Source of the DNA: Chitinophaga pinensis
GTDB lineage: Bacteria; Bacteroidota; Bacteroidia; NS11-12g; UBA9320
Assembly (NCBI GenBank): GCA_945907065.1
Contig: CAMDSC010000004.1
Span: forward strand, 1-64,000
DNA: 64,000 nt
Direction: 5' to 3'
Positions 1-64,000 of this stretch are shown in pieces (positions within the stretch are counted from its first letter, which is position 1; each line of letters begins with the position of its first letter). Under the pieces are notes generated by a model. That model was not told the origin of the DNA. It was given only the letters and a program-made list of their open reading frames with translations, and did not search any database. A program made the translations under genes and the position numbers.

Positions 1-256
1 TCAAATCTATCTGAGTGTCCACGTTTTCTACCACATCAGGTTTTGTTGTCAATACCTGAACTAATTTGGGTATACCGAAACCAAGAATACATGCTACCAG
101 TGTTATTAAAAGTGCCAATGAATAAACGCGATTGTATTTTTTGCGTAATTGATAGGCACCATATGCTTTATTTCTGTCAGCAAAAACTAATTCATTTCTT
201 AAATCGGATGTTACATTTATCCAATCATTAAACATTCTATCAAACGAACCTGCCAT
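1..256 (-). CDS. tonB: energy transducer TonB, N-terminal part (gene runs off the window)
   Basis: I translated this from ATG at 254-256 on the minus strand; the frame stays open to base 1, so only the first 85 residues are present. The N-terminus holds the Bacteroidota TonB signature around NELVFADRNKAYGAYQLRKK, followed by one hydrophobic membrane segment (about residues 46-64) and the start of the periplasmic linker. TonB couples the proton-motive force captured by ExbB-ExbD to outer-membrane TonB-dependent transporters. The start lies 4 bases after the stop of the upstream exbD, so it is the last visible gene of an exbB-exbD-exbD-tonB operon. The C-terminal receptor-contact domain is outside the window. 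Confidence 0.85.
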   Translation of the reverse strand, partial: MAGSFDRMFNDWINVTSDLRNELVFADRNKAYGAYQLRKKYNRVYSLALLITLVACILGFGIPKLVQVLTTKPDVVENVDTQIDL

Positions 257-260
257 AATC

Positions 261-899
261 TTATTCTTTAGTTGCTTGATTTATTAAATTTATTTCACTC
301 ATCATAATATCTGTAACGGCATATTTACCAACGTTACAAATATTGAACTCATCTATCAAATCAATCAGATTGCGATAAACGGCCTTATCATCTGCTTTTA
401 TCACAAAAAATGGAGATTTAGGGTCACCTTTAGCGTCTACTGCAAGTCTCTTGTAGGTTGTATCTTCTATTTCTTTGTTGAGCCTTTTCTTTTTTAATTC
501 CAAAATAGCCTTCTCTACCAAGTCATTTTTATCCAAAAGTAATTTATTTAAGTCTTCGCCAAATTTAACCTCGGTAAGAGTTGTTGCTGGTAATCCGTTC
601 TTTGGAGCATCTTTAAATTCGCCACTATACCAAAATACTCGGTTATCTTTCGTTAATAAAAACGTATAACCATTCACCTTCATTGGTGGCGGTGGATTGT
701 TTTTATCTGGAGGTACCGGAAAGGTAATCTCCATTGTTTTTGGCTTGCTAAATGTGGATGTAAGTACAAAAAAGGTTAGAAGTAAAAAAGCCAAATCCAC
801 CATAGGGGTCATATCCACTCGGGTGCTTTGTTTTTTTGCCCTTACCGGGCCTTTTTTGCCATGTGCGTGTGAGCCTGAGCCTTCTCCTAATTCTGCCAT
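261..899 (-). CDS. exbD: biopolymer transport protein ExbD, second paralog
   Basis: 212 residues. After a basic cytoplasmic tail (residues 1-28) comes the ExbD/TolR signature DMTPMVDLAFLLLTFFVL; Asp35 corresponds to the protonatable membrane Asp of the family. The rest is periplasmic. It should form a proton channel with ExbB and drive TonB. The protein is longer than the roughly 140 residues of enterobacterial ExbD because of an extended, lysine-rich periplasmic region (about residues 60-160). It starts 12 bases after the previous exbD stop and ends 4 bases before tonB, so it is in the same operon. The His/Gly/Lys-rich tail is not seen in its paralog. The family call is firm; whether the complex serves transport or gliding/T9SS cannot be told from sequence. 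Confidence 0.9.
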   Translation of the reverse strand: MAELGEGSGSHAHGKKGPVRAKKQSTRVDMTPMVDLAFLLLTFFVLTSTFSKPKTMEITFPVPPDKNNPPPPMKVNGYTFLLTKDNRVFWYSGEFKDAPKNGLPATTLTEVKFGEDLNKLLLDKNDLVEKAILELKKKRLNKEIEDTTYKRLAVDAKGDPKSPFFVIKADDKAVYRNLIDLIDEFNICNVGKYAVTDIMMSEINLINQATKE

Positions 900-911
900 C
901 TCGTTATAATA

Positions 912-1571
912 TTATTCGTTTGGTCCTTTTTCAAAATTAGTTAACAAGTTAAACTTGTATATTTTCAAATCAGTAAAGGTCTTTATTACTTCCTTTACAA
1001 CTATAAAATTTGCATTACCATCAGCTTTTATTGCAAACCGAAGCGGTTCAATTACTACTTGTCTTCCTGAAGTTTCTGCAGCATCTTTTAAATCCTTATA
1101 TTGTACAACTCCTTCATATTGGCCAAAACGTATCCAATCACTCAATTGATTATTGGTAGAATCCATTGGAATACCGGTTGATGGAAACTTTTCTCTTTGA
1201 CCTGGTTCGGTATTAATAAATTTACTAAGGTTCTGCATTGAAACACCAAAACTTGTCATTTTCCCAAATTCCTCAATTTCTTTAGCAGTAAATTTAATTT
1301 TATATTTATCAGCCATCCTTTCCAATGTTTTTTTTCTAACATCAAAACCTGAAATTGTATAAAATACTTTTCCTTCAAGAGAAATTGTAATTAATACCGA
1401 ATTTTCAGGCATCATCTTTTCGGATGTTGAACTTGGTGTCAACACTTGAACTGGCTCCGGATTTCTGAAAGAAGCAGTCAAAATAAAGAATGTAACCAAG
1501 AGGAATGCAAGATCCACCATTGGAGTCATGTCCAACGAAGGATTTGATCTTGGCATTTTTATTTTTGGCAT
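912..1571 (-). CDS. exbD: biopolymer transport protein ExbD, first paralog
   Basis: 219 residues with a short basic N-terminus and the ExbD signature DMTPMVDLAFLLVTFFIL at residues 14-31; Asp20 is the expected channel Asp. A single membrane segment is followed by a periplasmic domain of about 185 residues, long for ExbD. It shares the anchor motif with the next gene but differs elsewhere, so the two are old paralogs rather than a recent duplication. It begins 54 bases after exbB and is followed 12 bases later by the second exbD. Paired long ExbD proteins next to one ExbB are an arrangement I associate with Bacteroidota; a hetero-dimeric ExbD is an inference. Confidence 0.9.
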   Translation of the reverse strand: MPKIKMPRSNPSLDMTPMVDLAFLLVTFFILTASFRNPEPVQVLTPSSTSEKMMPENSVLITISLEGKVFYTISGFDVRKKTLERMADKYKIKFTAKEIEEFGKMTSFGVSMQNLSKFINTEPGQREKFPSTGIPMDSTNNQLSDWIRFGQYEGVVQYKDLKDAAETSGRQVVIEPLRFAIKADGNANFIVVKEVIKTFTDLKIYKFNLLTNFEKGPNE

Positions 1572-1625
1572 GTTCTTTTTTTTTAGTTTTTATGAATACT
1601 TAAATATCTCAAAAAAGGTAAATTA

Positions 1626-2420
1626 TTAACCTTTTGACTTTAAAGTTTGCATTATACTAAAGCCAGCCTCATCCATGCTATAAGTCAATGCATCTATTTT
1701 AGTAGAGAAAAAGTTATATAGGATGATTGCAAAAGTAGATGATATAATACCAACCATTGTGTTTACCAAAGCCTCAGAAATACCGGTTGCTAAAGCTGCT
1801 GTGTCCGGCTGTCCGGCTACTGCTAATGCGGCAAACGCACGAATCATTCCAACAACGGTTCCAATAAGTCCAATCAAAGTTCCAATTGAAGCTGAAGTAG
1901 AAAGTATAGATAGGTTTTTTCCTAACATAGGAAGTTCTAATGCTGTAGCTTCTTCCAATTCTTTCATAATTGCGGCTTCTTTGGCATTAAAGTCATAAGA
2001 ACTATCATTATGAACCTCTTTATATCTTCCCAATCCGCAACGCATTACATTGGCCAAAGATCCTTGTTGTTTATCACATTCAATAATAGCCTCGTCTATT
2101 TTTCCAGAAGCAAGATAACCTTTAATTTTGCGAACAAAAGCCTCAATTGATCCTTTTCCTTTTGCTCGTTGTATTGTGATAAATCGCTCGATGCCAATAG
2201 TGATAATTGTGATGAATAAAGCAAGAAGTATAGGAACTATAAATCCACCTTTATACATTACTCCTAAAAAACTTCCTGCCTTTGGATGTCCTTCTGCGTC
2301 AAAATTAGCTTTGTCGCCTAAAACTAGGTAAAAAATAAGATGTCCAATGACAAGGGCAAGTAGGATTACCATTCCGGCAAAAAATCTACTTAAATCGGTT
2401 GATGATTTTTGACTGCTCAT
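1626..2420 (-). CDS. exbB: MotA/TolQ/ExbB proton channel protein
   Basis: 264 residues from ATG at 2418-2420. An in-frame ATG 24 codons upstream is rejected because the -7 element at 2467-2474 would fall inside that longer gene. Membrane segments lie near residues 15-35, 60-80, 175-205 and 215-240; the C-terminal part has the TolQ/ExbB core with small-residue helices (GTLIGLIGTVVGMIRAF, then ISEALVNTMVGII). ExbB forms the pentameric inner-membrane channel around ExbD and powers TonB. It is the first gene of the operon with two exbD genes and tonB, 54 bases upstream of the first exbD. The extra N-terminal membrane helix compared with E. coli ExbB is common in Bacteroidota homologs. Confidence 0.88.
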   Translation of the reverse strand: MSSQKSSTDLSRFFAGMVILLALVIGHLIFYLVLGDKANFDAEGHPKAGSFLGVMYKGGFIVPILLALFITIITIGIERFITIQRAKGKGSIEAFVRKIKGYLASGKIDEAIIECDKQQGSLANVMRCGLGRYKEVHNDSSYDFNAKEAAIMKELEEATALELPMLGKNLSILSTSASIGTLIGLIGTVVGMIRAFAALAVAGQPDTAALATGISEALVNTMVGIISSTFAIILYNFFSTKIDALTYSMDEAGFSIMQTLKSKG

Positions 2421-2466
2421 ATTCGTGATGATTGTTTTTTTTATTATTCGTTTAATTATCGGATGG

Positions 2467-2474
2467 CAAAAATA
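2467..2474 (-). promoter_or_regulatory. -7 promoter element of the exbB-exbD-exbD-tonB operon
   Basis: On the minus strand this reads TATTTTTG, a perfect match to the Bacteroidota -7 consensus TAnnTTTG. The expected transcription start is near 2461, giving a leader of about 40 bases before ATG 2420. Confidence 0.55.
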
Positions 2475-2616
2475 AAAATTATCCTCCACCAATACATTAA
2501 TTTAACGTTATAAATTAAAAATTTGTTTTATTGATAAAACTTCCTAGTGCTCAACTAACAGATATTCAGATAGGTTGAACAAACCAAAGGGGTGTTTTTT
2601 TTACCAGCGGACAAAA

Positions 2617-2642
2617 AAAAATCCGCTTTTCGGCGGATTTTT
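2617..2642 (-). terminator. intrinsic terminator downstream of rpsT
   Basis: A 10-bp stem (AAAAATCCGC with GCGGATTTTT) closes on a 6-base loop and, on the minus strand, runs into a continuous T tract. It lies 24 bases after the rpsT stop and before the exbB promoter, so it should separate rpsT from the TonB operon. Confidence 0.8.
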
Positions 2643-2665
2643 ATACTTTTAAAGTTAAATATATC

Positions 2666-2920
2666 TTATTTCATAGCATTTACATGCTTGAATAATTTAC
2701 TTTTCTGATTCGCAGCTTTGTTTCTGTGAATAATATTTTTCTTCACTAACTTGTCAAGCATTGAAAATATTTTAGGTATCAAACTACTTGCTTCTTTTTT
2801 GTCGGATGATTTACGAATAGCCTTGATAACAGTACGTGTTGACTTGTGCTGATACCTGTTTCTCAAGCGCTTGGCGTTATTTGAGCGAATTCTTTTTATT
2901 GATGATTTATGGTTTGCCAT
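2666..2920 (-). CDS. rpsT: 30S ribosomal protein S20
   Basis: 84 residues, highly basic, starting MANHKSSIKRIRSNNAKRLR, the typical S20 N-terminus, followed by a helical Lys/Arg-rich body (TRTVIKAIRK, then HRNKAANQKSKLFKHV). S20 is a primary binder of 16S rRNA in the body of the small subunit. Length is normal. It is monocistronic: its own -7 element lies 23 bases upstream and a strong terminator follows. In many bacteria S20 regulates its own translation; nothing in this short leader shows that directly. Confidence 0.97.
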   Translation of the reverse strand: MANHKSSIKRIRSNNAKRLRNRYQHKSTRTVIKAIRKSSDKKEASSLIPKIFSMLDKLVKKNIIHRNKAANQKSKLFKHVNAMK

Positions 2921-2942
2921 CTATTTTTATTATAAAGGGCTG

Positions 2943-2950
2943 CAAAAGTA
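2943..2950 (-). promoter_or_regulatory. promoter of rpsT (-7 element with a -33 TTG)
   Basis: Minus-strand TACTTTTG matches TAnnTTTG. A TTG lies 19 bases further upstream, the usual -33 spacing in Bacteroidota promoters. This is one of the two best-formed promoters in the window. Confidence 0.7.
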
Positions 2951-3052
2951 ATTATTATATTTAAATATTCAAGCGGGTAATATTGAAATTTTTGTAATTC
3001 AGTTTTAAAATTCTATTTATAGAAATATTTTTGCCAATTTTTGTTTGATTTA

Positions 3053-4012
3053 CTAAGTACTGCAAGGGTCTTCTATTTCTAAGCAATAAAGTTTCCATGT
3101 TCCTTCTGATTTAATAAAATAGAAACCTAAATTTCCGTCGGTACTAAAGATAAAAGCAACAACCGAAGGCTCCGTTCTTTTTGCTTCCTCTATTTGACTA
3201 TTAATATTATGGTCTTCATCTGGGCTAAATTCTTTAAGTGCAGATAAGGATTTTGATACTTTGTTAAAATCTTGTTCGATACCCCCATAACATCCTTTTT
3301 TGTTATAAAAATCTGTCATATCGCAATTGATTTCAGGTTTTTCACCTTCAATTAAAGTAAATTTTGATTTTTTAAAAACGTCAAATCCTGCTCGCCAAGG
3401 AATTTCTTCTGTTAGTTCATTAACATCTTTAATTTCAGATACCGAAGTAATAAAACCTGGTTTTGAAAGATAATAGAATGATTTTTTATCGGAGAGATAC
3501 GCTTCAAGTCCAGCTTCGCCATTCTTTTTAATCGTATAAATAAACTCATTGGCAAAAGCGGCAAAGTTTTTCGAACTTTCTATTGCATTTGTTTTTGGTG
3601 CATTTTCTTCTTGAATTTGTTTTTCAAATAATTCCAATGAATCTCCACCAATAACATTACGAATTAAAATTTGATGAATTTCAACTTTCTTCACCAATTC
3701 TTCATACTGTTTTTTAAATTTACCATTATCCTTCGAAAAGCTTTCATTTTCAAGTCTCAGTTTTTCAATATTGGAGTTAAGGTCAATTGTATAATTTTTT
3801 AAATCTTTTAATTCATTGCTCAATCGTTTTATTTCTGATGATGTAATTGAATCTCTAATTTTAAGATTGTTTATTTCAAACTGCTGAAAATCTATGGTCA
3901 TACCTAAAGTATCAATTCGCGATTGGAGATCTTTTTTCTTTGGACCAAACTGCCCGATGGCAATTAAAGGCATAAAAAAAACAATGAGTAAAATTGATTT
4001 AGCGTGTTGCAT
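3053..4012 (-). CDS. secreted coiled-coil protein of unknown function
   Basis: 319 residues. The N-terminus (MQHAKSILLIVFFMPLIAIGQ) is a signal peptide ending in the A/G-Q pattern typical of Bacteroidota exports. Residues 30-110 are heptad-like and rich in Leu, Ile, Lys and Glu, predicting a coiled coil. The C-terminal half is a separate, mostly soluble region with cysteines in the contexts INCDMTDF, GCYGG, LYCLE and EDPC, which may form disulfides in the periplasm. I do not recognise the family. It is transcribed divergently from glyS, with its own -7 element 16 bases upstream, and is separated from rpsT by about 130 AT-rich bases. Confidence 0.8.
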   Translation of the reverse strand: MQHAKSILLIVFFMPLIAIGQFGPKKKDLQSRIDTLGMTIDFQQFEINNLKIRDSITSSEIKRLSNELKDLKNYTIDLNSNIEKLRLENESFSKDNGKFKKQYEELVKKVEIHQILIRNVIGGDSLELFEKQIQEENAPKTNAIESSKNFAAFANEFIYTIKKNGEAGLEAYLSDKKSFYYLSKPGFITSVSEIKDVNELTEEIPWRAGFDVFKKSKFTLIEGEKPEINCDMTDFYNKKGCYGGIEQDFNKVSKSLSALKEFSPDEDHNINSQIEEAKRTEPSVVAFIFSTDGNLGFYFIKSEGTWKLYCLEIEDPCST

Positions 4013-4027
4013 TTCGATTTAAAGTTC

Positions 4028-4035
4028 CAAAATTA
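4028..4035 (-). promoter_or_regulatory. -7 element of the coiled-coil protein gene
   Basis: Minus-strand TAATTTTG, a perfect TAnnTTTG, 16 bases upstream of the ATG at 4012. It is divergent from the glyS promoter, so the 73-bp intergenic region carries two promoters. Confidence 0.55.
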
Positions 4036-4065
4036 CAAAATAAGACATATATAGGGTTAAAATAT

Positions 4066-4073
4066 TAGTTTTG
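4066..4073 (+). promoter_or_regulatory. -7 element of glyS
   Basis: TAGTTTTG matches TAnnTTTG, 13 bases before ATG 4086, predicting a leader of only a few bases. Confidence 0.55.
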
Positions 4074-4085
4074 CCCTAACAAAAA

Positions 4086-5621
4086 ATGAGTGCAGAAGAA
4101 CAATTCAAGAAGATAATTTCACATTGTAAAGAGTATGGTTTCATATTCCCTTCAAGTGAGATATACGAAGGCTTAGCGGCCGTTTACGACTATGGTCAAA
4201 ACGGTGTAGAACTTAAAAATAATCTTCGCCAATATTGGTGGAAAAGTATGGTTCAAATGCATCAAAACATTGTTGGATTGGATTCAGCAATATTTATGCA
4301 GCCCAAGGTTTGGAAGGCAAGTGGTCATGTAGATGGATTTAGTGACCCGATGATTGACAACAAGGACAGTAAAAAACGCTACAGAGCGGATGTTTTGCTG
4401 GAAGAACACCAGGATAAAATACAGGATAAAATAAATAAGGAAATTGAGAAGGCTGCTAAACGGTTTGGAGAATCATTTGATGCAAAACTATATGCTGAAA
4501 CAAATCCACGGATTGTGGAGTATAATGCTTCCATTTCTTTGATTGATGATACACTTAAAACAGGCTTAGAAACTGGAAATCTTGATTTAATAAAAGCCTT
4601 AATCGAGCAACTGGAAATCGTTTGCCCGGTGAGTGGCACCAAGAATTGGACAGATGTTCGCCAGTTTAATTTGATGTACAGCACCCAGATGACAGCTACT
4701 GACGGGGAATCAGAATTGTATTTGCGACCAGAAACTGCACAAGGAATTTTTGTAAACTTTTTAAACGTTCAAAAATCAGGAAGGATGAAAATTCCGTTTG
4801 GGATTGCCCAAACCGGAAAAGCATTCAGAAATGAAATTGTAGCCCGTCAGTTCATTATGAGGATGAAGGAATTCGAACAAATGGAAATGCAGTTTTTTGT
4901 TAGACCTGGAACCGAAATGGATTGGTATACCTACTGGAAAGAGACCCGATTAAAATGGCACAAGGCTTTGGGAACAGATACGAATAACCTTAAATATCAC
5001 GACCATTTAAAATTGGCACATTACGCCAATGCCGCGGTTGATATTGAATACAAATTTCCGTTTGGATTTAAAGAAGTAGAAGGAATCCATAGCCGTACCG
5101 ATTTCGATTTAGGTCGCCATCAGGAGTATTCAGGTAAAAAACTTCAATATTTTGACCCTGAAACTAACCAAAATTATGTGCCTTATGTCGTGGAGACTTC
5201 CATCGGTTTGGATCGTTTGTTTCTGGTTCAATTGTGTGAAAATTTGGTAGATGAAGTTTTGGAAAATGGCGAAACCCGCACTGTATTTAAAATAAATCCT
5301 GTATTAGCTCCATACAAAGTAGCTATTTTACCATTGGTTAAAAAAGACGGTTTGCCGGAAATAGCAGAGAAAATTTACAATGACCTAAAATTTGACTTCA
5401 ACTGTTTTTACGAAGAAAAGGATACCATTGGAAAACGCTACCGCCGCCAGGATGCCATTGGAACACCGTTTTGTGTAACCATTGATTACGACAGTGTTCA
5501 GGATAATTCGGTAACGCTTCGTTATCGTGACAGTATGGAACAAAAACGCATAAAAATAGACGAGCTTCATGGCTTGATAAGCAATGAGGTGAGCTGGAAA
5601 AAACTATTAAATAATTTATAA
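4086..5621 (+). CDS. glyS: glycine--tRNA ligase, dimeric type
   Basis: 511 residues, a class II aminoacyl-tRNA synthetase of the alpha2 (eukaryote/archaea/Gram-positive) type that charges tRNA-Gly. N-terminal features include [18 protein letters not shown]; motif 2 is the segment [20 protein letters not shown], and motif 3 lies in [16 protein letters not shown]. The C-terminal 110 residues (from about [14 protein letters not shown]) form the anticodon-binding domain. Length is normal for the family. A 1-base gap separates its stop from the start of the methylmalonyl-CoA mutase gene, so the two are probably co-transcribed, an unexpected pairing of translation and propionate metabolism. Confidence 0.95.
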
Positions 5622-5622
5622 T

Positions 5623-8600
5623 ATGACCTTCCCCGAATTTCCCCCAACAACCAAAGCCGATTGGTTAGCCATGGTTCAAAAAATGTCAAAGGGAGAAGAT
5701 ATTTCAAAATTCTTGACCTATAATCCTTTTCCGGGTGTGGAAGTTGCGGCTTATGAAACAGTGGAAGATGGTTTTGAAAAAATAGAAATTGAAATTGAAA
5801 ACAGAGAGCCATTTCAGGTTTGTTTACCAATTAATTTACAAGATAAAAACTGGGAATCTATCGTTAAAGAAGGAGTAGAGGCTGTTGATTTTTTTTATGA
5901 TGGTTCAGTTTTACCTCAATCATTATATGATATAAAACTTAATTTAAGGGTGGATGATTCTGATGTTTCATCGCTTCAAAGTATAAAGAATCATAAGCCG
6001 GGAGGAACTATCACTCTTAATATTTCGAACAGTCAGGAAGACTATACCAAAGCCATCCTTTCTTTAATCCAAGATCCTGTGGCAGGTTTTAAAAATTTGT
6101 GTGTTGATATTGCATCATGGAATAATATCAACGACAAAGACCAATTGGAGCAAGCCTTAATGCAGGTTAACTGGTTTATTAAAGAACGGAAAAATCATAT
6201 TCAGGGTGTTTCTGATATTTTTTTCAGACTGCCGTTAGGAACCGATTTTTATTTAAATATTGCCAAAATAAGAGCCTTAAAGCAAGGATGGTTTCATCTT
6301 TTAAAGCATCACGGTTTACCACTTTCAGAACCTTTTATTATTGCCGAAACTCAGGATTTATTAAAAACAAATACCGAAACCGAGCAAAATTTAATACGTG
6401 CTACAGCCATGGCTTTTGCCGCTATTTCTGGCGGAGCCAATGTGTTTTTAGTAAAAGGATTAAATGATATTGAGAAACAATCAGAGGGTTTTCCTTTGCG
6501 AATGATTCGAAATATTCAACTCTTGTTAAAGGAGGAAAGTTTTACGGATGTGGTAAACGACCCGGCGAAGGGAAGTTATTTTATTGAAAAACTCACCAAA
6601 GAATTGTTTTTAAAAAACCTCCAAGGTTTTCAAAATCTTGGAAGTTTAACTCCAAAATACTACGAAACTCAACCCAAACAAATCACTTCCACCAAAACCC
6701 TGGAAGGATTTGATTTAAAATCTTCTTACAATTTTGAGGATATAAAGGAGTTTGGTTTTGAAAAATTTGGTGCAGGAATACCACCATTTTTACGTGGGCC
6801 TTATGGAACCATGTATGTTCAAAAGCCTTGGACTATCAGGCAATATGCCGGTTTTTCAACCGCCGAAGAATCCAATGCGTTTTACCGAAAAAATTTAGCC
6901 GGTGGGCAAATGGGACTTTCTGTAGCATTTGACTTGGCCACCCACCGTGGTTATGACAGCGATCATCCACGGGTAACCGGCGATGTTGGTATGGCAGGAG
7001 TTGCCATCGATTCTGTAGAGGATATGAAAATTCTTTTCGACCAAATTCCGTTGGATAAAATGAGCGTGAGCATGACCATGAACGGAGCAGTAATTCCCAT
7101 CATGGCCTTTTATATAGTGGCTGCCGAAGAACAGGGCGTAAAACCGGAGCAACTTTCAGGAACCATTCAAAACGATATTTTGAAAGAGTTTATGGTTCGC
7201 AATACATTTATTTATCCGCCTTTGCCTTCCATGCGGTTGGTGGGGGATATTTTTAAATATGCTTCGGCTAATATGCCGAAATTCAATAGCATCAGCATAA
7301 GCGGCTACCACATGCACGAAGCCGGAGCTACAGCTGATATTGAGTTGGCCTATACTTTAGCCGATGGAATTGAATATGTCAGAACTGGTTTGGCTGCGGG
7401 ACTGAGTATTGATGATTTTGCCCCGAGGCTTTCTTTCTTTTGGGGTATTGGTATGAATATTTATAAAGAAATTGCCAAAATGCGGGCCGGCAGATTGTTG
7501 TGGGCTAAATTGATAAAGGAATTCAATCCTAAAAGCGATAATTCTTTGGCTTTGCGAACCCATTGTCAAACATCCGGCTGGAGCCTTACCGAGCAAGACC
7601 CATACAATAATATCGCCCGAACCTGCATTGAAGCCATGGCTGCGGTATTTGGCGGAACCCAAAGTTTGCATACCAATGCGCTTGATGAAGCCATTGCGTT
7701 ACCTACCGATTACTCGGCACGAATAGCCCGAAATACTCAAATTTATCTGGCAGGAGAAACCAATATTACCAAGGTTGTTGACCCTTGGGGAGGTTCGTAT
7801 TATGTGGAATATTTAACCGGGAAATTAGTGGACAAAGCCTGGGAACTAATACAAGAGGTGGAAGCCCTGGGTGGAATGGCAAAAGCCATAGAAACAGGCT
7901 TGCCAAAATTAAGAATAGAAGAAGCAGCTGCCAAAAAGCAAGCCCGCATTGACAGCGGAAAAGATACCATTGTTGGGGTAAACAAATACAGACTAGATGA
8001 GGAAACTCCCATGGATATTCTGTCCATTGACAATAACGATGTGAGGCAGCAACAAATAAACAGGCTTACCAAATTAAAAGCCAACAGAAATGCTGCCGAA
8101 GTTGAAGAATCCTTAAATGCTTTAACAATAGCTGCCACCGAAGGAACCGGAAATATACTTGAACTGGCCATTGATGCCGCCCGGAAAAGGGCCACCTTGG
8201 GTGAAATTTCCTTAGCGTTGGAAAAACATTATGGCCGCTACCAACCAACCATACGAACCATTTCAGGAGTATTTAAAAATGAAGCCCAAATGGATGAAGA
8301 TTTTATAAAAGCCCGAAAATTATCGGATGAATTTGCCGTAAAAGATGGACGCCGACCGCGCATTATGGTGGCCAAAATGGGACAAGATGGCCATGACCGT
8401 GGCGCTAAAGTGATAGCGACTGCCTTTGCCGATTTGGGATTTGATGTGGACATTGGGCCCTTGTTTCAAACCCCGCAGGAAGTAGCCAAACAAGCCGTGG
8501 AAAACGATGTGCATTGTTTGGGAATTTCCAGCCTGGCAGGTGGGCATAAAACCCTGATACCCGAAGTGATTAACGAACTTAAAAAATATGGACGGGAGGA

Positions 8601-8739
8601 TGTGATTATTATTGCCGGAGGAGTTATCCCCGCCAAGGATTACGACGCCCTATACAAAGCCGGAACCCATTTTATCTTTGGCCCGGGAACGATTATTACC
8701 AAAGCCGCTTGTGAGGTTTTGGAAAAGATGATAGGGTAA
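5623..8739 (+). CDS. methylmalonyl-CoA mutase, single chain with MutA-like N-terminus fused to MutB
   Basis: 1038 residues. From about residue 385 on it is a complete catalytic mutase chain: [10 protein letters not shown] begins near residue 389, followed by the substrate TIM barrel ([52 protein letters not shown]) and a C-terminal cobalamin-binding domain with the DxHxxG motif (DGHDRG, His924 being the lower axial cobalt ligand). Residues 1-350 resemble the barrel of a MutA small subunit (EAFAAI-like segment [11 protein letters not shown] and the [16 protein letters not shown] echo of [10 protein letters not shown]) but lack catalytic signatures and a cobalamin domain. The enzyme interconverts methylmalonyl-CoA and succinyl-CoA. 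Normally two separate chains of about 450-620 and 710 residues occur; no separate mutA lies nearby. A strong terminator follows. Confidence 0.93.
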
Positions 8740-8783
8740 AAACCTAATCGGTAGGTGAAGACACCTACCGATTAGGTTTTTTT
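8740..8783 (+). terminator. intrinsic terminator after the mutase gene
   Basis: A perfect 18-bp stem (8740-8757 with 8762-8779) closes on AAGA and is followed by a T run. It begins directly after the TAA stop and should end the glyS-mutase transcript. Confidence 0.9.
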
Positions 8784-8958
8784 GTTTCTATAGTTACAGA
8801 CACCGACCGATAAGTAAAAATATTTGTTTAAATTAACTTAACAAGTATTATAGCCTTTGGTCAGTGTTGAAGATGAAAAAATATTTTTAACTTGGTAAAA
8901 AACAAAAAATAATAAATTTTGTTATTAAGTTGATTAAACAAAACTAAATTCCAAAAAA

Positions 8959-9144
8959 ATGTTTAAAAAATTTACAATTGCTGATAAATTTTTATTTATT
9001 GCCGCTCTATTGTCTTTAATCTTTTCTGAGATACTTTATTTTCAAGGAGAAAAAGCAGATGGCACCTTTATTGGGCTCTGGGTTCCTTCAATATTAGCAT
9101 TTGGCATCTATCTGAAACTTATTAATAACGCAAAAAATGATTAA
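8959..9144 (+). CDS. small membrane protein (61 residues)
   Basis: A 61-residue protein with two hydrophobic helices (about residues 11-27 and 38-54) joined by a short loop containing QGEKADGTFIGLW, and a charged C-terminus. The pattern (DKFLFIAALLS, then VGLW-like FIGLWVPSILAFG) resembles small two-helix proteins often seen in Bacteroidota, though I cannot name a family. It is preceded by an AT-rich region with no good promoter and overlaps by 8 bases a second tiny membrane ORF. Function unknown; probably real, given clean membrane topology and sensible composition. Confidence 0.6.
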   Translation: MFKKFTIADKFLFIAALLSLIFSEILYFQGEKADGTFIGLWVPSILAFGIYLKLINNAKND

Positions 9145-9232
9145 TCTAATCCCATATTTTGCAGGACTCATTACGCTACTTTTCGGCTTAGGTTTTATGT
9201 TAGCTATAATACAAGGCAATAAAAATAAATAA
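9137..9232 (+). CDS. possible 31-residue single-helix membrane peptide
   Basis: Starting at ATG 9137, inside the last codons of the preceding small gene in another frame, this ORF encodes 31 residues dominated by one hydrophobic helix (YFAGLITLLFGLGFMLAIIQ) and a basic tail GNKNK. The 8-base overlap is typical of translationally coupled genes, and the composition looks like a genuine membrane peptide rather than a random frame. No family is recognised. It may be a partner of the two-helix protein before it. Confidence 0.4.
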   Translation: MINLIPYFAGLITLLFGLGFMLAIIQGNKNK

Positions 9233-9271
9233 CTTCTTGATAATTTAATATTACTTACATTAGCTAAAAAA

Positions 9272-9345
9272 TGATAAAACTAATAAATCCCCGCACGGGC
9301 TGGTTCAAGTTTTATCAATTAGTTTAAATTTATTTTTAAACTAAT
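9272..9345. repeat. tandem nested hairpins in the 220-bp gap before the M14 peptidase
   Basis: Two adjoining inverted repeats. TGATAAAACT (9272-9281) pairs perfectly with AGTTTTATCA (9308-9317), and inside the loop CCCG-CA-CGGG forms a second small stem. Directly after it, ATTAGTTTAAA (9318-9328) pairs perfectly with 9335-9345. The first could be a terminator-like or structured RNA element. The remaining bases from 9233 to 9452 show no ORF or clear promoter. Confidence 0.5.
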
Positions 9346-9452
9346 GCATTGATGAATTACATTTTTTAACTCGGACTGCTGACATATTAAGATATCCATC
9401 CAAGGATTGATTATTATTGTACTGAAATTGTCTGAAGCAGGCAATTAAAGCA

Positions 9453-11072
9453 ATGAAGTATAAAAACACACTCCTTTTATTTTTAACCATCTTTCAAACC
9501 AACTTATATTCTCAATCCACTTGGTCAGATAGTTTAATACTAACTCCCGAACGAAGTCAGTTTCAAAAAACATCCACCTATAAAGATGTAATTAATTTTT
9601 TGGAAGCAATAAAAAAACAAAGTGATAACGTGTTTATTTTTAGTATGGACAAAAGCCTGGAAGGAAAAGATATTCCTGTTGCCGTGCTGGCAAACCCAGC
9701 TATAAAAACGTTGGAAGAAGCAAAAGCTTCGGGCAAAGCTGTTATTTATATTCAGGGAAATATTCATGCCGGCGAAGTAGAAGGCAAAGAAGCGGTAATG
9801 ATGCTGATGCGGGATATTTTGTTAGGAGATAAAAAGCATTTATTAGATAATATAATTATCCTGTTTGTTCCAATATATAATACCGATGCTAATGATAAAA
9901 TGGCTAAGGGATTAAGGCCTTCTCAGGAAGACAGTCCACCAGAAACCGGAGAACGGGAAAGCAGCCAGGGCTATGACCTTAACCGCGACGGAATGAAAAT
10001 GGAAGCATTGGAAACCCGAGGGCTTTTTGAAAACGTAATTGTTCCTTGGGACCCACAGATTTTTGTTGATTTGCATACCACCAATGGCACTTGGCATGCC
10101 TATCCTTTAACCTGGGCACCAAGCTATCACTCGGCAGGTGAATATGCCCCTTTTGAATATTCCTACTTTAAAATGTTGCCTTCCATTACTAGGGCAGTTC
10201 ATGAAAAACATGATTTAAAATTTGGCGTATATGGCGATTACTATTTGGAAGAAGGTTGGCCTCCAAAAAACTTTTACAGTTATAATCATCATCCTCGGTA
10301 TTTGGTAAACCAGTTTGGGTTTCGCAATCGGATGGCTATTTTGAGTGAATCATTTGCCCACAATCGGTTTTATGAACGCATCAACAGTACTTATATTTTT
10401 ATGTCAGAAATTCTAGAATTTGCCAATAAAAATTCGAAGGAAATTATAGACATCAATAAAAAAGCAGAAGAAGCCGCCATTCAAAATGTTATAAAAAATG
10501 CTGGTAAATTAAAAAAAGGCGTTCAGTTTAAAATGGTACCTCTGAACAAACTTAATGATTTTATAACCTATGATTATTTAACGGTTTCTGATACCAATGG
10601 TAAAACTAAACAGTATCGCACCGGAAAAATTGTTGAGTATGACGACATTGATTATTACGCAAAATTTGAAGCCACCAAAGAAAGCACTTTGCCACGTGGC
10701 TATATTATTCCTACTGAGTTTACCGAGGTTGTTAAAAATTTGAGAATGCATGGAATCAAAGTAGAATCATTGCAAAAAAACCAATCCTTTTCTGGAGAAA
10801 ACTTTGTGATTGATAGTTTGGTAAACGACAAGGAGGCTTTTCAAAAACACAAAACCGCCACTTTGTATGGTGATTTTAAATCCGAAACTAAAAAATATAA
10901 AAAGGGAGATTATTTAGTGGATATGGCTCAGCCACTCAGCAATCTTATTTTTTATATCCTCGAACCACAATCCGACGATGGCTTGGTTCATTGGAATTTT
11001 TTTGATAGTTATATTAAAAAGAAAACGGCTGAAGGAAAAAAGGTAGATTTTCCTGTTTTTAAATATTTTTAA
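9453..11072 (+). CDS. secreted M14-family zinc carboxypeptidase
   Basis: 539 residues with a signal peptide (residues 1-20, ending LYSQ). The M14 zinc site is visible: His105 and Glu108 in GNIHAGEVEGK, His208 in FVDLHTTNGTW, with DLNRDG (Asn177-Arg178) and Glu299 in ILSESFAHNR as the likely substrate-binding and catalytic residues. It should hydrolyse C-terminal or modified residues from peptides in the periplasm or outside the cell. Residues 350-539 form an additional C-terminal region. No T9SS sorting tail is seen, so periplasmic location is more likely. The upstream 220 bases contain the nested hairpins; tex follows after 50 bases. Confidence 0.88.
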   Translation: MKYKNTLLLFLTIFQTNLYSQSTWSDSLILTPERSQFQKTSTYKDVINFLEAIKKQSDNVFIFSMDKSLEGKDIPVAVLANPAIKTLEEAKASGKAVIYIQGNIHAGEVEGKEAVMMLMRDILLGDKKHLLDNIIILFVPIYNTDANDKMAKGLRPSQEDSPPETGERESSQGYDLNRDGMKMEALETRGLFENVIVPWDPQIFVDLHTTNGTWHAYPLTWAPSYHSAGEYAPFEYSYFKMLPSITRAVHEKHDLKFGVYGDYYLEEGWPPKNFYSYNHHPRYLVNQFGFRNRMAILSESFAHNRFYERINSTYIFMSEILEFANKNSKEIIDINKKAEEAAIQNVIKNAGKLKKGVQFKMVPLNKLNDFITYDYLTVSDTNGKTKQYRTGKIVEYDDIDYYAKFEATKESTLPRGYIIPTEFTEVVKNLRMHGIKVESLQKNQSFSGENFVIDSLVNDKEAFQKHKTATLYGDFKSETKKYKKGDYLVDMAQPLSNLIFYILEPQSDDGLVHWNFFDSYIKKKTAEGKKVDFPVFKYF

Positions 11073-11122
11073 TAACAAAAACCTTTAGATTTTAGAAAGC
11101 ATTAGCAATATTTTCGCAGGAT

Positions 11123-13246
11123 ATGTCTTTGGTAAAAATTGCTAAATTATTAAACCTTAAAGAATGGCAGGTAAGCAATGTTATTGGCCTTTTGCAAAAA
11201 GACGCCACTATACCTTTTATTGCCCGCTACCGCAAAGAAAAAACCGGTGATTTGGATGAAGTTCAGCTTCGCAAAATTGAGGAAGAATATGACCGATTGC
11301 AAGAATTAGAAAAACGGCGTAAATATATTTTAACTCAAATAGAAGAACTTGGAAAGCTAACCCCTGAACTCAAAAAAGTAATATTGGAAGCTGAAGATTC
11401 CGCAAAATTGGAAGATCTTTATATTCCCTATAAATCACGCCGTTTGACAAAAGCCGATGTGGCTCGCGAGGCAGGATTTGAGCCATTGGCCGTAGCTATT
11501 TATGCTCAAAAAGGCGATCAATGGCTGAACAACTGGAAAAGCCTTGTAAAAGATTTTACCGTAGGAAAAGAAAAAGCGTTGCAATTGGCTCGAGATATTA
11601 TAGCTGAATGGATTAGTGAAGATGTGGCACTGCGAGCAAAATTGCGAGGTTTGTTTGATAAAGAAAGTACTTTGATTTGCAAAGTTACCCGTGGCAAAGC
11701 AGCCCAAACCGATGCTCAGAAATACAAAGATTATTTTAACTATACCGAAGCTACAACCAAATGTCCTTCCCATCGTTTTTTAGCCATGCAACGTGGCGAA
11801 GAAGAAGGATGGTTAAAAATGCATATATCGCCACAAGAAGAAGGGGTAACTCAAATTATGAAACGGCACTGTTTGCATGGGTACGGTGAGTCTCAAAAAC
11901 AAATAATAATTGCCATGAATGATGGCTGGGACCGATTGCTTCAACCATCCTTAGAATCAGAAATGATGGCAAAAATTCGTGAAAAATCGGATGAAGAAGC
12001 TATTAAAGTATTTGCCGAAAATTTAAGGCAATTATTATTGGCGGCACCCTTAGGCCAAAAGCGTATTTTAGCAATTGATCCGGGTTTTCGTTCGGGGTGC
12101 AAAGTAGTTTGTCTGGGTGAAACTGGAGAATTTTTAAGTAATACGGCTATTTTTCCGCATGAGCCACAGCATGAAAAAGCAAAATCTACCGATACCATTC
12201 AAAAACTATTGACAGAATTTAAAATAGAAGTTATTGCCATAGGCAATGGAACTGCCGGTCGCGAAACACAAGATTTTATTCAAACAATAGCAGGCATGGA
12301 AATTCCAGTATACATGGTAAATGAATCTGGGGCTTCAATTTACAGTGCTTCAGACATTGCTCGTGAAGAATTTCCTGATAAAGATTTAACGGTTCGTGGA
12401 GCGGTTTCCATAGGTCGAAGATTGATGGATCCATTGGCTGAACTTGTAAAAATTGACCCTAAAAGTATTGGGGTAGGGCAATACCAACACGATGTAAATC
12501 AAACTTTATTAAAAAGAAGACTGGAAACAGTAGTTGAATCTGCCGTGAATCAGGTAGGGATTAATTTAAACACTGCAAGCCAACACTTATTGGCTAGAGT
12601 GAGTGGTTTGGGGCCGGTAATAGCTAAAAATATTGTAGAAATGCGAAATGAAATTGGTGCATTTCAAACGAGAGAACAATTAAAAAAAGTACCGCGCTTG
12701 GGTGAGAAAGCATTTGAACAATGTGCAGGTTTTTTGAGAATACTGGGAGGGGAAAACCCTTTGGATAATAGTGCTGTGCATCCTGAAAGGTATGATTTGG
12801 TTCAACGAATAGCAAAAGATTACAGAGTTTCAATTAATGACCTTTTGCAAAATGCAATCGTATTGAATTCTATTAAGCCGGAAGGCTATATCAATGAACA
12901 AGAAGAAATTGGTTTGCCCACCATACTTGATATTTTGAAAGAACTTAAAAAGCCTGGATTGGATCCACGTGGAGAGTTTCAACCGATAGGTTTTAGTGAT
13001 ACTGTAAGAAGCATTTCAGACTTAGATGCAGGAATGGAACTAAACGGCATTATCACCAACATTGTAGATTTTGGAGCTTTTGTAGATATTGGAGTAAAGC
13101 AAGATGGACTGGTCCATATTTCTGCGATGAGTCATAAATTTATTAAACATCCAATGGAGGTAGTAAGTATTGGCCAGCATGTGAAGGTAAGAATTACAGA
13201 GGTGGACAAGGACAGAAAACGAATAGGTTTGACCATGAAGTTTTAG
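11123..13246 (+). CDS. tex: transcription accessory protein Tex
   Basis: 707 residues, an RNA-binding protein of the Tex/YqgF/S1 family that affects transcription of certain genes and interacts with RNA polymerase. In order: helical N-terminal domain with IPFIARYRKEKTGDLDE, the YqgF-like nuclease fold starting ILAIDPGFRSGCKVV (about residue 315), helix-hairpin-helix motifs (VSGLGPVIAKNIVEMR; VPRLGEKAFEQCAGFLRI), and a C-terminal S1 domain (from about residue 632: GMELNGIITNIVDFGAFVDIG). Length is slightly below the 720-770 often seen. A TATTTTCG element (one mismatch to TAnnTTTG) lies only 7 bases before the ATG, suggesting a leaderless or near-leaderless mRNA. Confidence 0.95.
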   Translation: MSLVKIAKLLNLKEWQVSNVIGLLQKDATIPFIARYRKEKTGDLDEVQLRKIEEEYDRLQELEKRRKYILTQIEELGKLTPELKKVILEAEDSAKLEDLYIPYKSRRLTKADVAREAGFEPLAVAIYAQKGDQWLNNWKSLVKDFTVGKEKALQLARDIIAEWISEDVALRAKLRGLFDKESTLICKVTRGKAAQTDAQKYKDYFNYTEATTKCPSHRFLAMQRGEEEGWLKMHISPQEEGVTQIMKRHCLHGYGESQKQIIIAMNDGWDRLLQPSLESEMMAKIREKSDEEAIKVFAENLRQLLLAAPLGQKRILAIDPGFRSGCKVVCLGETGEFLSNTAIFPHEPQHEKAKSTDTIQKLLTEFKIEVIAIGNGTAGRETQDFIQTIAGMEIPVYMVNESGASIYSASDIAREEFPDKDLTVRGAVSIGRRLMDPLAELVKIDPKSIGVGQYQHDVNQTLLKRRLETVVESAVNQVGINLNTASQHLLARVSGLGPVIAKNIVEMRNEIGAFQTREQLKKVPRLGEKAFEQCAGFLRILGGENPLDNSAVHPERYDLVQRIAKDYRVSINDLLQNAIVLNSIKPEGYINEQEEIGLPTILDILKELKKPGLDPRGEFQPIGFSDTVRSISDLDAGMELNGIITNIVDFGAFVDIGVKQDGLVHISAMSHKFIKHPMEVVSIGQHVKVRITEVDKDRKRIGLTMKF

Positions 13247-13395
13247 AAAAATTTAAAATCCTTACTTAAAGTTAATGTTTATTATAAACCTCCTTAAAAA
13301 CAGTTAAAATTGAAAACATAAAAAATCAATAATTTTAAATTTTAGATAAATTTTAGGATACTATTTATTTTTATTTTAAAAATGGAAATAATTGA

Positions 13396-13403
13396 TAATT
13401 TTG
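13396..13403 (+). promoter_or_regulatory. -7 element in the gap before the PKD-protein gene
   Basis: TAATTTTG is a perfect TAnnTTTG. It lies about 150 bases before the PKD gene, so it would give a leader of about 145 bases, or serve the 28-codon ORF that starts 11 bases downstream. The rest of the 306-base gap 13247-13552 is AT-rich with no other recognisable element. Confidence 0.45.
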
Positions 13404-13413
13404 TCCGTGTAAA

Positions 13414-13500
13414 ATGAGTGTGCCTATAGAAGAAGATTACCAAACAACAGCCGTTACAAAATTTCTTACTTACCCACCAATTAAAGGTGTGGCTGTTTAG
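13414..13500 (+). CDS. possible 28-residue leader peptide ORF
   Basis: An ATG 11 bases after a perfect -7 element opens a 28-codon frame (begins MSVPIEEDYQTTAVTK) that stops 52 bases before the PKD-protein gene. Placement directly behind a promoter and in front of a very large surface-protein operon makes a leader peptide conceivable, but the product matches nothing I know and the frame may be chance. Confidence 0.2.
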   Translation: MSVPIEEDYQTTAVTKFLTYPPIKGVAV

Positions 13501-13552
13501 TAGTTTATAATTCTATCAAAGCCTCATATATTATATTTTATAATTACAGAGA

Positions 13553-16500
13553 ATGCACAATTTAAAACAAATGATAACCATAAAAACTTTTATTCAAAAA
13601 GTTCGATTCAGTATTCACAAATCTGTCAAAAACAGTTTGATAGTAATACTATTGTTTAATTTCTCCTATCTGGTTGAGGCCCAGAGTTTTTACAACGGAG
13701 CAACTGGAGCCAGCTATAATGCGTCACCACTAAATGACGGGACACTTAATAAGGTTCAATGGATTTATGGGCCTTCATTATTTAAGAGTTCAGGAACCTC
13801 TGGCACAGCTTCTCCCAAAGGAACCATCACTAAAATCTATTTTCGCTTAGGAACGACGGTTAACAGTAGTGCCAGCTACTCCAATTTTACAATTTCTCTG
13901 GGGCAAAATCAAGGTACATCTACAACCTGGAGTTCTACAACATTTACGACAGGATTAACCACCGTTTTTTCTAAGACCAGTTTCACCATGTCAGGAGCTA
14001 CAGCTACTTCATGGTATGGTATTGCTTTGAATACTCCGTATTATTACGATCCTTCTCAGTCACTAGTTTTTGAGCTAAAAGCTTCAGCAGGAACCGGTAA
14101 TCAGGTGGCTCAAACAATAGTTGGGGGAAACCAAAGAAACTATGGAGGATATGCTGGAAGCACTGGAACTATAGCAACAGGGTTGGTTGATTTTGGTTTT
14201 GATATTGTTACATCTTCTCAGAATGATATTTCTGCGATTGGAATTACAAATGGTTTAAGTAATACCTGTGGAATTACTTCTGATCCTGTATTTGTTCAAC
14301 TTAAAAATACAGGAATAATTGATATTGCAGCAGGGCAAAACATCCCTGTAACAACCGTTGTTTCAGGAGGTGGAAACGTAACTTTAAATAAATTTTTTAA
14401 TAAAATTTTAAAAGTTGGGGTTACAGATACAATCCACATGGGCTATTTAAATTCAGCATCCTTTACAGGAAATATAAATTTAAAATCATCAATTTCTTTT
14501 ATTCCTGCGGATTCGGTTCGTTCAAACGACACAAATTTCACAACTAAAAATTTTTTAGGAAAAGCAAAAGTTACCGTAGGGTTTAATTTTACGACCGTTT
14601 GCGATTCTGCTAAGTTTACTAATACAACAAAAGATAATTGCACCAATTCTATAACTGGATATAAATGGGATTTTGATAATGGCAAGAGTTCAACATCTAT
14701 TTCTCCTACCCAATTTTATGGCTCAGCAGGTACATATAATGTAAAATTAGTGGTTTTCTATTCTTCGGGATTAAAAGACTCCATCACAAAGCAAGTCATT
14801 GTTTATCCCAAACCACAGGCTAATTTTTACGCTAACAATCAGTGTTTAGGTATAGCAGTGGATTTTAGTAACTTTTCTTACGGGACTAACACTTATAAAT
14901 GGTCTTTTGGCGATGCAACAACAAGTACACTTACCACCCCGCCTAGTAAAACATATTCTGCTGCAGGAACTTATGCAGTTAAACTTGTAGCTAATACCGC
15001 AAACAGTTGCAGAGACTCAATAACAAAGAACGTGATTATTTATTCAAAACCTGTTGCTGGATTCACTGTCTCTAATGCCTGTGCAGGATTGAACGCAAAC
15101 TTTAATAATACAACTACTGGTGCAATAACTCATAGTTGGGATTTGGGGGATGGCACTTCATCAGGTTTCTTTAATCCTTTTAAAATTTATAATACTGCCG
15201 GTACCTATGGGATTATTTTAATTGTAACTTCTTCTCAAGGTTGTACGGATAAAGCAACTGGTTCAGTAGTAATTAATCCATTGCCGGTTTCAGGTTTCAA
15301 CGCCCCAAACAATTGCAAAGGAATCCCTACTCAATTTACCAATACATCAACAGGATCTGTAAATTATTCATGGGCCTTTGGAGATGGAAACACATCCTTG
15401 TCTCCTGCTCCTTCAAATAAGTACTCGAATCCAGGTACTTTTAACGTCACTCTTGTTGCCACTTCTGATAAAGGATGCACCAACACTCTTGTTAAACCTG
15501 TCACTATTTATGCAATTCCAAAGGTTAATTTTTCAGCTAAGGATGTTTGTATAGGTGTCCAAACAGACTTTACAAATCTATCGACTTTACCAAACGGCGG
15601 AGGAGATTATATTTGGAGATTTGGTGATGGAAAAACAAGTGCTGTGGCTGGTCCTTCATACAAATATGCAGCATCGGGAGTATATGATGTGCGTTTGGTT
15701 GCAATCTCTAGTTTTGGTTGTAAAGACTCAACTCTAAATAGTGTTAGTATTTTTGATAAGCCTCAACCAAGTTTCACGGCAGTTGATGTTTGTGATGGCA
15801 AGGAAGTACAATTTATAAATACTTCAAATGGCTCTGTAAGTCAAGAATGGGATTTTGGTGATGGAGCTAAAGATATTACATATAGCCCTACTCACACCTA
15901 TGCAGGCCCTGATATCTATAAAGTAATACTTACTGTAACTAGTCCTAATAATTGCAAGGATGTATTTGAAGGAAATGTAACCGTCAAGACTAATCCTGAA
16001 CTTGTATTTTTTGCAGAGAACCATTGTTTAGGTACAAGTGCAAGCTTTGCTAATTCAAGTGTAGGTGCTGCTTCATTTTCCTGGACTTTTGGTGATGGTG
16101 ATTCAACTGCATCTACTCAAGCAAGCCATCCTTATAAAACAGCGGGCAACTATACTGTTAAACTTCGAGGGGTATCTTCAAAAGGTTGCTCAGTGCAACA
16201 AAGTAAATCCATAACAGTTTTTCCAAAACCTGTTACTGCCTTTAGTGCAGCAACGGTTTGTTTCGGAAAATCAACCACATTCACAAATACATCAAGCGGA
16301 GCCACAAGTTATATCTGGAATTTCGGTGATGGAAGCGGAAGCAGTAATTTAAGTAATCCTCTTCCCTATCAATATTTTAATGCTGGAAGTTACAAAGTGA
16401 CACTTTCGGCAATTTCATCAAATAATTGTAAGGAAGATTTATCAAAAACAATTTCAGTTGCCGCTTTACCTATTCCAATATTTATTGTTCAGGATGCTTG

Positions 16501-17203
16501 CGATGGAGTTGCTGTAAAACCATCAAATGTATCTCAGGGTTCCATCACTTCACAAAAGTGGTTTTTTGGCGACGGAACTTCAGATACTTCTAAATCCCCT
16601 TCTCATATTTACGCTAATGCTGGAATTTACAATATCAAACTAATGTTAACGTCTGGACTAGGCTGTATTGATTCAACCTCAAAAACAATCTTAATTTACA
16701 CAAAACCACTTATTAAAATAAGTAAAGACATATTATTAAGTAAAGGCCATAGCACACAGTTGTTAGCTAGCGGAGGTACAGATTACCTTTGGTCTCCTGC
16801 AGGTACACTCGACAATCCTTCGGCCGCTAACCCAACTGCTACCCCTCAAGAAAATACACGTTACTCAGTGAAGGTTATGAATGCTTTCGGTTGTTTTGAC
16901 ACAGCATCCGTTAGTGTATCACTGATTGCAGATTTTGCTATTGAACCACAGAATTTAATTTCACCAAATGGAAATGGACAAAACGATGTATGGAAAATTA
17001 AGGGTATTGAATTTTATCCTGAAGCAACTGTAATGATTTTTGATCAATGGGGAAGAATAATATTGGAACAAGCAGATTACAAGAACACATGGGATGGAAC
17101 TATGAAAGGAAAACCTTTACCAGACGGAACATATTTTTATGTTATTACCCTTCCCGGATCAGAAAGACAATATAAAGGAACGATTAATATTTTAAGAAAT
17201 TAA
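13553..17203 (+). CDS. giant PKD-repeat surface protein with type B T9SS sorting domain
   Basis: 1216 residues. A signal peptide (about residues 20-44, ending LVEAQS) is followed by a Ser/Thr/Gly-rich N-terminal domain (45-225), a linker, then nine PKD repeats, each with a W-x-F/L-G-D-G or WDFDNG core (for example SWDLGDGTSS, IWRFGDGKTS, KWFFGDGTSD) and paired cysteines, and a tenth immunoglobulin-like unit (YLWSPAGTLDNPSAANP). The last 85 residues (from about ISPNGNGQNDVWKI) are the gliding-motility-associated C-terminal domain (CHU_C, TIGR04131), the type B T9SS export signal. It is exported by Sec, then T9SS, to the cell surface, likely an adhesin or matrix protein. ATG 13574 (residue 8) is an equally plausible start. 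The PorP/SprF-type gene follows after 46 bases, a common partner arrangement. Confidence 0.93.
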   Translation: MHNLKQMITIKTFIQKVRFSIHKSVKNSLIVILLFNFSYLVEAQSFYNGATGASYNASPLNDGTLNKVQWIYGPSLFKSSGTSGTASPKGTITKIYFRLGTTVNSSASYSNFTISLGQNQGTSTTWSSTTFTTGLTTVFSKTSFTMSGATATSWYGIALNTPYYYDPSQSLVFELKASAGTGNQVAQTIVGGNQRNYGGYAGSTGTIATGLVDFGFDIVTSSQNDISAIGITNGLSNTCGITSDPVFVQLKNTGIIDIAAGQNIPVTTVVSGGGNVTLNKFFNKILKVGVTDTIHMGYLNSASFTGNINLKSSISFIPADSVRSNDTNFTTKNFLGKAKVTVGFNFTTVCDSAKFTNTTKDNCTNSITGYKWDFDNGKSSTSISPTQFYGSAGTYNVKLVVFYSSGLKDSITKQVIVYPKPQANFYANNQCLGIAVDFSNFSYGTNTYKWSFGDATTSTLTTPPSKTYSAAGTYAVKLVANTANSCRDSITKNVIIYSKPVAGFTVSNACAGLNANFNNTTTGAITHSWDLGDGTSSGFFNPFKIYNTAGTYGIILIVTSSQGCTDKATGSVVINPLPVSGFNAPNNCKGIPTQFTNTSTGSVNYSWAFGDGNTSLSPAPSNKYSNPGTFNVTLVATSDKGCTNTLVKPVTIYAIPKVNFSAKDVCIGVQTDFTNLSTLPNGGGDYIWRFGDGKTSAVAGPSYKYAASGVYDVRLVAISSFGCKDSTLNSVSIFDKPQPSFTAVDVCDGKEVQFINTSNGSVSQEWDFGDGAKDITYSPTHTYAGPDIYKVILTVTSPNNCKDVFEGNVTVKTNPELVFFAENHCLGTSASFANSSVGAASFSWTFGDGDSTASTQASHPYKTAGNYTVKLRGVSSKGCSVQQSKSITVFPKPVTAFSAATVCFGKSTTFTNTSSGATSYIWNFGDGSGSSNLSNPLPYQYFNAGSYKVTLSAISSNNCKEDLSKTISVAALPIPIFIVQDACDGVAVKPSNVSQGSITSQKWFFGDGTSDTSKSPSHIYANAGIYNIKLMLTSGLGCIDSTSKTILIYTKPLIKISKDILLSKGHSTQLLASGGTDYLWSPAGTLDNPSAANPTATPQENTRYSVKVMNAFGCFDTASVSVSLIADFAIEPQNLISPNGNGQNDVWKIKGIEFYPEATVMIFDQWGRIILEQADYKNTWDGTMKGKPLPDGTYFYVITLPGSERQYKGTINILRN

Positions 17204-17249
17204 TCATTGACAAATTAAGATAACGTATCATCAAACAATAGTATTAAAC

Positions 17250-19241
17250 ATGAAGAAAAATTTTATTTCAACCTTAGTGGTTATATTAGTTGGCATTGGA
17301 ACTGCTGCCGGCCAACAAATTCCTATGTTCAATTCGTATACTTTAAATAAGTTTTTAATTAACCCCTCATATGCAGGTGCTAGTGGAAAAACAAATATTT
17401 TTGGAATCAACAGAATTCAATATTCTGGCTTTGACGGGGCTCCAGTTACCTATATGTTTACTGCAGATGCAGGCTTTAAGGATAAAAAGTTTGGATTAGG
17501 AGGTGCCGTTTTTTCAGACAGGAACAACCTGATTGCTCAAAATGGGTTTCAATTAGCATATGCCTATACAGTAAAATTAAATGAAAAATGGAATTTAGGT
17601 ATGGGGCTAAATGCAGGAGCGGTGCAATGGACTTTAAATTTTGACCAGTTAAAAGTAGACGACATAACTGAAGATGTGCTATCAAATTACAAATCAAACT
17701 CAACTACCTTTCGTTCAGATTTCGGTTTCAGAATAAGTTCAGATAAATTAGATTTTGGGTTATCGCTTCCGCAATTAGTTGCCAGTAAGGTGAAGTACAG
17801 TGACTATTTAAAAAATGGCAATGGTACCTATGCTTCCATTCCGCATTATGTAGCAAATTTGAGTTACCTTCTTAGCCTTGGAAATGAAATTAATCTTAAA
17901 CCAATGGTTGTAGTGAGAGGTGCTAAAGATATTCAACCTCAAATTGACGTAATTGGATTATTGGATTGGAAAAGTAAAGCTTATGCAACTTTAGGATACC
18001 GAACTAATTATGCTTTATCAATTGGGGGTGGTGTAAGACTAACAAAAGGCGTTACATTTGGTTACACTTACGACCGCCCAGTAAATAACATTAGCAATTA
18101 TTCAGGAGGAAGTCATGAAATTATTGTTGGAATCACTCTTGGATCAAGAGGTAGTTCGGACGAAAAACCTGAGCCTGCAAATGGATTGAGCAAAGAAGCT
18201 GAAGCAAAACTTAAAGCAGATATACAAAAACAAGTTCAAGAAAAACTCTCTGCTGATTATGAAGCAAAGTTAAAACAGGAATTAGATTTAAGAGTTAGCA
18301 AAGCAGTAGATGAAAAAGTTGCAAAAGCCTTGGCGGACAGACCAACCACTACAGTCACCCCAGGAGATTCTAAAACTACTCCTTCAACCAATGCAACCTT
18401 GAGTAAGGAAGAACTTGAAAAGATTAAAAAGGATATTGAGGAGAAAATCCGTAAGCAAATGGATGATAGCTATGCTAAACTTATTGATGAAAAGATAAAA
18501 AAAGCAATGGAAAGTAAACCTGTTGTTGTTGAAAAAGAAGTACAGCCGAATAAAGAAGAAATCGAGCGGATTAGAAAAGAAAGCGAAGAAAAGATTAGAA
18601 AAGAGGTGGAGGAAAAACTAAGAAAAGAACTTACGGATAAAATCAATCAAGCGGTGCAGGAGAGAATGGACAAAGAGGCACAAAAACAAAAGGAAGAAGC
18701 CCAAAAGGCCCCTAAGGAATACAAAATGACCGCTAAAGATAAGTCTATGTTGGATTCCTTAAAAATGATAAACCAGGAAAATCAAAGGAAAATTGCATAC
18801 CTTGAAATTCAGCTAAAAAACTTTCCGGAAAGTGACCGTATTGAAAACGAACAATTGAGGGAAATTACCAGAATTGTTCACCAAAACGATATTGAAATGA
18901 AAGAATTTAAAGCCAAGAATAAAATTATTTTGGAAGGGGCAAAAGATGCACCTCCTTCGAAAAAAACAGAAGAGACAGAGGCAATAGATGAACATGCTAA
19001 ATTTGTACTTATTTTGGCTTGTTTCAAAACCCTCAAAGAAGCTCAGTTTTATCAGAAACTGGCCACACAAACGTTTGAATTTCCAAATACCAAAGTTTTG
19101 AAACCAAGTCAACCTGAGGGTTGGTATTTTGTTTATCAAAAATCATTTGATAAGAAAAAGATGGCTTGGGATGCTCATACAAAGATTTCTGAATCAAAAT
19201 TAAATACTCCAAATTATCCTTGGATTTATGTTTCGGAATAA
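17250..19241 (+). CDS. PorP/SprF-family outer membrane protein with coiled-coil and SPOR-like tail
   Basis: 663 residues, about twice the family's usual 300-350. Residues 1-21 are a signal peptide; residues 22-310 match the PorP/SprF family (QQIPMFNSYTLNKFLINPSYAG, repeated short strands, GVTFGYTYDRPVNNIS), an outer-membrane barrel associated with T9SS and gliding. Residues 310-560 are strongly charged and helical, with Lys/Glu heptads, a Thr/Pro linker (PTTTVTPGDSKTTPS) and repeated EEIxRI-type segments, predicting long coiled coils. The last 85 residues (VLILACFKTLKEAQFYQKLA through WIYVSE) look like a SPOR-type fold, often used for peptidoglycan binding. It may anchor or present the adjacent PKD protein while bridging to the cell wall; that is inference. 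A terminator follows. Confidence 0.88.
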   Translation: MKKNFISTLVVILVGIGTAAGQQIPMFNSYTLNKFLINPSYAGASGKTNIFGINRIQYSGFDGAPVTYMFTADAGFKDKKFGLGGAVFSDRNNLIAQNGFQLAYAYTVKLNEKWNLGMGLNAGAVQWTLNFDQLKVDDITEDVLSNYKSNSTTFRSDFGFRISSDKLDFGLSLPQLVASKVKYSDYLKNGNGTYASIPHYVANLSYLLSLGNEINLKPMVVVRGAKDIQPQIDVIGLLDWKSKAYATLGYRTNYALSIGGGVRLTKGVTFGYTYDRPVNNISNYSGGSHEIIVGITLGSRGSSDEKPEPANGLSKEAEAKLKADIQKQVQEKLSADYEAKLKQELDLRVSKAVDEKVAKALADRPTTTVTPGDSKTTPSTNATLSKEELEKIKKDIEEKIRKQMDDSYAKLIDEKIKKAMESKPVVVEKEVQPNKEEIERIRKESEEKIRKEVEEKLRKELTDKINQAVQERMDKEAQKQKEEAQKAPKEYKMTAKDKSMLDSLKMINQENQRKIAYLEIQLKNFPESDRIENEQLREITRIVHQNDIEMKEFKAKNKIILEGAKDAPPSKKTEETEAIDEHAKFVLILACFKTLKEAQFYQKLATQTFEFPNTKVLKPSQPEGWYFVYQKSFDKKKMAWDAHTKISESKLNTPNYPWIYVSE

Positions 19242-19286
19242 TATTACTAAAATTATTTAAATCACATACTCTGAATTATGATTTAC

Positions 19287-19320
19287 AAACGGAGCTATCA
19301 AATAATAGCTCCGTTTTTTT
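19287..19320 (+). terminator. intrinsic terminator after the PorP/SprF-type gene
   Basis: AAACGGAGCTAT (19287-19298) pairs with 19305-19316 around a 6-base loop and runs into a T tract. It closes the PKD/PorP operon. Confidence 0.85.
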
Positions 19321-19394
19321 ATGGTTTATTTTTTATATTGATCAACAGCCTTCTTTAAGTCGCTAATTCTATCCATTAAAAGAAATTAAAAAAT

Positions 19395-19423
19395 AAAAAC
19401 CCTCTGAATTTCAGAGGGTTTTT
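19395..19423 (-). terminator. intrinsic terminator of tRNA-Cys
   Basis: A 13-bp stem (AAAAACCCTCTGA with TCAGAGGGTTTTT) with a 3-base loop lies 12 bases past the 3' end of the minus-strand tRNA and is T-rich on that strand. Confidence 0.8.
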
Positions 19424-19435
19424 ATTTTGCTTTAG

Positions 19436-19506
19436 AGGTCCCGAGCGGATTTGAACCGCTGTAGCAGCTTTTGCAGAGCTGAGCCTAACCACTCGGCCAC
19501 AGGACC
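19436..19506 (-). tRNA. tRNA-Cys (anticodon GCA)
   Basis: A 71-base cloverleaf on the minus strand: 7-bp acceptor stem (GGTCCTG with CGGGACC, one G-U), D arm with GGTTAGGC, anticodon stem CAGCT/AGCTG with loop CTGCAAA giving GCA, and T arm AGCGG/CCGCT around TTCAAAT. The discriminator is U73, the identity base of tRNA-Cys. CCA is not encoded. No variable-region extension is present. It is an isolated gene with its own terminator. Confidence 0.96.
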
Positions 19507-19622
19507 TTTTTTATTAAGAGTGCAAAAATATAAATTACAGGTCATTCTGTCAAGCCTTTAAATAAAATCATTTGTAATTCCAAACTCAAACTTTTGTCCA
19601 ACTTTAATTCGTTATTTGCATT

Positions 19623-21560
19623 ATGATTTTTTGCAGATATACTTTTTTTTTAATGCTCGCTTTTGTTGCAAGAGTCTCTTTTTCCCAAACGGATTTAGAA
19701 AAGCTTACAAAAAATGAATTGAATAGATATGAGTCAAAACTTCTATTTAAAAAATCATTGTTGACTGAAAGTTACGATGTCGTTTATCAGCGGCTTGAGT
19801 TGGATGTAAATATGGATCAACGTTGGGTTACAGGAAAAGTAACCACCGCATTTAAACCTTTGAAACCAGCTTTCAATCTAATTCAATTTGACTTGGAAGA
19901 TTATTTAAAAGTGGATTCCGTAACCTTTAAAAATAAAAAAGTAATCTTTAGTCATCTCAACAAATCACTCACTATACAACTTACTAATAGTGTAAATGTT
20001 GGAGCCATGGATTCGTTAGCGGTTTACTATCAAGGTAACCCTAGTGATAATAATTCCAGCCATAGTTTTGTGTTTGATATGCACAATGCAGCTGACCCAA
20101 AACCAATTGCGTGGACCTTATCAGAACCATATGGTGCTAAAGGCTGGTGGCCTTGTAAAGAATCATTGAATGATAAAATAGATTCGCTGGATGTGGTGGT
20201 GAAAGTAAAAAAGGGAAACAAGGCTGCTTCCAACGGATTATTAATTGTAGAAAAATCAATAAATGACTCGCAGGAATTATACCATTGGCGGCATCGGTAT
20301 CCAATAGCTACTTATTTGGTGGCAATAGCCGTTACCAACTATGTGGCTTATAACGATTATGTAATTTATCCTGGCAATGATACGTTGCCAATTTTAAATT
20401 ATGTATACCCTGAAAGTGAAACCGAAGCCCGAGCCAAAACTCCGGTAACGGCCAAAATGATTCATTTATTTGACAGCCTTTTTGGTACGTATCCGTTCAA
20501 AAAAGAAAAGTATGGCCATGCTCAGTGGGGATGGGGTGGGGGAATGGAGCATCAAACGATGGGTTTTATGGCCAGTTTCAATTTTGATTTGGTATCGCAT
20601 GAACTGGCTCATCAATGGTTTGGCGATTGGGCTACCTGCGGCTCATGGAAAGATTTATGGCTTAACGAAGGTTTTGCAACCTACCTTAATGCCCTGTGTC
20701 ATGAAAACCTGATATCTAAAAAAGATTTTCAAAATTATATGGCGGCTTCGCGAAGTGAGGTAGTTGCAAAAAGCGATGGTTCGGTATACATAACTGATAC
20801 AGCCAATAACAACCGATTGTTTAGCGGCAGACTAACCTATAATAAAGGTTCTTTTGTTTTGCACATGCTGCGCTGGAAAATGGGCGACAAAGCTTTTTTT
20901 GAAGGTGTTAGAAATTATGCAACAAAACCCGGAATAAGCTATGGTTTTGGAACAACCGATGCTTTAAAAAAAGAACTGGAAAAAGCCTCCGGGCAAAATC
21001 TTACCGAGTTTTTTAAAGACTGGTATTATGGCGAAGGACATCCCAATTACGATATAACATGGAGCCATGTGGGCAATCATATTTCCATTCGTATTCGCCA
21101 AACACCTTCGCATCCAAGTGTTTCCTTTTTTAATATTCCGATGCCGTTTGTTATTCATGGAAAAACAAAAGATACTGCCATAATTTTTGACCCTTTAACC
21201 AAGGACAATACCTTTACAGCCGATTTAGATTTTATACCACAATCGGTGGAGTTTGACCCCGAAGTTTGGATACTGTGCAAATCAACAGTTTTAAAAGTAA
21301 GACCAACTAGCAGTCCCGAAATACAGTTATTCCCTGTGCCTGTGGGCAACACATTATCCATTTATGCCTACCACGGAAACATTGAACTGGTAAGTATTTA
21401 TGACCTAACCGGCCGCTTGGTAATGAATAGAGATTTAAAAGCTGAAAAAATCATAAAAGACTCGAACAAGCTTGATGTGAGCCAACTATCGGGAGGAATG
21501 TATATTGTAAAAATAAGTACTGAAGCTGGAACGGTGGTGCAAAGGATTATTAAGAGATAA
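19623..21560 (+). CDS. secreted M1-family metallopeptidase with type A T9SS tail
   Basis: 645 residues: signal peptide (1-21, ending VSFSQ), an M1 aminopeptidase domain, and an 85-residue C-terminal sorting domain (from about SPEIQLFPVPVGNTLSIYA to VVQRIIKR) of the type A T9SS family. The zinc site is HELAHQW followed by LNEGFATYL, giving two His and one Glu. The exopeptidase motif that is usually GAMEN or GGMEN reads GGMEHQTMGF here, so the Asn is replaced by His, a variant that may alter the free-amino-terminus preference. The protein should be exported through T9SS to the surface or medium. It ends 13 bases before the convergent DUF255 gene. Confidence 0.92.
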   Translation: MIFCRYTFFLMLAFVARVSFSQTDLEKLTKNELNRYESKLLFKKSLLTESYDVVYQRLELDVNMDQRWVTGKVTTAFKPLKPAFNLIQFDLEDYLKVDSVTFKNKKVIFSHLNKSLTIQLTNSVNVGAMDSLAVYYQGNPSDNNSSHSFVFDMHNAADPKPIAWTLSEPYGAKGWWPCKESLNDKIDSLDVVVKVKKGNKAASNGLLIVEKSINDSQELYHWRHRYPIATYLVAIAVTNYVAYNDYVIYPGNDTLPILNYVYPESETEARAKTPVTAKMIHLFDSLFGTYPFKKEKYGHAQWGWGGGMEHQTMGFMASFNFDLVSHELAHQWFGDWATCGSWKDLWLNEGFATYLNALCHENLISKKDFQNYMAASRSEVVAKSDGSVYITDTANNNRLFSGRLTYNKGSFVLHMLRWKMGDKAFFEGVRNYATKPGISYGFGTTDALKKELEKASGQNLTEFFKDWYYGEGHPNYDITWSHVGNHISIRIRQTPSHPSVSFFNIPMPFVIHGKTKDTAIIFDPLTKDNTFTADLDFIPQSVEFDPEVWILCKSTVLKVRPTSSPEIQLFPVPVGNTLSIYAYHGNIELVSIYDLTGRLVMNRDLKAEKIIKDSNKLDVSQLSGGMYIVKISTEAGTVVQRIIKR

Positions 21561-21572
21561 AAATGGTAAAAT

Positions 21573-23567
21573 TTAAAACAACCTCTCCATCGCTTTACCA
21601 TAATCCGTTTCCGGGGCAAAGCATTCAAAATCGCGGCAGATATAAAAACCTTCTTTTGCCTCCAGCTTTTCAGCAGATAAAGGAATATCCACAGACGGGC
21701 TTGCCAAAATAGTATTGGGCAAATAGTTTCCTTTTAATATTATTTCTGAACTGCCAACTACTGTTAACTGGTTCATTCCGGAATCCACCAACATAGCTGC
21801 CGACAACCAATTACTATACCAAGCAGGCCCTTGCAATACCTGGCTTCTTATATTTTGCAACATATTTAAAGCTATCTCACGCCACTCGTGCTTTTCAAAA
21901 TAAAAACTGTGTTTTAGTAATAGCTCACATAATACTGAGTTGGCACTTGGGATGACATCATCTCCCAAATCGGTTTTTTTAACAAATAATTCACCGGCCG
22001 GGTCGGGATTAAATACATAAAACGGATTATTGGCTTGCCCAAAATTTTGAAGAACATGAGTAATTATTTCATTTGCCTTTACTAAATAATTGGCTTTAAA
22101 GGTTACTTGATACCCCAATGTTAAAGCCTCTGCTAGCAAAACATAATCTTCTAAAAATGCAGGAATGGTGGCGGTTCCGTTTTTATAATTTCTATGGAGC
22201 TGTCCATTTACCCAAAGGTTGCTTTCAATAAAATTTAAAACTTTCTCTGCTGTTTCCAAATAGCTTTTATTACCCGTGGCCTGGTAACATTTTAATAATC
22301 CTGTGGCGGCCAATGCATTCCATGAAGTCAATATTTTATCATCCAATCCGGGTTTTATTCTATCGGTTCTTTCATTTTTTAAAGCATTTAAAAACGTATT
22401 TAAATTCTTTTCAAATTTATCTAACTCGAATTTTTGCTCAATAGCAAAATCCCTTGGAGTTTGGGTGGCAAACAAAATATTTTTGCCGTGTTCCCAATTT
22501 CCTTGGGGGGTAAGATTAAAATATCTTATAAGGGTTTCATCGGGCAACCCAATCCTTACCAAATCATCCCAAGTGTAGCAATAATATTTCCCTTCTTCCC
22601 CTTCGCTATCGGCATCCAATGCGCTGTATAAGCCACCGTCAGCACTTTGCCATTCGTCGAGCATAAATTGATGGGTCTCTTCTATTTTAGTGGCTAAAAA
22701 CGCATCGTTGGTTACCATATAGCTTTCGGCCAATAAAGAAAGAAGTTGCCCGTTATCATAAAGCATCTTTTCAAAATGAGGTGCATGCCATTTTATATCC
22801 ACCGAATAGCGAGAATATCCTCCTCCTACTGTGTCATACAATCCTCCAAGACTCATGCGTTTTAGGCTCAACATCAACCATTCCAGTACTTGCGGGTCAT
22901 GGTGAAGATGAAAATAATGCAATGCAAATTTATAAACCACCGGCAAGGGGAATTTTGGAGCTCTATTAAAACCACCCCACTGCATATCCCAAGTTGTTTT
23001 TAATTGATTGATGGAATAATGAAAATCATTTTCGGTCCAGTCTGTTTTTTTAAAGCTTTGATTGGTGGTGGATTTAATTCCTTCGGCCAGTTTGGTGGCA
23101 TAATCATAAACGGTTTCCGGTTTGTTTTGCCATAAATCAGCCAATTGGTTTAAAATAATATCCCAGTCCTTTTTAGGGAAATAGGTTCCTCCATGAAACG
23201 GTCGTCCATCAGGCAAAGTAAAAATATTTAAAGGCCAGCCGCCTCTGCCGGTAAGCATTTGGATGGCATCCATATAAATCTGGTCAATATCCGGCCGCTC
23301 TTCTCTATCAATTTTTATATTGACAAAATAGTTATTCATTATGGCCGCCGATTCTTCGTTTTCAAAAACCTCATGCGCCATCACATGGCACCAATGGCAG
23401 GCACTGTAACCAATACTTATCAAAAGCGGTTTATTCTCAGCCTTTGCTTTTTCTAAAGCTTCTGTTCCCCACTCATACCATTGCACCGGATTGTGGGCAT
23501 GTTGTTGGAGATAGGGACTGGATGCTTTGGAAAGACTATTGGAAGGAAATATTTTTTCTGATGTCAT
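21573..23567 (-). CDS. DUF255 thioredoxin-like protein (YyaL/SSP411 family)
   Basis: 664 residues, full length. The N-terminal thioredoxin-like domain has the family signature [19 protein letters not shown], a redox motif C57-H-W-C60 ([16 protein letters not shown]), and [15 protein letters not shown] with [21 protein letters not shown]. The rest (about residues 190-600) is an alpha/alpha-barrel of the six-hairpin glycosidase type (DLQ-like motifs; [43 protein letters not shown]). Family members are cytosolic and poorly characterised; roles in thiol redox or sugar epimerisation have been suggested by fold only. It is transcribed after secDF but separated from it by a terminator. Confidence 0.93.
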
Positions 23568-23595
23568 TTGATAAAATGTTAACTTTTTAAAAATA

Positions 23596-23623
23596 GAAAA
23601 GCCCTGAATATTCAGGGCTTTTC
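23596..23623 (-). terminator. terminator downstream of secDF
   Basis: A perfect 28-base palindrome (GAAAAGCCCTGA with its complement, ATAT at the centre) lies 27 bases after the secDF stop and before the DUF255 gene. It is U-rich on both sides, so it may work in both directions. Confidence 0.75.
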
Positions 23624-23649
23624 AAAAATATTATATTTTTATTGAATTA

Positions 23650-26622
23650 TTATTTTGCTCTTCTTTTTCCAAAATCTACTGCAATAGCGGATGCTATAAA
23701 GATAGAAGAATAAGTACCAACAATGATACCTGATAATAAAGCAAATGTAAAGCCTTTTAGTCCTTCACCACCAAAAAGGAATAACATCAATAAAGTAATA
23801 ATTGTACAAATTGCTGTTACAATGGTTCTGCTTAGGGTTTGGTTCACCGCTCCGTTAATTACTTCGGCCTGATCATCAAATTTATTAATTCCCAAGAATT
23901 CACGAATACGGTCGAATACAACCACAGTATCATTAATAGAATATCCTAATACAGTAAGTAAAGCTGCAATAAAGGCTTGATCCACATCCATCGGGAAAGG
24001 CATTATTCCCCAGAAAATAGAGAAAAGAGATAATACAATTAACACATCATGTATTAACGAAACTGCACCACCCATACCAAATTCTAACTTACGGAAACGA
24101 AGCACGATGTACAAGAAAATACCTAATACTGCTAAAATTACAGCGATAAATGAATTACGTCTTACATCGGCTGCTATCGTTGGACCTATTTTACTTGAAG
24201 AAAGGATATCTGATTTATTGATTTTAAAATCTTTTAATCCTTCCAATAAAGTAGCTTCTACTTTTTCAGAAACATCTGGGCTTTGGTCATCAATTTTATA
24301 AGCTGTAGTAATCCGGAATTTATCAGCAGTACCATAGGTTTTTACCTCTACGTTTTCTTTAATCACTTTATTCAAGGCAATTTTAATATCTTCTCCGTTT
24401 ACATCCTTTGCAAACTGAACGGTGTATGTCCAACCTCCTTTGAAATCAACACCAGAACTAAATCCTCTTGAAACCATACTTATAATTCCAATTATAATAA
24501 CGATGCTTGAAATAATATAAAGTATCTTACGCTTGGCCATAAAAGCATACTCCTTATGGTTACGGAATTTTGAAAATAATTTTGTAGTAAATGTAGTTTC
24601 ATTGCCACGGTGCATATCCCATTCATTAAGCATTCTTGAAATAAGAATACCTGTAAATAAGGAAGTGAAAATACCTATAATCAGAACCACAGCAAATCCT
24701 TTTACCGGACCCGATCCAAAATAAGCCATGATAACGGCCGCAATAAGCTGGGTAACGTGTGAGTCTAATATTGCAGATAACGCTTGCTTGTAACCGATAG
24801 TTACAGCATTTGCATAATTTTTACCATGCCCCAATTCCTCTTTTATTCGTTCGTTAATAAGTACGTTACAATCCAGTGCCATACCCATCGTTAATACCAA
24901 ACCTGCTAATCCAGGCAATGTTAATGCAGCATTGAAACCAGCCATAATAGCTACTAAAAAGAATAGATTAACTAATAAAGCGATAACACCATACCAAGCG
25001 CCACGACCGTAATAAATAAATACAAATACAATTACAGCAAAAAAGCCCATGAATAAGGATAAAATACCAGCCTTACGTGATGATTCTCCTAAAGTTGGCC
25101 CTACTACACTTTCTTCTACTATTCGGGTTGGAGCTGGTAATTTACCTGCTTTTAATATATTGGCTAAATCTTCTGCTTCACGATCATCAAACCCTCCAGA
25201 TATTTCCGACATACCATTGGCTATTTCATTTCGAACTGTTGGTGCTGAATAAATTTTATCATCCAACATGATTGCAATAGCATCCACAGTTGGGGCAGCT
25301 TGCGCTGTAATTCGTCTCCAATCATTGGCTCCTTCAGGGCTCATAGTCATCGAAACGCCTATTTCACCATTTTGGCTCACCTGTTTACGGGCACTTGTTA
25401 CAGCATCACCTGGTAAAGCTGGTAATCCGTCACGGCTAGCTTTTACACCATACAACATAAAGAAAGGTGAATTTTTTCCTATTGGTTTAAAGCTCCAGCG
25501 CAATAATAAGTTAGGAGGAAGAACCGCTTTTACTTCTGGTAAATCAAAGTAACCTTGTAGTTTTTCCATTTCGGTTCTTGGTACATAACCAATACCTGCT
25601 CCTTCAGCCCATTTCTTTTGTTTTGTTTCCGCATCATCTACTGTATTTGGAATCAAATAAGAAAGTATTGGATTTTCTTTTAATAATTGTTCAGGAGTTT
25701 TCTTTTTAGATGTATCATTTTTAGCACCTGCAATAGATCCAAGTTTTGATTTAGAAGTATCTTTTTTAGAACTATCAACAGCTGGTTTTAAAGATGAACT
25801 TGCTAATTTTGAAGTATCCTTACTGCCATCTTTCAAAAGTTCTTCAGCCGCTAATTTATTTTTTACAACTTCATTGGCAGCTTCTAAAAATTTATAAGCC
25901 TCATAATTATGATAAGTACTCCAAAATTCAAGCTTTGCTGAACTTTGTAAAATATTTCTTACACGCTTAGGGTCATCCACACCTGGTAATTCAACCAATA
26001 TGCGGCCATTACCAAGTTCCTGCACGTTAGGCTGAACTACACCAAATTGGTCAATACGTTGATTGATGATTTGATAAGCTCTTGATACTGCTTGCTTGGC
26101 CTGAATTTTTAACCAAGAATATACTTTATCATTTGGTGAATCGTAAGGCAATTCATCCTTCAGGTCTTTATTGGTAAATAATGGTGCTAATTTTTGACCG
26201 GGAGCTACTTTGTCCCATTCCGCTTGAAACAAATCAACAAAGTTTTGTTGACCGTTAAATGCTTGCTTGGCATTATCCAAAGCTGTTGCAAATTTTGGGT
26301 CCTTGGCATTGTTGGATAATCCTGCAATGATATCAGGAACCGAAACTTCCATGGTAACGTTCATACCACCTTTTAAGTCCAATCCCAAACCTATTTCTTT
26401 TTCTTTACACTCCAAGTAGGTATATTTAACAAGGCCGAGCATATTATACACGGTTACTGATCCTACTGAATCTAAATACTTGGCTTCGGGCTTACCCGTT
26501 TTTTTGGCCCACTCTTTGGCTTGACTTTCTACACTGCGGGTTTTCCAGGTAAAGGATAACTGGTAAATACATGCAATTGCTAAAAGGATAGTAAAAATTT
26601 GTACAAAACCTTTATTTTTCAT
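23650..26622 (-). CDS. secDF: fused protein translocase subunits SecD and SecF
   Basis: 990 residues, the fused form usual in Bacteroidota. The SecD half has one N-terminal helix, a large periplasmic P1 domain (LGLDLKGGMNVTMEV; RIDQFGVVQPNVQELGNGRILVELPG) and membrane helices with TMGMALDCNVLINERIKEEL. The SecF half starts near residue 690 with SGVDFKGGWTYTVQF and contains GYSINDTVVVFDRIREF. The Asp residues in these two motifs are the conserved proton-path positions. The protein pulls exported chains through SecYEG using the proton gradient. Residues 255-330 are a low-complexity Lys/Ser/Asp insertion typical of this phylum's homologs. It has its own promoter and terminator, so it is monocistronic. 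Confidence 0.96.
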   Translation of the reverse strand: MKNKGFVQIFTILLAIACIYQLSFTWKTRSVESQAKEWAKKTGKPEAKYLDSVGSVTVYNMLGLVKYTYLECKEKEIGLGLDLKGGMNVTMEVSVPDIIAGLSNNAKDPKFATALDNAKQAFNGQQNFVDLFQAEWDKVAPGQKLAPLFTNKDLKDELPYDSPNDKVYSWLKIQAKQAVSRAYQIINQRIDQFGVVQPNVQELGNGRILVELPGVDDPKRVRNILQSSAKLEFWSTYHNYEAYKFLEAANEVVKNKLAAEELLKDGSKDTSKLASSSLKPAVDSSKKDTSKSKLGSIAGAKNDTSKKKTPEQLLKENPILSYLIPNTVDDAETKQKKWAEGAGIGYVPRTEMEKLQGYFDLPEVKAVLPPNLLLRWSFKPIGKNSPFFMLYGVKASRDGLPALPGDAVTSARKQVSQNGEIGVSMTMSPEGANDWRRITAQAAPTVDAIAIMLDDKIYSAPTVRNEIANGMSEISGGFDDREAEDLANILKAGKLPAPTRIVEESVVGPTLGESSRKAGILSLFMGFFAVIVFVFIYYGRGAWYGVIALLVNLFFLVAIMAGFNAALTLPGLAGLVLTMGMALDCNVLINERIKEELGHGKNYANAVTIGYKQALSAILDSHVTQLIAAVIMAYFGSGPVKGFAVVLIIGIFTSLFTGILISRMLNEWDMHRGNETTFTTKLFSKFRNHKEYAFMAKRKILYIISSIVIIIGIISMVSRGFSSGVDFKGGWTYTVQFAKDVNGEDIKIALNKVIKENVEVKTYGTADKFRITTAYKIDDQSPDVSEKVEATLLEGLKDFKINKSDILSSSKIGPTIAADVRRNSFIAVILAVLGIFLYIVLRFRKLEFGMGGAVSLIHDVLIVLSLFSIFWGIMPFPMDVDQAFIAALLTVLGYSINDTVVVFDRIREFLGINKFDDQAEVINGAVNQTLSRTIVTAICTIITLLMLFLFGGEGLKGFTFALLSGIIVGTYSSIFIASAIAVDFGKRRAK

Positions 26623-26659
26623 TTGAATTCTATTATATCGAGATTTTTTTTAAAGACGG

Positions 26660-26667
26660 CAAAAGTA
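26660..26667 (-). promoter_or_regulatory. promoter of secDF (-7 element with a -33 TTG)
   Basis: Minus-strand TACTTTTG matches TAnnTTTG, and a TTG lies 20 bases upstream at the -33 position. The predicted leader is about 32 bases. Confidence 0.7.
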
Positions 26668-26748
26668 GATATTTTGACTTTGATATTCAATAATATGTTT
26701 TGAAGGATTTTATTACTATAAAAAAGATAGTTGAATAGTAATAAAAAC

Positions 26749-29283
26749 TTAAAATTTAAGCACAAAATTCACCTTTACACCGAAGGGACTTGCTTTCTTT
26801 CCGTTAGGATCAACATTATCCAAATAATTAATACGATGAATAAAGTCAACTCTTATAAATTTAAAAATATTTTCAATTCCATAACCCAGTTCAATATAGG
26901 GTACACCGTTTTTATATTGCCCTATTGGAGTCACTGCTTTTCCTGACTTATCCGTTGGCGGCACCAATATGAGGTTTTTATTGTGCAAACTACCATAAAT
27001 GGATTTAGCATTATAAAAAAACCGCCATTTAAATTTCTTTATTAATGGAATTCTATTAAAAAGTAATCCATTATCATTGTGTTCGTATTGAACAGAGATA
27101 TATTGGTCGCTAACAAATTCAAAAATTCGCATCATATTATAGCCGTAATATGTTGAAATAGGGGACTGATTACCTCGGGCTACTTCTAATATAGGATAAG
27201 GAATGGTGCCAAAAGTTTTGCCTGCTTGAATGGTGTATTCAAAATTACCAAAATTACCCCAATTACTATATTGCCATACTTTAAAACCTACTTTATCAAA
27301 ATCATATTCACCCCCCAAAACTCCCTTTAATCCTTTCGTATAATTAACTGTAAAAACCGGTTGTTTTAAGTTTCCAAAATTATAACGGTCTACGTGCCTA
27401 AAAACAAATTGTTGTTTAAGAGAAATACGGGTTTCCAGATTTATGGTGGTTATATTAAATTTATTAGAAATATTTACAGAATCAGGATTTTTATAATAAG
27501 CAAAATTATAGATATCATATCCATTTTTGGTTACAAATTGGTAATCATTGTGCCTGAAGTTGGCCCTAAACGTTATTCCTTTTATTATTTCTCTTTCAGC
27601 CCAAGCTTTGTACTCCATAGTATAATTAAGGCGGTATGAGCCAATGGTATTTAAAGATTTATAGAGGCTACTTGTGATAAAAGGATTATCGGTAACGCCC
27701 AAAAGGTCTACATCTTTTTTAAACCCGATGCCTACTCGAGTCCAATGGGTTCGGTCTAATACTTTGATGGCATTAAATCCATATTTAGGTTTTTTATCTA
27801 AAAAACCATAGGCTATAAATGCCTCATACTGCGCATTTTTAAATAAGAGTTCAGTAGTTCTGACCCCTGCTCTTAGGCGAAATCCTTCCAAAGGATTCCA
27901 CGCGATTGTAGATATGTAAGGCCCAACTTCTAATTTATCATTGGCAATTGGTTTATAGCCTTCAGCTATTATTTCTACAATGTCTACATAGGTTCTGACC
28001 AATGGCTGATTTTTAAAAGAATCTACCAGATTAAATATTTTAACATCAGCACTTGATAATTTTTCATGCCGCGCTGTATCCCAATAATGATCATCTTTGA
28101 TATATGCATCTTCTTTTACAGTTACTTTTTGTTCAAAAAATTTGTTATCATGCTTAGTACTTACTTTTTGATTTTTGGTACTGGTATAATACGTTCCTAT
28201 CATTCCCAAAGTATTGTCCGAAATTTCGGAAACATCAATAAGTACACGTGTTTTTTGAGGTAGCCATGCATCTTTTTCAACCTCCACCATTTCCTGTTGA
28301 ATTTTTATTTTTTCAACAAAATTTATATTGGCTTGTTTGGTCAATTCTAATGAAACCTGTTTTAAAACCCAAGTAGAATCCTGAATCCATATATTGCCCG
28401 TAAATACAAGATCTCTTTTGTTTTTGGGCCAAACCATTATTTTAAAAGTTTTGCGCCCGTCTATAATCATACTATCCATTAAGGCATAATGATAATAGTT
28501 TAGCGATAGCCCTGAAATTGGCGAAATAAAATCTTTATCAAATATGTAAAGATTATTTTCATAAAAATTATATTGCTGAAACGAAGAGCCTAAAACTTGT
28601 GCCACATAGCTATCTTCACCAACTCCTACACCTTTAATCCGGGTGGCTTTTATTACCTCTTTGGTTCTAAAAGGGTTTTTGTTGTAGTAAAAATCGCTTA
28701 AAGTTTCAGATACAAACACTGGCAAAACTGGTACAGCATTGGTATCAGCCCGTAAACTGCTGATGGTATCAAAAAGAGATTCCATCGTTTTGTATAATTT
28801 TCGTTTTTTAAACTTAGTGGTAATGTTATCTACCGCTATTTGCACTTTTGTAAAACTTTCATATTCGTATTGTTCCAGTTTTTCAATGTTATATTTTTTT
28901 CTATTGTCCTGCACATTTTTAATAATTCTTATGGCTCTATTAATGCCCGGACGAATTACAATTTCATTAAGACTGCTAGAATTAGGCTCCAAGGCAAAAT
29001 TTATTTCCTGGGTAATGCCATACTTTATTTTTTTTGCAATTCTAATATAGCCTACCGATTTGGCCACAATACTGTCGGCTTTAAAATCTGTTTTTAAAAT
29101 ATAAAATCCTTCGAAATCAGTGGTTGTGCCCAAGCTGGTTCCTGGCAAAAACACGGTAATGTATGGTAAAGCCTCACCCGATTCAGCATCTGATATTTTA
29201 CCTTTTATTACTGTTTGTGAAAAAGAAGTAATGGCCAAAAGAACCATTATCAGGCTTAGAATACATTTATTAATCAACACCAT
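26749..29283 (-). CDS. DUF5686 outer-membrane protein with carboxypeptidase-like regulatory domain
   Basis: 844 residues. Signal peptide (about 1-22, ending TSFSQ), then a CarboxypepD_reg-like beta-sandwich (IKGKISDAESGEALPYITVF with GTTTDFEGFY, residues 24-105), then the long DUF5686 region with alternating strands and aromatic-rich turns ending in VNFVLKF, a C-terminal Phe as in outer-membrane barrels. The family is Bacteroidota-specific and of unknown function; its architecture recalls TonB-dependent receptors without a plug. It ends 120 bases upstream of the secDF promoter and begins 49 bases after the hydrolase gene, so it may be in that gene's operon. A TAATATTG (one mismatch) near the start could be its own promoter. 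Confidence 0.9.
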   Translation of the reverse strand: MVLINKCILSLIMVLLAITSFSQTVIKGKISDAESGEALPYITVFLPGTSLGTTTDFEGFYILKTDFKADSIVAKSVGYIRIAKKIKYGITQEINFALEPNSSSLNEIVIRPGINRAIRIIKNVQDNRKKYNIEKLEQYEYESFTKVQIAVDNITTKFKKRKLYKTMESLFDTISSLRADTNAVPVLPVFVSETLSDFYYNKNPFRTKEVIKATRIKGVGVGEDSYVAQVLGSSFQQYNFYENNLYIFDKDFISPISGLSLNYYHYALMDSMIIDGRKTFKIMVWPKNKRDLVFTGNIWIQDSTWVLKQVSLELTKQANINFVEKIKIQQEMVEVEKDAWLPQKTRVLIDVSEISDNTLGMIGTYYTSTKNQKVSTKHDNKFFEQKVTVKEDAYIKDDHYWDTARHEKLSSADVKIFNLVDSFKNQPLVRTYVDIVEIIAEGYKPIANDKLEVGPYISTIAWNPLEGFRLRAGVRTTELLFKNAQYEAFIAYGFLDKKPKYGFNAIKVLDRTHWTRVGIGFKKDVDLLGVTDNPFITSSLYKSLNTIGSYRLNYTMEYKAWAEREIIKGITFRANFRHNDYQFVTKNGYDIYNFAYYKNPDSVNISNKFNITTINLETRISLKQQFVFRHVDRYNFGNLKQPVFTVNYTKGLKGVLGGEYDFDKVGFKVWQYSNWGNFGNFEYTIQAGKTFGTIPYPILEVARGNQSPISTYYGYNMMRIFEFVSDQYISVQYEHNDNGLLFNRIPLIKKFKWRFFYNAKSIYGSLHNKNLILVPPTDKSGKAVTPIGQYKNGVPYIELGYGIENIFKFIRVDFIHRINYLDNVDPNGKKASPFGVKVNFVLKF

Positions 29284-29332
29284 TTATCGGATAGCAATAT
29301 TAAAGTTTATAATTTTATGATGCTTCAATATT

Positions 29333-30094
29333 TTAACTTAAAAATTCATTAATTGCCATTAAAAAATCTTCTGGATTTTCGGCATGAACCCAATGGCCCG
29401 CATTGGAAATAGTAATAAAACTAACTTTTGTAAAATTTTGGGGTATTAAAATTTTATCATTTTCGGTAATATAATTAGAATTTTGACCTTTGATAAAAAG
29501 GGTTGGTGTGTTTAAAGGTTTATTAAAAATTACTTCTCCGATTATTTCCTCATAATTATTTTCAATAGCTTCTAAATTGATTTTTAACCCAAATTCTCCA
29601 TTTTCTTTTCTATAAAGATTTTTTAGTAAAAAAAGCATTTCACCTTTATCGGTAATACTTTTGGCCAATTGGTCTTCAATTTCTTTGCGTCCTGTAGCTT
29701 TAAAATTTATAGTTTTCATGGCATCAAAATAAATAATATGTCCCGGCATATATGCTTTTGGTGCAATATCCACTACTATCAGTTTTTCGGTTTTATCAGG
29801 ATATTTATTGGCAAATGCCATAGCGGTTTTTCCACCCATGGAGTGGCCTATTATAATAGCTTCACCAATATTTTCAATATTCATCATTTCCCAAACATCA
29901 TCCGCCATCACATTATAATTCAGAGCCGATGAATGAGGTGATTGGCCGTGATTGCGCTGGTCTATGGTATATACAATATTGGTTTCCGAAAGTTTACGGG
30001 CTATGTTATGCCAATTGTCACTCATGCCAAATAATCCGTGAAGAATTATCAAGGTTTTTCCTTCGGTTCCATATTTTTTAAAATACAATTGCAT
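29333..30094 (-). CDS. alpha/beta hydrolase (YbfF-like esterase)
   Basis: 253 residues from ATG at 30092-30094. A TTG three codons upstream lies inside the -7 element and cannot be the start. The fold is clear: oxyanion segment LIILHGLFGMSDNWHNIARKL, nucleophile Ser in GHSMGGKTAMAFA, Asp in LIVVDIAPKAY, and the catalytic His in NAGHWVHAENPEDF near the C-terminus. It is probably a cytosolic carboxylesterase or acyl-CoA thioesterase of the YbfF type; the substrate cannot be inferred. No signal peptide. The gene is followed by the DUF5686 gene on the same strand after 49 bases. Confidence 0.9.
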   Translation of the reverse strand: MQLYFKKYGTEGKTLIILHGLFGMSDNWHNIARKLSETNIVYTIDQRNHGQSPHSSALNYNVMADDVWEMMNIENIGEAIIIGHSMGGKTAMAFANKYPDKTEKLIVVDIAPKAYMPGHIIYFDAMKTINFKATGRKEIEDQLAKSITDKGEMLFLLKNLYRKENGEFGLKINLEAIENNYEEIIGEVIFNKPLNTPTLFIKGQNSNYITENDKILIPQNFTKVSFITISNAGHWVHAENPEDFLMAINEFLS

Positions 30095-30100
30095 TAGTGG

Positions 30101-30108
30101 CAAAATTA
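30101..30108 (-). promoter_or_regulatory. -7 element of the alpha/beta hydrolase gene
   Basis: Minus-strand TAATTTTG, a perfect TAnnTTTG whose last G lies only 7 bases before the ATG at 30094. The predicted transcript starts at or next to the start codon, so the mRNA would be leaderless. Confidence 0.6.
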
Positions 30109-30199
30109 AAGACGAATTTTGAAATTAGTTATTTGTTGTTGAGTTATTAGTTATTTAGTTATACCTCAAAAAACAATTTAGCATCTAAACAGTTTAATA

Positions 30200-30793
30200 A
30201 TGGACATGAAACTAATATTAATCATAACTCTAACCTTAATTGGTGTTTTTGGAATTTGGAAACTATTATTGGCTCGCAAACCTGTGGCAACGACTAACTT
30301 GGCAGTCAGTTCTTCTTATTCTCCTATTTTGGAACAGTGCATTATAAAATTAAATTCAAAGGATAAATTATGTTTAAGTGATTTTAAAGGCAAAAAAATT
30401 CTTTTGGTAAACGTGGCCTCGGAGTGTGGCTTTACCAAACAATACTCTGATCTTGAAAAATTATACACAACCTACAAGGATAAATTGGTGATAATTGGAT
30501 TTCCATGCAATCAGTTTGGTGGCCAAGAACCCGGAACGGAAGAAGAAATTGCAACGTTTTGTTCTTCAAAATTTGCCGTTACTTTTCCGCTAACTACCAA
30601 AATAGATGTGAAAGGCGACAAACAACACCCGATTTATAAATGGCTAACTAATAAAACAATGAATGGGGTGGATGACTATAATGTGAACTGGAATTTTAAT
30701 AAATTTATGCTGGATGAAAACGGCCAATTAATTGGATATTTTAGCAGTAGAATAAATCCAATGGATAGTGCTATCATCAATCTTTTAAAATAA
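30200..30793 (+). CDS. glutathione peroxidase family protein
   Basis: 197 residues. An N-terminal hydrophobic helix (about 4-24) anchors it in the inner membrane or acts as an uncleaved signal. The thioredoxin-like peroxidase core has the active-site Cys76 in LVNVASECGFTKQY, the motif GFPCNQFGGQEPGT with the conserved Gln, and WNFNKF with the catalytic Trp. It reduces peroxides, usually with thioredoxin rather than glutathione in bacteria lacking glutathione. Both Met1 and Met3 could start it. apaG follows after 48 bases, with its own promoter overlapping this gene's stop codon. Confidence 0.93.
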   Translation: MDMKLILIITLTLIGVFGIWKLLLARKPVATTNLAVSSSYSPILEQCIIKLNSKDKLCLSDFKGKKILLVNVASECGFTKQYSDLEKLYTTYKDKLVIIGFPCNQFGGQEPGTEEEIATFCSSKFAVTFPLTTKIDVKGDKQHPIYKWLTNKTMNGVDDYNVNWNFNKFMLDENGQLIGYFSSRINPMDSAIINLLK

Positions 30794-30798
30794 TTTTG
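30791..30798 (+). promoter_or_regulatory. -7 element of apaG overlapping the peroxidase stop codon
   Basis: TAATTTTG is a perfect TAnnTTTG; its TAA is also the stop codon of the upstream gene. The expected leader is about 37 bases. Confidence 0.5.
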
Positions 30799-30841
30799 AC
30801 CTGTCTTTTCATTTTTAAAGGCATTTAAAAATTTAGTAAAT

Positions 30842-31228
30842 ATGGTTAAAGCAATTACACAAAACATTGGAATATCAGTTGAAACATTTTTTCAACCGAA
30901 GCAATCCAAGCCCGATTTAGATTTTTATGTGTATTCATATCGCATCACTATCAAAAATGAAAGTGAATATACTGTTCAATTAGTTAGCCGATATTGGGAA
31001 ATTTTTGATGCCATAATGGAAAAACGTATTGTGGAAGGTGAAGGAGTTATTGGCGAGCAGCCTATTCTTTTGCCTGGCGAATCCTACCAATATGTGTCCT
31101 ACTGCCAGCTTAAAACTGATGCTGGAAGTATGAAAGGGTATTACACATTCCAAAGGCAAATTGATGAATCACAGTTTGATGCTGTTATTCCTGAATTTGT
31201 ATTGTTGCCGGAGTATAGACGGAATTAA
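30842..31228 (+). CDS. apaG: ApaG-domain protein
   Basis: 128 residues, the normal ApaG length. The immunoglobulin-like ApaG fold shows as YSYRITIKNESEYTVQLVSRYWEIFDA, EGEGVIGEQPILLPGESYQYVSYCQL and GSMKGYYTFQR. ApaG has been linked to Co2+ resistance and Mg2+ efflux in Salmonella, but its biochemical activity is unknown. It has its own -7 element and stands alone after the peroxidase gene; the convergent HAD gene ends 70 bases further on. Confidence 0.94.
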   Translation: MVKAITQNIGISVETFFQPKQSKPDLDFYVYSYRITIKNESEYTVQLVSRYWEIFDAIMEKRIVEGEGVIGEQPILLPGESYQYVSYCQLKTDAGSMKGYYTFQRQIDESQFDAVIPEFVLLPEYRRN

Positions 31229-31297
31229 AAACTTAATTTAGAATTCATTAATTTAGAATTATATTTTTTTAGAAACCTGATTTTATAATTCTTACCT

Positions 31298-31720
31298 TTA
31301 TTTTTTAAATACCTCTACCTCTCTGCGCTCTTTAACCATATTAGAAAATTTCCCAGAAAATCGGGTGGCTTTTACTGATCGATCATCTATCCAATGATAA
31401 TTTCCACCTCGTGGTTTGCCAAAAATTATTCCATGATATTTAAACCCATGTTCATTTAACCACTTTTCTGTATTGGCTCTGTGTTCCTCTAGTCTAGAAG
31501 TAAAAAAAGTAATAATATGGCCTTCATCAAATAATTTATTTACATATTCTTTAGCTCCGGGCAGTTCATTGCAAGTGAGCATTCGCTCGGGTTCTTCATT
31601 GGGCACATCCTCCGAAACGGTTCCGTCAATATCAATTAAATAATTTTTAATACCTCTTGGCAATTTAGGACTAACTAAAAGTCCTCTAGCATCATATTTA
31701 TTTATTAATATCTCGCTCAT
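31298..31720 (-). CDS. HAD-superfamily hydrolase-like protein
   Basis: 140 residues. The HAD nucleophile motif is visible as YLIDIDGTVSED (Asp30 and Asp32), followed by EEPERMLTCNELPGAKEYVNKL, the Thr/Ser motif FFTSRLEEHRANTEKWL and a C-terminal acidic motif in GGNYHWIDDRSVKATRF. It should be a small phosphatase acting on a phosphorylated metabolite; in Bacteroidota such genes are sometimes mislabelled as phosphoheptose isomerase. It starts 1 base after the bcp stop, the third gene of an M23-bcp-HAD operon. No signal peptide. Confidence 0.85.
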   Translation of the reverse strand: MSEILINKYDARGLLVSPKLPRGIKNYLIDIDGTVSEDVPNEEPERMLTCNELPGAKEYVNKLFDEGHIITFFTSRLEEHRANTEKWLNEHGFKYHGIIFGKPRGGNYHWIDDRSVKATRFSGKFSNMVKERREVEVFKK

Positions 31721-31721
31721 T

Positions 31722-32168
31722 CTACATTAATTGATTGGCGTGATTTTTAGTATCTACTTTTTCAATAATATCAGTTATTACGCCGTTGTCAAAAATAAAG
31801 GTAACCCGTGCTATTCCCATATACTTCCGGCCATACATGCTTTTTTCCACCCAGGTTCCAAAAGCTTCGGCTACGGCATGGTCTTCATCCGTTAGCAAAT
31901 CAAAGGGCAATTCATATTTTTCAATAAACTTTACATGCTTCTTCATTCCATCCGGACTAATTCCATAAATGGTATACCCCTTTGCCAACAAAGCTTTGTA
32001 ATTATCGCGCAAGCTACATGCCTCGGCTGTGCAACCGGGCGTATCGTCTTTTGGATAAAAATAAAGAACTACTTTTTTGCCAATTAAATCTTTTGATTCA
32101 ACGGTTTCGCCCAGTTGATTTACGGTTTTAAATTTAGGGGCTTTATCGCCTATTTTTAGTGTGGTCAT
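31722..32168 (-). CDS. bcp: thioredoxin-dependent thiol peroxidase (peroxiredoxin Q)
   Basis: 148 residues, full length. The peroxidatic Cys46 and resolving Cys51 are in YPKDDTPGCTAEACSLRD, five residues apart as in the BCP/PrxQ class; the GDKAPKF start and SMYGRKYMGIARVTFI end are typical. It reduces hydrogen and organic peroxides using thioredoxin. It sits 17 bases after the M23 gene and 1 base before the HAD gene, so expression depends on the promoter upstream of M23. Confidence 0.96.
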   Translation of the reverse strand: MTTLKIGDKAPKFKTVNQLGETVESKDLIGKKVVLYFYPKDDTPGCTAEACSLRDNYKALLAKGYTIYGISPDGMKKHVKFIEKYELPFDLLTDEDHAVAEAFGTWVEKSMYGRKYMGIARVTFIFDNGVITDIIEKVDTKNHANQLM

Positions 32169-32185
32169 ATTTTTACCAAACGTTT

Positions 32186-33982
32186 TTATAAAGAAATAGT
32201 TTGTGAATATTCATTACTATTTCCTCGTGTATCCGTTACTTTTATTTTAAAGCCATGTTTTCCTGTAGTTATAAAATTTGGGATTTTGCCAGATATAAAA
32301 TCAGTCTTTGGCTCATAATCCGTCAATATCCATTCATCATCAATGGTTGTTATAATTTCTTTAATTCCACTTAAATCGTCTTTTACTTTGCCCGAAAAAT
32401 TTCGTCCTTTAACTTTTACACCTGAAATTACGGGAGCTGTTTCATCCACATCATAATAAAATTGTCCCAGCATTTTTGCTTTGGTTTTTATATAACCGTC
32501 CTCCCATATTCCACCTTCGGGTTTTTTAGTTCCGCCCCGAGTTAATCGTATTATAACATATTTTTCAGGATTTGAAATTGGAAATTCAGGTTTTAAAGCT
32601 ATTGAAAAAGAATCATTCACCGGAATGCTGCTGCTCATTATATCCCAAACGCTGTTACCATTTATTTGTTTTCCATTAGAACCAATTCTGAACATAACCG
32701 TATCATATAAAACGCTTTTAGGGATTTTAATTTTAACTGTTGCATTGCCGGCTTTCAGTTCCATTTCATTTTGTATGTTGGGATAAAATAATTGTTTTTG
32801 GTACAAAGGGTTTTCCTTAAAAAACAGTCGTTCAGGAGGAAAATTGGCATCCGCTGTTTTATTCCCTTTCACAGTAAAATTTATTGAATCTTTATGCCCT
32901 GGAAAATCACGAATTACTAGTTTTATATTATATATTTTTTTGTCTTCTATATTTACTCTACCATGGTTTATAGCAGTTGGATAAAAATTTAAAGTATTTC
33001 CATCATCCACAAAAAGTTTAATAATTTTTAAGTCTTTTTCTTCAAGCACCGGGTGGTCTAAATGGCAATTTATAAGTCGCCAATCGGCAAAAGGTATTTG
33101 TTCGATTTTTTGTTCAAAAACCAATTGACCATTAACAAATAATTTAGCATACTGAATACCCATATTAAACCCACCTTTTCGCAAATGATCCACCCAAGAT
33201 GCTCCAAAAGCATATGAGCCGTGAGCTAGATTTAATTGAGCATTGGAAATACTTCCCCCCAATCTTCCATACTGAGAAAACCGATAAGTTCCTGTTTCCA
33301 ATCGCTTGGTATTATCCAAAGCATAGACTGTAATGCTATTAATTTGCGGTTTAACATTGTCATTTAATTTTAGTCCGAACAATAGTGGATTAAGGGCATC
33401 CCCAGTTTCATTATCCCGAATTTCAAAATGCAAATGTGGCCCTGCCGAACCCCCTGTATTACCTGAGTAAGCTATTAAATCTCCTTTTTTTACCGGAATT
33501 AAATTGGCTTCTGGCTGGGTTTCTATTTCAAAAGCTTTGCGTTTGTAATGTTCTTTTTCAATATAGTTTCCAATAGTTGGGGCAAAACTCATCAAGTGCC
33601 CATAAACAGAAGTGTAGCCATTAGGGTGAATAATATAAAGTGCTTTTCCATAGCCTTTGGCTGAAATATTTATTCGCCCTATATATCCGTCACCAGTGGC
33701 ATACACAGGTATTCCTGTTTTGCCTTCGCCCGTTCTTATATCCACTCCCGAATGAAAATGGTTGGTTCTTAATTCCCCAAAATTACCCGCCAAATCAATG
33801 GTACCTTTAATTGGCCATACAAAAAAATTCTTTGGGTAGGATTTTAGAATTGGAGCAGGTATAGAAACCGGTGCTTCACTTTTTAAACCTTTATTTTTTG
33901 ATTTATAGCTGGAAATACAAACCAATGCCATAGCCGAGCAACTAAGAAAAAGAGTGGTTATGATTAAGGTGCGTTTTACCAT
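32186..33982 (-). CDS. M23-family peptidoglycan endopeptidase
   Basis: 598 residues from ATG at 33980-33982. An ATG four codons upstream lies 2 bases past the -7 element and is therefore unlikely to be in the transcript. After an N-terminal signal (TLIITTLFLSCSAMALVC), the M23 LytM domain spans about residues 60-200: FHSGVDIRTGEG supplies the first His and Asp ligands, YTSVYGHL is the family middle motif, and SGNTGGSAGPHLHFEIRD holds the HxH pair. The remaining 400 residues are beta-rich, with an Ig-like unit (APVISGVKVKGRNFSGKVKDD) near the C-terminus. It cleaves cell-wall cross-links in the periplasm. First gene of the M23-bcp-HAD operon. Confidence 0.92.
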   Translation of the reverse strand: MVKRTLIITTLFLSCSAMALVCISSYKSKNKGLKSEAPVSIPAPILKSYPKNFFVWPIKGTIDLAGNFGELRTNHFHSGVDIRTGEGKTGIPVYATGDGYIGRINISAKGYGKALYIIHPNGYTSVYGHLMSFAPTIGNYIEKEHYKRKAFEIETQPEANLIPVKKGDLIAYSGNTGGSAGPHLHFEIRDNETGDALNPLLFGLKLNDNVKPQINSITVYALDNTKRLETGTYRFSQYGRLGGSISNAQLNLAHGSYAFGASWVDHLRKGGFNMGIQYAKLFVNGQLVFEQKIEQIPFADWRLINCHLDHPVLEEKDLKIIKLFVDDGNTLNFYPTAINHGRVNIEDKKIYNIKLVIRDFPGHKDSINFTVKGNKTADANFPPERLFFKENPLYQKQLFYPNIQNEMELKAGNATVKIKIPKSVLYDTVMFRIGSNGKQINGNSVWDIMSSSIPVNDSFSIALKPEFPISNPEKYVIIRLTRGGTKKPEGGIWEDGYIKTKAKMLGQFYYDVDETAPVISGVKVKGRNFSGKVKDDLSGIKEIITTIDDEWILTDYEPKTDFISGKIPNFITTGKHGFKIKVTDTRGNSNEYSQTISL

Positions 33983-33995
33983 TTTTTGAAGCATT

Positions 33996-34003
33996 CAAAA
34001 TTA
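33996..34003 (-). promoter_or_regulatory. -7 element of the M23-bcp-HAD operon
   Basis: Minus-strand TAATTTTG, a perfect TAnnTTTG. Its position, 14 bases before ATG 33982 but only 2 before the alternative ATG 33994, decides the start codon. Confidence 0.6.
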
Positions 34004-34050
34004 CGGTGGAAATAAAACGCCGAGTGCAGAGTTTATTAACGGTTGTCTAA

Positions 34051-34085
34051 ATTTATTGCCGTTGGCTTAAGCCAACGCAATAAAT
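34051..34085. repeat. 35-base palindrome, one of two related copies
   Basis: ATTTATTGC and its complement enclose GTTGGC-TTAA-GCCAAC; the palindrome is perfect except for one extra C. It lies 5 bases past the stop of the M1 lipoprotein gene. A related copy at 61774-61799 shares about 24 of 26 bases. It could serve as a terminator for the M1 gene or be an interspersed palindromic repeat. Confidence 0.65.
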
Positions 34086-34090
34086 AATTT

Positions 34091-35983
34091 TTATTTTAAA
34101 ATTTCCTCAACGGAATGAGCGGATACCGAATGATAGCCAGGTTTTGCCTTTTCAAAAACTTTTTTTGCCCAGTTTTTCCCTTCAGGCGTTTTAGCCAAGG
34201 CTTCATAAATTGGGGTTAAAAATTTTCTCCGTCCTATGGAAGTTAAAAATGATTCTATTTGTGGTCGGTTTTGGGTATAACCGTTTTTAACAGATATAGT
34301 AAACCAATCACACAAAATTTCAGCATTGCTGCGGTTTGAAAATTTAAAGGTTTTATCAAAATTTTGTACTTGTTGCAAAGTGGCTTTTTTGCCAAATTGC
34401 CTAATTAAATATTGCCAATGATGGGTTGTAAATCCATTGGTATCAAATGATTCAGGCTTTGCTTTGCCGTTAAAATAATTGGCGAGTAATGCATCCACTT
34501 TATTTAATTCAATTGAAACGGGCTTCATAGCATCTTTGGGTAATCCTTCGCCAAAAACCCATTGCTGAACGTTAGCCGCTTTTTTCCAAGTCTTGTTTTT
34601 ATCTAAGAGTTCTTGGTTTAAATACTCCAAAAATCCTTCTGTAGTGTTATAGCTAAAAGCATACGTTTTAAAATATTTATTTAAAAATTCATCCCAGTTT
34701 TTCTTGCCTACAATTTTTTCGAGATGGCATAAAAAGAAACGCCCTTTATCATACGCCACATCGCTTAATCCTTCATCTGGGTCGCGACCTTTCAGGTCTA
34801 ATTTTAATTTTGTATCAGCCGATAAACCTTCAGATTTCATAACAGCCATGGTGTTTTCTAAATCATTCCAAGCCAGTACCTGCCTCATTTCATCATAAGG
34901 CTTACCATAAATTTGCTCCATAATGCGTTGCTCAAAATAATTGGTAAATCCTTCGTTTAGCCAAAAATCATTCCAAGTGGCATTGGTTACCAAATTTCCA
35001 CTCCAGCTATGGGCTAGCTCATGGGCAATTAATGAAACTTGGCTTCTATCGCCTGTAATTACGGTAGGTGTAGCAAATGTTAATCGTGGATTTTCCATAC
35101 CACCAAAAGGAAAACTTGGGGGTAAAACCAATACATCGTAGCGTTTCCACATATAAGTTCCATACAATTTTCCAGCTTCATCAATCATTTTTTGCATATC
35201 TGCAAATTCCCAAACAGCTTTTTCCAACATACCCGGTTCGGCATACATTCCACAATTTTGACCCAATGATTTAAAAACGATTTTACCTGAACTAAGCGCT
35301 AACAAATAGGAGGAAATGGGTTGATCCATATTAAATTCATATATACCTGATTCATTAACTTCCTGTGGATTGGTAGCACTCATTAAAGCCAAATAACTAG
35401 GTTTGGTTTTTATCTTAGCTTTATAAGTAAATTTTACTGCTGGTGCATCCTGACAAGGTACCCAGCTTCTGGCCAATATCGCCTGACTTTGGCTATATAA
35501 AAATTCTTCTTGTTTATCGTGAGTTTGAGCAGGGGTAACCCATTGCAAGGCTGCAGCTTCGGGATGTGTTTGGTATGATATTACTACTTTATTAGTTGTT
35601 TTTTCTAAGATTATTTTTAGGGGTGTTCCAAATATAGGGTGGCTATTTCCTAACCAAAATTTCAAATTTCTCCCTTCATTATTTTTTACAGCTGAAATTA
35701 TAAGCTGGCGTGTGTCTAAAATAAGTGTATCAGCGTTTTCTTTTTTATCCAACGTGAGTGTTGCTGTTCCTTTTAAAATATGGGTTTTCCATAAAATTTC
35801 AAGGTCCAGGTCAATATGATTTACCTTAATATTATTAGGGTTTGAATAGGAGTGAGGATCAACAACTGAAACTATTTTTGAGTTTTTTTCATCGGTCACA
35901 TATTTTTTTTCATTTCGGCACGTTATTAACAAGATAACTGAGGAAATGAATATCAGAAATGAAAAGATATTTTTTAGAAACAT
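34091..35983 (-). CDS. M1-family aminopeptidase lipoprotein (leukotriene A4 hydrolase-like)
   Basis: 630 residues. The N-terminus carries a lipoprotein signal with lipobox LITC (Cys22). The M1 core has GGMENPRLTF and the zinc motif HELAHSW with LNEGFTNYFEQ; the C-terminal region (about 450-620) is an ARM-like helical domain as in leukotriene A4 hydrolase-type aminopeptidases (FNGKAKPESFDTNGFTTHHW; SIGRRKFLTPIYEALAK). It probably trims peptides in the periplasm. Unlike the M1 enzyme at 19623 it keeps the canonical GGMEN and has no T9SS tail. Its promoter is shared with a divergently transcribed DUF4468 gene. Confidence 0.93.
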   Translation of the reverse strand: MFLKNIFSFLIFISSVILLITCRNEKKYVTDEKNSKIVSVVDPHSYSNPNNIKVNHIDLDLEILWKTHILKGTATLTLDKKENADTLILDTRQLIISAVKNNEGRNLKFWLGNSHPIFGTPLKIILEKTTNKVVISYQTHPEAAALQWVTPAQTHDKQEEFLYSQSQAILARSWVPCQDAPAVKFTYKAKIKTKPSYLALMSATNPQEVNESGIYEFNMDQPISSYLLALSSGKIVFKSLGQNCGMYAEPGMLEKAVWEFADMQKMIDEAGKLYGTYMWKRYDVLVLPPSFPFGGMENPRLTFATPTVITGDRSQVSLIAHELAHSWSGNLVTNATWNDFWLNEGFTNYFEQRIMEQIYGKPYDEMRQVLAWNDLENTMAVMKSEGLSADTKLKLDLKGRDPDEGLSDVAYDKGRFFLCHLEKIVGKKNWDEFLNKYFKTYAFSYNTTEGFLEYLNQELLDKNKTWKKAANVQQWVFGEGLPKDAMKPVSIELNKVDALLANYFNGKAKPESFDTNGFTTHHWQYLIRQFGKKATLQQVQNFDKTFKFSNRSNAEILCDWFTISVKNGYTQNRPQIESFLTSIGRRKFLTPIYEALAKTPEGKNWAKKVFEKAKPGYHSVSAHSVEEILK

Positions 35984-35999
35984 ATAATAAATTAGACTC

Positions 36000-36007
36000 C
36001 AAAAGTA
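36000..36007 (-). promoter_or_regulatory. -7 element of the M1 lipoprotein gene
   Basis: Minus-strand TACTTTTG, perfect TAnnTTTG, 17 bases before ATG 35983. Confidence 0.6.
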
Positions 36008-36089
36008 GTACTGTAAACTTTACTAAACTAACATTTGCGAAGTGGATAAATATGGTAATTTGGCCTAATAAAATTCAAATTCAAACTTT

Positions 36090-36097
36090 TACCTTTG
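36090..36097 (+). promoter_or_regulatory. -7 element of the DUF4468 gene
   Basis: TACCTTTG, perfect TAnnTTTG, 30 bases before ATG 36127, divergent from the M1 promoter. Confidence 0.6.
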
Positions 36098-36126
36098 CAC
36101 GTTTAACCCAATACTAAAAATAAAAG

Positions 36127-36816
36127 ATGATACATTACACCAAGACAATTGCACTTTTAGCAACCATGTTTTTAGGGCTTTCGATTTCAGTGGCTCAGGA
36201 TTATTCTAAACCCGACTCAGCGGTTTATGATCCTTATGCCACCGATACTGCATCTTCTTTTCTTGAATCAGGAAAAAGCAGCGAAGCTACACAACCAGTT
36301 AGAAAACCCTATATACGATTTGTAACACCTTTTGATACAATTACTGAATTAGTAACTTATGCTGATATTATTAATGAAGATGAGGCTGTAACTGATTCAT
36401 TATACTGGCGGGCAAAACGTTGGATAAAGCATGAGTTTAAAAGCTCTAAAAAACAGGTTATTAAAAAGGATGATAAAAAGGAATTTAAGATTGTGATGGA
36501 AGGTGAATTTCCATTATATATTGAAGCTAACAAATTTTCAAAATCCCAAAATGGCCGGGTAGCTTTTGATATGGAACTAAGATTTAAAGAAGGTCGATAC
36601 AAATACAAAATAAATAATTTGGTGCATGTGGTAGATCCTCCTCCTGGAGAAGATAAAGAAATTAAAACCTACTTTGAATTTTATCGTAAATCAACTGTAA
36701 ATCCCAAAGGCAATGATGCGGTATTAATAGCTGCTGATAAAAAAATCAATAAAATGATTAGAGATCTTAAAAAATATTGCAAAGAACCAATATTTGTGGA
36801 TGAAGATGATTGGTAA
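36127..36816 (+). CDS. exported DUF4468-like protein
   Basis: 229 residues with a signal peptide (1-23, ending SISVAQ). A Ser/Thr/Asp-rich linker leads to a domain (about 75-205) that resembles DUF4468, with EFKIVMEGEFPLYIE, a strand pattern containing VAFDMELRFKEGRYKYKINNLVH, and a helical end KKINKMIRDLKKYC. The TBP-like fold is common in small periplasmic proteins of Bacteroidota; function unknown. The ending FVDEDDW is very acidic. It has its own promoter, and a bidirectional terminator separates it from the convergent flavin-reductase gene. Confidence 0.75.
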   Translation: MIHYTKTIALLATMFLGLSISVAQDYSKPDSAVYDPYATDTASSFLESGKSSEATQPVRKPYIRFVTPFDTITELVTYADIINEDEAVTDSLYWRAKRWIKHEFKSSKKQVIKKDDKKEFKIVMEGEFPLYIEANKFSKSQNGRVAFDMELRFKEGRYKYKINNLVHVVDPPPGEDKEIKTYFEFYRKSTVNPKGNDAVLIAADKKINKMIRDLKKYCKEPIFVDEDDW

Positions 36817-36846
36817 AAATTAGAATTTATACAAAAGACATAGAAT

Positions 36847-36873
36847 AAAAAGGCTGCCAATGGTGGCCTTTTT
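36847..36873. terminator. bidirectional terminator between convergent genes
   Basis: AAAAAGGCTGCC pairs with GGTGGCCTTTTT around AAT (two wobble pairs). A-rich on one side and T-rich on the other, it abuts the stop codon of the minus-strand gene and lies 30 bases after the plus-strand gene. Confidence 0.8.
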
Positions 36874-37716
36874 TTATAAAAGTAAACAAAGTGCTTTTTC
36901 TACTTCTCCTTTATTGATAAGCTCAATTGCTAACTCTTCCTTATTAGTATTTACATCTACAGAATTTTTAACTTCTGTTATTTTTTCTTCCGTAGGTAAA
37001 TGTTCTAAATTTCCCAATTGGCCTAAATGATTTCCAGTAAGTATTTTACTAAAGCGAATATGATCAGGTAATGCATCAATCCCGATTCCAATTGTGGTTA
37101 ATGGCTTTTGAACTTCAAACAAAGCCTCACCGTGGGCCCTGCAATACCAATTGCCACCCATGCGAGCCACTTGGTCAATTTTGGTTTGATCAATTTCTTC
37201 ATTTGCATCCAAAATAGCTTCATCAATATGAATGCATTTTACTTTACAAATAATCAAATTACCTGCTCCTCCTAATTCCCCTAGTTCTTTAACCTCTATA
37301 ACCTCACACTCTATTTGTACCGGGCTTTCTTTTACTCGCCATGGTTTTACTGTCAACGACTCAATTGGTGTAAATCCTGATTTAGTAAATTCGTCCACGC
37401 CTTTTGGATAAGGGCTGCTGGCCAAACTCATTTGATGAACCATTGAATAATTTACAATATTTATTACTACTTCGGCCACTTCTTTCACATTGTCATGAGT
37501 ATGCTTCGTTTCTCCGGTTCGGCCACTTCTTGATGGTGAAAAAATTAATATTGGAGGATTGGCGCTAAAAACATTAAAAAAACTAAACGGTGCCAAATTT
37601 CGGTTTCCATCTTTATCAATAGTACTTGCAAATGCTATTGGCCTAGGACCAACGGCTCCCAATAAATAATGATGTAACTTGGGAATAGGTATTTCGGAAG
37701 GAATGATGGTTTTCAT
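36874..37716 (-). CDS. flavin reductase family protein
   Basis: 280 residues. The FMN-binding split-barrel domain is recognisable by LLGAVGPRPIAFASTIDKDG, NLAPFSFFNVFSANPPILIFSPS and TKHTHDNVKEVAEVVINIV. Such proteins bind FMN and reduce it or act on small oxidised substrates; the exact reaction is not evident. Residues 190-280 are a helical extension beyond the usual 200 residues of the domain, ending in an acidic, Leu-rich helix (ELINKGEVEKALCLLL). It lies 44 bases after the PDH E2 gene with no clear promoter between, so it may be co-transcribed. Confidence 0.88.
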   Translation of the reverse strand: MKTIIPSEIPIPKLHHYLLGAVGPRPIAFASTIDKDGNRNLAPFSFFNVFSANPPILIFSPSRSGRTGETKHTHDNVKEVAEVVINIVNYSMVHQMSLASSPYPKGVDEFTKSGFTPIESLTVKPWRVKESPVQIECEVIEVKELGELGGAGNLIICKVKCIHIDEAILDANEEIDQTKIDQVARMGGNWYCRAHGEALFEVQKPLTTIGIGIDALPDHIRFSKILTGNHLGQLGNLEHLPTEEKITEVKNSVDVNTNKEELAIELINKGEVEKALCLLL

Positions 37717-37760
37717 AATATTTTATTTGAACAATCCTCGAAGGTTTAGGAAAGAAATTA

Positions 37761-38978
37761 TTATACCAAAAGCTTAACAGGTTCTTCTAAAAGTTCTTTC
37801 AGAGTATTCAAGAATTTTGAACCCACCACACCATCCACCACGCGATGGTCGCAGCTTAAAGTTACCTTCATGGTTTTTACAGGTTTTATTTCACCGTTTA
37901 CCACCCCAACAGTATCTTTAACCCCGCCAACAGCCAAAATACAAGCATCTGGAGGGTTAATAATTGCAGTAAATTCTTCAATACCAAACATACCAAGGTT
38001 GCTAATAGTAAAGGTATTTCCTTGCCAATCGGTTGGTTGAAGTTTTTTGTCTTTTGCCTTTATTCCGTAAGCTTTTATTTCAGTGCTAATAGCAGACAGA
38101 TTTTTATGATTTACAAATCTTACTACCGGCACCAAAAGTCCATCTTCTACTGCCATGGCCACGCCAATATGAATGTGATGATTGTAACGAATTTTGGTTC
38201 CTAACCATGATGAATTAACCGCAGGATGTTTTTGTAAAGAAACTGCCGAAGCCTTTACCACCAAATCATTTACCGATATTTTAACTTCTGAATATTCGTT
38301 CATTTTTTCACGGGCTTCCATGGCTTTATCCATGTTAATTTCCATGGTTAAATAAAAATGAGGCGCGGTAAATTTACTTTCAGCCAAACGGCCTGCAATT
38401 GTTTTCCGCATTTGAGAAACATTAACTTCATCGTAGCTTTCTATCCAACCAGATGATGCAGAACTTGCTAATGCTGAAGGAGTATAATTTTCAATATCTC
38501 GCTTTACAATTCGGCCATTATCGCCACTACCATTTATATTTTGAATATCAATACCTTTATCCTCAGCTAATTTTTTAGCCAGAGGACTTGCTTTTATTCT
38601 ATCATCGCTTGTATTTAAAACAGGTTGAGATACCTCTGCAATTTTAGTTTCAGCAATGGGGGCAGTTTCTTTTTTTGAAGATTCAACAGGCTTTGCCTCA
38701 GGAGTTGCAGCTCCATTTAGCAATGCTGAATAATCTTCACCTTCCTGACCAATAATCGCAATTACAGAATCTACAGGGGTTGCTTCACCTTCTTTAGCTT
38801 TTAGCTGCAAAATAGTACCTTTTACAAAATTTTCAAGTTCCATGGTAGCCTTATCGGTTTCCACATCTGCTAGAATATCTCCTGTTTTAACGGTATCTCC
38901 AACTTTTACGTTCCATTTTACAATAACACCTTCTTCCATGGTGTCGCTCATTTTAGGTAAACGAATTAATTCAGCCAT
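37761..38978 (-). CDS. pdhC: dihydrolipoamide acetyltransferase, E2 of pyruvate dehydrogenase
   Basis: 405 residues with the standard E2 order: one lipoyl domain (residues 1-78, lipoyl Lys43 in VETDKATMELE), a Pro/Ala/Lys-rich linker, the E3/E1-binding domain (about 130-165, ASPLAKKLAEDKGIDI with NGRIVKRDIENY), and the catalytic domain from about 185 with the active-site motif SCDHRVVDGV (His378, Asp382). It transfers acetyl groups from lipoamide to CoA in the pyruvate dehydrogenase core. The starting MAELIRLPKMSDTMEEG is usual for Bacteroidota PdhC. The E1 and E3 genes are not in this window. It has a strong promoter and is probably followed in the same transcript by the flavin-reductase-like gene. 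Confidence 0.95.
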   Translation of the reverse strand: MAELIRLPKMSDTMEEGVIVKWNVKVGDTVKTGDILADVETDKATMELENFVKGTILQLKAKEGEATPVDSVIAIIGQEGEDYSALLNGAATPEAKPVESSKKETAPIAETKIAEVSQPVLNTSDDRIKASPLAKKLAEDKGIDIQNINGSGDNGRIVKRDIENYTPSALASSASSGWIESYDEVNVSQMRKTIAGRLAESKFTAPHFYLTMEINMDKAMEAREKMNEYSEVKISVNDLVVKASAVSLQKHPAVNSSWLGTKIRYNHHIHIGVAMAVEDGLLVPVVRFVNHKNLSAISTEIKAYGIKAKDKKLQPTDWQGNTFTISNLGMFGIEEFTAIINPPDACILAVGGVKDTVGVVNGEIKPVKTMKVTLSCDHRVVDGVVGSKFLNTLKELLEEPVKLLV

Positions 38979-38992
38979 ATTTTTATAGGGTG

Positions 38993-39000
38993 CAAAAGTA
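38993..39000 (-). promoter_or_regulatory. -7 element of pdhC
   Basis: Minus-strand TACTTTTG, perfect TAnnTTTG, 15 bases before the ATG at 38978. Confidence 0.6.
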
Positions 39001-39088
39001 TAAAATTTATATGGCTATAAAATCAAATAAGTTTACGAAACCTAGACCTAGCTATTTACTTAATTCATAATTGTGGAATACACTATTT

Positions 39089-39727
39089 ATGAAACATGCC
39101 TGTCTTCTTTTACTAGTTTGCTTCTGTACTTTTTTTATATCTTTTTCGCAATCTGTTACTTTGCCAAAACTTAGTAAATATAAAGATTCAACCAATAACT
39201 ATTATGTTACTATATGTGAAGAATATCTTGATCTTTTTGACAAGTATAAGTATTATGAACCGATGTGTCCCGACTCTTGTAAAATTGATTTTTCAAAATA
39301 TGACCTCAAAGGAATTAAAGAGAATGGAGAATGGAAATGGCAACTTGTTTCACCAAAAAAATACCACGAACTAACTTTTGATTACTTAATTAGATATGAT
39401 ACCATTAGGTGGAATTGGCTTACAAATAATACTATAATTAATGATTCAGCAGCATTTAATACATTAAAAAAGAAATCATTAAATACATCAATAACTGACA
39501 CTTTTGATTTTAATACAACGATTCTAATTTACAATGATGTTTGGTTAGATTGTAAAGGCGCTTTTGATTACAATCTTTTATACGACCCTTACGAAAACGT
39601 AATTTTTTGCAAACTAATTATCTACTACGGAGGAAGTAGAGGCATGTGCCCAAAGGATAGTTGGATACTAGTATCAAAACCCAAAACGGATACAAAAATC
39701 AAAGTTCAAACCATTTATTTGCACTAA
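39089..39727 (+). CDS. secreted protein of unknown function
   Basis: 212 residues from ATG 39089; the frame could open at a TTG 18 bases earlier, but from the ATG the product begins with a textbook signal peptide (MKHACLLLLVCFCTFFISFSQ). The mature protein has cysteines in CEEY, MCPDSCKIDF, DCKGAF, FCKL and MCPKDSW, suggesting disulfides outside the cytoplasm. Tyr and Asp are abundant. I do not recognise a family. It converges on the lipoprotein gene, with only 1 base between the two stops. Confidence 0.75.
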   Translation: MKHACLLLLVCFCTFFISFSQSVTLPKLSKYKDSTNNYYVTICEEYLDLFDKYKYYEPMCPDSCKIDFSKYDLKGIKENGEWKWQLVSPKKYHELTFDYLIRYDTIRWNWLTNNTIINDSAAFNTLKKKSLNTSITDTFDFNTTILIYNDVWLDCKGAFDYNLLYDPYENVIFCKLIIYYGGSRGMCPKDSWILVSKPKTDTKIKVQTIYLH

Positions 39728-39728
39728 A

Positions 39729-40079
39729 TCACTCTTCTCTTTTTATACCATATTCCCATTGCTTGGCATTGTTTTTGGCAAATAAAAAAACTGTCTCGTT
39801 TCTATAGTCTCTTGGTCCTTCATCAATAGGCAATGAACCATTTTGATAAGTTCCCGATACAATTACTTTTACTTCCCAAACCTTCTTTTCCATTGATTTT
39901 TTAACTTCCAAAACCTTAATTTCAGAAATGTCATACGTGCCAGAACCATCCTGATTTGAAAGTTCAGCATAATAATGCCTGATACATTTATCGATACTTT
40001 TTGTGTCTGGTTGCGATTGGCAAGACTGCATAAAAAAAAGCAGTGTTAATGCCATTCCTATTTTAATATAACTTTTCAT
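39729..40079 (-). CDS. small lipoprotein of unknown function
   Basis: 116 residues with a lipoprotein signal (MKSYIKIGMALTLLFFMQSC; lipid-modified Cys20). The mature part is one small domain (IDKCIRHYYAELSNQ, then strands KVLEVKKSMEKKVWEVKVIVSG) reminiscent of the cystatin/NTF2-like folds of small lipoproteins; this is only a guess. It is convergent with the secreted protein gene, and 182 bases upstream holds the receptor gene's divergent promoter. Confidence 0.7.
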   Translation of the reverse strand: MKSYIKIGMALTLLFFMQSCQSQPDTKSIDKCIRHYYAELSNQDGSGTYDISEIKVLEVKKSMEKKVWEVKVIVSGTYQNGSLPIDEGPRDYRNETVFLFAKNNAKQWEYGIKREE

Positions 40080-40218
40080 ATTCCTTTATTTATCAAACAA
40101 ATTTAAAGGTAAATATCAATCCAATGAAAATTCATTACCAATCTTTTTTATAAATAAGTTTTATACCTGCTTTCGTTGCCATTTATCTAAAATTACATTT
40201 ACTAAAGACTTATCACAT

Positions 40219-40226
40219 TATCTTTG
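40219..40226 (+). promoter_or_regulatory. -7 element of the outer-membrane receptor-like gene
   Basis: TATCTTTG, perfect TAnnTTTG, 36 bases before ATG 40262. Confidence 0.55.
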
Positions 40227-40261
40227 GGCACTCCAAAGCATATAATTTTTACTCAAAATTA

Positions 40262-43153
40262 ATGACATTTAGTTCCTTCCCTAGTTCCAAAATAGTATTA
40301 CGAGTAACTTTACTTTGGCTTTTTGTTAGCTTTACTTCCATCTATTCGCAAGCCCAATCCATATTTGTAGCAGGTAAAGTTGCCGACAACTTAGCAAATC
40401 CATTAATTGGAGCCACTATAAAAGTGATGAACAATGATTCGGTTTTTTTAAAAGGAAGCATGACTGATGATAGAGGATTTTTCAGAATGGAAGATTTAAA
40501 ATCAGGAACTATTATTATTAAAATCACCTACTTAGGTTTTGAAGATTTATATTTAAATAAACAACTGGCTGACAAACCACTTTTTCTAGGACCTATTATT
40601 TTAGAAGAAAATTCAAAGACTATAGCTGGCGCAACGGTTACTGCACAGGTCAAAATGGCGGAAGTAAAAGGCGATACCACCCAATATAATGCAGGAGCCT
40701 TTAAAGCTAATCCCGATGCCACCACAGAAGATTTGGTGAAAAAGATGCCGGGTATTACCACAGAAGATGGAAAACTTAAATCACAAGGAGAGGAAATAAA
40801 AACTGTATTGGTCGATGGAAAACCTTTTTTTGGTGATGACCCAAGTGCTGTTTTAAAAAATCTTCCGGCTGAGGTTGTTGATAAAATTCAAATATTTGAT
40901 AGAAAAAGTGACCAAAGCCAACTCACAGGTTTTGATGATGGTAATACTTCCAAAACCCTTAATATTATTACCAAAGTGCAATTTAGAAATGGAACATTTG
41001 GGAAAATTTATACCGGTTATGGTTACCAAGATAAATATAAAGCTGGAGGTAGTGTTAATTTTTTTAAGGATAAACGCAGAATTACGATTTTGGCAAATGC
41101 CAACAATGTGAATGAGCAAAACTTTTCAGCCGAAGATTTGGTTGGAGTTATGAGCAGCTCATCTGGCGGCGCAAATAACAGACCCGGAAGTCAGAGTGGA
41201 AGTTCCTCATCGGGAGGTTCAAATAGGGGAGGAGGAAGACAATCGGGCGGCCAGGGTAATGATGCCAATAATTTTTTAGTAGATCAAAAAAACGGAATTT
41301 CCACAACCAATGCATTTGGGATAAACTATGCCAACGGCTGGAAAAAGCTTGATATTTCAGGAAGTTATTTTTTAAACTATACTGAGAATAATTCGGTAAG
41401 TAATTTAGTAAGGCAATTTATAAGCAATGAAACAAAAGGTTTAAATTATGTGGAACAAAGCACGTCTTTAACTTATAATACTAACCACCGCATGAATCTG
41501 AAGTTTGATTGGAAAATCAATTCTAAGAACTCTCTAATTTTTCAACCCAAATTATCTTACCAATACAATGCGGGCAAAAGTGATATCAATGGATTAAACA
41601 AGCTTGTGAATAATTCATTAAGTAGTTTGAGTAACCTATACAAGACACACCTTTCTGGTTCAAATATTTTAGCACCAATTTTATATAAACATTCATTCTC
41701 AAAAAAAGGAAGGTCACTTTCTGTTAATTTCAATCCGGGATATAATAACAATAATGGCAATAGCAAGCTTAATTATTATACTATTCAATTTTCGGATACT
41801 TTATCTAAAGACACAATTAGTCAAACTGCTAATTTGGTAAAAGATGGAATTGTGGTTTCATCGAATGTTTCCTACACCGAACCTATAAATTCTAAAAGTC
41901 AGGTTTTATTAACCTATAGTACTAATTTTAATGCTTATGATTCAAAGAAAAACACCTTTAATATTTCAACGCCTATATATTCAGAAGTTTTGGACACCTC
42001 ATTATCAAATACATTTAATACCAAATATTTTTCTCAATCAATAGGAACCAATTACCGCTATCAAATTGATAAATGGAATTTTAACGGAGGTTTGGCTTTT
42101 CAGGTGGCGCAATTAAAAAACAGTCAAAATTTTCCGTCCAAAGTTCCTTTAGAAAAAACTTTTTACAGTGTGCTTCCAAATGCATCCTTTCAATATAAAT
42201 TTACACTTCAAAAAAACCTGCGAATTAGTTATAACAGCTCAAACAATGCGCCATCAGCTGACCAATTGCAAAATGTAATTAATAATAGAAACCCAATACT
42301 ACTAACCACCGGAAACCCAAACCTAAAGCAGGATTGGCAGAATAATTTAAACTTTAGATATACTGCTGTTGATACTAAAAAAAATACAGCATTCTTTGTG
42401 TTGCTAGGAGGTTCATTAACCAAAAACTATATTGTGAACAGTACTTTTATAGCCTCGTATGATACTTTAATAGCACCAACTATTCTTTTGTCAAAGGGTT
42501 CACAAATTTCAAAACCTGTAAATATTGATGGGTATTATAATTTGCGTTCGTTTATTAATTATTCGTTTCCAATAAATAAACTAAAATTAAAAATCAACTT
42601 AAATGTAGGTGGTTCGGTAAACAGAACGCCGGCTTTAATAAATGAAAAGATAAATAATGCCAACAGCTCCAATGTAAATGCTGGAGTCGCCATTACCAGC
42701 AATATCAGTACTTTGTGGGATTTCACCCTTTCATCCAATACCAGCTACAGTTTAATAACCAATTCGCTTCAAACCAGTTTGAACAGTAGTTTTATTAACC
42801 AAAATACACGTTTCAAAATTCAAGCCAATCCATGGAAAGGTTTGGTAATAGTAACCGACCTTAGCCATCAATATTACAATGGGCTTTCGGCCAGTTTTAA
42901 CCAAAATTTTATGCTTTGGAGTGCAGCTATTGGTTATAAATTTTTAAAAGAAAAACAAGCTGATTTGCGATTCAGTGTATATGATATATTGAAGCAAAAC
43001 AACAGTATTTCCCGCACCTCCAGTGAAACTTACTATCAGGATGTTCAAACAAATATATTGCAGCGGTATTTTATGCTCACCTTTACTTATAACCTTAAAT
43101 TTTTTAAGGATGTGAAAAAATCAGGAGATAATTCAACTCCTAAAGTCAAGTAA
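40262..43153 (+). CDS. TonB-receptor-like outer membrane beta-barrel protein
   Basis: 963 residues. A signal peptide (about 1-31, ending SIYSQA) precedes a CarboxypepD_reg-like domain (VAGKVADNLANPLIGATIKV with GSMTDDRGFFRMEDL, 36-115), a plug-like section (LVKKMPGITTEDGKLK; VLVDGKPFFGDDPSAVLKNLPAEVVDKI; IFDRKSDQSQLTGFDDG) and a long barrel rich in N, S, Y and T. A Gly/Ser/Arg low-complexity segment (about residues 299-337) interrupts the early barrel. The family (OMP_b-brl_3) resembles TonB-dependent receptors, but the substrate cannot be told, and no SusD-like partner is adjacent. Its stop is 5 bases from the convergent diheme lipoprotein gene. Confidence 0.9.
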   Translation: MTFSSFPSSKIVLRVTLLWLFVSFTSIYSQAQSIFVAGKVADNLANPLIGATIKVMNNDSVFLKGSMTDDRGFFRMEDLKSGTIIIKITYLGFEDLYLNKQLADKPLFLGPIILEENSKTIAGATVTAQVKMAEVKGDTTQYNAGAFKANPDATTEDLVKKMPGITTEDGKLKSQGEEIKTVLVDGKPFFGDDPSAVLKNLPAEVVDKIQIFDRKSDQSQLTGFDDGNTSKTLNIITKVQFRNGTFGKIYTGYGYQDKYKAGGSVNFFKDKRRITILANANNVNEQNFSAEDLVGVMSSSSGGANNRPGSQSGSSSSGGSNRGGGRQSGGQGNDANNFLVDQKNGISTTNAFGINYANGWKKLDISGSYFLNYTENNSVSNLVRQFISNETKGLNYVEQSTSLTYNTNHRMNLKFDWKINSKNSLIFQPKLSYQYNAGKSDINGLNKLVNNSLSSLSNLYKTHLSGSNILAPILYKHSFSKKGRSLSVNFNPGYNNNNGNSKLNYYTIQFSDTLSKDTISQTANLVKDGIVVSSNVSYTEPINSKSQVLLTYSTNFNAYDSKKNTFNISTPIYSEVLDTSLSNTFNTKYFSQSIGTNYRYQIDKWNFNGGLAFQVAQLKNSQNFPSKVPLEKTFYSVLPNASFQYKFTLQKNLRISYNSSNNAPSADQLQNVINNRNPILLTTGNPNLKQDWQNNLNFRYTAVDTKKNTAFFVLLGGSLTKNYIVNSTFIASYDTLIAPTILLSKGSQISKPVNIDGYYNLRSFINYSFPINKLKLKINLNVGGSVNRTPALINEKINNANSSNVNAGVAITSNISTLWDFTLSSNTSYSLITNSLQTSLNSSFINQNTRFKIQANPWKGLVIVTDLSHQYYNGLSASFNQNFMLWSAAIGYKFLKEKQADLRFSVYDILKQNNSISRTSSETYYQDVQTNILQRYFMLTFTYNLKFFKDVKKSGDNSTPKVK

Positions 43154-43158
43154 ATAGG

Positions 43159-43632
43159 TTATTCATTCCAAATTTTATCGGTAGTTACATTATGGCAACT
43201 GTTGCACTGACCGCTAATAATAGGAGATTGCATGTATTTTATATTACCGTTACTGTTTTGATGCACAGGGTATAACCCTCCTGTAAAATTTATAGTTTCA
43301 GTAGTATAAAAATTCCCTTCACCATCTACTTCAATTGTATATTTAAGAGTTCCTTGACCATCAGGATCAGTGTATAAAAATATTTTTCCATTAGGATTAT
43401 GTGAAGCCATATCCAGTTTATAAACTGAACCTGCCAATTCAAACCAACCCTCACCTTTTCCTCCTGTGGAATGGCAATTCATACAATTTTGTCCATTGTT
43501 ATGGCTTTCATCGTCGCCGCTTTTGCTAATTTTAGTTTCTCTCTTTCCTATATCGTAATGACTACACGATTGAATGGTAATTGCAGTTGCAATTAAAATA
43601 ACTGAGAATAAAACAATTTTTTTTTGAGACAT
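43159..43632 (-). CDS. small diheme c-type cytochrome-like lipoprotein
   Basis: 157 residues: lipoprotein signal with lipobox ITIQSC (Cys23), then two CxxCH heme-binding motifs, CMNCH (50-54) and CNSCH (143-147) close to the C-terminus. Between them lies a beta-rich region (YKLDMASHNPNGKIFLYTD; YTIEVDGEGNFYTTETINF) unlike ordinary cytochrome c. No distal Met ligand is obvious, so bis-His or sequence-distant ligation is possible. It may carry electrons or sense redox state at the membrane surface. Its gene has its own -7 element and lies convergent to the receptor gene; thyA is divergent from it. Confidence 0.82.
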   Translation of the reverse strand: MSQKKIVLFSVILIATAITIQSCSHYDIGKRETKISKSGDDESHNNGQNCMNCHSTGGKGEGWFELAGSVYKLDMASHNPNGKIFLYTDPDGQGTLKYTIEVDGEGNFYTTETINFTGGLYPVHQNSNGNIKYMQSPIISGQCNSCHNVTTDKIWNE

Positions 43633-43658
43633 TATTCTTATGTAATTCTATAGACGCA

Positions 43659-43666
43659 CAAAGTTA
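43659..43666 (-). promoter_or_regulatory. -7 element of the diheme lipoprotein gene
   Basis: Minus-strand TAACTTTG, perfect TAnnTTTG, 27 bases before ATG 43632. Confidence 0.55.
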
Positions 43667-43804
43667 ATACTTATTGTTGGTGTCATTTTATTTGACGAAT
43701 AGATTAGAATCATTTTATTTTCATAGGGTCTATATCAAAAAAGAAAAATTGCTTATAAACCTATATTTCTTATAAACATCCCATATCTTTTGAGTGCTTT
43801 TATT

Positions 43805-43812
43805 TAAGTTTG
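43805..43812 (+). promoter_or_regulatory. -7 element of thyA, leaderless arrangement
   Basis: TAAGTTTG, perfect TAnnTTTG; the last G is 5 bases before the ATG at 43817, so transcription should begin at the start codon itself. Confidence 0.6.
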
Positions 43813-43816
43813 CATC

Positions 43817-44644
43817 ATGAATCAGTATGAGCTATTCCTAAAATTTGTGTATGAAAACGGAACCGAAAAATCAGACCGAACAGGAACCGGAACACGGAGT
43901 TGGTTTGGAGGACAAATGCGTTTTGATTTGAAAGATTCATTCCCATTAATTACCACAAAAAAAGTTCATTTAAAATCCATCATTTACGAATTGCTTTGGT
44001 TTATAAAAGGCGAAACCAATACTAAATATTTAACTGACCACGGTGTTACTATTTGGAACGAATGGGCAGATGCTGATGGAAACCTTGGCCCGGTGTATGG
44101 CAAGCAATGGCGAAGCTGGGAAGGTGCCGAAGGAAAAACCTACGACCAGTTGAAAGAAGTTATAAATACTATAAAAACAAACCCCGACAGCCGTAGAATT
44201 ATCATAAGTGCCTGGAACGTGGCTGATATTCCTAAAATGGCTTTAGCTCCCTGCCATTGTTTGTTTCAGTTTTATACCACTCCACCAACCGAAGAACAAA
44301 GAGCCCAAGGAATTAAAGGTTCTTTGTCTTGTCAATTGTATCAACGCAGTGCCGATTTATTTTTGGGAGTTCCGTTTAATATTGCCAGCTATGCCTTGTT
44401 CACCATGATGATAGCCCGCGAATGCAATATGGAAGCCCATGAATTTGTACATACATTTGGCGATGCCCATATTTACAGCAACCATTTTGAGCAAGTGGAA
44501 TTGCAATTAAGTCGCGAGCCACGGCCATACCCTACCATGGAACTTAACCCTGCTAAAACCTCCATTTTTGATTTTGAATTTGAAGATTTTGTGGTAAAAG
44601 ATTATGACCCTCATCCTGGTATTAAGGCTCCGATAGCGGTGTAA
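43817..44644 (+). CDS. thyA: thymidylate synthase
   Basis: 275 residues, slightly longer than the 264 of E. coli. Landmarks: [20 protein letters not shown] near the N-terminus, [27 protein letters not shown], the nucleophilic Cys in [28 protein letters not shown], and [10 protein letters not shown] short insertion ([15 protein letters not shown]) accounts for the extra length. It makes dTMP from dUMP with methylenetetrahydrofolate as methyl donor. The folA gene is not adjacent. The promoter overlaps the start region so closely that the mRNA is probably leaderless. Confidence 0.97.
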
Positions 44645-44689
44645 GAATAAATACTCCTAATTCGTAATTTTCAATTCCTAATTAAAAAA

Positions 44690-46090
44690 CTACTTACCCC
44701 ACATGGCATTAGCCACTGCAGGGTAATCAACCGTTGTTTCAGGAACAGATAATTCCATTTTGTTTACCCATTCCACCCCTTGCATCAGGCTATGGTCTTG
44801 GTTACTTACTTCATATTTCCAAGCTCCAAATCGTCCACGGCTGTAAATGTTTTTGTTTTCCAACCACGGCTGAAGTGGTTTTAATAAAGCATCCCGATTT
44901 ACCGAAGGAGTTGGGTATCCATACTCATAACTCACCATAAATTCAGAAACCACATCCGATGCATTTTCAATCAATCCATCTTCCACCATGGCTTTGATGG
45001 TGTCTTTTATTAAGGTTTCGCGGTCCACAGGTTTGGCTGACGATTCACTGGTTTCAGCCATCAGGCTCCAGTGGGTGTTTATATCCGGAACGTTATTGGG
45101 GCTATAGTTTGAAAATACCGTAACCCGATAATACGGGCTGTTATTCTCCGGAAAATACATCCAGCATTTGGTGGCCAATTCAGGTTTTGGTTTTCCTTTT
45201 AAACCAATGCCTACAATATTGGTTCGCGAATGTTTCAGTTGGGCGGAGGTTTCTATTAATTCCTGCGGAGCATTCTCAATGGTTTTGAATAAAATATCAA
45301 TGGGCATGGTGCTCAGTAAATGCTCATAATTCAAGGTTTCACCATTGCTTAAATAAACGGTTTTAGCAGAAGCATCAATTTTTGATACTTCCGAATTGAG
45401 CGAAAATTTTTCTGTACCAATCAGTTTTTCTCCTACCGATTTCCATATTCCACCGGTACCACCATGTTTCGGAAATTGAAACGTATTATTTGGCCCCCAG
45501 CTTAAATCGTCTTTTTCAAAAATTATATTTTCGGTAACCCTTTGCAAATCGGTTACTGCCACCCGTTCGCCTATCCAGTTGTAGGCCATATCCTTTGGAG
45601 GATAAGCCCAAACCTTGAAATTATAAGGCATCATAAATTCATCGGCTATCCCCTGGCCAAACGTAGCCAAAATCCATTCTTCAAAATTTGCAGGTTTTTT
45701 GGTACTTGGGTTTTGGTAATTATGAATAATTCCGTTCAGGCATTTCCACATGCTGTCTTTTGGCAGATAGCGTATATTGTTTTGAAACGGATAAGGCACA
45801 AAGCGGTTTTTCATCCACACCCAGCTTTCGCGCTGGTGGCTAAGCCAACCTTCTTCGCCCAAAGCTTCCAACATCAGTTTATCAAAATAGGTGTAATGCG
45901 AAAACTGAACGTGTCCGCCTACATCCCATGTAAACCCTTTATCATCCACAAAACTGGTGGCTAAACCTCCTATGTAGTTTTCCTTTTCAATAATATGAAA
46001 ATCGGAAATCCCTAATTCCTTTAAACGGTAAGCTGCACCAAGTCCTGTTGGTCCTGAACCGATAATTAAATATTTAAAGCTTTTTGCCAT
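44690..46090 (-). CDS. FAD-dependent amine-oxidase/UDP-galactopyranose-mutase-like protein
   Basis: 466 residues from ATG at 46088-46090; an upstream in-frame ATG 13 codons earlier lies before the -7 element and is rejected. The N-terminus is a Rossmann FAD-binding motif (YLIIGSGPTGLGAAYRL) followed by IIEKENYIGGLATSF and DVGGHVQFSHY. The overall pattern resembles UDP-galactopyranose mutase and protoporphyrinogen-oxidase-like flavoproteins, as in sugar-nucleotide pathways of Bacteroidota. The C-terminus has SRGRFGAWKYEVSNQDHSLMQG with conserved FAD-contacting residues. The substrate cannot be assigned. Its promoter is divergent from that of the BNR-repeat gene, which starts 57 bases away. Confidence 0.85.
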   Translation of the reverse strand: MAKSFKYLIIGSGPTGLGAAYRLKELGISDFHIIEKENYIGGLATSFVDDKGFTWDVGGHVQFSHYTYFDKLMLEALGEEGWLSHQRESWVWMKNRFVPYPFQNNIRYLPKDSMWKCLNGIIHNYQNPSTKKPANFEEWILATFGQGIADEFMMPYNFKVWAYPPKDMAYNWIGERVAVTDLQRVTENIIFEKDDLSWGPNNTFQFPKHGGTGGIWKSVGEKLIGTEKFSLNSEVSKIDASAKTVYLSNGETLNYEHLLSTMPIDILFKTIENAPQELIETSAQLKHSRTNIVGIGLKGKPKPELATKCWMYFPENNSPYYRVTVFSNYSPNNVPDINTHWSLMAETSESSAKPVDRETLIKDTIKAMVEDGLIENASDVVSEFMVSYEYGYPTPSVNRDALLKPLQPWLENKNIYSRGRFGAWKYEVSNQDHSLMQGVEWVNKMELSVPETTVDYPAVANAMWGK

Positions 46091-46106
46091 TATTAATATA
46101 AGTGAG

Positions 46107-46114
46107 CAAAGGTA
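46107..46114 (-). promoter_or_regulatory. -7 element of the FAD-dependent protein gene
   Basis: Minus-strand TACCTTTG, perfect TAnnTTTG, 17 bases before the ATG at 46090; it fixes the start codon choice. Confidence 0.6.
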
Positions 46115-46147
46115 AAGTTTTGAAATCAAAAGCCCATTTTTGCAACT

Positions 46148-47743
46148 ATGAAATATTTTCTTTTATTCATTGCATTGTTTACTATCACCTTATCATTTGC
46201 CCAATATCCAATCGTAACTATTGATAACCAAACCTATGGGCCAAATGAACCTTCCATTTATATTAATCCTACCAACCCAGCTCAAATAGTAGCAGGTAGT
46301 AATATTAACAACCATTATGTTTCTTCAGATACGGGCAAAACCTGGGAGATAAAAACCCTGCGTTCAAGCCTTGGTGTGTATGGTGACCCGGTAATTTATG
46401 CCGATGAATACGGCAATTTTTATTTCTGTCATTTGGCAGCTACCAAAACCAAAAAATACCCAAACTGGATAGACCGCATTGTAGTTCAAAAAAGTGATAA
46501 TGGTGGTAAAAATTTTAATGACGGAAGCTTTGCCGGACTGAATGGTGATAAGGAGCAAGACAAACACTGGATTGTAAAAGACCAACACAGTTTATTGCAC
46601 AAAGACAATATTTATTTAAGTTGGACAGAGTTTGACAACTACGATAGCAAAGACCCGCAAGACCATTCCCGAATCCAATTTGCCCGCTCGGTGGATGGTG
46701 CCGCCAGTTTTGAACAAGCCATCACCATTAGCGACACCATCGGGGATTGTTTGGATGATGATAATACCTTGGAAGGTGCTACCCCGGCCATCGGAAAAAA
46801 CGGTGAGGTGTATGTTGCATGGAGTGGTTTTGGCAAAATTTATTTTGATAAATCATTAGATGGAGGCCGCACTTGGGGAAAAGACAGGGTAGTAGCTATA
46901 CAAGATGAGGGTTGGGTTTTAGACTTTGACCAAATATACCGCAGCAATGGGTTACCTATTTTGGTGGCCGACCACAGCCGTGGAAAATATAAAAACCGCT
47001 TGTATTTGCTTTGGGGTGAAAGCCTTCAGGGCATTGGTGGCGAAATAAAATTAAAATATTCTGACAACGGTGGCGATACTTGGAGCGATGAAATTACGGT
47101 AAACTCAAGCTCTGTTGGCGACCAGTTTTTACCCCATATTGCCATCGACCAAACCGACGGAACGGTGTATGTGGTTTTTTATGACCGAAGGAATTCAGCT
47201 TCCAATTTGCTCATGGATGTTTATGTGGCTTTTAGCGAGGATGGAGGTCAAACATTTACCAATAAATTAATTACACCTCAACCTTTTTTGCCACCCGGCA
47301 AAGAGGTGTTTTTTGGGGATTACAATGGTATTTCAGCCCACAGAGGAATTGTGCGACCTATATGGACAGGAACAGATGAAAACTTAAATGGGAAACTAAA
47401 TATACAAACGGCGTTGTTGACTAAGGACCTTTTGAAAAGCAATTCTCAGATTTTAACTGATACTTTGTTTTTTAAATATTTTAAAGGGGAAGCAAATAAT
47501 ACGTTTGTGCTTTATTCAAATGAAGTGATTAATTACTCAATAAAACTAAATGTTAAAAAACATAAATATTCGTTAATTGGTAAAACGTATAGAAAAAAAT
47601 ATGTTAAACCTTTCTGTGATGTTGGTTTTGATTTTAAGGATACAAATGGAGTCTATATTAACACCGCCAAAGGCAAAAAAGCCAAACTAAAAATGCACAT
47701 AAAAGGAAAGGATTTTGATAGGAAGTATAATGTTAAATTGTGA
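46148..47743 (+). CDS. secreted BNR/Asp-box repeat protein (sialidase-like fold)
   Basis: 531 residues with a signal peptide (1-18, ending LSFAQ). At least five Asp-box repeats of the type S-x-D-x-G-x-T-W are visible (SSDTGKTWE, KSDNGGKNF, SLDGGRTWG, YSDNGGDTWS, SEDGGQTFT), indicating a six- or seven-bladed beta-propeller as in sialidases and photosystem-assembly-type proteins. The catalytic Arg triad and Tyr of true sialidases cannot be confirmed. The last 110 residues are a basic, Lys-rich beta domain without T9SS features. A CATTTTTG element 6 bases before the ATG differs from TAnnTTTG by one base and would make the mRNA leaderless. Confidence 0.85.
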   Translation: MKYFLLFIALFTITLSFAQYPIVTIDNQTYGPNEPSIYINPTNPAQIVAGSNINNHYVSSDTGKTWEIKTLRSSLGVYGDPVIYADEYGNFYFCHLAATKTKKYPNWIDRIVVQKSDNGGKNFNDGSFAGLNGDKEQDKHWIVKDQHSLLHKDNIYLSWTEFDNYDSKDPQDHSRIQFARSVDGAASFEQAITISDTIGDCLDDDNTLEGATPAIGKNGEVYVAWSGFGKIYFDKSLDGGRTWGKDRVVAIQDEGWVLDFDQIYRSNGLPILVADHSRGKYKNRLYLLWGESLQGIGGEIKLKYSDNGGDTWSDEITVNSSSVGDQFLPHIAIDQTDGTVYVVFYDRRNSASNLLMDVYVAFSEDGGQTFTNKLITPQPFLPPGKEVFFGDYNGISAHRGIVRPIWTGTDENLNGKLNIQTALLTKDLLKSNSQILTDTLFFKYFKGEANNTFVLYSNEVINYSIKLNVKKHKYSLIGKTYRKKYVKPFCDVGFDFKDTNGVYINTAKGKKAKLKMHIKGKDFDRKYNVKL

Positions 47744-48138
47744 TTTATCTTAATTACGTATTTTTTATTATCAGCCGAATGGACATTTATCCATAAAGAT
47801 TAGACGGTATTAAATTTTTATTTTATATGCTAATTAGGTTACTTGTAGATAAAGGATAAAGTAAAACAATTTTCTTTTGATTAGCTTTTTAAAAGCCGTT
47901 TATTGAATTTTTATCATTTTACTGCAAAACTTAAACCTGTGGAATAATATAAAATTTTATAAATAAATTATTAATATTTCAGAGTATTAAGAAAAAGTTG
48001 AAGATCAATAAAAATAATATTTTTTTAAACCCGCTAGCACATTTTTATTGTTTTTAAATGGTAAAAAAATCAATTTCTTGATTTAATATGGATTTGAAAA
48101 TACTACCTTCGCAACAGTTTATAAACACCTATCACCCC
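47744..48138. other. 395-base noncoding region before citrate synthase
   Basis: Very AT-rich. No open frame of substance and no hairpin were seen. Near its right end, TACCTTCG at 48104-48111 is a one-mismatch version of the TAnnTTTG -7 element and is the best candidate promoter for the citrate synthase gene. Confidence 0.5.
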
Positions 48139-49425
48139 ATGAGCGAAACCGCTAAAATTAGTTTACAAGGCAAAGAAATTGAATTGCCTTTAATTATTGG
48201 ATCAGAACAAGAAGTAGGCATCGATATTTCAGATTTAAGAGCCAAAACAGGTGCAATTACTTTTGATGTAGGATACAAAAATTCAGGTGCTACAGCAAGT
48301 GCAATTACGTATTTGGATGGAGAACTTGGAATACTTCGTCACAGAGGATATTCAATAGAAGATTTAGCAGAAAATGCAACTTTCATGGAAGTTGCTTATC
48401 TATTAATAAATGGTGAACTGCCTAATAAAGCGCAGTATGATGTTTTTGATCAGAATATTCGCAGCCATACTTTGGTAAACGAAGATATGAAAAACATATT
48501 TGAAGCATGGCCAACCGGCAGTCATCCTATGGGCCAGCTAATAGCAATGATTTCATCACTATCTTCTTTTTATCCTGAAAGTATAGGTACTGTTCAAAAT
48601 GATAATCAAAAGTTACTTAATGTGTATCGGTTATTGGCAAAAATGCCAACAATTTGTTCAATGATTTATAAAAAGAGTCTTGGTCATCCATTTAACTATC
48701 CTCAAAATAAATTAGACTATGTATCTAATTTTTTAAATATGACTTTTAAGCATGTTACTGAAGATTATGAGATAGACCCTGTGTTGGTTAATGCTCTTAA
48801 TAAACTATTAATACTTCATGCCGACCATGAACAAAATTGCAGTACATCTACAGTTCGTTTGGTAGGTTCTTCTCATGCTAATTTATATGCTTCGGTAGGT
48901 GCCGGAGTTGCTGCACTATGGGGACCATTGCATGGTGGTGCTAATCAGGAAGTAATAGAAATGCTGGAAATTATTAAATCAGATGGAGGTAATGTTGAAA
49001 AGTGGGTAGAAAAGGCGAAGGATAAAAATGACAGTTTTCGATTGATGGGATTTGGTCATAGGGTATACAAAAACTTTGACCCCCGTGCTAAAATTATTAA
49101 AAAGGCCTGTGATGATGTTTTAAATAAATTGGGCGTAAACGACCCAACTCTTGAAATAGCCAAAAAATTAGAAGAAACAGCTTTAGCAGATCCATATTTC
49201 ATTGAACGCAAATTGTTCCCAAATGTTGATTTTTATTCAGGTATAATTTACAGAGCAATGGGTTTTCCAGTTGAAATGTTTACAGTACTTTTTGCCCTTG
49301 GTCGCTTACCAGGTTGGATAGCTCAATGGAATGAAATGCGTGAACAAAAGCAACCCATCGGACGTCCACGTCAGATATATACAGGCGAAATACTGCGTCC
49401 ATATGTTGACAGAACCAAACGATAG
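48139..49425 (+). CDS. gltA: citrate synthase
   Basis: 428 residues from ATG 48139 (MSETAKISLQGKEIELPLI), the usual start and length in Bacteroidota; an in-frame ATG 17 codons upstream is not used because the likely -7 element lies between the two. Active-site motifs: LHADHEQNCSTSTVRLVGSS with the general acid-base His, ALWGPLHGGANQEV with the second His, and GFGHRVYKNFDPRAK with the catalytic Asp region. It condenses acetyl-CoA and oxaloacetate in the TCA cycle; the PDH E2 gene is 10 kb away. This is the type II (hexameric, NADH-regulated) class by length and N-terminal extension. A clear terminator follows. Confidence 0.96.
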   Translation: MSETAKISLQGKEIELPLIIGSEQEVGIDISDLRAKTGAITFDVGYKNSGATASAITYLDGELGILRHRGYSIEDLAENATFMEVAYLLINGELPNKAQYDVFDQNIRSHTLVNEDMKNIFEAWPTGSHPMGQLIAMISSLSSFYPESIGTVQNDNQKLLNVYRLLAKMPTICSMIYKKSLGHPFNYPQNKLDYVSNFLNMTFKHVTEDYEIDPVLVNALNKLLILHADHEQNCSTSTVRLVGSSHANLYASVGAGVAALWGPLHGGANQEVIEMLEIIKSDGGNVEKWVEKAKDKNDSFRLMGFGHRVYKNFDPRAKIIKKACDDVLNKLGVNDPTLEIAKKLEETALADPYFIERKLFPNVDFYSGIIYRAMGFPVEMFTVLFALGRLPGWIAQWNEMREQKQPIGRPRQIYTGEILRPYVDRTKR

Positions 49426-49446
49426 TTACATTTAATTATAAAATAC

Positions 49447-49480
49447 AAAACCCATACTTAATCAAGTATGGGTTTTTTTT
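49447..49480 (+). terminator. intrinsic terminator of citrate synthase
   Basis: AAAACCCATACTT pairs with AAGTATGGGTTTT around AATC and continues into a T run; it lies 21 bases after the stop codon. Confidence 0.88.
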
Positions 49481-49499
49481 ATTAACTGGTGTTGATTTC

Positions 49500-49901
49500 T
49501 TAGTTGGTTGTTGTAGGTAAATTAGCTTGCATCCATGAGGATATTCCGCCGTCAAGTTCATACACTTCCTTGAAAGCCAATGAACGCATATGATTTGCAG
49601 CAGCAGCGCTTCGCCGACCACTATGACAATAAACAAACACAGGTTTTGTTTTGTCAAGTTTTAAAATCTGGCCCTCAAAATTATCTCCATTCCAATTAAT
49701 GTTTTTTGAACCTTGCAGGTGTCCTGATGAATATTCTTCAGGTGATCTTACATCCACTATCAGAGCAGTTGGTATTTCTTTAATTTTTGCTGCAAATTCC
49801 AAAGCTGAAAGATTGGTTTTACCGCTTTTGTTTTGTCCGTTTGTGCAACTATTTAAGAACATTGCAACAAATACGAAACTGATTGATAATATTTTCTTCA
49901 T
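49500..49901 (-). CDS. rhodanese-domain lipoprotein
   Basis: 133 residues. Lipoprotein signal with lipobox FLNSC (Cys19), then a single rhodanese domain: ALIVDVRSPEEYSSGHLQGS and the active-site loop VYCHSGRRSAAAA with its persulfide Cys, ending in LDGGISSWMQANLPT. It should handle sulfane sulfur on the periplasmic side of a membrane. The gene starts 6 bases after the stop of a thioredoxin remnant, fitting a former thioredoxin-rhodanese gene pair. No obvious promoter immediately upstream. Confidence 0.92.
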   Translation of the reverse strand: MKKILSISFVFVAMFLNSCTNGQNKSGKTNLSALEFAAKIKEIPTALIVDVRSPEEYSSGHLQGSKNINWNGDNFEGQILKLDKTKPVFVYCHSGRRSAAAANHMRSLAFKEVYELDGGISSWMQANLPTTTN

Positions 49902-49907
49902 GTTTTT

Positions 49908-50018
49908 CTACGAGTTTTGATTTATTATTTGTTCAAGATTATTGGCGGAAACAACTCCGGATTGTCTCCATGTTATTTCACCGTTTTTAAATCTTTTACT
50001 TAGTGGCGATAAAAGCTG
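49908..50018 (-). pseudogene. thioredoxin C-terminal remnant
   Basis: A 36-codon open stretch without a start codon encodes KNGEITWRQSGVVSANNLEQ followed by IINQNS, which matches the last strand and helix of small Bacteroidota thioredoxins (FKNGxxxWRQSGV). A stop codon sits directly upstream at 50019-50021, and the next gene's stop is at 50030, so the active-site half (WCGPC) is missing. It lies in frame and orientation just ahead of the rhodanese gene. Best explained as the tail of a thioredoxin gene deleted at its 5' side. Confidence 0.7.
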
Positions 50019-50029
50019 TTAAGGATTAA

Positions 50030-50917
50030 TTAACCAAAACTTTTGCTCACAATAAGTTCCTTGTTTCCCCCACTATAATCATAAAATCCTTCTCCGGTTT
50101 TTACTCCTAATTTTTTAGCGGTAACCATATTGGTAAGTAAAGGGCAAGGGGCATATTTTGGATTACCAAATCCATTGTAAAGCACCATTAAAATACTGTG
50201 ACAAACATCCAATCCTATAAAATCAGCCAATTGCAATGGCCCCATTGGGTGAGCCATTCCCAGTTTCATTATGGTATCAATTTCACTTACTCCCGCTACA
50301 CCTTCATGCAATGAATAAATGGCTTCATTTATCATTGGCATCAATATGCGGTTAGCTATAAAACCAGGGAAATCGTTTGACGGAACTGGCACTTTGCCAA
50401 TGGCTTTGGAAAGTTCAATAATAGTATTTGTAACTTCTTTTTCAGTACTGTAACCATTTATAACTTCCACCAATTTCATTACAGGCACAGGATTCATAAA
50501 ATGCATTCCTATTACTTTTCCCGGGCGGCTGGTGCCCGAAGCTAGTTTGGTAATAGAAATAGACGAAGTATTGCTGGCCAAGATGCAACCTTGCGGAGCA
50601 TGAGAATCCATATCTGTAAATATTTTTAATTTCAGGTCGCTATTTTCAGTGGCGGCTTCTACCACAAGTTCGGCATTTTTAACCCCTTCAGCAATGGAAG
50701 TATAGGTTGTAATATTGGCCATTGCTGAATTTTTTAAGTCCTCAGTTGCATTGCCTTTAGCTATTTGTCGGTCAAAGTTTTTGGTAATGGCGGTTAGTGC
50801 TTTTTCCAATGCAGCGGGGTTAACATCAATCAAGGCTACTTTGTAACCATGTTGTGCAAATACATGGGCTATTCCGTTGCCCATTGTTCCTGAACCGATA
50901 ACTGATATATTTTTCAT
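50030..50917 (-). CDS. 3-hydroxyacyl-CoA (3-hydroxybutyryl-CoA) dehydrogenase
   Basis: 295 residues. NAD-binding motif IGSGTMGNGIAHVFAQHG at residues 6-23, family signatures SNTSSISITKLA and HFMNPVPVMKLVEVI with the catalytic His, and the C-terminal dimerisation domain (MKLGMAHPMGPLQLADFIGLD). Length and motifs fit the PaaH/Hbd group acting on short-chain 3-hydroxyacyl-CoA in fatty acid or amino acid breakdown or butyrate metabolism. It is the last gene of a cluster with DUF5683, 16 bases downstream of that gene, so probably co-transcribed. It ends next to the deletion point of the thioredoxin remnant. Confidence 0.94.
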   Translation of the reverse strand: MKNISVIGSGTMGNGIAHVFAQHGYKVALIDVNPAALEKALTAITKNFDRQIAKGNATEDLKNSAMANITTYTSIAEGVKNAELVVEAATENSDLKLKIFTDMDSHAPQGCILASNTSSISITKLASGTSRPGKVIGMHFMNPVPVMKLVEVINGYSTEKEVTNTIIELSKAIGKVPVPSNDFPGFIANRILMPMINEAIYSLHEGVAGVSEIDTIMKLGMAHPMGPLQLADFIGLDVCHSILMVLYNGFGNPKYAPCPLLTNMVTAKKLGVKTGEGFYDYSGGNKELIVSKSFG

Positions 50918-50933
50918 TTTTTGTAAGTGTTTT

Positions 50934-51485
50934 TTAAAAGGTAAAGGTTAAGGCTAAGGCTGAACGAAGCCCACCTGAAGGGGTTAAGGCCAAAGCAGGT
51001 TGCCAGCCTAAACTTAGGTCTTTGTTTATTTTAAACTCCTGTAAATTGGCGTCAACATTGGCATCTATAATATTTAAAGCATATAATCCAACATAGGCCA
51101 AAATGCAAATATCACGATTTCGGCGATGATAATTTCTCAAGCCTTGAACTGCACCATCTGTGAGGGTTGGGTATTTGGTATCAATGGTTGTAGCTAAGGT
51201 ATCAAATCTTAAATCGACAGCATGTTGATAGCTTTTGTATTCACGCTGATTATAAATGAATCCGGTTGTAATACCTGCAAATCCTGCATACAAGATTCCT
51301 GCTTTCCATATTTTATGATTATATATTTGACCCAACCCAGGACAAACCGCGGAATAAATTGCAGCTTTCTTGGGGTCAAGTCGTTTTATACCTAAAGAGT
51401 CTGCTGTGTTTTTTTGTGCAAATAAAGACGTGCATTGAAACAGTATTGAGACAGTAAATAGTAAAAAATATCCTGACTTATGCAC
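50934..51485 (-). CDS. DUF5683 membrane protein, GTG start
   Basis: 183 residues with a signal or membrane segment at the N-terminus (residues 5-23, ending SLFAQ) and the DUF5683 core with DPKKAAIYSAVCPGLGQIYN and KIWKAGILYAGFAGI, suggesting two to three membrane helices. Bacteroidota place this family directly downstream of parB, as here. There is no ATG at the 5' end, and a TAA lies three codons upstream in frame, so GTG at 51485 is the only sensible start. A perfect -7 element ends 5 bases before that GTG, so the transcript would be leaderless. Function unknown. Confidence 0.85.
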   Translation of the reverse strand: MHKSGYFLLFTVSILFQCTSLFAQKNTADSLGIKRLDPKKAAIYSAVCPGLGQIYNHKIWKAGILYAGFAGITTGFIYNQREYKSYQHAVDLRFDTLATTIDTKYPTLTDGAVQGLRNYHRRNRDICILAYVGLYALNIIDANVDANLQEFKINKDLSLGWQPALALTPSGGLRSALALTFTF

Positions 51486-51489
51486 CCGG

Positions 51490-51497
51490 CAAAGTTA
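51490..51497 (-). promoter_or_regulatory. -7 element of the DUF5683 gene, leaderless arrangement
   Basis: Minus-strand TAACTTTG, perfect TAnnTTTG; its last G is 5 bases before the GTG at 51485, the same spacing as at thyA. Confidence 0.6.
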
Positions 51498-51532
51498 ACT
51501 TACCAAAACCACAATCAAAAGTACTTTCAAAT

Positions 51533-52450
51533 CTACAATTGCTTCAAAATTTCTTTGAAATGATCTCGATTTTCAAACTCAATTACGATACTTCCTTTTT
51601 CGCCTCCTAATGGTTTTATTTCCACATTGGCTTTGAATTTTCGAGCTATCATATCGCCAAAGTTTTTAAACTCGGCAAAATGTTTTGAAATTGGTAAAGG
51701 TTCTTCCTCTCCAAATTTTATAGGTTCTATAAAAAGTTTTTCTAGCTTGGTTTTAGGTGAACCTTGTTTGGCTAAATTTTCAACCGCACGGACCGATAAT
51801 CCTTCTGTAACAGCCCTTTGAAAAATTTCCATACGCCATTCATTACTGGTCACATTTATCAAAGCACGGGCATGGCCCATTGATATTTTGTTTTCCCGTA
51901 AGCCAATTTGAATTTCATCCGGAAGTTTTAAAAGCCGAAGATAATTGTTAACGGTTGTTCGGTTTTTACCAACTCTTTCGCCTAATTCTTCTTGTTTAAG
52001 GTCACATTCCTCCAAAAGGCGTTTGTAGCTAATCGCAATTTCAATAGGGTTAAGTTCTTCCCTTTGAATGTTTTCAATGATAGCCATTTCCAGCATTTCC
52101 TGGTCATTGGCCACTCGTATGTATGCAGGTATTTCAGTAAGTCCGGCTAATAATGAAGCCCGGGTTCTTCGTTCGCCCGAGATTATTTGATACCTTTTGA
52201 AACCTACTTTTCTAACAGTTATTGGCTGAATAACTCCGTGAACTTTAATACTGTCGGCTAGTTCATTAAGGTTTTCTTCGTTAAATTCGGTACGGGGCTG
52301 AAATGGGTTGGCTTCTATTTGACTAATAAAAATATTTGCTACTGAATTTAGGGCTTTTGGTTCAATAGAGGTTACGTCAGTATCAGCACTTTCAAGCAAA
52401 GCGCTTAAACCACGTCCTAGTGAATTTCTTTTTTTTACAGGGTTATTCAT
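51533..52450 (-). CDS. parB: ParB/RepB/Spo0J partition protein
   Basis: 305 residues. It has the N-terminal GLGRGLSALLE-type sequence typical of chromosomal ParB (LGRGLSALLESADTD), the ParB CTPase domain with GERRTRASLLAGL, the helix-turn-helix DNA-binding region (KQEELGERVGKNRTTVNNYLRLLKLP) and MGHARALINV, then a C-terminal dimerisation segment. It binds parS near the replication origin and, with ParA, segregates chromosomes. Its start overlaps the parA stop (ATGA). No parS-like palindrome was recognised in the window. Confidence 0.96.
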   Translation of the reverse strand: MNNPVKKRNSLGRGLSALLESADTDVTSIEPKALNSVANIFISQIEANPFQPRTEFNEENLNELADSIKVHGVIQPITVRKVGFKRYQIISGERRTRASLLAGLTEIPAYIRVANDQEMLEMAIIENIQREELNPIEIAISYKRLLEECDLKQEELGERVGKNRTTVNNYLRLLKLPDEIQIGLRENKISMGHARALINVTSNEWRMEIFQRAVTEGLSVRAVENLAKQGSPKTKLEKLFIEPIKFGEEEPLPISKHFAEFKNFGDMIARKFKANVEIKPLGGEKGSIVIEFENRDHFKEILKQL

Positions 52451-53247
52451 GATAATTGTTTATCCTCCTCTACCATCTTTGTCAATCCGTTTCTTTGTAA
52501 TATTTCACGAGCCAGGTTCAAATAATTTATACTACCCTTGCTTCCTGCATCATGTTCTAATACTGATATTCCAAAACTTGGAGCTTCGCTTAATTTAGTG
52601 TTTCGTTGTATTATAGTATCAAAAACCAATTGCTGAAAATGGGTTTTTACTTCATCCACCACCTGATTGCTCAATCGCAAACGCATATCATACATAGTTA
52701 ATAATATTCCTTCAATCTCCAACCTTGGATTGATACTTCGCTGAACAATTTTTATTGTATTTAACAATTTTCCCAAACCTTCCAAGGCAAAAAATTCACA
52801 TTGAACCGGTATGATTATAGAATCTGCAGCAGTAAGAGCGTTTGTGGTTATTAATCCTAATGATGGAGAGCAATCAATAATTATAAAATCATAATTAGGT
52901 TTCACTCTGTTCAAAGCCCTACTCATTAGTTTCTCTCGGTTTGGCATATCAACCAATTCAATTTCGGCACCTACCAAATCAATATTTGCCGGTAATAAAT
53001 CCAAAAATGAATTATCTGTCTTTAAAATAATATCACTTGGATTTAAGTCCTGAATCAAAGTTTCATATAACCCTACTTTTATATTTCTTGGATCAAAACC
53101 AATACCAGAAGTAGTGTTAGCTTGAGGATCGGCATCTACCAGCAAAGTTTTAAATTCAAGCATAGCTAATGCCGAAGCAAGGTTTATGGCAGTGGTGGTT
53201 TTTCCTACGCCACCTTTCTGGTTGGCTATGCATATTATTTTTCCCAT
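52447..53247 (-). CDS. parA: ParA-family chromosome partition ATPase
   Basis: 266 residues with the deviant Walker A motif NQKGGVGKTTTAINL near the N-terminus, DADPQANTTSGIGF, and Walker B DFIIIDCSPSLGLIT. It forms an ATP-dependent gradient on the nucleoid that moves ParB-parS complexes. It lies 34 bases downstream of the metallo-hydrolase gene and overlaps parB by 4 bases, which indicates translational coupling. No separate promoter was seen, so it may be read from the hydrolase promoter. Confidence 0.96.
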   Translation of the reverse strand: MGKIICIANQKGGVGKTTTAINLASALAMLEFKTLLVDADPQANTTSGIGFDPRNIKVGLYETLIQDLNPSDIILKTDNSFLDLLPANIDLVGAEIELVDMPNREKLMSRALNRVKPNYDFIIIDCSPSLGLITTNALTAADSIIIPVQCEFFALEGLGKLLNTIKIVQRSINPRLEIEGILLTMYDMRLRLSNQVVDEVKTHFQQLVFDTIIQRNTKLSEAPSFGISVLEHDAGSKGSINYLNLAREILQRNGLTKMVEEDKQLS

Positions 53248-53281
53248 CTATTTTTATTGCTAAATTGTTATATTGTTTTTG

Positions 53282-53965
53282 TCAATTATTAATTACTTCT
53301 CCAATCTTCATTAAAGTTAGTTTTACATCTTTATCTGCAAATTCTTTCGTTGCCGCTTCATGATCAATTTTTATAAAACCAAATGTACCATAATGCATTC
53401 CTATAATATTTTTACAATTGATAAATCCTGCGGCTTTAGCTGCATCAGTAGCGTTCATTGTAAAGTTACTTCCTATAGGTAAAAAAGCAAAATCCAATTT
53501 ATAACCCTCCGCGATCAGTTTCATATCATAAGTTAAAGCTGTATCGCCGGCATAATAGAAGCACGTTTCAGCGTTTTGAAAAACGTATCCGGCTGCTGTT
53601 CCACCATAGGTATCATCAGGCAATGAATTGGAATGTGAGGCATATACCATTTTAACTTTTGCAAACCCAAAATCCCATATTCCGCCAATATTCATGGGGT
53701 GTGTATTGGTTATTCCTTTTTTGTTTAACCAACTGTGAAGCTCCCAACTTCCTATCACTTTTGCCCTAGTTTTGTTTGCCAAAGTTTCTAAATCAGCTAC
53801 ATGATCGAAATGCCCGTGACTAACAAAAATATAATCGCACAAAATGCTGTCTAAATTTATTTCTTTTGCAAGGTCGTTAGGAGTTATAAAAGGATCAAAC
53901 AGAACCTTGGCTCCTGAGGTCTCAACTAAAAAACAGCTGTGTCCGAAATAAGTTACTTGCGTCAT
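53282..53965 (-). CDS. metallo-beta-lactamase-fold hydrolase (UPF0173 type)
   Basis: 227 residues. Metal-binding motifs are visible: TYFGHSCFLVE at the start, VSHGHFDHVAD (H-x-H-x-D-H), ASHSNSLPDDTYGG, YYAGDTALTYDM with the bridging Asp, and a C-terminal GMHYGTF His. It belongs to the UPF0173/YddR-like group of MBL hydrolases; the substrate is unknown. It sits at the head of the parA-parB-DUF5683 cluster, 34 bases before parA. Its 5' end overlaps antisense with the first codons annotated for the divergent peptide-binding protein. Confidence 0.92.
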   Translation of the reverse strand: MTQVTYFGHSCFLVETSGAKVLFDPFITPNDLAKEINLDSILCDYIFVSHGHFDHVADLETLANKTRAKVIGSWELHSWLNKKGITNTHPMNIGGIWDFGFAKVKMVYASHSNSLPDDTYGGTAAGYVFQNAETCFYYAGDTALTYDMKLIAEGYKLDFAFLPIGSNFTMNATDAAKAAGFINCKNIIGMHYGTFGFIKIDHEAATKEFADKDVKLTLMKIGEVINN

Positions 53966-55645
53966 GTTAAAAATGGAGGTGTTGGTAGGAGGTTCAAAAC
54001 TATTTTCAAAGCCTCAATAGATTTTAACAGGTTTCCACTACTTATTAACATTCTTTTGGTGTTAATTTCTTGCAATGGCAGTAATCAGAATGTTGACCCC
54101 CGTTCGGTGTTCAAATACAACAGCGATAATGGTATTACTTCCCTCGATCCAGCTTTTGCCCGAACACAAGATAATATTTGGGCTGTAAGCCAACTGTTTA
54201 ATGGGTTGGTGCAACTTGATAGTCAATTATTAATAGTACCCTGCATAGCCTATAAATGGGAGGTTTCAGAGGGTGGATTGGTTTACAGATTTTATTTGAG
54301 AAACGATGTTTTTTTCCACACTGATAAAGCTTTAAAAAATGGGTTATCGCGAAAAGTAACGGCTTCAGATTTTGTGTATTCGTTTAATAGAATAATGGAT
54401 GAAGCCACAGCATCTCCCGGTGCATGGATTTTTAATGATAAGGTAACCTCAAATCCTTTTTTAGCCATTAACGATTCTACTCTTGAAATTCGTTTAAAAA
54501 AACCATTTCCTCCATTTTTAGGATTGCTTACCATGCCCTATTGTTTTGCCATTCCTAAAGAAGCTATTGATAAATATGGTAAAGATTTTGGGCGGCATCC
54601 CCTTGGTACGGGGCCGTTTATGTTTAGCCGATGGAACGAAGATGTGAAACTTATTTTTCTTAAAAACCCTAATTATTTTGAAAAAGTAAAGGGCCAACGA
54701 TTGCCCTATTTGGATGCAGTAGCTGTTTCATTTTTAGATGATAAACAAGCTGCCTTCTTAGAATTTTTGCAAGGCAATCTTGATTTTTTTAACGGTTTGG
54801 AAAGCAGTTTTAAAGATGAAATAATTGAGAAAGACGGGAGATTAAAGGAGAAATATCAATCCAAGTTTACAACCTTAGTAACGCCTTTCTTAAATACAGA
54901 ATATCTGGCATTTTTGGTGGATGATTCATTACCAAATTCTATTTCTCACCCGCTGTATGATAAAAATTTGAGATTGGCAATTCAGTTAGCAATAAACAAA
55001 AAGGCCATTATGAAACATTTGCGAAACAATATTGGCTATCCGGCTGATGGGGGTTTTGTGCCAAAAGGTTTGCCGGGTTATTCACCACAAAAGGAAACTG
55101 AATGGGGCTACAATCCTTTAAAAGCAAAAGAATATTTAGCCAAATCAGGTTGGGTAAAAACCAAGAAAAAAATCACACTTTACACTACCAAAGATTATCT
55201 TGACATTTGCCTTTTTGTTCAAAAAGATTTAAAAAATATTGGGTTGGATGTGGCTTTGGAAGTGCAACCAGCTTCGTTTTTAAAAGAGGAAAAATCCAAT
55301 AATCGCCTTAATTTTTTCCGCGGTTCATGGATTGCCGATTATCCAGATGCTGAGAATTATCTGGCTTGTTTTTACAGTCCTAATTTTTCACCCAACGGGC
55401 CTAATTATACCCATTTTAAAAATAAAACTTACGACCAATTATTTGAATCTATTTTTTCTCAAACAAATGATTCAGCCCGGATAGATATTTACCAAAAAAT
55501 GGAAGCCATACTTTTGGCTGAAAGTCCGGTCATTCCTTTATTTTATGATCAATCCATACGATTGATAAGCCACAGAGTTAAAAATATGAAAAATACTGCG
55601 GCCAATTCATTGGATTTGCGGAGGGTGAAGATTATGAATCGATAA
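53939..55645 (+). CDS. peptide ABC transporter substrate-binding lipoprotein, start uncertain
   Basis: Up to 568 residues, a family 5 (DppA/OppA-like) binding protein: GITSLDPAFARTQDNIWAV, VSQLFNGLVQLD, KVTASDFVYSFNRIMDEAT, FGRHPLGTGPFMFSRWNED and GSWIADYPDAENYL near the C-terminus. A lipobox LLVLISC precedes Asn-Gly-Ser. No in-frame ATG occurs before residue 150 or so. GTG 53939 is the outermost option but overlaps the divergent hydrolase start and its promoter; TTG 53957 is another. ATT at 54002 would give an ideal 24-residue lipoprotein signal, 9 bases after an AGGAGG. The protein captures peptides for uptake; permease and ATPase genes are not adjacent. Confidence 0.85.
   Translation: MSEISYLRHVKNGGVGRRFKTIFKASIDFNRFPLLINILLVLISCNGSNQNVDPRSVFKYNSDNGITSLDPAFARTQDNIWAVSQLFNGLVQLDSQLLIVPCIAYKWEVSEGGLVYRFYLRNDVFFHTDKALKNGLSRKVTASDFVYSFNRIMDEATASPGAWIFNDKVTSNPFLAINDSTLEIRLKKPFPPFLGLLTMPYCFAIPKEAIDKYGKDFGRHPLGTGPFMFSRWNEDVKLIFLKNPNYFEKVKGQRLPYLDAVAVSFLDDKQAAFLEFLQGNLDFFNGLESSFKDEIIEKDGRLKEKYQSKFTTLVTPFLNTEYLAFLVDDSLPNSISHPLYDKNLRLAIQLAINKKAIMKHLRNNIGYPADGGFVPKGLPGYSPQKETEWGYNPLKAKEYLAKSGWVKTKKKITLYTTKDYLDICLFVQKDLKNIGLDVALEVQPASFLKEEKSNNRLNFFRGSWIADYPDAENYLACFYSPNFSPNGPNYTHFKNKTYDQLFESIFSQTNDSARIDIYQKMEAILLAESPVIPLFYDQSIRLISHRVKNMKNTAANSLDLRRVKIMNR
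53995..54002 (-). promoter_or_regulatory. -7 element of the MBL hydrolase-parAB cluster
   Basis: Minus-strand TAGTTTTG, perfect TAnnTTTG, 30 bases before the hydrolase ATG at 53965. It lies inside the 5' end of the divergent peptide-binding gene. Confidence 0.55.
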
Positions 55646-55655
55646 ATTATGAACT

Positions 55656-57524
55656 ATGAAGTTTAGCGGATATTCTATAATCATTAAACTTATAATAGTA
55701 TTGTTTGCATTTTTTGTAACATCATCTGCAAAGGCACAAATACGAAAGCCTATTCAAATTAAGATTGATAAAAACGATACTTTAAAATTTTATAAAAACA
55801 TTAAAAAGGTGGCTTACAAACACAAGTTTACCAAGTTTGTATTTCATGCCATATTTGTTGACCCGGCACCATTAAAATATGATAAAAAACCTCTTTCTGA
55901 TAAACAAAAATCGGACGACCCTAACCTTAAATTTTCAGGAAGCATTATTAGAAGTATCGAGGTAATTGTGCTCGATCCATTTGGTTATTCAGCGAATGAT
56001 ACTTCGAGAATTTTTGTAAATCCACTGCAAAATGCAGCGAATAAAACCCATATAAAAACGAACCGATGGGTAGTAAAAAACCGTCTATTATTTAAAAAAA
56101 ATGAATCGGTTGAATTGCTGAAAATCACGGAATCGGAGAGGCTATTGCGACAAGCCCGCTATATTAATGATGCTCGAATTTTTTTGACGAATAGAGACGA
56201 AAAAACAGATAGTGTTGATATTTTGGTAATTGTTCATGATAAATGGACGATTGACCCCAGTATTTCTGCCGGTTCCACGGGAGGAACAATACGATTGCGT
56301 GATAAAAATCTGCTTGGAATGGGCCACACTTTTGAGCAAAAAATTGGCTATAATACCTCTACAGGTTATAGCTTGAGCGGAAACTATAATTTTTCAAATA
56401 TTCGAAATACATACATCGCCTCCGATTTTTTTTATTACAATTCAAAAATAACCACCGAGTTAGGGGTTTCGCTAGAAAGGTCGTTTTATTCGCCACTTAC
56501 CAAATATGCCGGGGGATTGTTATTTATGAAAACGTGGGGAACGTTTAATTTATATGATTCCATAAAGGCTGCTAATACAACTTACAATCTTGATTTTATA
56601 AACTCTGATATTTGGGTGGCCAAAAGTTATAGGCCTACCAAAGGAAAGTCTATTACTAGCCGAAGCACCAATATCATTGGTGCTTTGCGCTATGCCAACA
56701 AATGGTATCAGGCAAAACCAGATTATAGTATTGATACTGCAAAAACAAATTTCAATTCCTCTTTATATCTTGGCAGTTTAGGGTATTCACTTCGTAAATA
56801 TTACAAAGACCAGTTTATTTATCGCTTTGGTGCCAATGAGGATGTGCCTGAAGGATTAATGATTCAGATGGTTTATGGATACTTAAATAAATCAACAGAA
56901 GTGAGCCGAAAATATTCAGGAATAGAAGTTTCACAAGGGAAGCATTACCCAAAAATCGGTTATCTGTCAGGCACTATTTCATATGGTACGTTTTATAAAT
57001 CCGGAGAAAAAAATAACTCTACTTTTAATACCGGATTTTACTATTTCAGCGATTTATCTTTACAACGGAAATGGTATGTTCGCCAGTTTGTGAGTGGAAA
57101 ATTTACCAATGGATTTAATAAACCTATAACTGAACGAATTACACTAAATGCAAGGGAAATGTTTGGTTTTAATGCTGGAACTTTAACTGGCACAGGTAAA
57201 CTTATTCTCAATTTTGAGACAGTAGCCTATGCCCCTTACAATATTATAGGTTTTAAGTTTGCGCCAGTGGCATTTATCGGTTTGGGCATGTTGCAAACTG
57301 AAGCTACAAAGCTTTTTGAAAGCAAAATATATCAGTCCTATTCCATTGGGTTATTGGTAAGAAACGAAAGTTTACTAAACAGCAGTTTTGAAATTACGTT
57401 TGGTGCTTTTCCTAATCAACCGGGTTTTAATAAAGCTGTTTATAAATTAAATCCGGTTACTAGTTTTACCTTAAAAGTTCGAACCTTTGAAATTTCAAAA
57501 CCTTCACCTGTTGGGTATGAGTGA
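55656..57524 (+). CDS. outer-membrane beta-barrel protein with POTRA-like N-terminus
   Basis: 622 residues with a signal peptide (about 1-27, ending SSAKAQ). Residues 70-200 look like one or two POTRA-type units (SIIRSIEVIVLDPFGYSANDTS; ESERLLRQARYINDARIFL; DSVDILVIVHDKWTI), and residues 205-622 are alternating strands of a barrel (KNLLGMGHTFEQKIGYNTSTGYSLSGNYNF) ending in an aromatic-poor tail. The order POTRA then barrel points to an Omp85-like or surface-assembly protein, but BamA's characteristic RGF motif is not seen. It starts 10 bases after the peptide-binding gene, so may be co-transcribed. Function unknown. Confidence 0.78.
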   Translation: MKFSGYSIIIKLIIVLFAFFVTSSAKAQIRKPIQIKIDKNDTLKFYKNIKKVAYKHKFTKFVFHAIFVDPAPLKYDKKPLSDKQKSDDPNLKFSGSIIRSIEVIVLDPFGYSANDTSRIFVNPLQNAANKTHIKTNRWVVKNRLLFKKNESVELLKITESERLLRQARYINDARIFLTNRDEKTDSVDILVIVHDKWTIDPSISAGSTGGTIRLRDKNLLGMGHTFEQKIGYNTSTGYSLSGNYNFSNIRNTYIASDFFYYNSKITTELGVSLERSFYSPLTKYAGGLLFMKTWGTFNLYDSIKAANTTYNLDFINSDIWVAKSYRPTKGKSITSRSTNIIGALRYANKWYQAKPDYSIDTAKTNFNSSLYLGSLGYSLRKYYKDQFIYRFGANEDVPEGLMIQMVYGYLNKSTEVSRKYSGIEVSQGKHYPKIGYLSGTISYGTFYKSGEKNNSTFNTGFYYFSDLSLQRKWYVRQFVSGKFTNGFNKPITERITLNAREMFGFNAGTLTGTGKLILNFETVAYAPYNIIGFKFAPVAFIGLGMLQTEATKLFESKIYQSYSIGLLVRNESLLNSSFEITFGAFPNQPGFNKAVYKLNPVTSFTLKVRTFEISKPSPVGYE

Positions 57525-57543
57525 GGTTTTAAATAATTATTTA

Positions 57544-58536
57544 TTATTCTTTAAACAGTTTCTTTTCCAATGTTACTTCAGGGCTTGTAAATTTTGCTAT
57601 ATAAAATCCGTTTGATAGTGAACGGATATCAATTTCAGTAGTGTCATTTTTTAAATCTTTTTGCAAAACACAAATCCCAATGGTGTTATAAATTTTCAAG
57701 GTTATATCCTTGCTTTTTGAAATACTAATAGAAAGTTTATCGGTGGCTGGATTGGGAAACATAATTATTTCAAAAGTTGGTTTTACTTCATTTAAGGTTG
57801 CCGGAGAATCCCGGATTAATCGAATGGAACTGCCATTTACTTTGGGCCAATGGGCCCTGAAAATATCTTCATGATAAACACACAAATGTTTGAGCCAAGA
57901 GGTGCTATCGCCCGGTGAAGTGGAGGTCCAAAACTGGGCATTGCCTGTAGGTTTTTGAAACGATGTATAAGATCCTCCGGCATTAAAATAGATGCGATAT
58001 CCGGCACCGAGTGCAGTAAATCCGCTTGAATTTGTTCCCTTATTTTTAGAAAGCCCCGGAGTTGGGCAACACGCCAAAGTCCAATAGGTGGTAGTATCTG
58101 CTTTTTTCAACGCATTGGCTTCTTTGGTTCCTCGGTAATTTTCGAGGTTTGCAGTGGAAGCAAGCATACCCACATACATTTCCAATGTTTTCCATTCGGC
58201 ATCGCTAGGTACATGCCAGCCTTTGGGTGCTATGCCTCGCAAATCGTTGGCCGCATGCCAGTTATAAAGTTTTCCGTAAATAATTCCGTTAGCCGGTTTG
58301 TTTTCATTGTTGCACCAAGCCCCTTTTGTTTGAATAACCCATGCCAGCGAATCTTTCACTTCCGGTATCGGGTCGCCATTAGTATAATGGCTCACTTTTA
58401 AGTTTTCCTTCATCCACACTTGCGTTCCTATAGTGACTGTATTATACACATTCCCTTCAATATCGGTAACGGTTTGAGCATAATTTGTGGTCTCAAAAAA
58501 GGTAAGTGTGGCGATTAAAAGAACTATTCTTTTCAT
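57544..58536 (-). CDS. FISUMP-domain protein with type A T9SS tail
   Basis: 330 residues: signal peptide (1-20), a Fibrobacter succinogenes major paralogous (FISUMP) domain (residues 22-235; DIEGNVYNTVTIGTQVWMKE, KLYNWHAAND, GIAPKGWHVPSDAEWKTLE, FWTSTSPGDS, SIRLIRD) and an 80-residue sorting tail (FEIIMFPNPATDKLSISI to VTLEKKLFKE). FISUMP proteins are abundant secreted proteins of unknown function, often in large families. It should be carried by T9SS to the surface. Its gene converges on the barrel-protein gene; the promoter region before it leads into the palindrome unit at 58664. Confidence 0.9.
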   Translation of the reverse strand: MKRIVLLIATLTFFETTNYAQTVTDIEGNVYNTVTIGTQVWMKENLKVSHYTNGDPIPEVKDSLAWVIQTKGAWCNNENKPANGIIYGKLYNWHAANDLRGIAPKGWHVPSDAEWKTLEMYVGMLASTANLENYRGTKEANALKKADTTTYWTLACCPTPGLSKNKGTNSSGFTALGAGYRIYFNAGGSYTSFQKPTGNAQFWTSTSPGDSTSWLKHLCVYHEDIFRAHWPKVNGSSIRLIRDSPATLNEVKPTFEIIMFPNPATDKLSISISKSKDITLKIYNTIGICVLQKDLKNDTTEIDIRSLSNGFYIAKFTSPEVTLEKKLFKE

Positions 58537-58550
58537 GATTAATCTGAGAA

Positions 58551-58558
58551 CAAAGATA
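58551..58558 (-). promoter_or_regulatory. -7 element of the FISUMP gene
   Basis: Minus-strand TATCTTTG, perfect TAnnTTTG, 15 bases before ATG 58536. Confidence 0.55.
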
Positions 58559-58663
58559 ATTCGAATTGTTGTTTCAGTTTCTTAATTTTAAACCAATTCA
58601 ATAAAGATATTTTTTATTGGTTTTTTTTTGCCTTAGTTTTCAGTGAAGCACAAGCACCGCTGC

Positions 58664-58796
58664 GCTAACGTTTTGCATATTTGCGATGTGGCGGACTTAG
58701 TAGCACTAACTTTCATTTTACAACCAATGTTTATTAGAAGCAGAATGTTTCTTTAACCACTAAACCCGCCATATTCGCAAATATGCTGTTAAGGGC
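58664..58796. repeat. large imperfect palindrome next to the LamG gene (attC-like)
   Basis: Two arms of about 38-45 bases (left about 58664-58708, right about 58751-58796) share CATATTTGCGA, TGGCGG and TTTAGT-type blocks in inverted order, with bulges where one arm has extra bases (TTTT in the left arm), and enclose about 42 unrelated bases. Both ends carry TAAC/GTTA core-like sequences. Unpaired bulges plus terminal GTTA-type cores resemble integron attC sites, but the cores deviate from GTTRRRY. The right end is also the inverted repeat that abuts the LamG stop codon. Confidence 0.7.
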
Positions 58797-58800
58797 TGGC

Positions 58801-60087
58801 TTATTCCTTAATCACTTTAAATGTCTGCTTCAAATTCTCTCCAACACTGAATAAATAAATACCACCTGATAAATTACCCAATTCAATAACTGTATTTTCC
58901 GCAATTATCTTTCCTGATAAAACCACTTTCCCTGTGTTGTCATAAACAGTGTAAATAGAACCTAACAATTTCACGTCTGCTTTCACATTGATTTGACTTT
59001 TTGCTGGATTAGGATAAACTGAAAATAAATTGTCTTGTGAGTTTTCGTTTATACCCACATTATTATTAACTTTTAAAACAGCAACATTTGATGTGTCCGA
59101 GCAAGAACCAGAAGAAATTATACAACGGAACGGTTGATTGTTATTGCTCAATGTTGTATTTGCAATTGTAAGTGTATCATTTTTAGTGCCACTATACTGA
59201 CTAACACTATTCAAATTTTGAAAACCAAAACCAAGGTCTGTTTGCCATTGATAGGTGGCCATTGAATCTGATGATGCAGTTATAAATTGGGCGTTATTAG
59301 AAATATTAACTGATTGATTTATTGGTTGTGTTGTTACTGAAGCTGAACAGCCAATTTTATACAAAGCAGAAATTTCAGGCTGTGTTAATGCACGGTTCCA
59401 AATGCCTATATCATCAAGTTTTCCATTCCAAAAATAACCGAATGGTGGTATTTCTGCATGAGGAAAATATCCAATTGATAAATCATAATTAAAGTTAGTT
59501 AATGTCCCTGGAAGACTTTGACTAATTACTATGAGATTATTCCTGTATAGTTTTGCCGAATCTCCATCGTATATGAATACTAAATTATTCCATTGATTTA
59601 TATTTAAAGTGCTTGTTGTCGGGAATGAATAGTAAATATTATTTACCCTAATTTCTAAATCCAACTCCCCACTTCCACCAATCCTAATAGCCCAACTTCT
59701 ATGTTGGCTATTTGGATATAAATCATTAGATTTATCTATTATATATTGTTCACTTGGTCCAAATACAGTTGGGTTTACCCAAATACTTACAGAAATACGA
59801 CTAGGATTTAAATTTAAAGAATTAGGAATTACAATATTATTATTTTGCCCATTAAAATTATAAGCACTATTTAAATTCGCAAACCTGTCGCTTGTCAATG
59901 TCGCTCCATTAATCGTACCATTATTCCCTCTCCCACTACTATCATTTGCATTACCCGTAAACGGCCACCAGCCAATAAGTGATTTTGTTGGAACATAAGA
60001 TGGAACTGTTTGTGCGATTGTACCTGTTGCAAGTCCTAAGATTGCAACTACTGTCATTAGTAAATTTTTCTTTTTCATTTTTTTCAT
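58801..60087 (-). CDS. LamG-domain secreted protein with type A T9SS tail
   Basis: 428 residues. Signal peptide (about 1-25, ending GTIAQ), a LamG/concanavalin-like domain (about 35-235: GWWPFTGNANDSSGRGNNG, INGATLTSDRFANLNSAY, ISVSIWVNP, KLDDIGIWNRALTQPEISALY), an Ig-like segment (about 240-340, with a C-C pair), and an 80-residue sorting tail (from NLFSVYPNPAKSQINVKADV). It should be a surface or extracellular carbohydrate-binding protein; the ligand is unknown. ATG 60078 (residue 4) is an alternative start. No clear -7 element lies upstream. The gene lies between inverted repeats and large palindromes described separately, which suggests it can move as a unit. Confidence 0.9.
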   Translation of the reverse strand: MKKMKKKNLLMTVVAILGLATGTIAQTVPSYVPTKSLIGWWPFTGNANDSSGRGNNGTINGATLTSDRFANLNSAYNFNGQNNNIVIPNSLNLNPSRISVSIWVNPTVFGPSEQYIIDKSNDLYPNSQHRSWAIRIGGSGELDLEIRVNNIYYSFPTTSTLNINQWNNLVFIYDGDSAKLYRNNLIVISQSLPGTLTNFNYDLSIGYFPHAEIPPFGYFWNGKLDDIGIWNRALTQPEISALYKIGCSASVTTQPINQSVNISNNAQFITASSDSMATYQWQTDLGFGFQNLNSVSQYSGTKNDTLTIANTTLSNNNQPFRCIISSGSCSDTSNVAVLKVNNNVGINENSQDNLFSVYPNPAKSQINVKADVKLLGSIYTVYDNTGKVVLSGKIIAENTVIELGNLSGGIYLFSVGENLKQTFKVIKE

Positions 60088-60128
60088 TTTGTAATTGTTT
60101 TACCATTGGGCAATTTTGATTTAAGCTT

Positions 60129-60137
60129 GCCCTTAAC
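60129..60137. repeat. upstream member of the inverted-repeat pair around the LamG gene
   Basis: GCCCTTAAC is the exact complement of GTTAAGGGC at 58788-58796. Extending both sides gives 15-base repeats with 13 matches (60123-60137 and 58788-58802), one at each end of the LamG gene, in inverted orientation. Confidence 0.7.
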
Positions 60138-60155
60138 TAATAGATAAGCGAGACA

Positions 60156-60217
60156 AAACTAACCAAAACATTACCATATCTAGCACTGAAAGGATGAATA
60201 TGCGAATGTTTTAGTTT
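60156..60217. repeat. 62-base imperfect hairpin upstream of the LamG gene
   Basis: AAACTA...AAAACATT and its inverted counterpart AATGTTTT...TAGTTT pair across a central region, with an ACC bulge in one arm (60161-60163) and a further mismatch near CATAT. The size and bulged stem resemble a short attC-type site; it lies between the LamG and DUF1624-type genes. Confidence 0.6.
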
Positions 60218-60233
60218 CTATTATCTCTCATTT

Positions 60234-61421
60234 CTAAACATAACTCAACCACCAATGCCCTTTGCTGCTTTTGTAGTTATTATACCAGCGGCAAGGGAAG
60301 TATAATGTTGCAACTACCGTAGCCCATATAATATAAACTGCCCAAAGCGGCACGCCAAATCCTTTAGGAAATCCGCCAAAAATAGCAGTGGGGTCAAGGT
60401 TGGATAAGCTATAACCGGAAGCTAAGAAAACGGCAAGCGCCACCGCATGGATGAGGTAAATATGCAGGATGTAATAAAAAAACGGAACTCGCCCGAATAC
60501 GGTAATAGCATCTAAAAATTTGTTTTTCCAAGTTTCGGAATAGGCCAAAAACAAAAACGCCGGGCCGATGGTCATCAAGGCATACAAAAGTGATGGAGGA
60601 TATTTGGTAGTATCTACAAATGATAAAATCGAGAATATACCTGTTGACTGAGTTTGCCAAAAATGAGCATCCCCATAAAAATTGCAGGAACGCAATAGTA
60701 TAAATAGCCCAATACTTCCCAAGCCCAATTGGATAAGGGTTTTACGGCGTTTTGCAACTGTAACATCAGCGTTGTAAAGCTGCCCAAACAGGTAGCCCAA
60801 AATCATTATACCAATCCAGGGCATGAGGGGATATCCTATAAATAAATTGTGTGAACTATCGAATTGAAACACATGCGGAACATGTAAAACCGACCATAAA
60901 AAACCTCCTAAATTTTCGGTAACTTGTCCATCAAACCTATCTAAAAGGTTATGCCCAAACACCAATAGAATTCCTAAACCCAACAGAATATTTTTAGGTA
61001 AATGAACCAAGCCCGCCATAAATAGCATGCCGCAACCCAAAGCCCATATTACAAAAAGCCCTGCAAATGAAAAGTTAAAATTCCCTACCCATCCATAGTA
61101 AATAATCGTTACCTCCAAAATAATCAACCATAAACCACGTGTTATTAAAAATCCCGAAACTGCCTTTAATGACCGCCTTTTGCTTACAAAAAAAATGGAA
61201 GTGCCAGCCAGAAATACAAAGATAGGGGCACAAAAATGAGTTATCCAGCGGGTGAGGAACAAACCTGTGGTAGTGGTTTCAAAATCCAATGGATCGTTGC
61301 CATTTATGGAATCGAAATGCAAAAAATCACGGCAATGGTCTAAAGCCATTATAACCATTACTAATCCGCGTAGCAGGTCGATAGATTGGATTCTGGGTTT
61401 GGTATGAGCTAGTGTATTCAT
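60234..61421 (-). CDS. DUF1624/heparan-alpha-glucosaminide acetyltransferase-like membrane protein
   Basis: 395 residues with about ten hydrophobic helices. The N-terminal motif RIQSIDLLRGLVMVIMALDHCRDF contains the conserved D-L-L-R-G and the catalytic His-like residue of the family, followed by FAPIF-type HFCAPIFVFLAGTSIFF. Members move acetyl groups from cytoplasmic acetyl-CoA across the membrane to sugars, as in human HGSNAT; which substrate is used here cannot be told. It has its own promoter and is monocistronic between palindromic elements. Confidence 0.88.
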   Translation of the reverse strand: MNTLAHTKPRIQSIDLLRGLVMVIMALDHCRDFLHFDSINGNDPLDFETTTTGLFLTRWITHFCAPIFVFLAGTSIFFVSKRRSLKAVSGFLITRGLWLIILEVTIIYYGWVGNFNFSFAGLFVIWALGCGMLFMAGLVHLPKNILLGLGILLVFGHNLLDRFDGQVTENLGGFLWSVLHVPHVFQFDSSHNLFIGYPLMPWIGIMILGYLFGQLYNADVTVAKRRKTLIQLGLGSIGLFILLRSCNFYGDAHFWQTQSTGIFSILSFVDTTKYPPSLLYALMTIGPAFLFLAYSETWKNKFLDAITVFGRVPFFYYILHIYLIHAVALAVFLASGYSLSNLDPTAIFGGFPKGFGVPLWAVYIIWATVVATLYFPCRWYNNYKSSKGHWWLSYV

Positions 61422-61439
61422 TCAGGGCTAATTAGAAAA

Positions 61440-61447
61440 CAAATGTA
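61440..61447 (-). promoter_or_regulatory. -7 element of the DUF1624-type gene
   Basis: Minus-strand TACATTTG, perfect TAnnTTTG, 19 bases before ATG 61421. Confidence 0.55.
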
Positions 61448-61773
61448 GCAGAACCAAGAGATGATTTAAAGTAATGTTGTTACAAAAACGCAAAGTCTAA
61501 AAATTCCACTAAAAGTTATTATCCTTCTATGTAACTTTTTTATTCACTGATTTGCTATTTATTTTAAAGGTGTTCATGAACCTAAGGTGTCCTTGATGAA
61601 AAAGTAACCAAAAAAATGCTCACCCATTTATGTTTATTTTCAAGTGTGTTCGGGAATGCTATCGCATTTCAAGTCAGAAAAATGCTCCCACGCTGTATCT
61701 GAGGCTCGGCCCATATTTCTGACCTCCCACCACACGGCTGCAAACTAAAAAACTTTTCATTATCATCAGAGGG

Positions 61774-61799
61774 TTTTATTGCCATTGGCTTTAGCCAAC
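61774..61799. repeat. second copy of the GTTGGCTTAAGCCAAC-type palindrome
   Basis: TTTATTGCC-A-TTGGCTTTAGCC-AAC matches the element at 34051-34085 at about 24 of 26 positions. The outer right arm is degenerate here. Like the first copy it lies just past the stop of a minus-strand gene (DUF5522). Confidence 0.6.
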
Positions 61800-61815
61800 C
61801 GGGAAATGATACAGG

Positions 61816-61968
61816 CTATTTTGCTTTAGCGTCTTTATTCACATTCACATAATCATAAGGACAATGCATGCAGCCATTACCACAGCAAAAGCCACGCTTT
61901 AAATGGTACTCGCAGGTAAAAACCAATAAGCCCTTTTCGTTTATATAATAATCTTCCTTTGAATTCAA
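61816..61968 (-). CDS. DUF5522 small cysteine-rich protein, TTG start
   Basis: 50 residues, read by eye: EDYYINEKGLLVFTCEYHLKRG, then FCCGNGCMHCPYDY. This matches the Bacteroidota DUF5522 pattern (EDYY..., YHLKRGYCC, GC.HCPY), a conserved mini-protein whose four to five Cys may bind a metal. No ATG is available; TTG at 61966-61968 is the only plausible start. It begins 6 bases after the argS stop and is in the same reading frame, separated from it only by the TAG and two codons. Function unknown. Confidence 0.82.
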   Translation of the reverse strand: MNSKEDYYINEKGLLVFTCEYHLKRGFCCGNGCMHCPYDYVNVNKDAKAK

Positions 61969-61974
61969 AACTGT

Positions 61975-63750
61975 CTACATTCTTTCAGGCACGGTAATGC
62001 CCAGCAAATTCATGCCTTGTTTTAAGGTGTTTGCGGTAAGAGTACAAATGGCCAGGCGGTTTTGTTTTAAATGCACGTCCGTTTCGCCCAATATGGAAAC
62101 ATCATGGTATAGGCGGTTGAAGGCTTTGGCCGTTTCAAACATGTAATTGGCAATTAATGCAGGATTATAATCTTCGGCAGCGTCAGATATTTTAGAAGGA
62201 AATAAGGAAAGGGTATTTAATAAATCCTGCTCGGCCGGGTGCAATGGTACATCCATTGTTACAATAGGCGGGGTGGTTATGTTTCTTAATATGGAACAAA
62301 TCCTGGCGTGGGTATATTGGATGAAAGGACCGGTGTTGCCATGAAAATCAATGGATTCCTCTGGATTAAACATCATCCGTTTTACAGGGTCCACTTTTAA
62401 CAAAAAGTATTTTAAAGCCCCCATGGCAATAGTTTCATATAGTGCCTCCAGTTCAGTTGCTAAAAAACCTTCTGTTTTTCCAAGTTCTTCTGTAATTTTT
62501 TTAGCGGTGGTTTGCATGTCTTCCATCAGTTCATCTGCATCTACCACTGTTCCTTCCCTGCTTTTCATTTTACCACTTGGTAAATCTACCATCCCATAAC
62601 TTAAATGGAAAACCCCATTGGCATAAGGTTTTTCCAATTTTTGAAGGATGAGTTTTAAAACTTTAAAGTGATAATCCTGTTCGTTTCCTACAACATACAC
62701 CGACTTATCCATTTTAGTTTCGTCGTATTTAAGTTGGGCAGTGCCAATATCCTGAGTAATGTAAACTGAAGTGCCATCTGCTCTTAACACGATTTTACGA
62801 TCAAGGCCGTCAGCAGTTAAATCAATCCATACGCTACCATCAGGGTCTTTCACAAAAACACCTTTTTGCAATCCTTCGTTCACGCTGTCTTTGCCCAATA
62901 AGTAGGTATTGCTTTCGTAATAGTATTTATCAAAACTCACTCCCATCCGGTTGTAGGTTTTTTCAAAGCCTTCATACACCCAGCCGTTCATGGTTTTCCA
63001 AAGGGTTATGGTTTCGGCTTCTCCGGCTTCCCATTTCAACAACATTTCCTGAGCTGTTTTAATTAACGGGGCTTCTTTTTTAGCTACTTCTTCAGTCAAT
63101 CCTCCAGCCATCAGGCTTTTTATTTCCTCGCGGTAATTCTTATCAAATAGCACATAGTATTTGCCAACTAAATGGTCACCTTTCAATCCGCTGGATTCGG
63201 GTGTTTCTCCATTTCCGTAGAGTTGCCAAGCCAGCATACTTTTGCAAATATGAATGCCACGGTCGTTTATCAAATTGGCTTTTACCACTTCATAACCTGC
63301 AAATTTCAAAATTTGACTTACCGAAAAACCTAATAAATTATTCCGTACATGCCCAAGGTGCAAAGGTTTGTTTGTGTTGGGGGATGAGTATTCCACCATC
63401 ACTTTTTTACCTGCCCCGTCACTTACTTTTCCATAATTAGGGTTTAAAAAATTTTGCTTTAAAAAATTGAGCCAATAACCGGTACTCAATTCAAAGTTTA
63501 AAAATCCTTTGATAACGTTATAATCTGCTATATCCCTGCAATTGTCTTTTACAAAGTTGCCAATATTAGTGGCAGTTTCTTCAGGTTTTTGTTTTGATAT
63601 TCGCAAAAAAGGAAATACCACAAACGTATAATCGCCAATGTGGTCTTTATTGGTGAGTTCCAGTTTTATATCCTCTGGTTTTACCGCCTCATTATACAAC
63701 GATGAAAAACTTTGAAGGATTAAATTTTTTATGGTGGATTCGATAGTCAA
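61975..63750 (-). CDS. argS: arginine--tRNA ligase, TTG start
   Basis: 591 residues, class I synthetase. Signature motif VEYSSPNTNKPLHLGHVRNNLLG (HLGH form of HIGH), DRGIHICKSMLAW, the KMSKS-like region in LPSGKMKSREGTVVDAD, and the C-terminal DALR anticodon domain (FIQYTHARICSILRN to GMNLLGITVPERM). The N-terminal add-on domain begins at TIESTIKNLILQSF. No Met codon occurs in the first part; TTG at 63748-63750 is the only start because an in-frame TAA lies two codons upstream. It charges tRNA-Arg. The DUF5522 gene follows in frame after 6 bases. Confidence 0.95.
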   Translation of the reverse strand: MTIESTIKNLILQSFSSLYNEAVKPEDIKLELTNKDHIGDYTFVVFPFLRISKQKPEETATNIGNFVKDNCRDIADYNVIKGFLNFELSTGYWLNFLKQNFLNPNYGKVSDGAGKKVMVEYSSPNTNKPLHLGHVRNNLLGFSVSQILKFAGYEVVKANLINDRGIHICKSMLAWQLYGNGETPESSGLKGDHLVGKYYVLFDKNYREEIKSLMAGGLTEEVAKKEAPLIKTAQEMLLKWEAGEAETITLWKTMNGWVYEGFEKTYNRMGVSFDKYYYESNTYLLGKDSVNEGLQKGVFVKDPDGSVWIDLTADGLDRKIVLRADGTSVYITQDIGTAQLKYDETKMDKSVYVVGNEQDYHFKVLKLILQKLEKPYANGVFHLSYGMVDLPSGKMKSREGTVVDADELMEDMQTTAKKITEELGKTEGFLATELEALYETIAMGALKYFLLKVDPVKRMMFNPEESIDFHGNTGPFIQYTHARICSILRNITTPPIVTMDVPLHPAEQDLLNTLSLFPSKISDAAEDYNPALIANYMFETAKAFNRLYHDVSILGETDVHLKQNRLAICTLTANTLKQGMNLLGITVPERM

Positions 63751-63827
63751 TTTGGGTTATTTAGTTATTTGGTTATTTAGTTATTAAGAATTTATTGAAC
63801 ACTAAAAGCATTCCTAATTCTCAATTC
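63751..63827. repeat. short AT-rich direct repeats upstream of argS
   Basis: GGTTATTTAGTTATTTGGTTATTTAGTTATT-type units recur at 63755-63785; a similar run lies at 30126-30162 upstream of the peroxidase gene. The part 63810-63832 (TTCCTAATTCTCAATTCCTAATTA-type) resembles 44654-44683 after thyA. These look like spacer repeats; no function is visible. Confidence 0.4.
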
Positions 63828-64000
63828 CTAATTATTTTCAGGTTTCCATTTAACGCTGCATCCTACCGCCGCAATTTCAGGAAAATCTACATCTATTCCG
63901 TCTAGGGTATCTTCAAGAGCATCTTCCAAATAAACCCGAGTAACGGAATATTCGTTATCCCAGCTATCATCAATTGCCCCTTTGTATACAAGTTCGCGTT
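63828..64000 (-). CDS. C-terminal part of a thioredoxin-family (AhpC/TSA-like) protein
   Basis: The last 56 residues before a TAG at 63828-63830; the rest lies beyond the window. The sequence contains YKGAIDDSWDNE, YLEDALEDTLDGIDVDFPEI and ends AAVGCSVKWKPENN. YxGAIDD followed by GCSIKWK is the tail of the thioredoxin-fold AhpC/TSA-related family common in Bacteroidota (redoxin domain, sometimes called resolvase-like TlpA). The catalytic part is not visible. About 77 bases of spacer separate it from the argS start. Confidence 0.8.
   Translation of the reverse strand, partial: RELVYKGAIDDSWDNEYSVTRVYLEDALEDTLDGIDVDFPEIAAVGCSVKWKPENN

Follow-up and report, generated by a model that had tools for sequence, protein, structure and literature searches.

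A probable integron-type gene cassette in a Bacteroidia chromosome and its probable link to XerA-like integrases that lack the IntI insert

A gene for a secreted LamG protein in the stretch of Bacteroidia DNA analysed here (64 kb, hereafter the window) is framed by inverted repeats, with a large palindrome beyond its stop codon and a hairpin upstream. An earlier note on this DNA had read the arrangement as an integron-like cassette, and the question raised by the locus is whether gene and palindrome form one mobile unit, and by which enzyme such a unit would be moved. Judged by its sequence, the minus-strand segment 58669-60136 is an integron-type gene cassette, in which an attC hairpin comes after the LamG/T9SS gene; recurrence of the palindrome, an R-box rule and homologues that start at the same G↓TT (the arrow marks the crossover) uphold this reading. 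The segment very probably represents a mobile cassette of a Bacteroidia-specific integron system, which stands alone at a chromosomal site apart from the arrays and would be moved by a XerA-like recombinase.

Feature coordinates in the window refer to the minus strand. The cassette spans 1468 bp (58669..60136); it starts with the TT of the upstream G↓TT, and its last base is the G that precedes the TT at the downstream crossover. Its gene (58801..60087) encodes a secreted protein of 428 aa, to which Pfam assigns a LamG domain (Laminin_G_3, 4.6e-24) and a C-terminal sorting domain for the T9SS (Por_Secre_tail, 1.6e-9), and the last 83 residues are 75% identical to the tail of the M43-peptidase cassette protein in the array on contig C29 of the same genome. 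The cassette-start R box GTTAAGGGC (60129..60137) has its crossover G↓TT at 60137/60136, which was placed by R-box complementarity and by the starts of homologues. The gene is followed by the attC site (58661..58796), which was delimited with a held-out covariance model and is ordered R''-L''-71-nt variable loop-L'-R'. Its R'' box GCCCTTAAC (58788..58796) complements the R box at the cassette start in every base. The fold and the covariance model together gave the L'' arm GCATATTTGCGAATATGGCGG (58766..58786), one base longer than the L' arm CCGCCACATCGCAAATATGC (58675..58694), and the R' box GTTAGCGCA (58661..58669) contains the predicted crossover G↓TT at 58669/58668, positioned from the model alignment.

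The bulged palindrome at 58664-58796 that had been pointed out earlier is real, since none of 200 dinucleotide shuffles reached its stability, whether the minus strand was folded (z -4.06) or the plus strand (z -4.76), which corresponds to the attC 'bottom' strand. The inverted 15-mers said to frame the gene were likewise recovered by a repeat search, at 58788-58803 and 60122-60137 with 88% complementarity. Of 385 random xxxxxxAAC 9-mers, 31 (8%) had a perfect inverted partner in the 6 kb upstream of them; therefore, the perfectly matching 9 bases GTTAAGGGC/GCCCTTAAC say little when taken by themselves, and they were dropped as a stand-alone argument.

The covariance-model search that had been proposed as a check was carried out with an attC model made for this analysis from 34 sites of relatives only, with the window genome held out. 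The window attC scored 110.5 bits (E=1e-22), the top attC-like match in the 64-kb window; no second convincing attC was found there, the next match (18.5 bits) being the same palindrome on the other strand. An Rfam scan of the window returned one tRNA and nothing else. In the attC sites of relatives, all 18 stem pairs showed compensated changes, and in the window genome's own attC set 91.5% of cells were paired compared with 60% in shuffles, every slid register collapsing. The family consensus is CAGCC(T/C)ATAAC / GTTATRGGCAA, the variable loop measures about 70 nt, and the sites are imperfect palindromes with R'', L'', L' and R' boxes in which structure rather than sequence is conserved. The window R boxes CCTTAAC, GTTAAGG and GTTAGCG each depart from the RYYYAAC / GTTRRRY consensus; the cores described earlier as imperfect are normal for the attC family found here, which is itself not strictly canonical.

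Within the arrays, a closure rule links the two ends of a cassette: the bases after GTT at its start complement the bases before AAC at its end. The pairs GTTATGGGC/GCCCATAAC, GTTATAGGT/ACCTATAAC and GTTATGGGA/TCCCATAAC in the units on contig C11 follow it, as does the pair GTTAAGGGC/GCCCTTAAC in the window. The rule held over 5 bases in 20 of 27 neighbouring site pairs of relatives (shuffled mean 2.7, maximum 8), and it held in 40 of 52 neighbouring pairs from named genomes with the integrase (shuffled mean 1.8, maximum 7). We take the rule to be a trace of integron recombination, because the first bases of a cassette and its R'' box derive from one attC of the circular form. The attC sites in arrays of relatives all have the same orientation, and the longest ORF lay in attC orientation in 44 of 49 cassettes.

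The palindrome recurs at gene boundaries and in same-orientation arrays, both elsewhere in this genome and among relatives. A DNA search of the 2.7-Mb assembly yielded three further copies with 85-86% identity on contigs C11 and C32. On C11 the order is attC, gene, attC, two genes and a divergent attC (CCTATAACACCGTGTAAGC...CGCCTACACGCAAAACGTTA), followed by chromosomal DNA. About 18 attC-like sites were found in the genome, several of them in arrays: five on C29, two each on C54 and C62, and single ones on C11, C32, C53, C17, C18, C14, C27, C1 and in the window. The window cassette is solitary on its 139-kb contig, with neither an attI nor an attC proven upstream. The cassettes of C54 (L155), C62 (L065) and C29 (L153) encode a C5 DNA methylase with a GIY-YIG protein, Fic and CYTH proteins, an ion channel, a DNA/RNA endonuclease and several T9SS-tailed enzymes.

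The boundaries of the window cassette were also visible in comparison with 295 related genomes, in which several matches to the 1468 bp started exactly at base 1 and many ended at base 1468. Homologues in G045, G623, G617, G670 and G650 begin at the same G↓TT behind unrelated upstream DNA, and the alignment of these five genomes changes from little likeness before GTT to near-identity from GTT on. The homologous start GTTAAGGGCAAGCTT lies behind an attI in G045 (...AGCGGGTATAGGTAAG↓TT) and G623 (...AGCGTCTATAAGTAAG↓TT), behind an attC in G617 and behind other DNA in G670 and G650. G045 and G670 share the end GAATAAGCCAGCCCTTAACAGC and have different attC bodies. No identical full-length LamG cassette was found in the 295 related genomes, only homologues and mosaic parts.

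A set of 56 cassettes, including that of the window, was delimited by the R-box rule. One of these, a 3346-bp cassette for a GDSL-type esterase with a T9SS tail, is present both in the window's own genome G000 (C29; L153, 705-4050) and in G023, a member of another genus (C12; L071, 835-4180). The two copies align from base 1 to base 3346 with 92.8% identity, end at G↓TT and have unrelated flanks; thus, cassette calling predicted a real transfer unit. As read from these sequences, exact cassettes have been transferred between genera.

The earlier note had found no integrase in the window, which is correct, and had suggested looking for a tyrosine recombinase elsewhere; contig C19 carries a XerA-like gene with an attI. 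Its product is the genome's best integrase match, nearest to NF040815 (XerA-like) and under the cut-off of TIGR02249. Canonical IntI (TIGR02249, cut-off 265 bits) was found in none of 21 array-bearing or related genomes, the window genome included, and profile positions of about 180-237 were unmatched in the integrases of these genomes. The array-linked integrases are XerA-like recombinases of 360-420 aa. Among those measured, the KGxKDR-LRHS spacing is 60-61 residues (65 in one case) compared with 102 in IntI1 and four IntIs of the phylum; therefore, an IntI-specific insert of roughly 40 residues is missing. The catalytic residues R, K, H, R, H and Y are all invariant. In a quick tree with long branches, the IntIs formed their own clade (support 100) and most of the new integrases another (90), while the deeper order was unsupported.

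The integrase gene lies directly upstream of same-orientation attC arrays in L115, L120, L121, L123, L128, L131 and L132; other contigs end a few hundred bases past it, as repeats would cause. Across 31 loci, 83 of 86 attC matches lay downstream of the integrase and on its strand, in named genomes chosen by integrase similarity alone and with more sequence searched upstream than downstream. Since the window genome is in 63 contigs, linkage of its arrays to the C19 integrase is not directly visible. The array-linked XerA-like gene and an attI are found together in several families, among cultured members as well as uncultured ones. In these attI sites the integrase stop is followed by a hairpin and then by a core like GGGTATAAACAA directly before GTT, and C19 includes such an attI together with a first cassette. 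A core resembling TATAAACAA before GTT (at most 3 mismatches) was present about 70-180 bp past the integrase stop in 23 of 38 cases compared with 18 of 190 random segments. Contig C27 (L159, about 4020-4872) retains the last codons of a deleted integrase, the same attI, a single cassette and, where the contig stops, an attC, and is thus a platform that lost its integrase.

From this linkage and conservation, we infer that the XerA-like integrase catalyses cassette recombination. The cassette would be excised as a circle and then reinserted by the XerA-like tyrosine recombinase, here the one encoded on C19. The recombinase would recognise a folded attC strand and exchange strands at G↓TT, and the usual partner would be an attI or another attC.

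Two other accounts of the repeats and their mover were weighed. The palindromes are multi-copy and lie just past stop codons, which would also be expected of interspersed REP/MITE-like repeats or transcription terminators that follow genes by chance. This origin can hardly be right, because neighbouring sites obey the closure rule, the matches show the 83/86 strand-and-side bias toward integrases, and the stem covaries around a variable loop of about 70 nt. Moreover, gene and palindrome travel as one unit with exact ends, whereas REP/BIME or MITE palindromes, although alike as repeated extragenic palindromes, are not gene-bound as a unit and have neither an R-box rule nor an integrase linkage. 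It is also improbable, if less so, that the cassettes are real and another enzyme moves them, either a canonical IntI acting in trans or XerC/XerD, the adjacent XerA-like gene being incidental. In favour of such a mover, the XerA-like enzymes have no IntI insert, and 105 of 395 genomes of the phylum have a canonical IntI gene over the cut-off. However, among the genomes listed over that cut-off only G114 belongs to the window's class, neither the window genome nor the 20 other related genomes searched has a canonical IntI, and the XerA-like gene and attI stand directly upstream of the arrays in several families.

How the LamG cassette came to stand alone is a separate matter. Its neighbours are a Fib_succ_major/T9SS gene (57544-58536) and a gene for an HGSNAT-like acyltransferase (60234-61421), and both lie within a variable gap. 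Strains without the cassette had been suggested as a check. The same-genus genome G006 conserves both flanks, to 58629 and 60217, and is without the LamG cassette; however, a TetR regulator and an ABC exporter lie between the flanks and only a fragment of the acyltransferase is left, so that G006 does not give the exact empty site. The contigs of G004 stop inside the acyltransferase gene or are without the Fib_succ gene. The upstream hairpin reported at 60156-60217 exists as an imperfect hairpin, but it is weak (z -2.06, with 10 of 200 shuffles as stable) and is not an attC, as it has no match to the attC model; an attI-like target and a terminator are both only possible identities for it.

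Insertion of the cassette may have used a secondary site, or else an attI that had decayed and had no integrase. In the latter case the locus would be a decayed integron platform with LamG as its last cassette, the hairpin and TATCTATTAG↓TT forming a degenerate attI whose integrase was lost. An AGTT stands about 20 nt after the hairpin, a layout as in the attI sites of relatives, homology to G006 ends exactly at the hairpin, and C27 of the same genome offers a parallel in its attI behind an integrase remnant. The attI-core score at the hairpin is within the top 2% of window GTTR sites, yet at 0.2 bits it is below 24 of the 25 training attI cores, which scored 4.9-13.4 bits (the remaining one scored -3.2). 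With this score, a hairpin z of only -2.06 and an acyltransferase gene rather than an integrase gene immediately upstream, the decayed platform is possible but doubtful as an alternative to secondary-site insertion.

Returning to the reading as a cassette moved by a XerA-like recombinase, the system resembles known integrons (IntI/attI/attC, comprising sedentary chromosomal integrons, CALINs and the single-attC elements of IntegronFinder) in its structured attC, which has R and L boxes and an L'' arm exceeding L' in length, its same-orientation cassettes of ORF plus attC, its G↓TT junctions and R/R'' complementarity, its attI beside a tyrosine recombinase gene, and its exact cassette exchange between genomes. 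In contrast to these known integrons, the Bacteroidia integrase has no additional domain of the IntI type and does not fall into the IntI clade. Its array follows downstream and shares its orientation, a hairpin forms part of the attI, and the R boxes, of 8-9 bases, do not fit RYYYAAC/GTTRRRY. Among curated families, the best NCBIfam match is NF040815 ('site-specific tyrosine recombinase/integron integrase'), which shares the catalytic core; the members found here are longer at the N-terminus by about 80-140 residues and are linked with attI/attC arrays.

The additional domain is necessary for IntI activity according to Messier and Roy (2001), as cited in PMC2426708, and the insert is treated as defining or essential (PMC2426708; PMC9668308; PMC8138268), although it is not fully conserved in an integron-like subgroup (PMC8138268). 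Its absence from the XerA-like enzymes counts against the proposed integrase role. The open-access papers searched contained no account of array-linked integrases without the insert. Integrons are considered rare in Bacteroidetes, and the IntegronFinder 2.0 survey listed one complete integron there, in Salinibacter (PMC9024848). Here, attC-like sites (E<=1e-6) were present in 109 of 149 sampled genomes of the class, about three quarters; the attC model, which is Bacteroidia-specific, found none in 7 genomes outside Bacteroidota.

We consider it likely that these sites belong to a second, class-wide kind of Bacteroidia integron that is largely unrecognised. Its integrases would be XerA-like and lack the additional domain of IntI, its attI sites would bear a hairpin, and its attC sets would reach at least 75 sites in a genome; its cassettes, many of them for T9SS-secreted proteins, would move between genera and onto plasmids. 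The combination of attC-like sites and an insert-less integrase makes testable whether folded-attC recombination needs the insert, by what route Xer-like enzymes gave rise to integron integrases, and by what means secreted enzymes and other accessory genes are shuffled in Bacteroidia.

Cultured Flavobacterium enshiense DK69 (L223) has at least 75 attC-like sites, a set of superintegron size, and Arundinibacter roseus has 20, F. aciduliphilum 12 and Algoriphagus ornithinivorans 7. Insert-less relatives of the integrase were also seen in Spirochaetota and Undinarchaeota MAGs (L230, L236, L221). Seven attC-like sites lie on the Chryseobacterium sp. SNU WT5 plasmid NZ_CP041688.1 (L162), where the integrase gene (9974-11017) is followed by 5 attC sites on the same strand. 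A group II intron reverse transcriptase (16738-18054) is located within this plasmid array.
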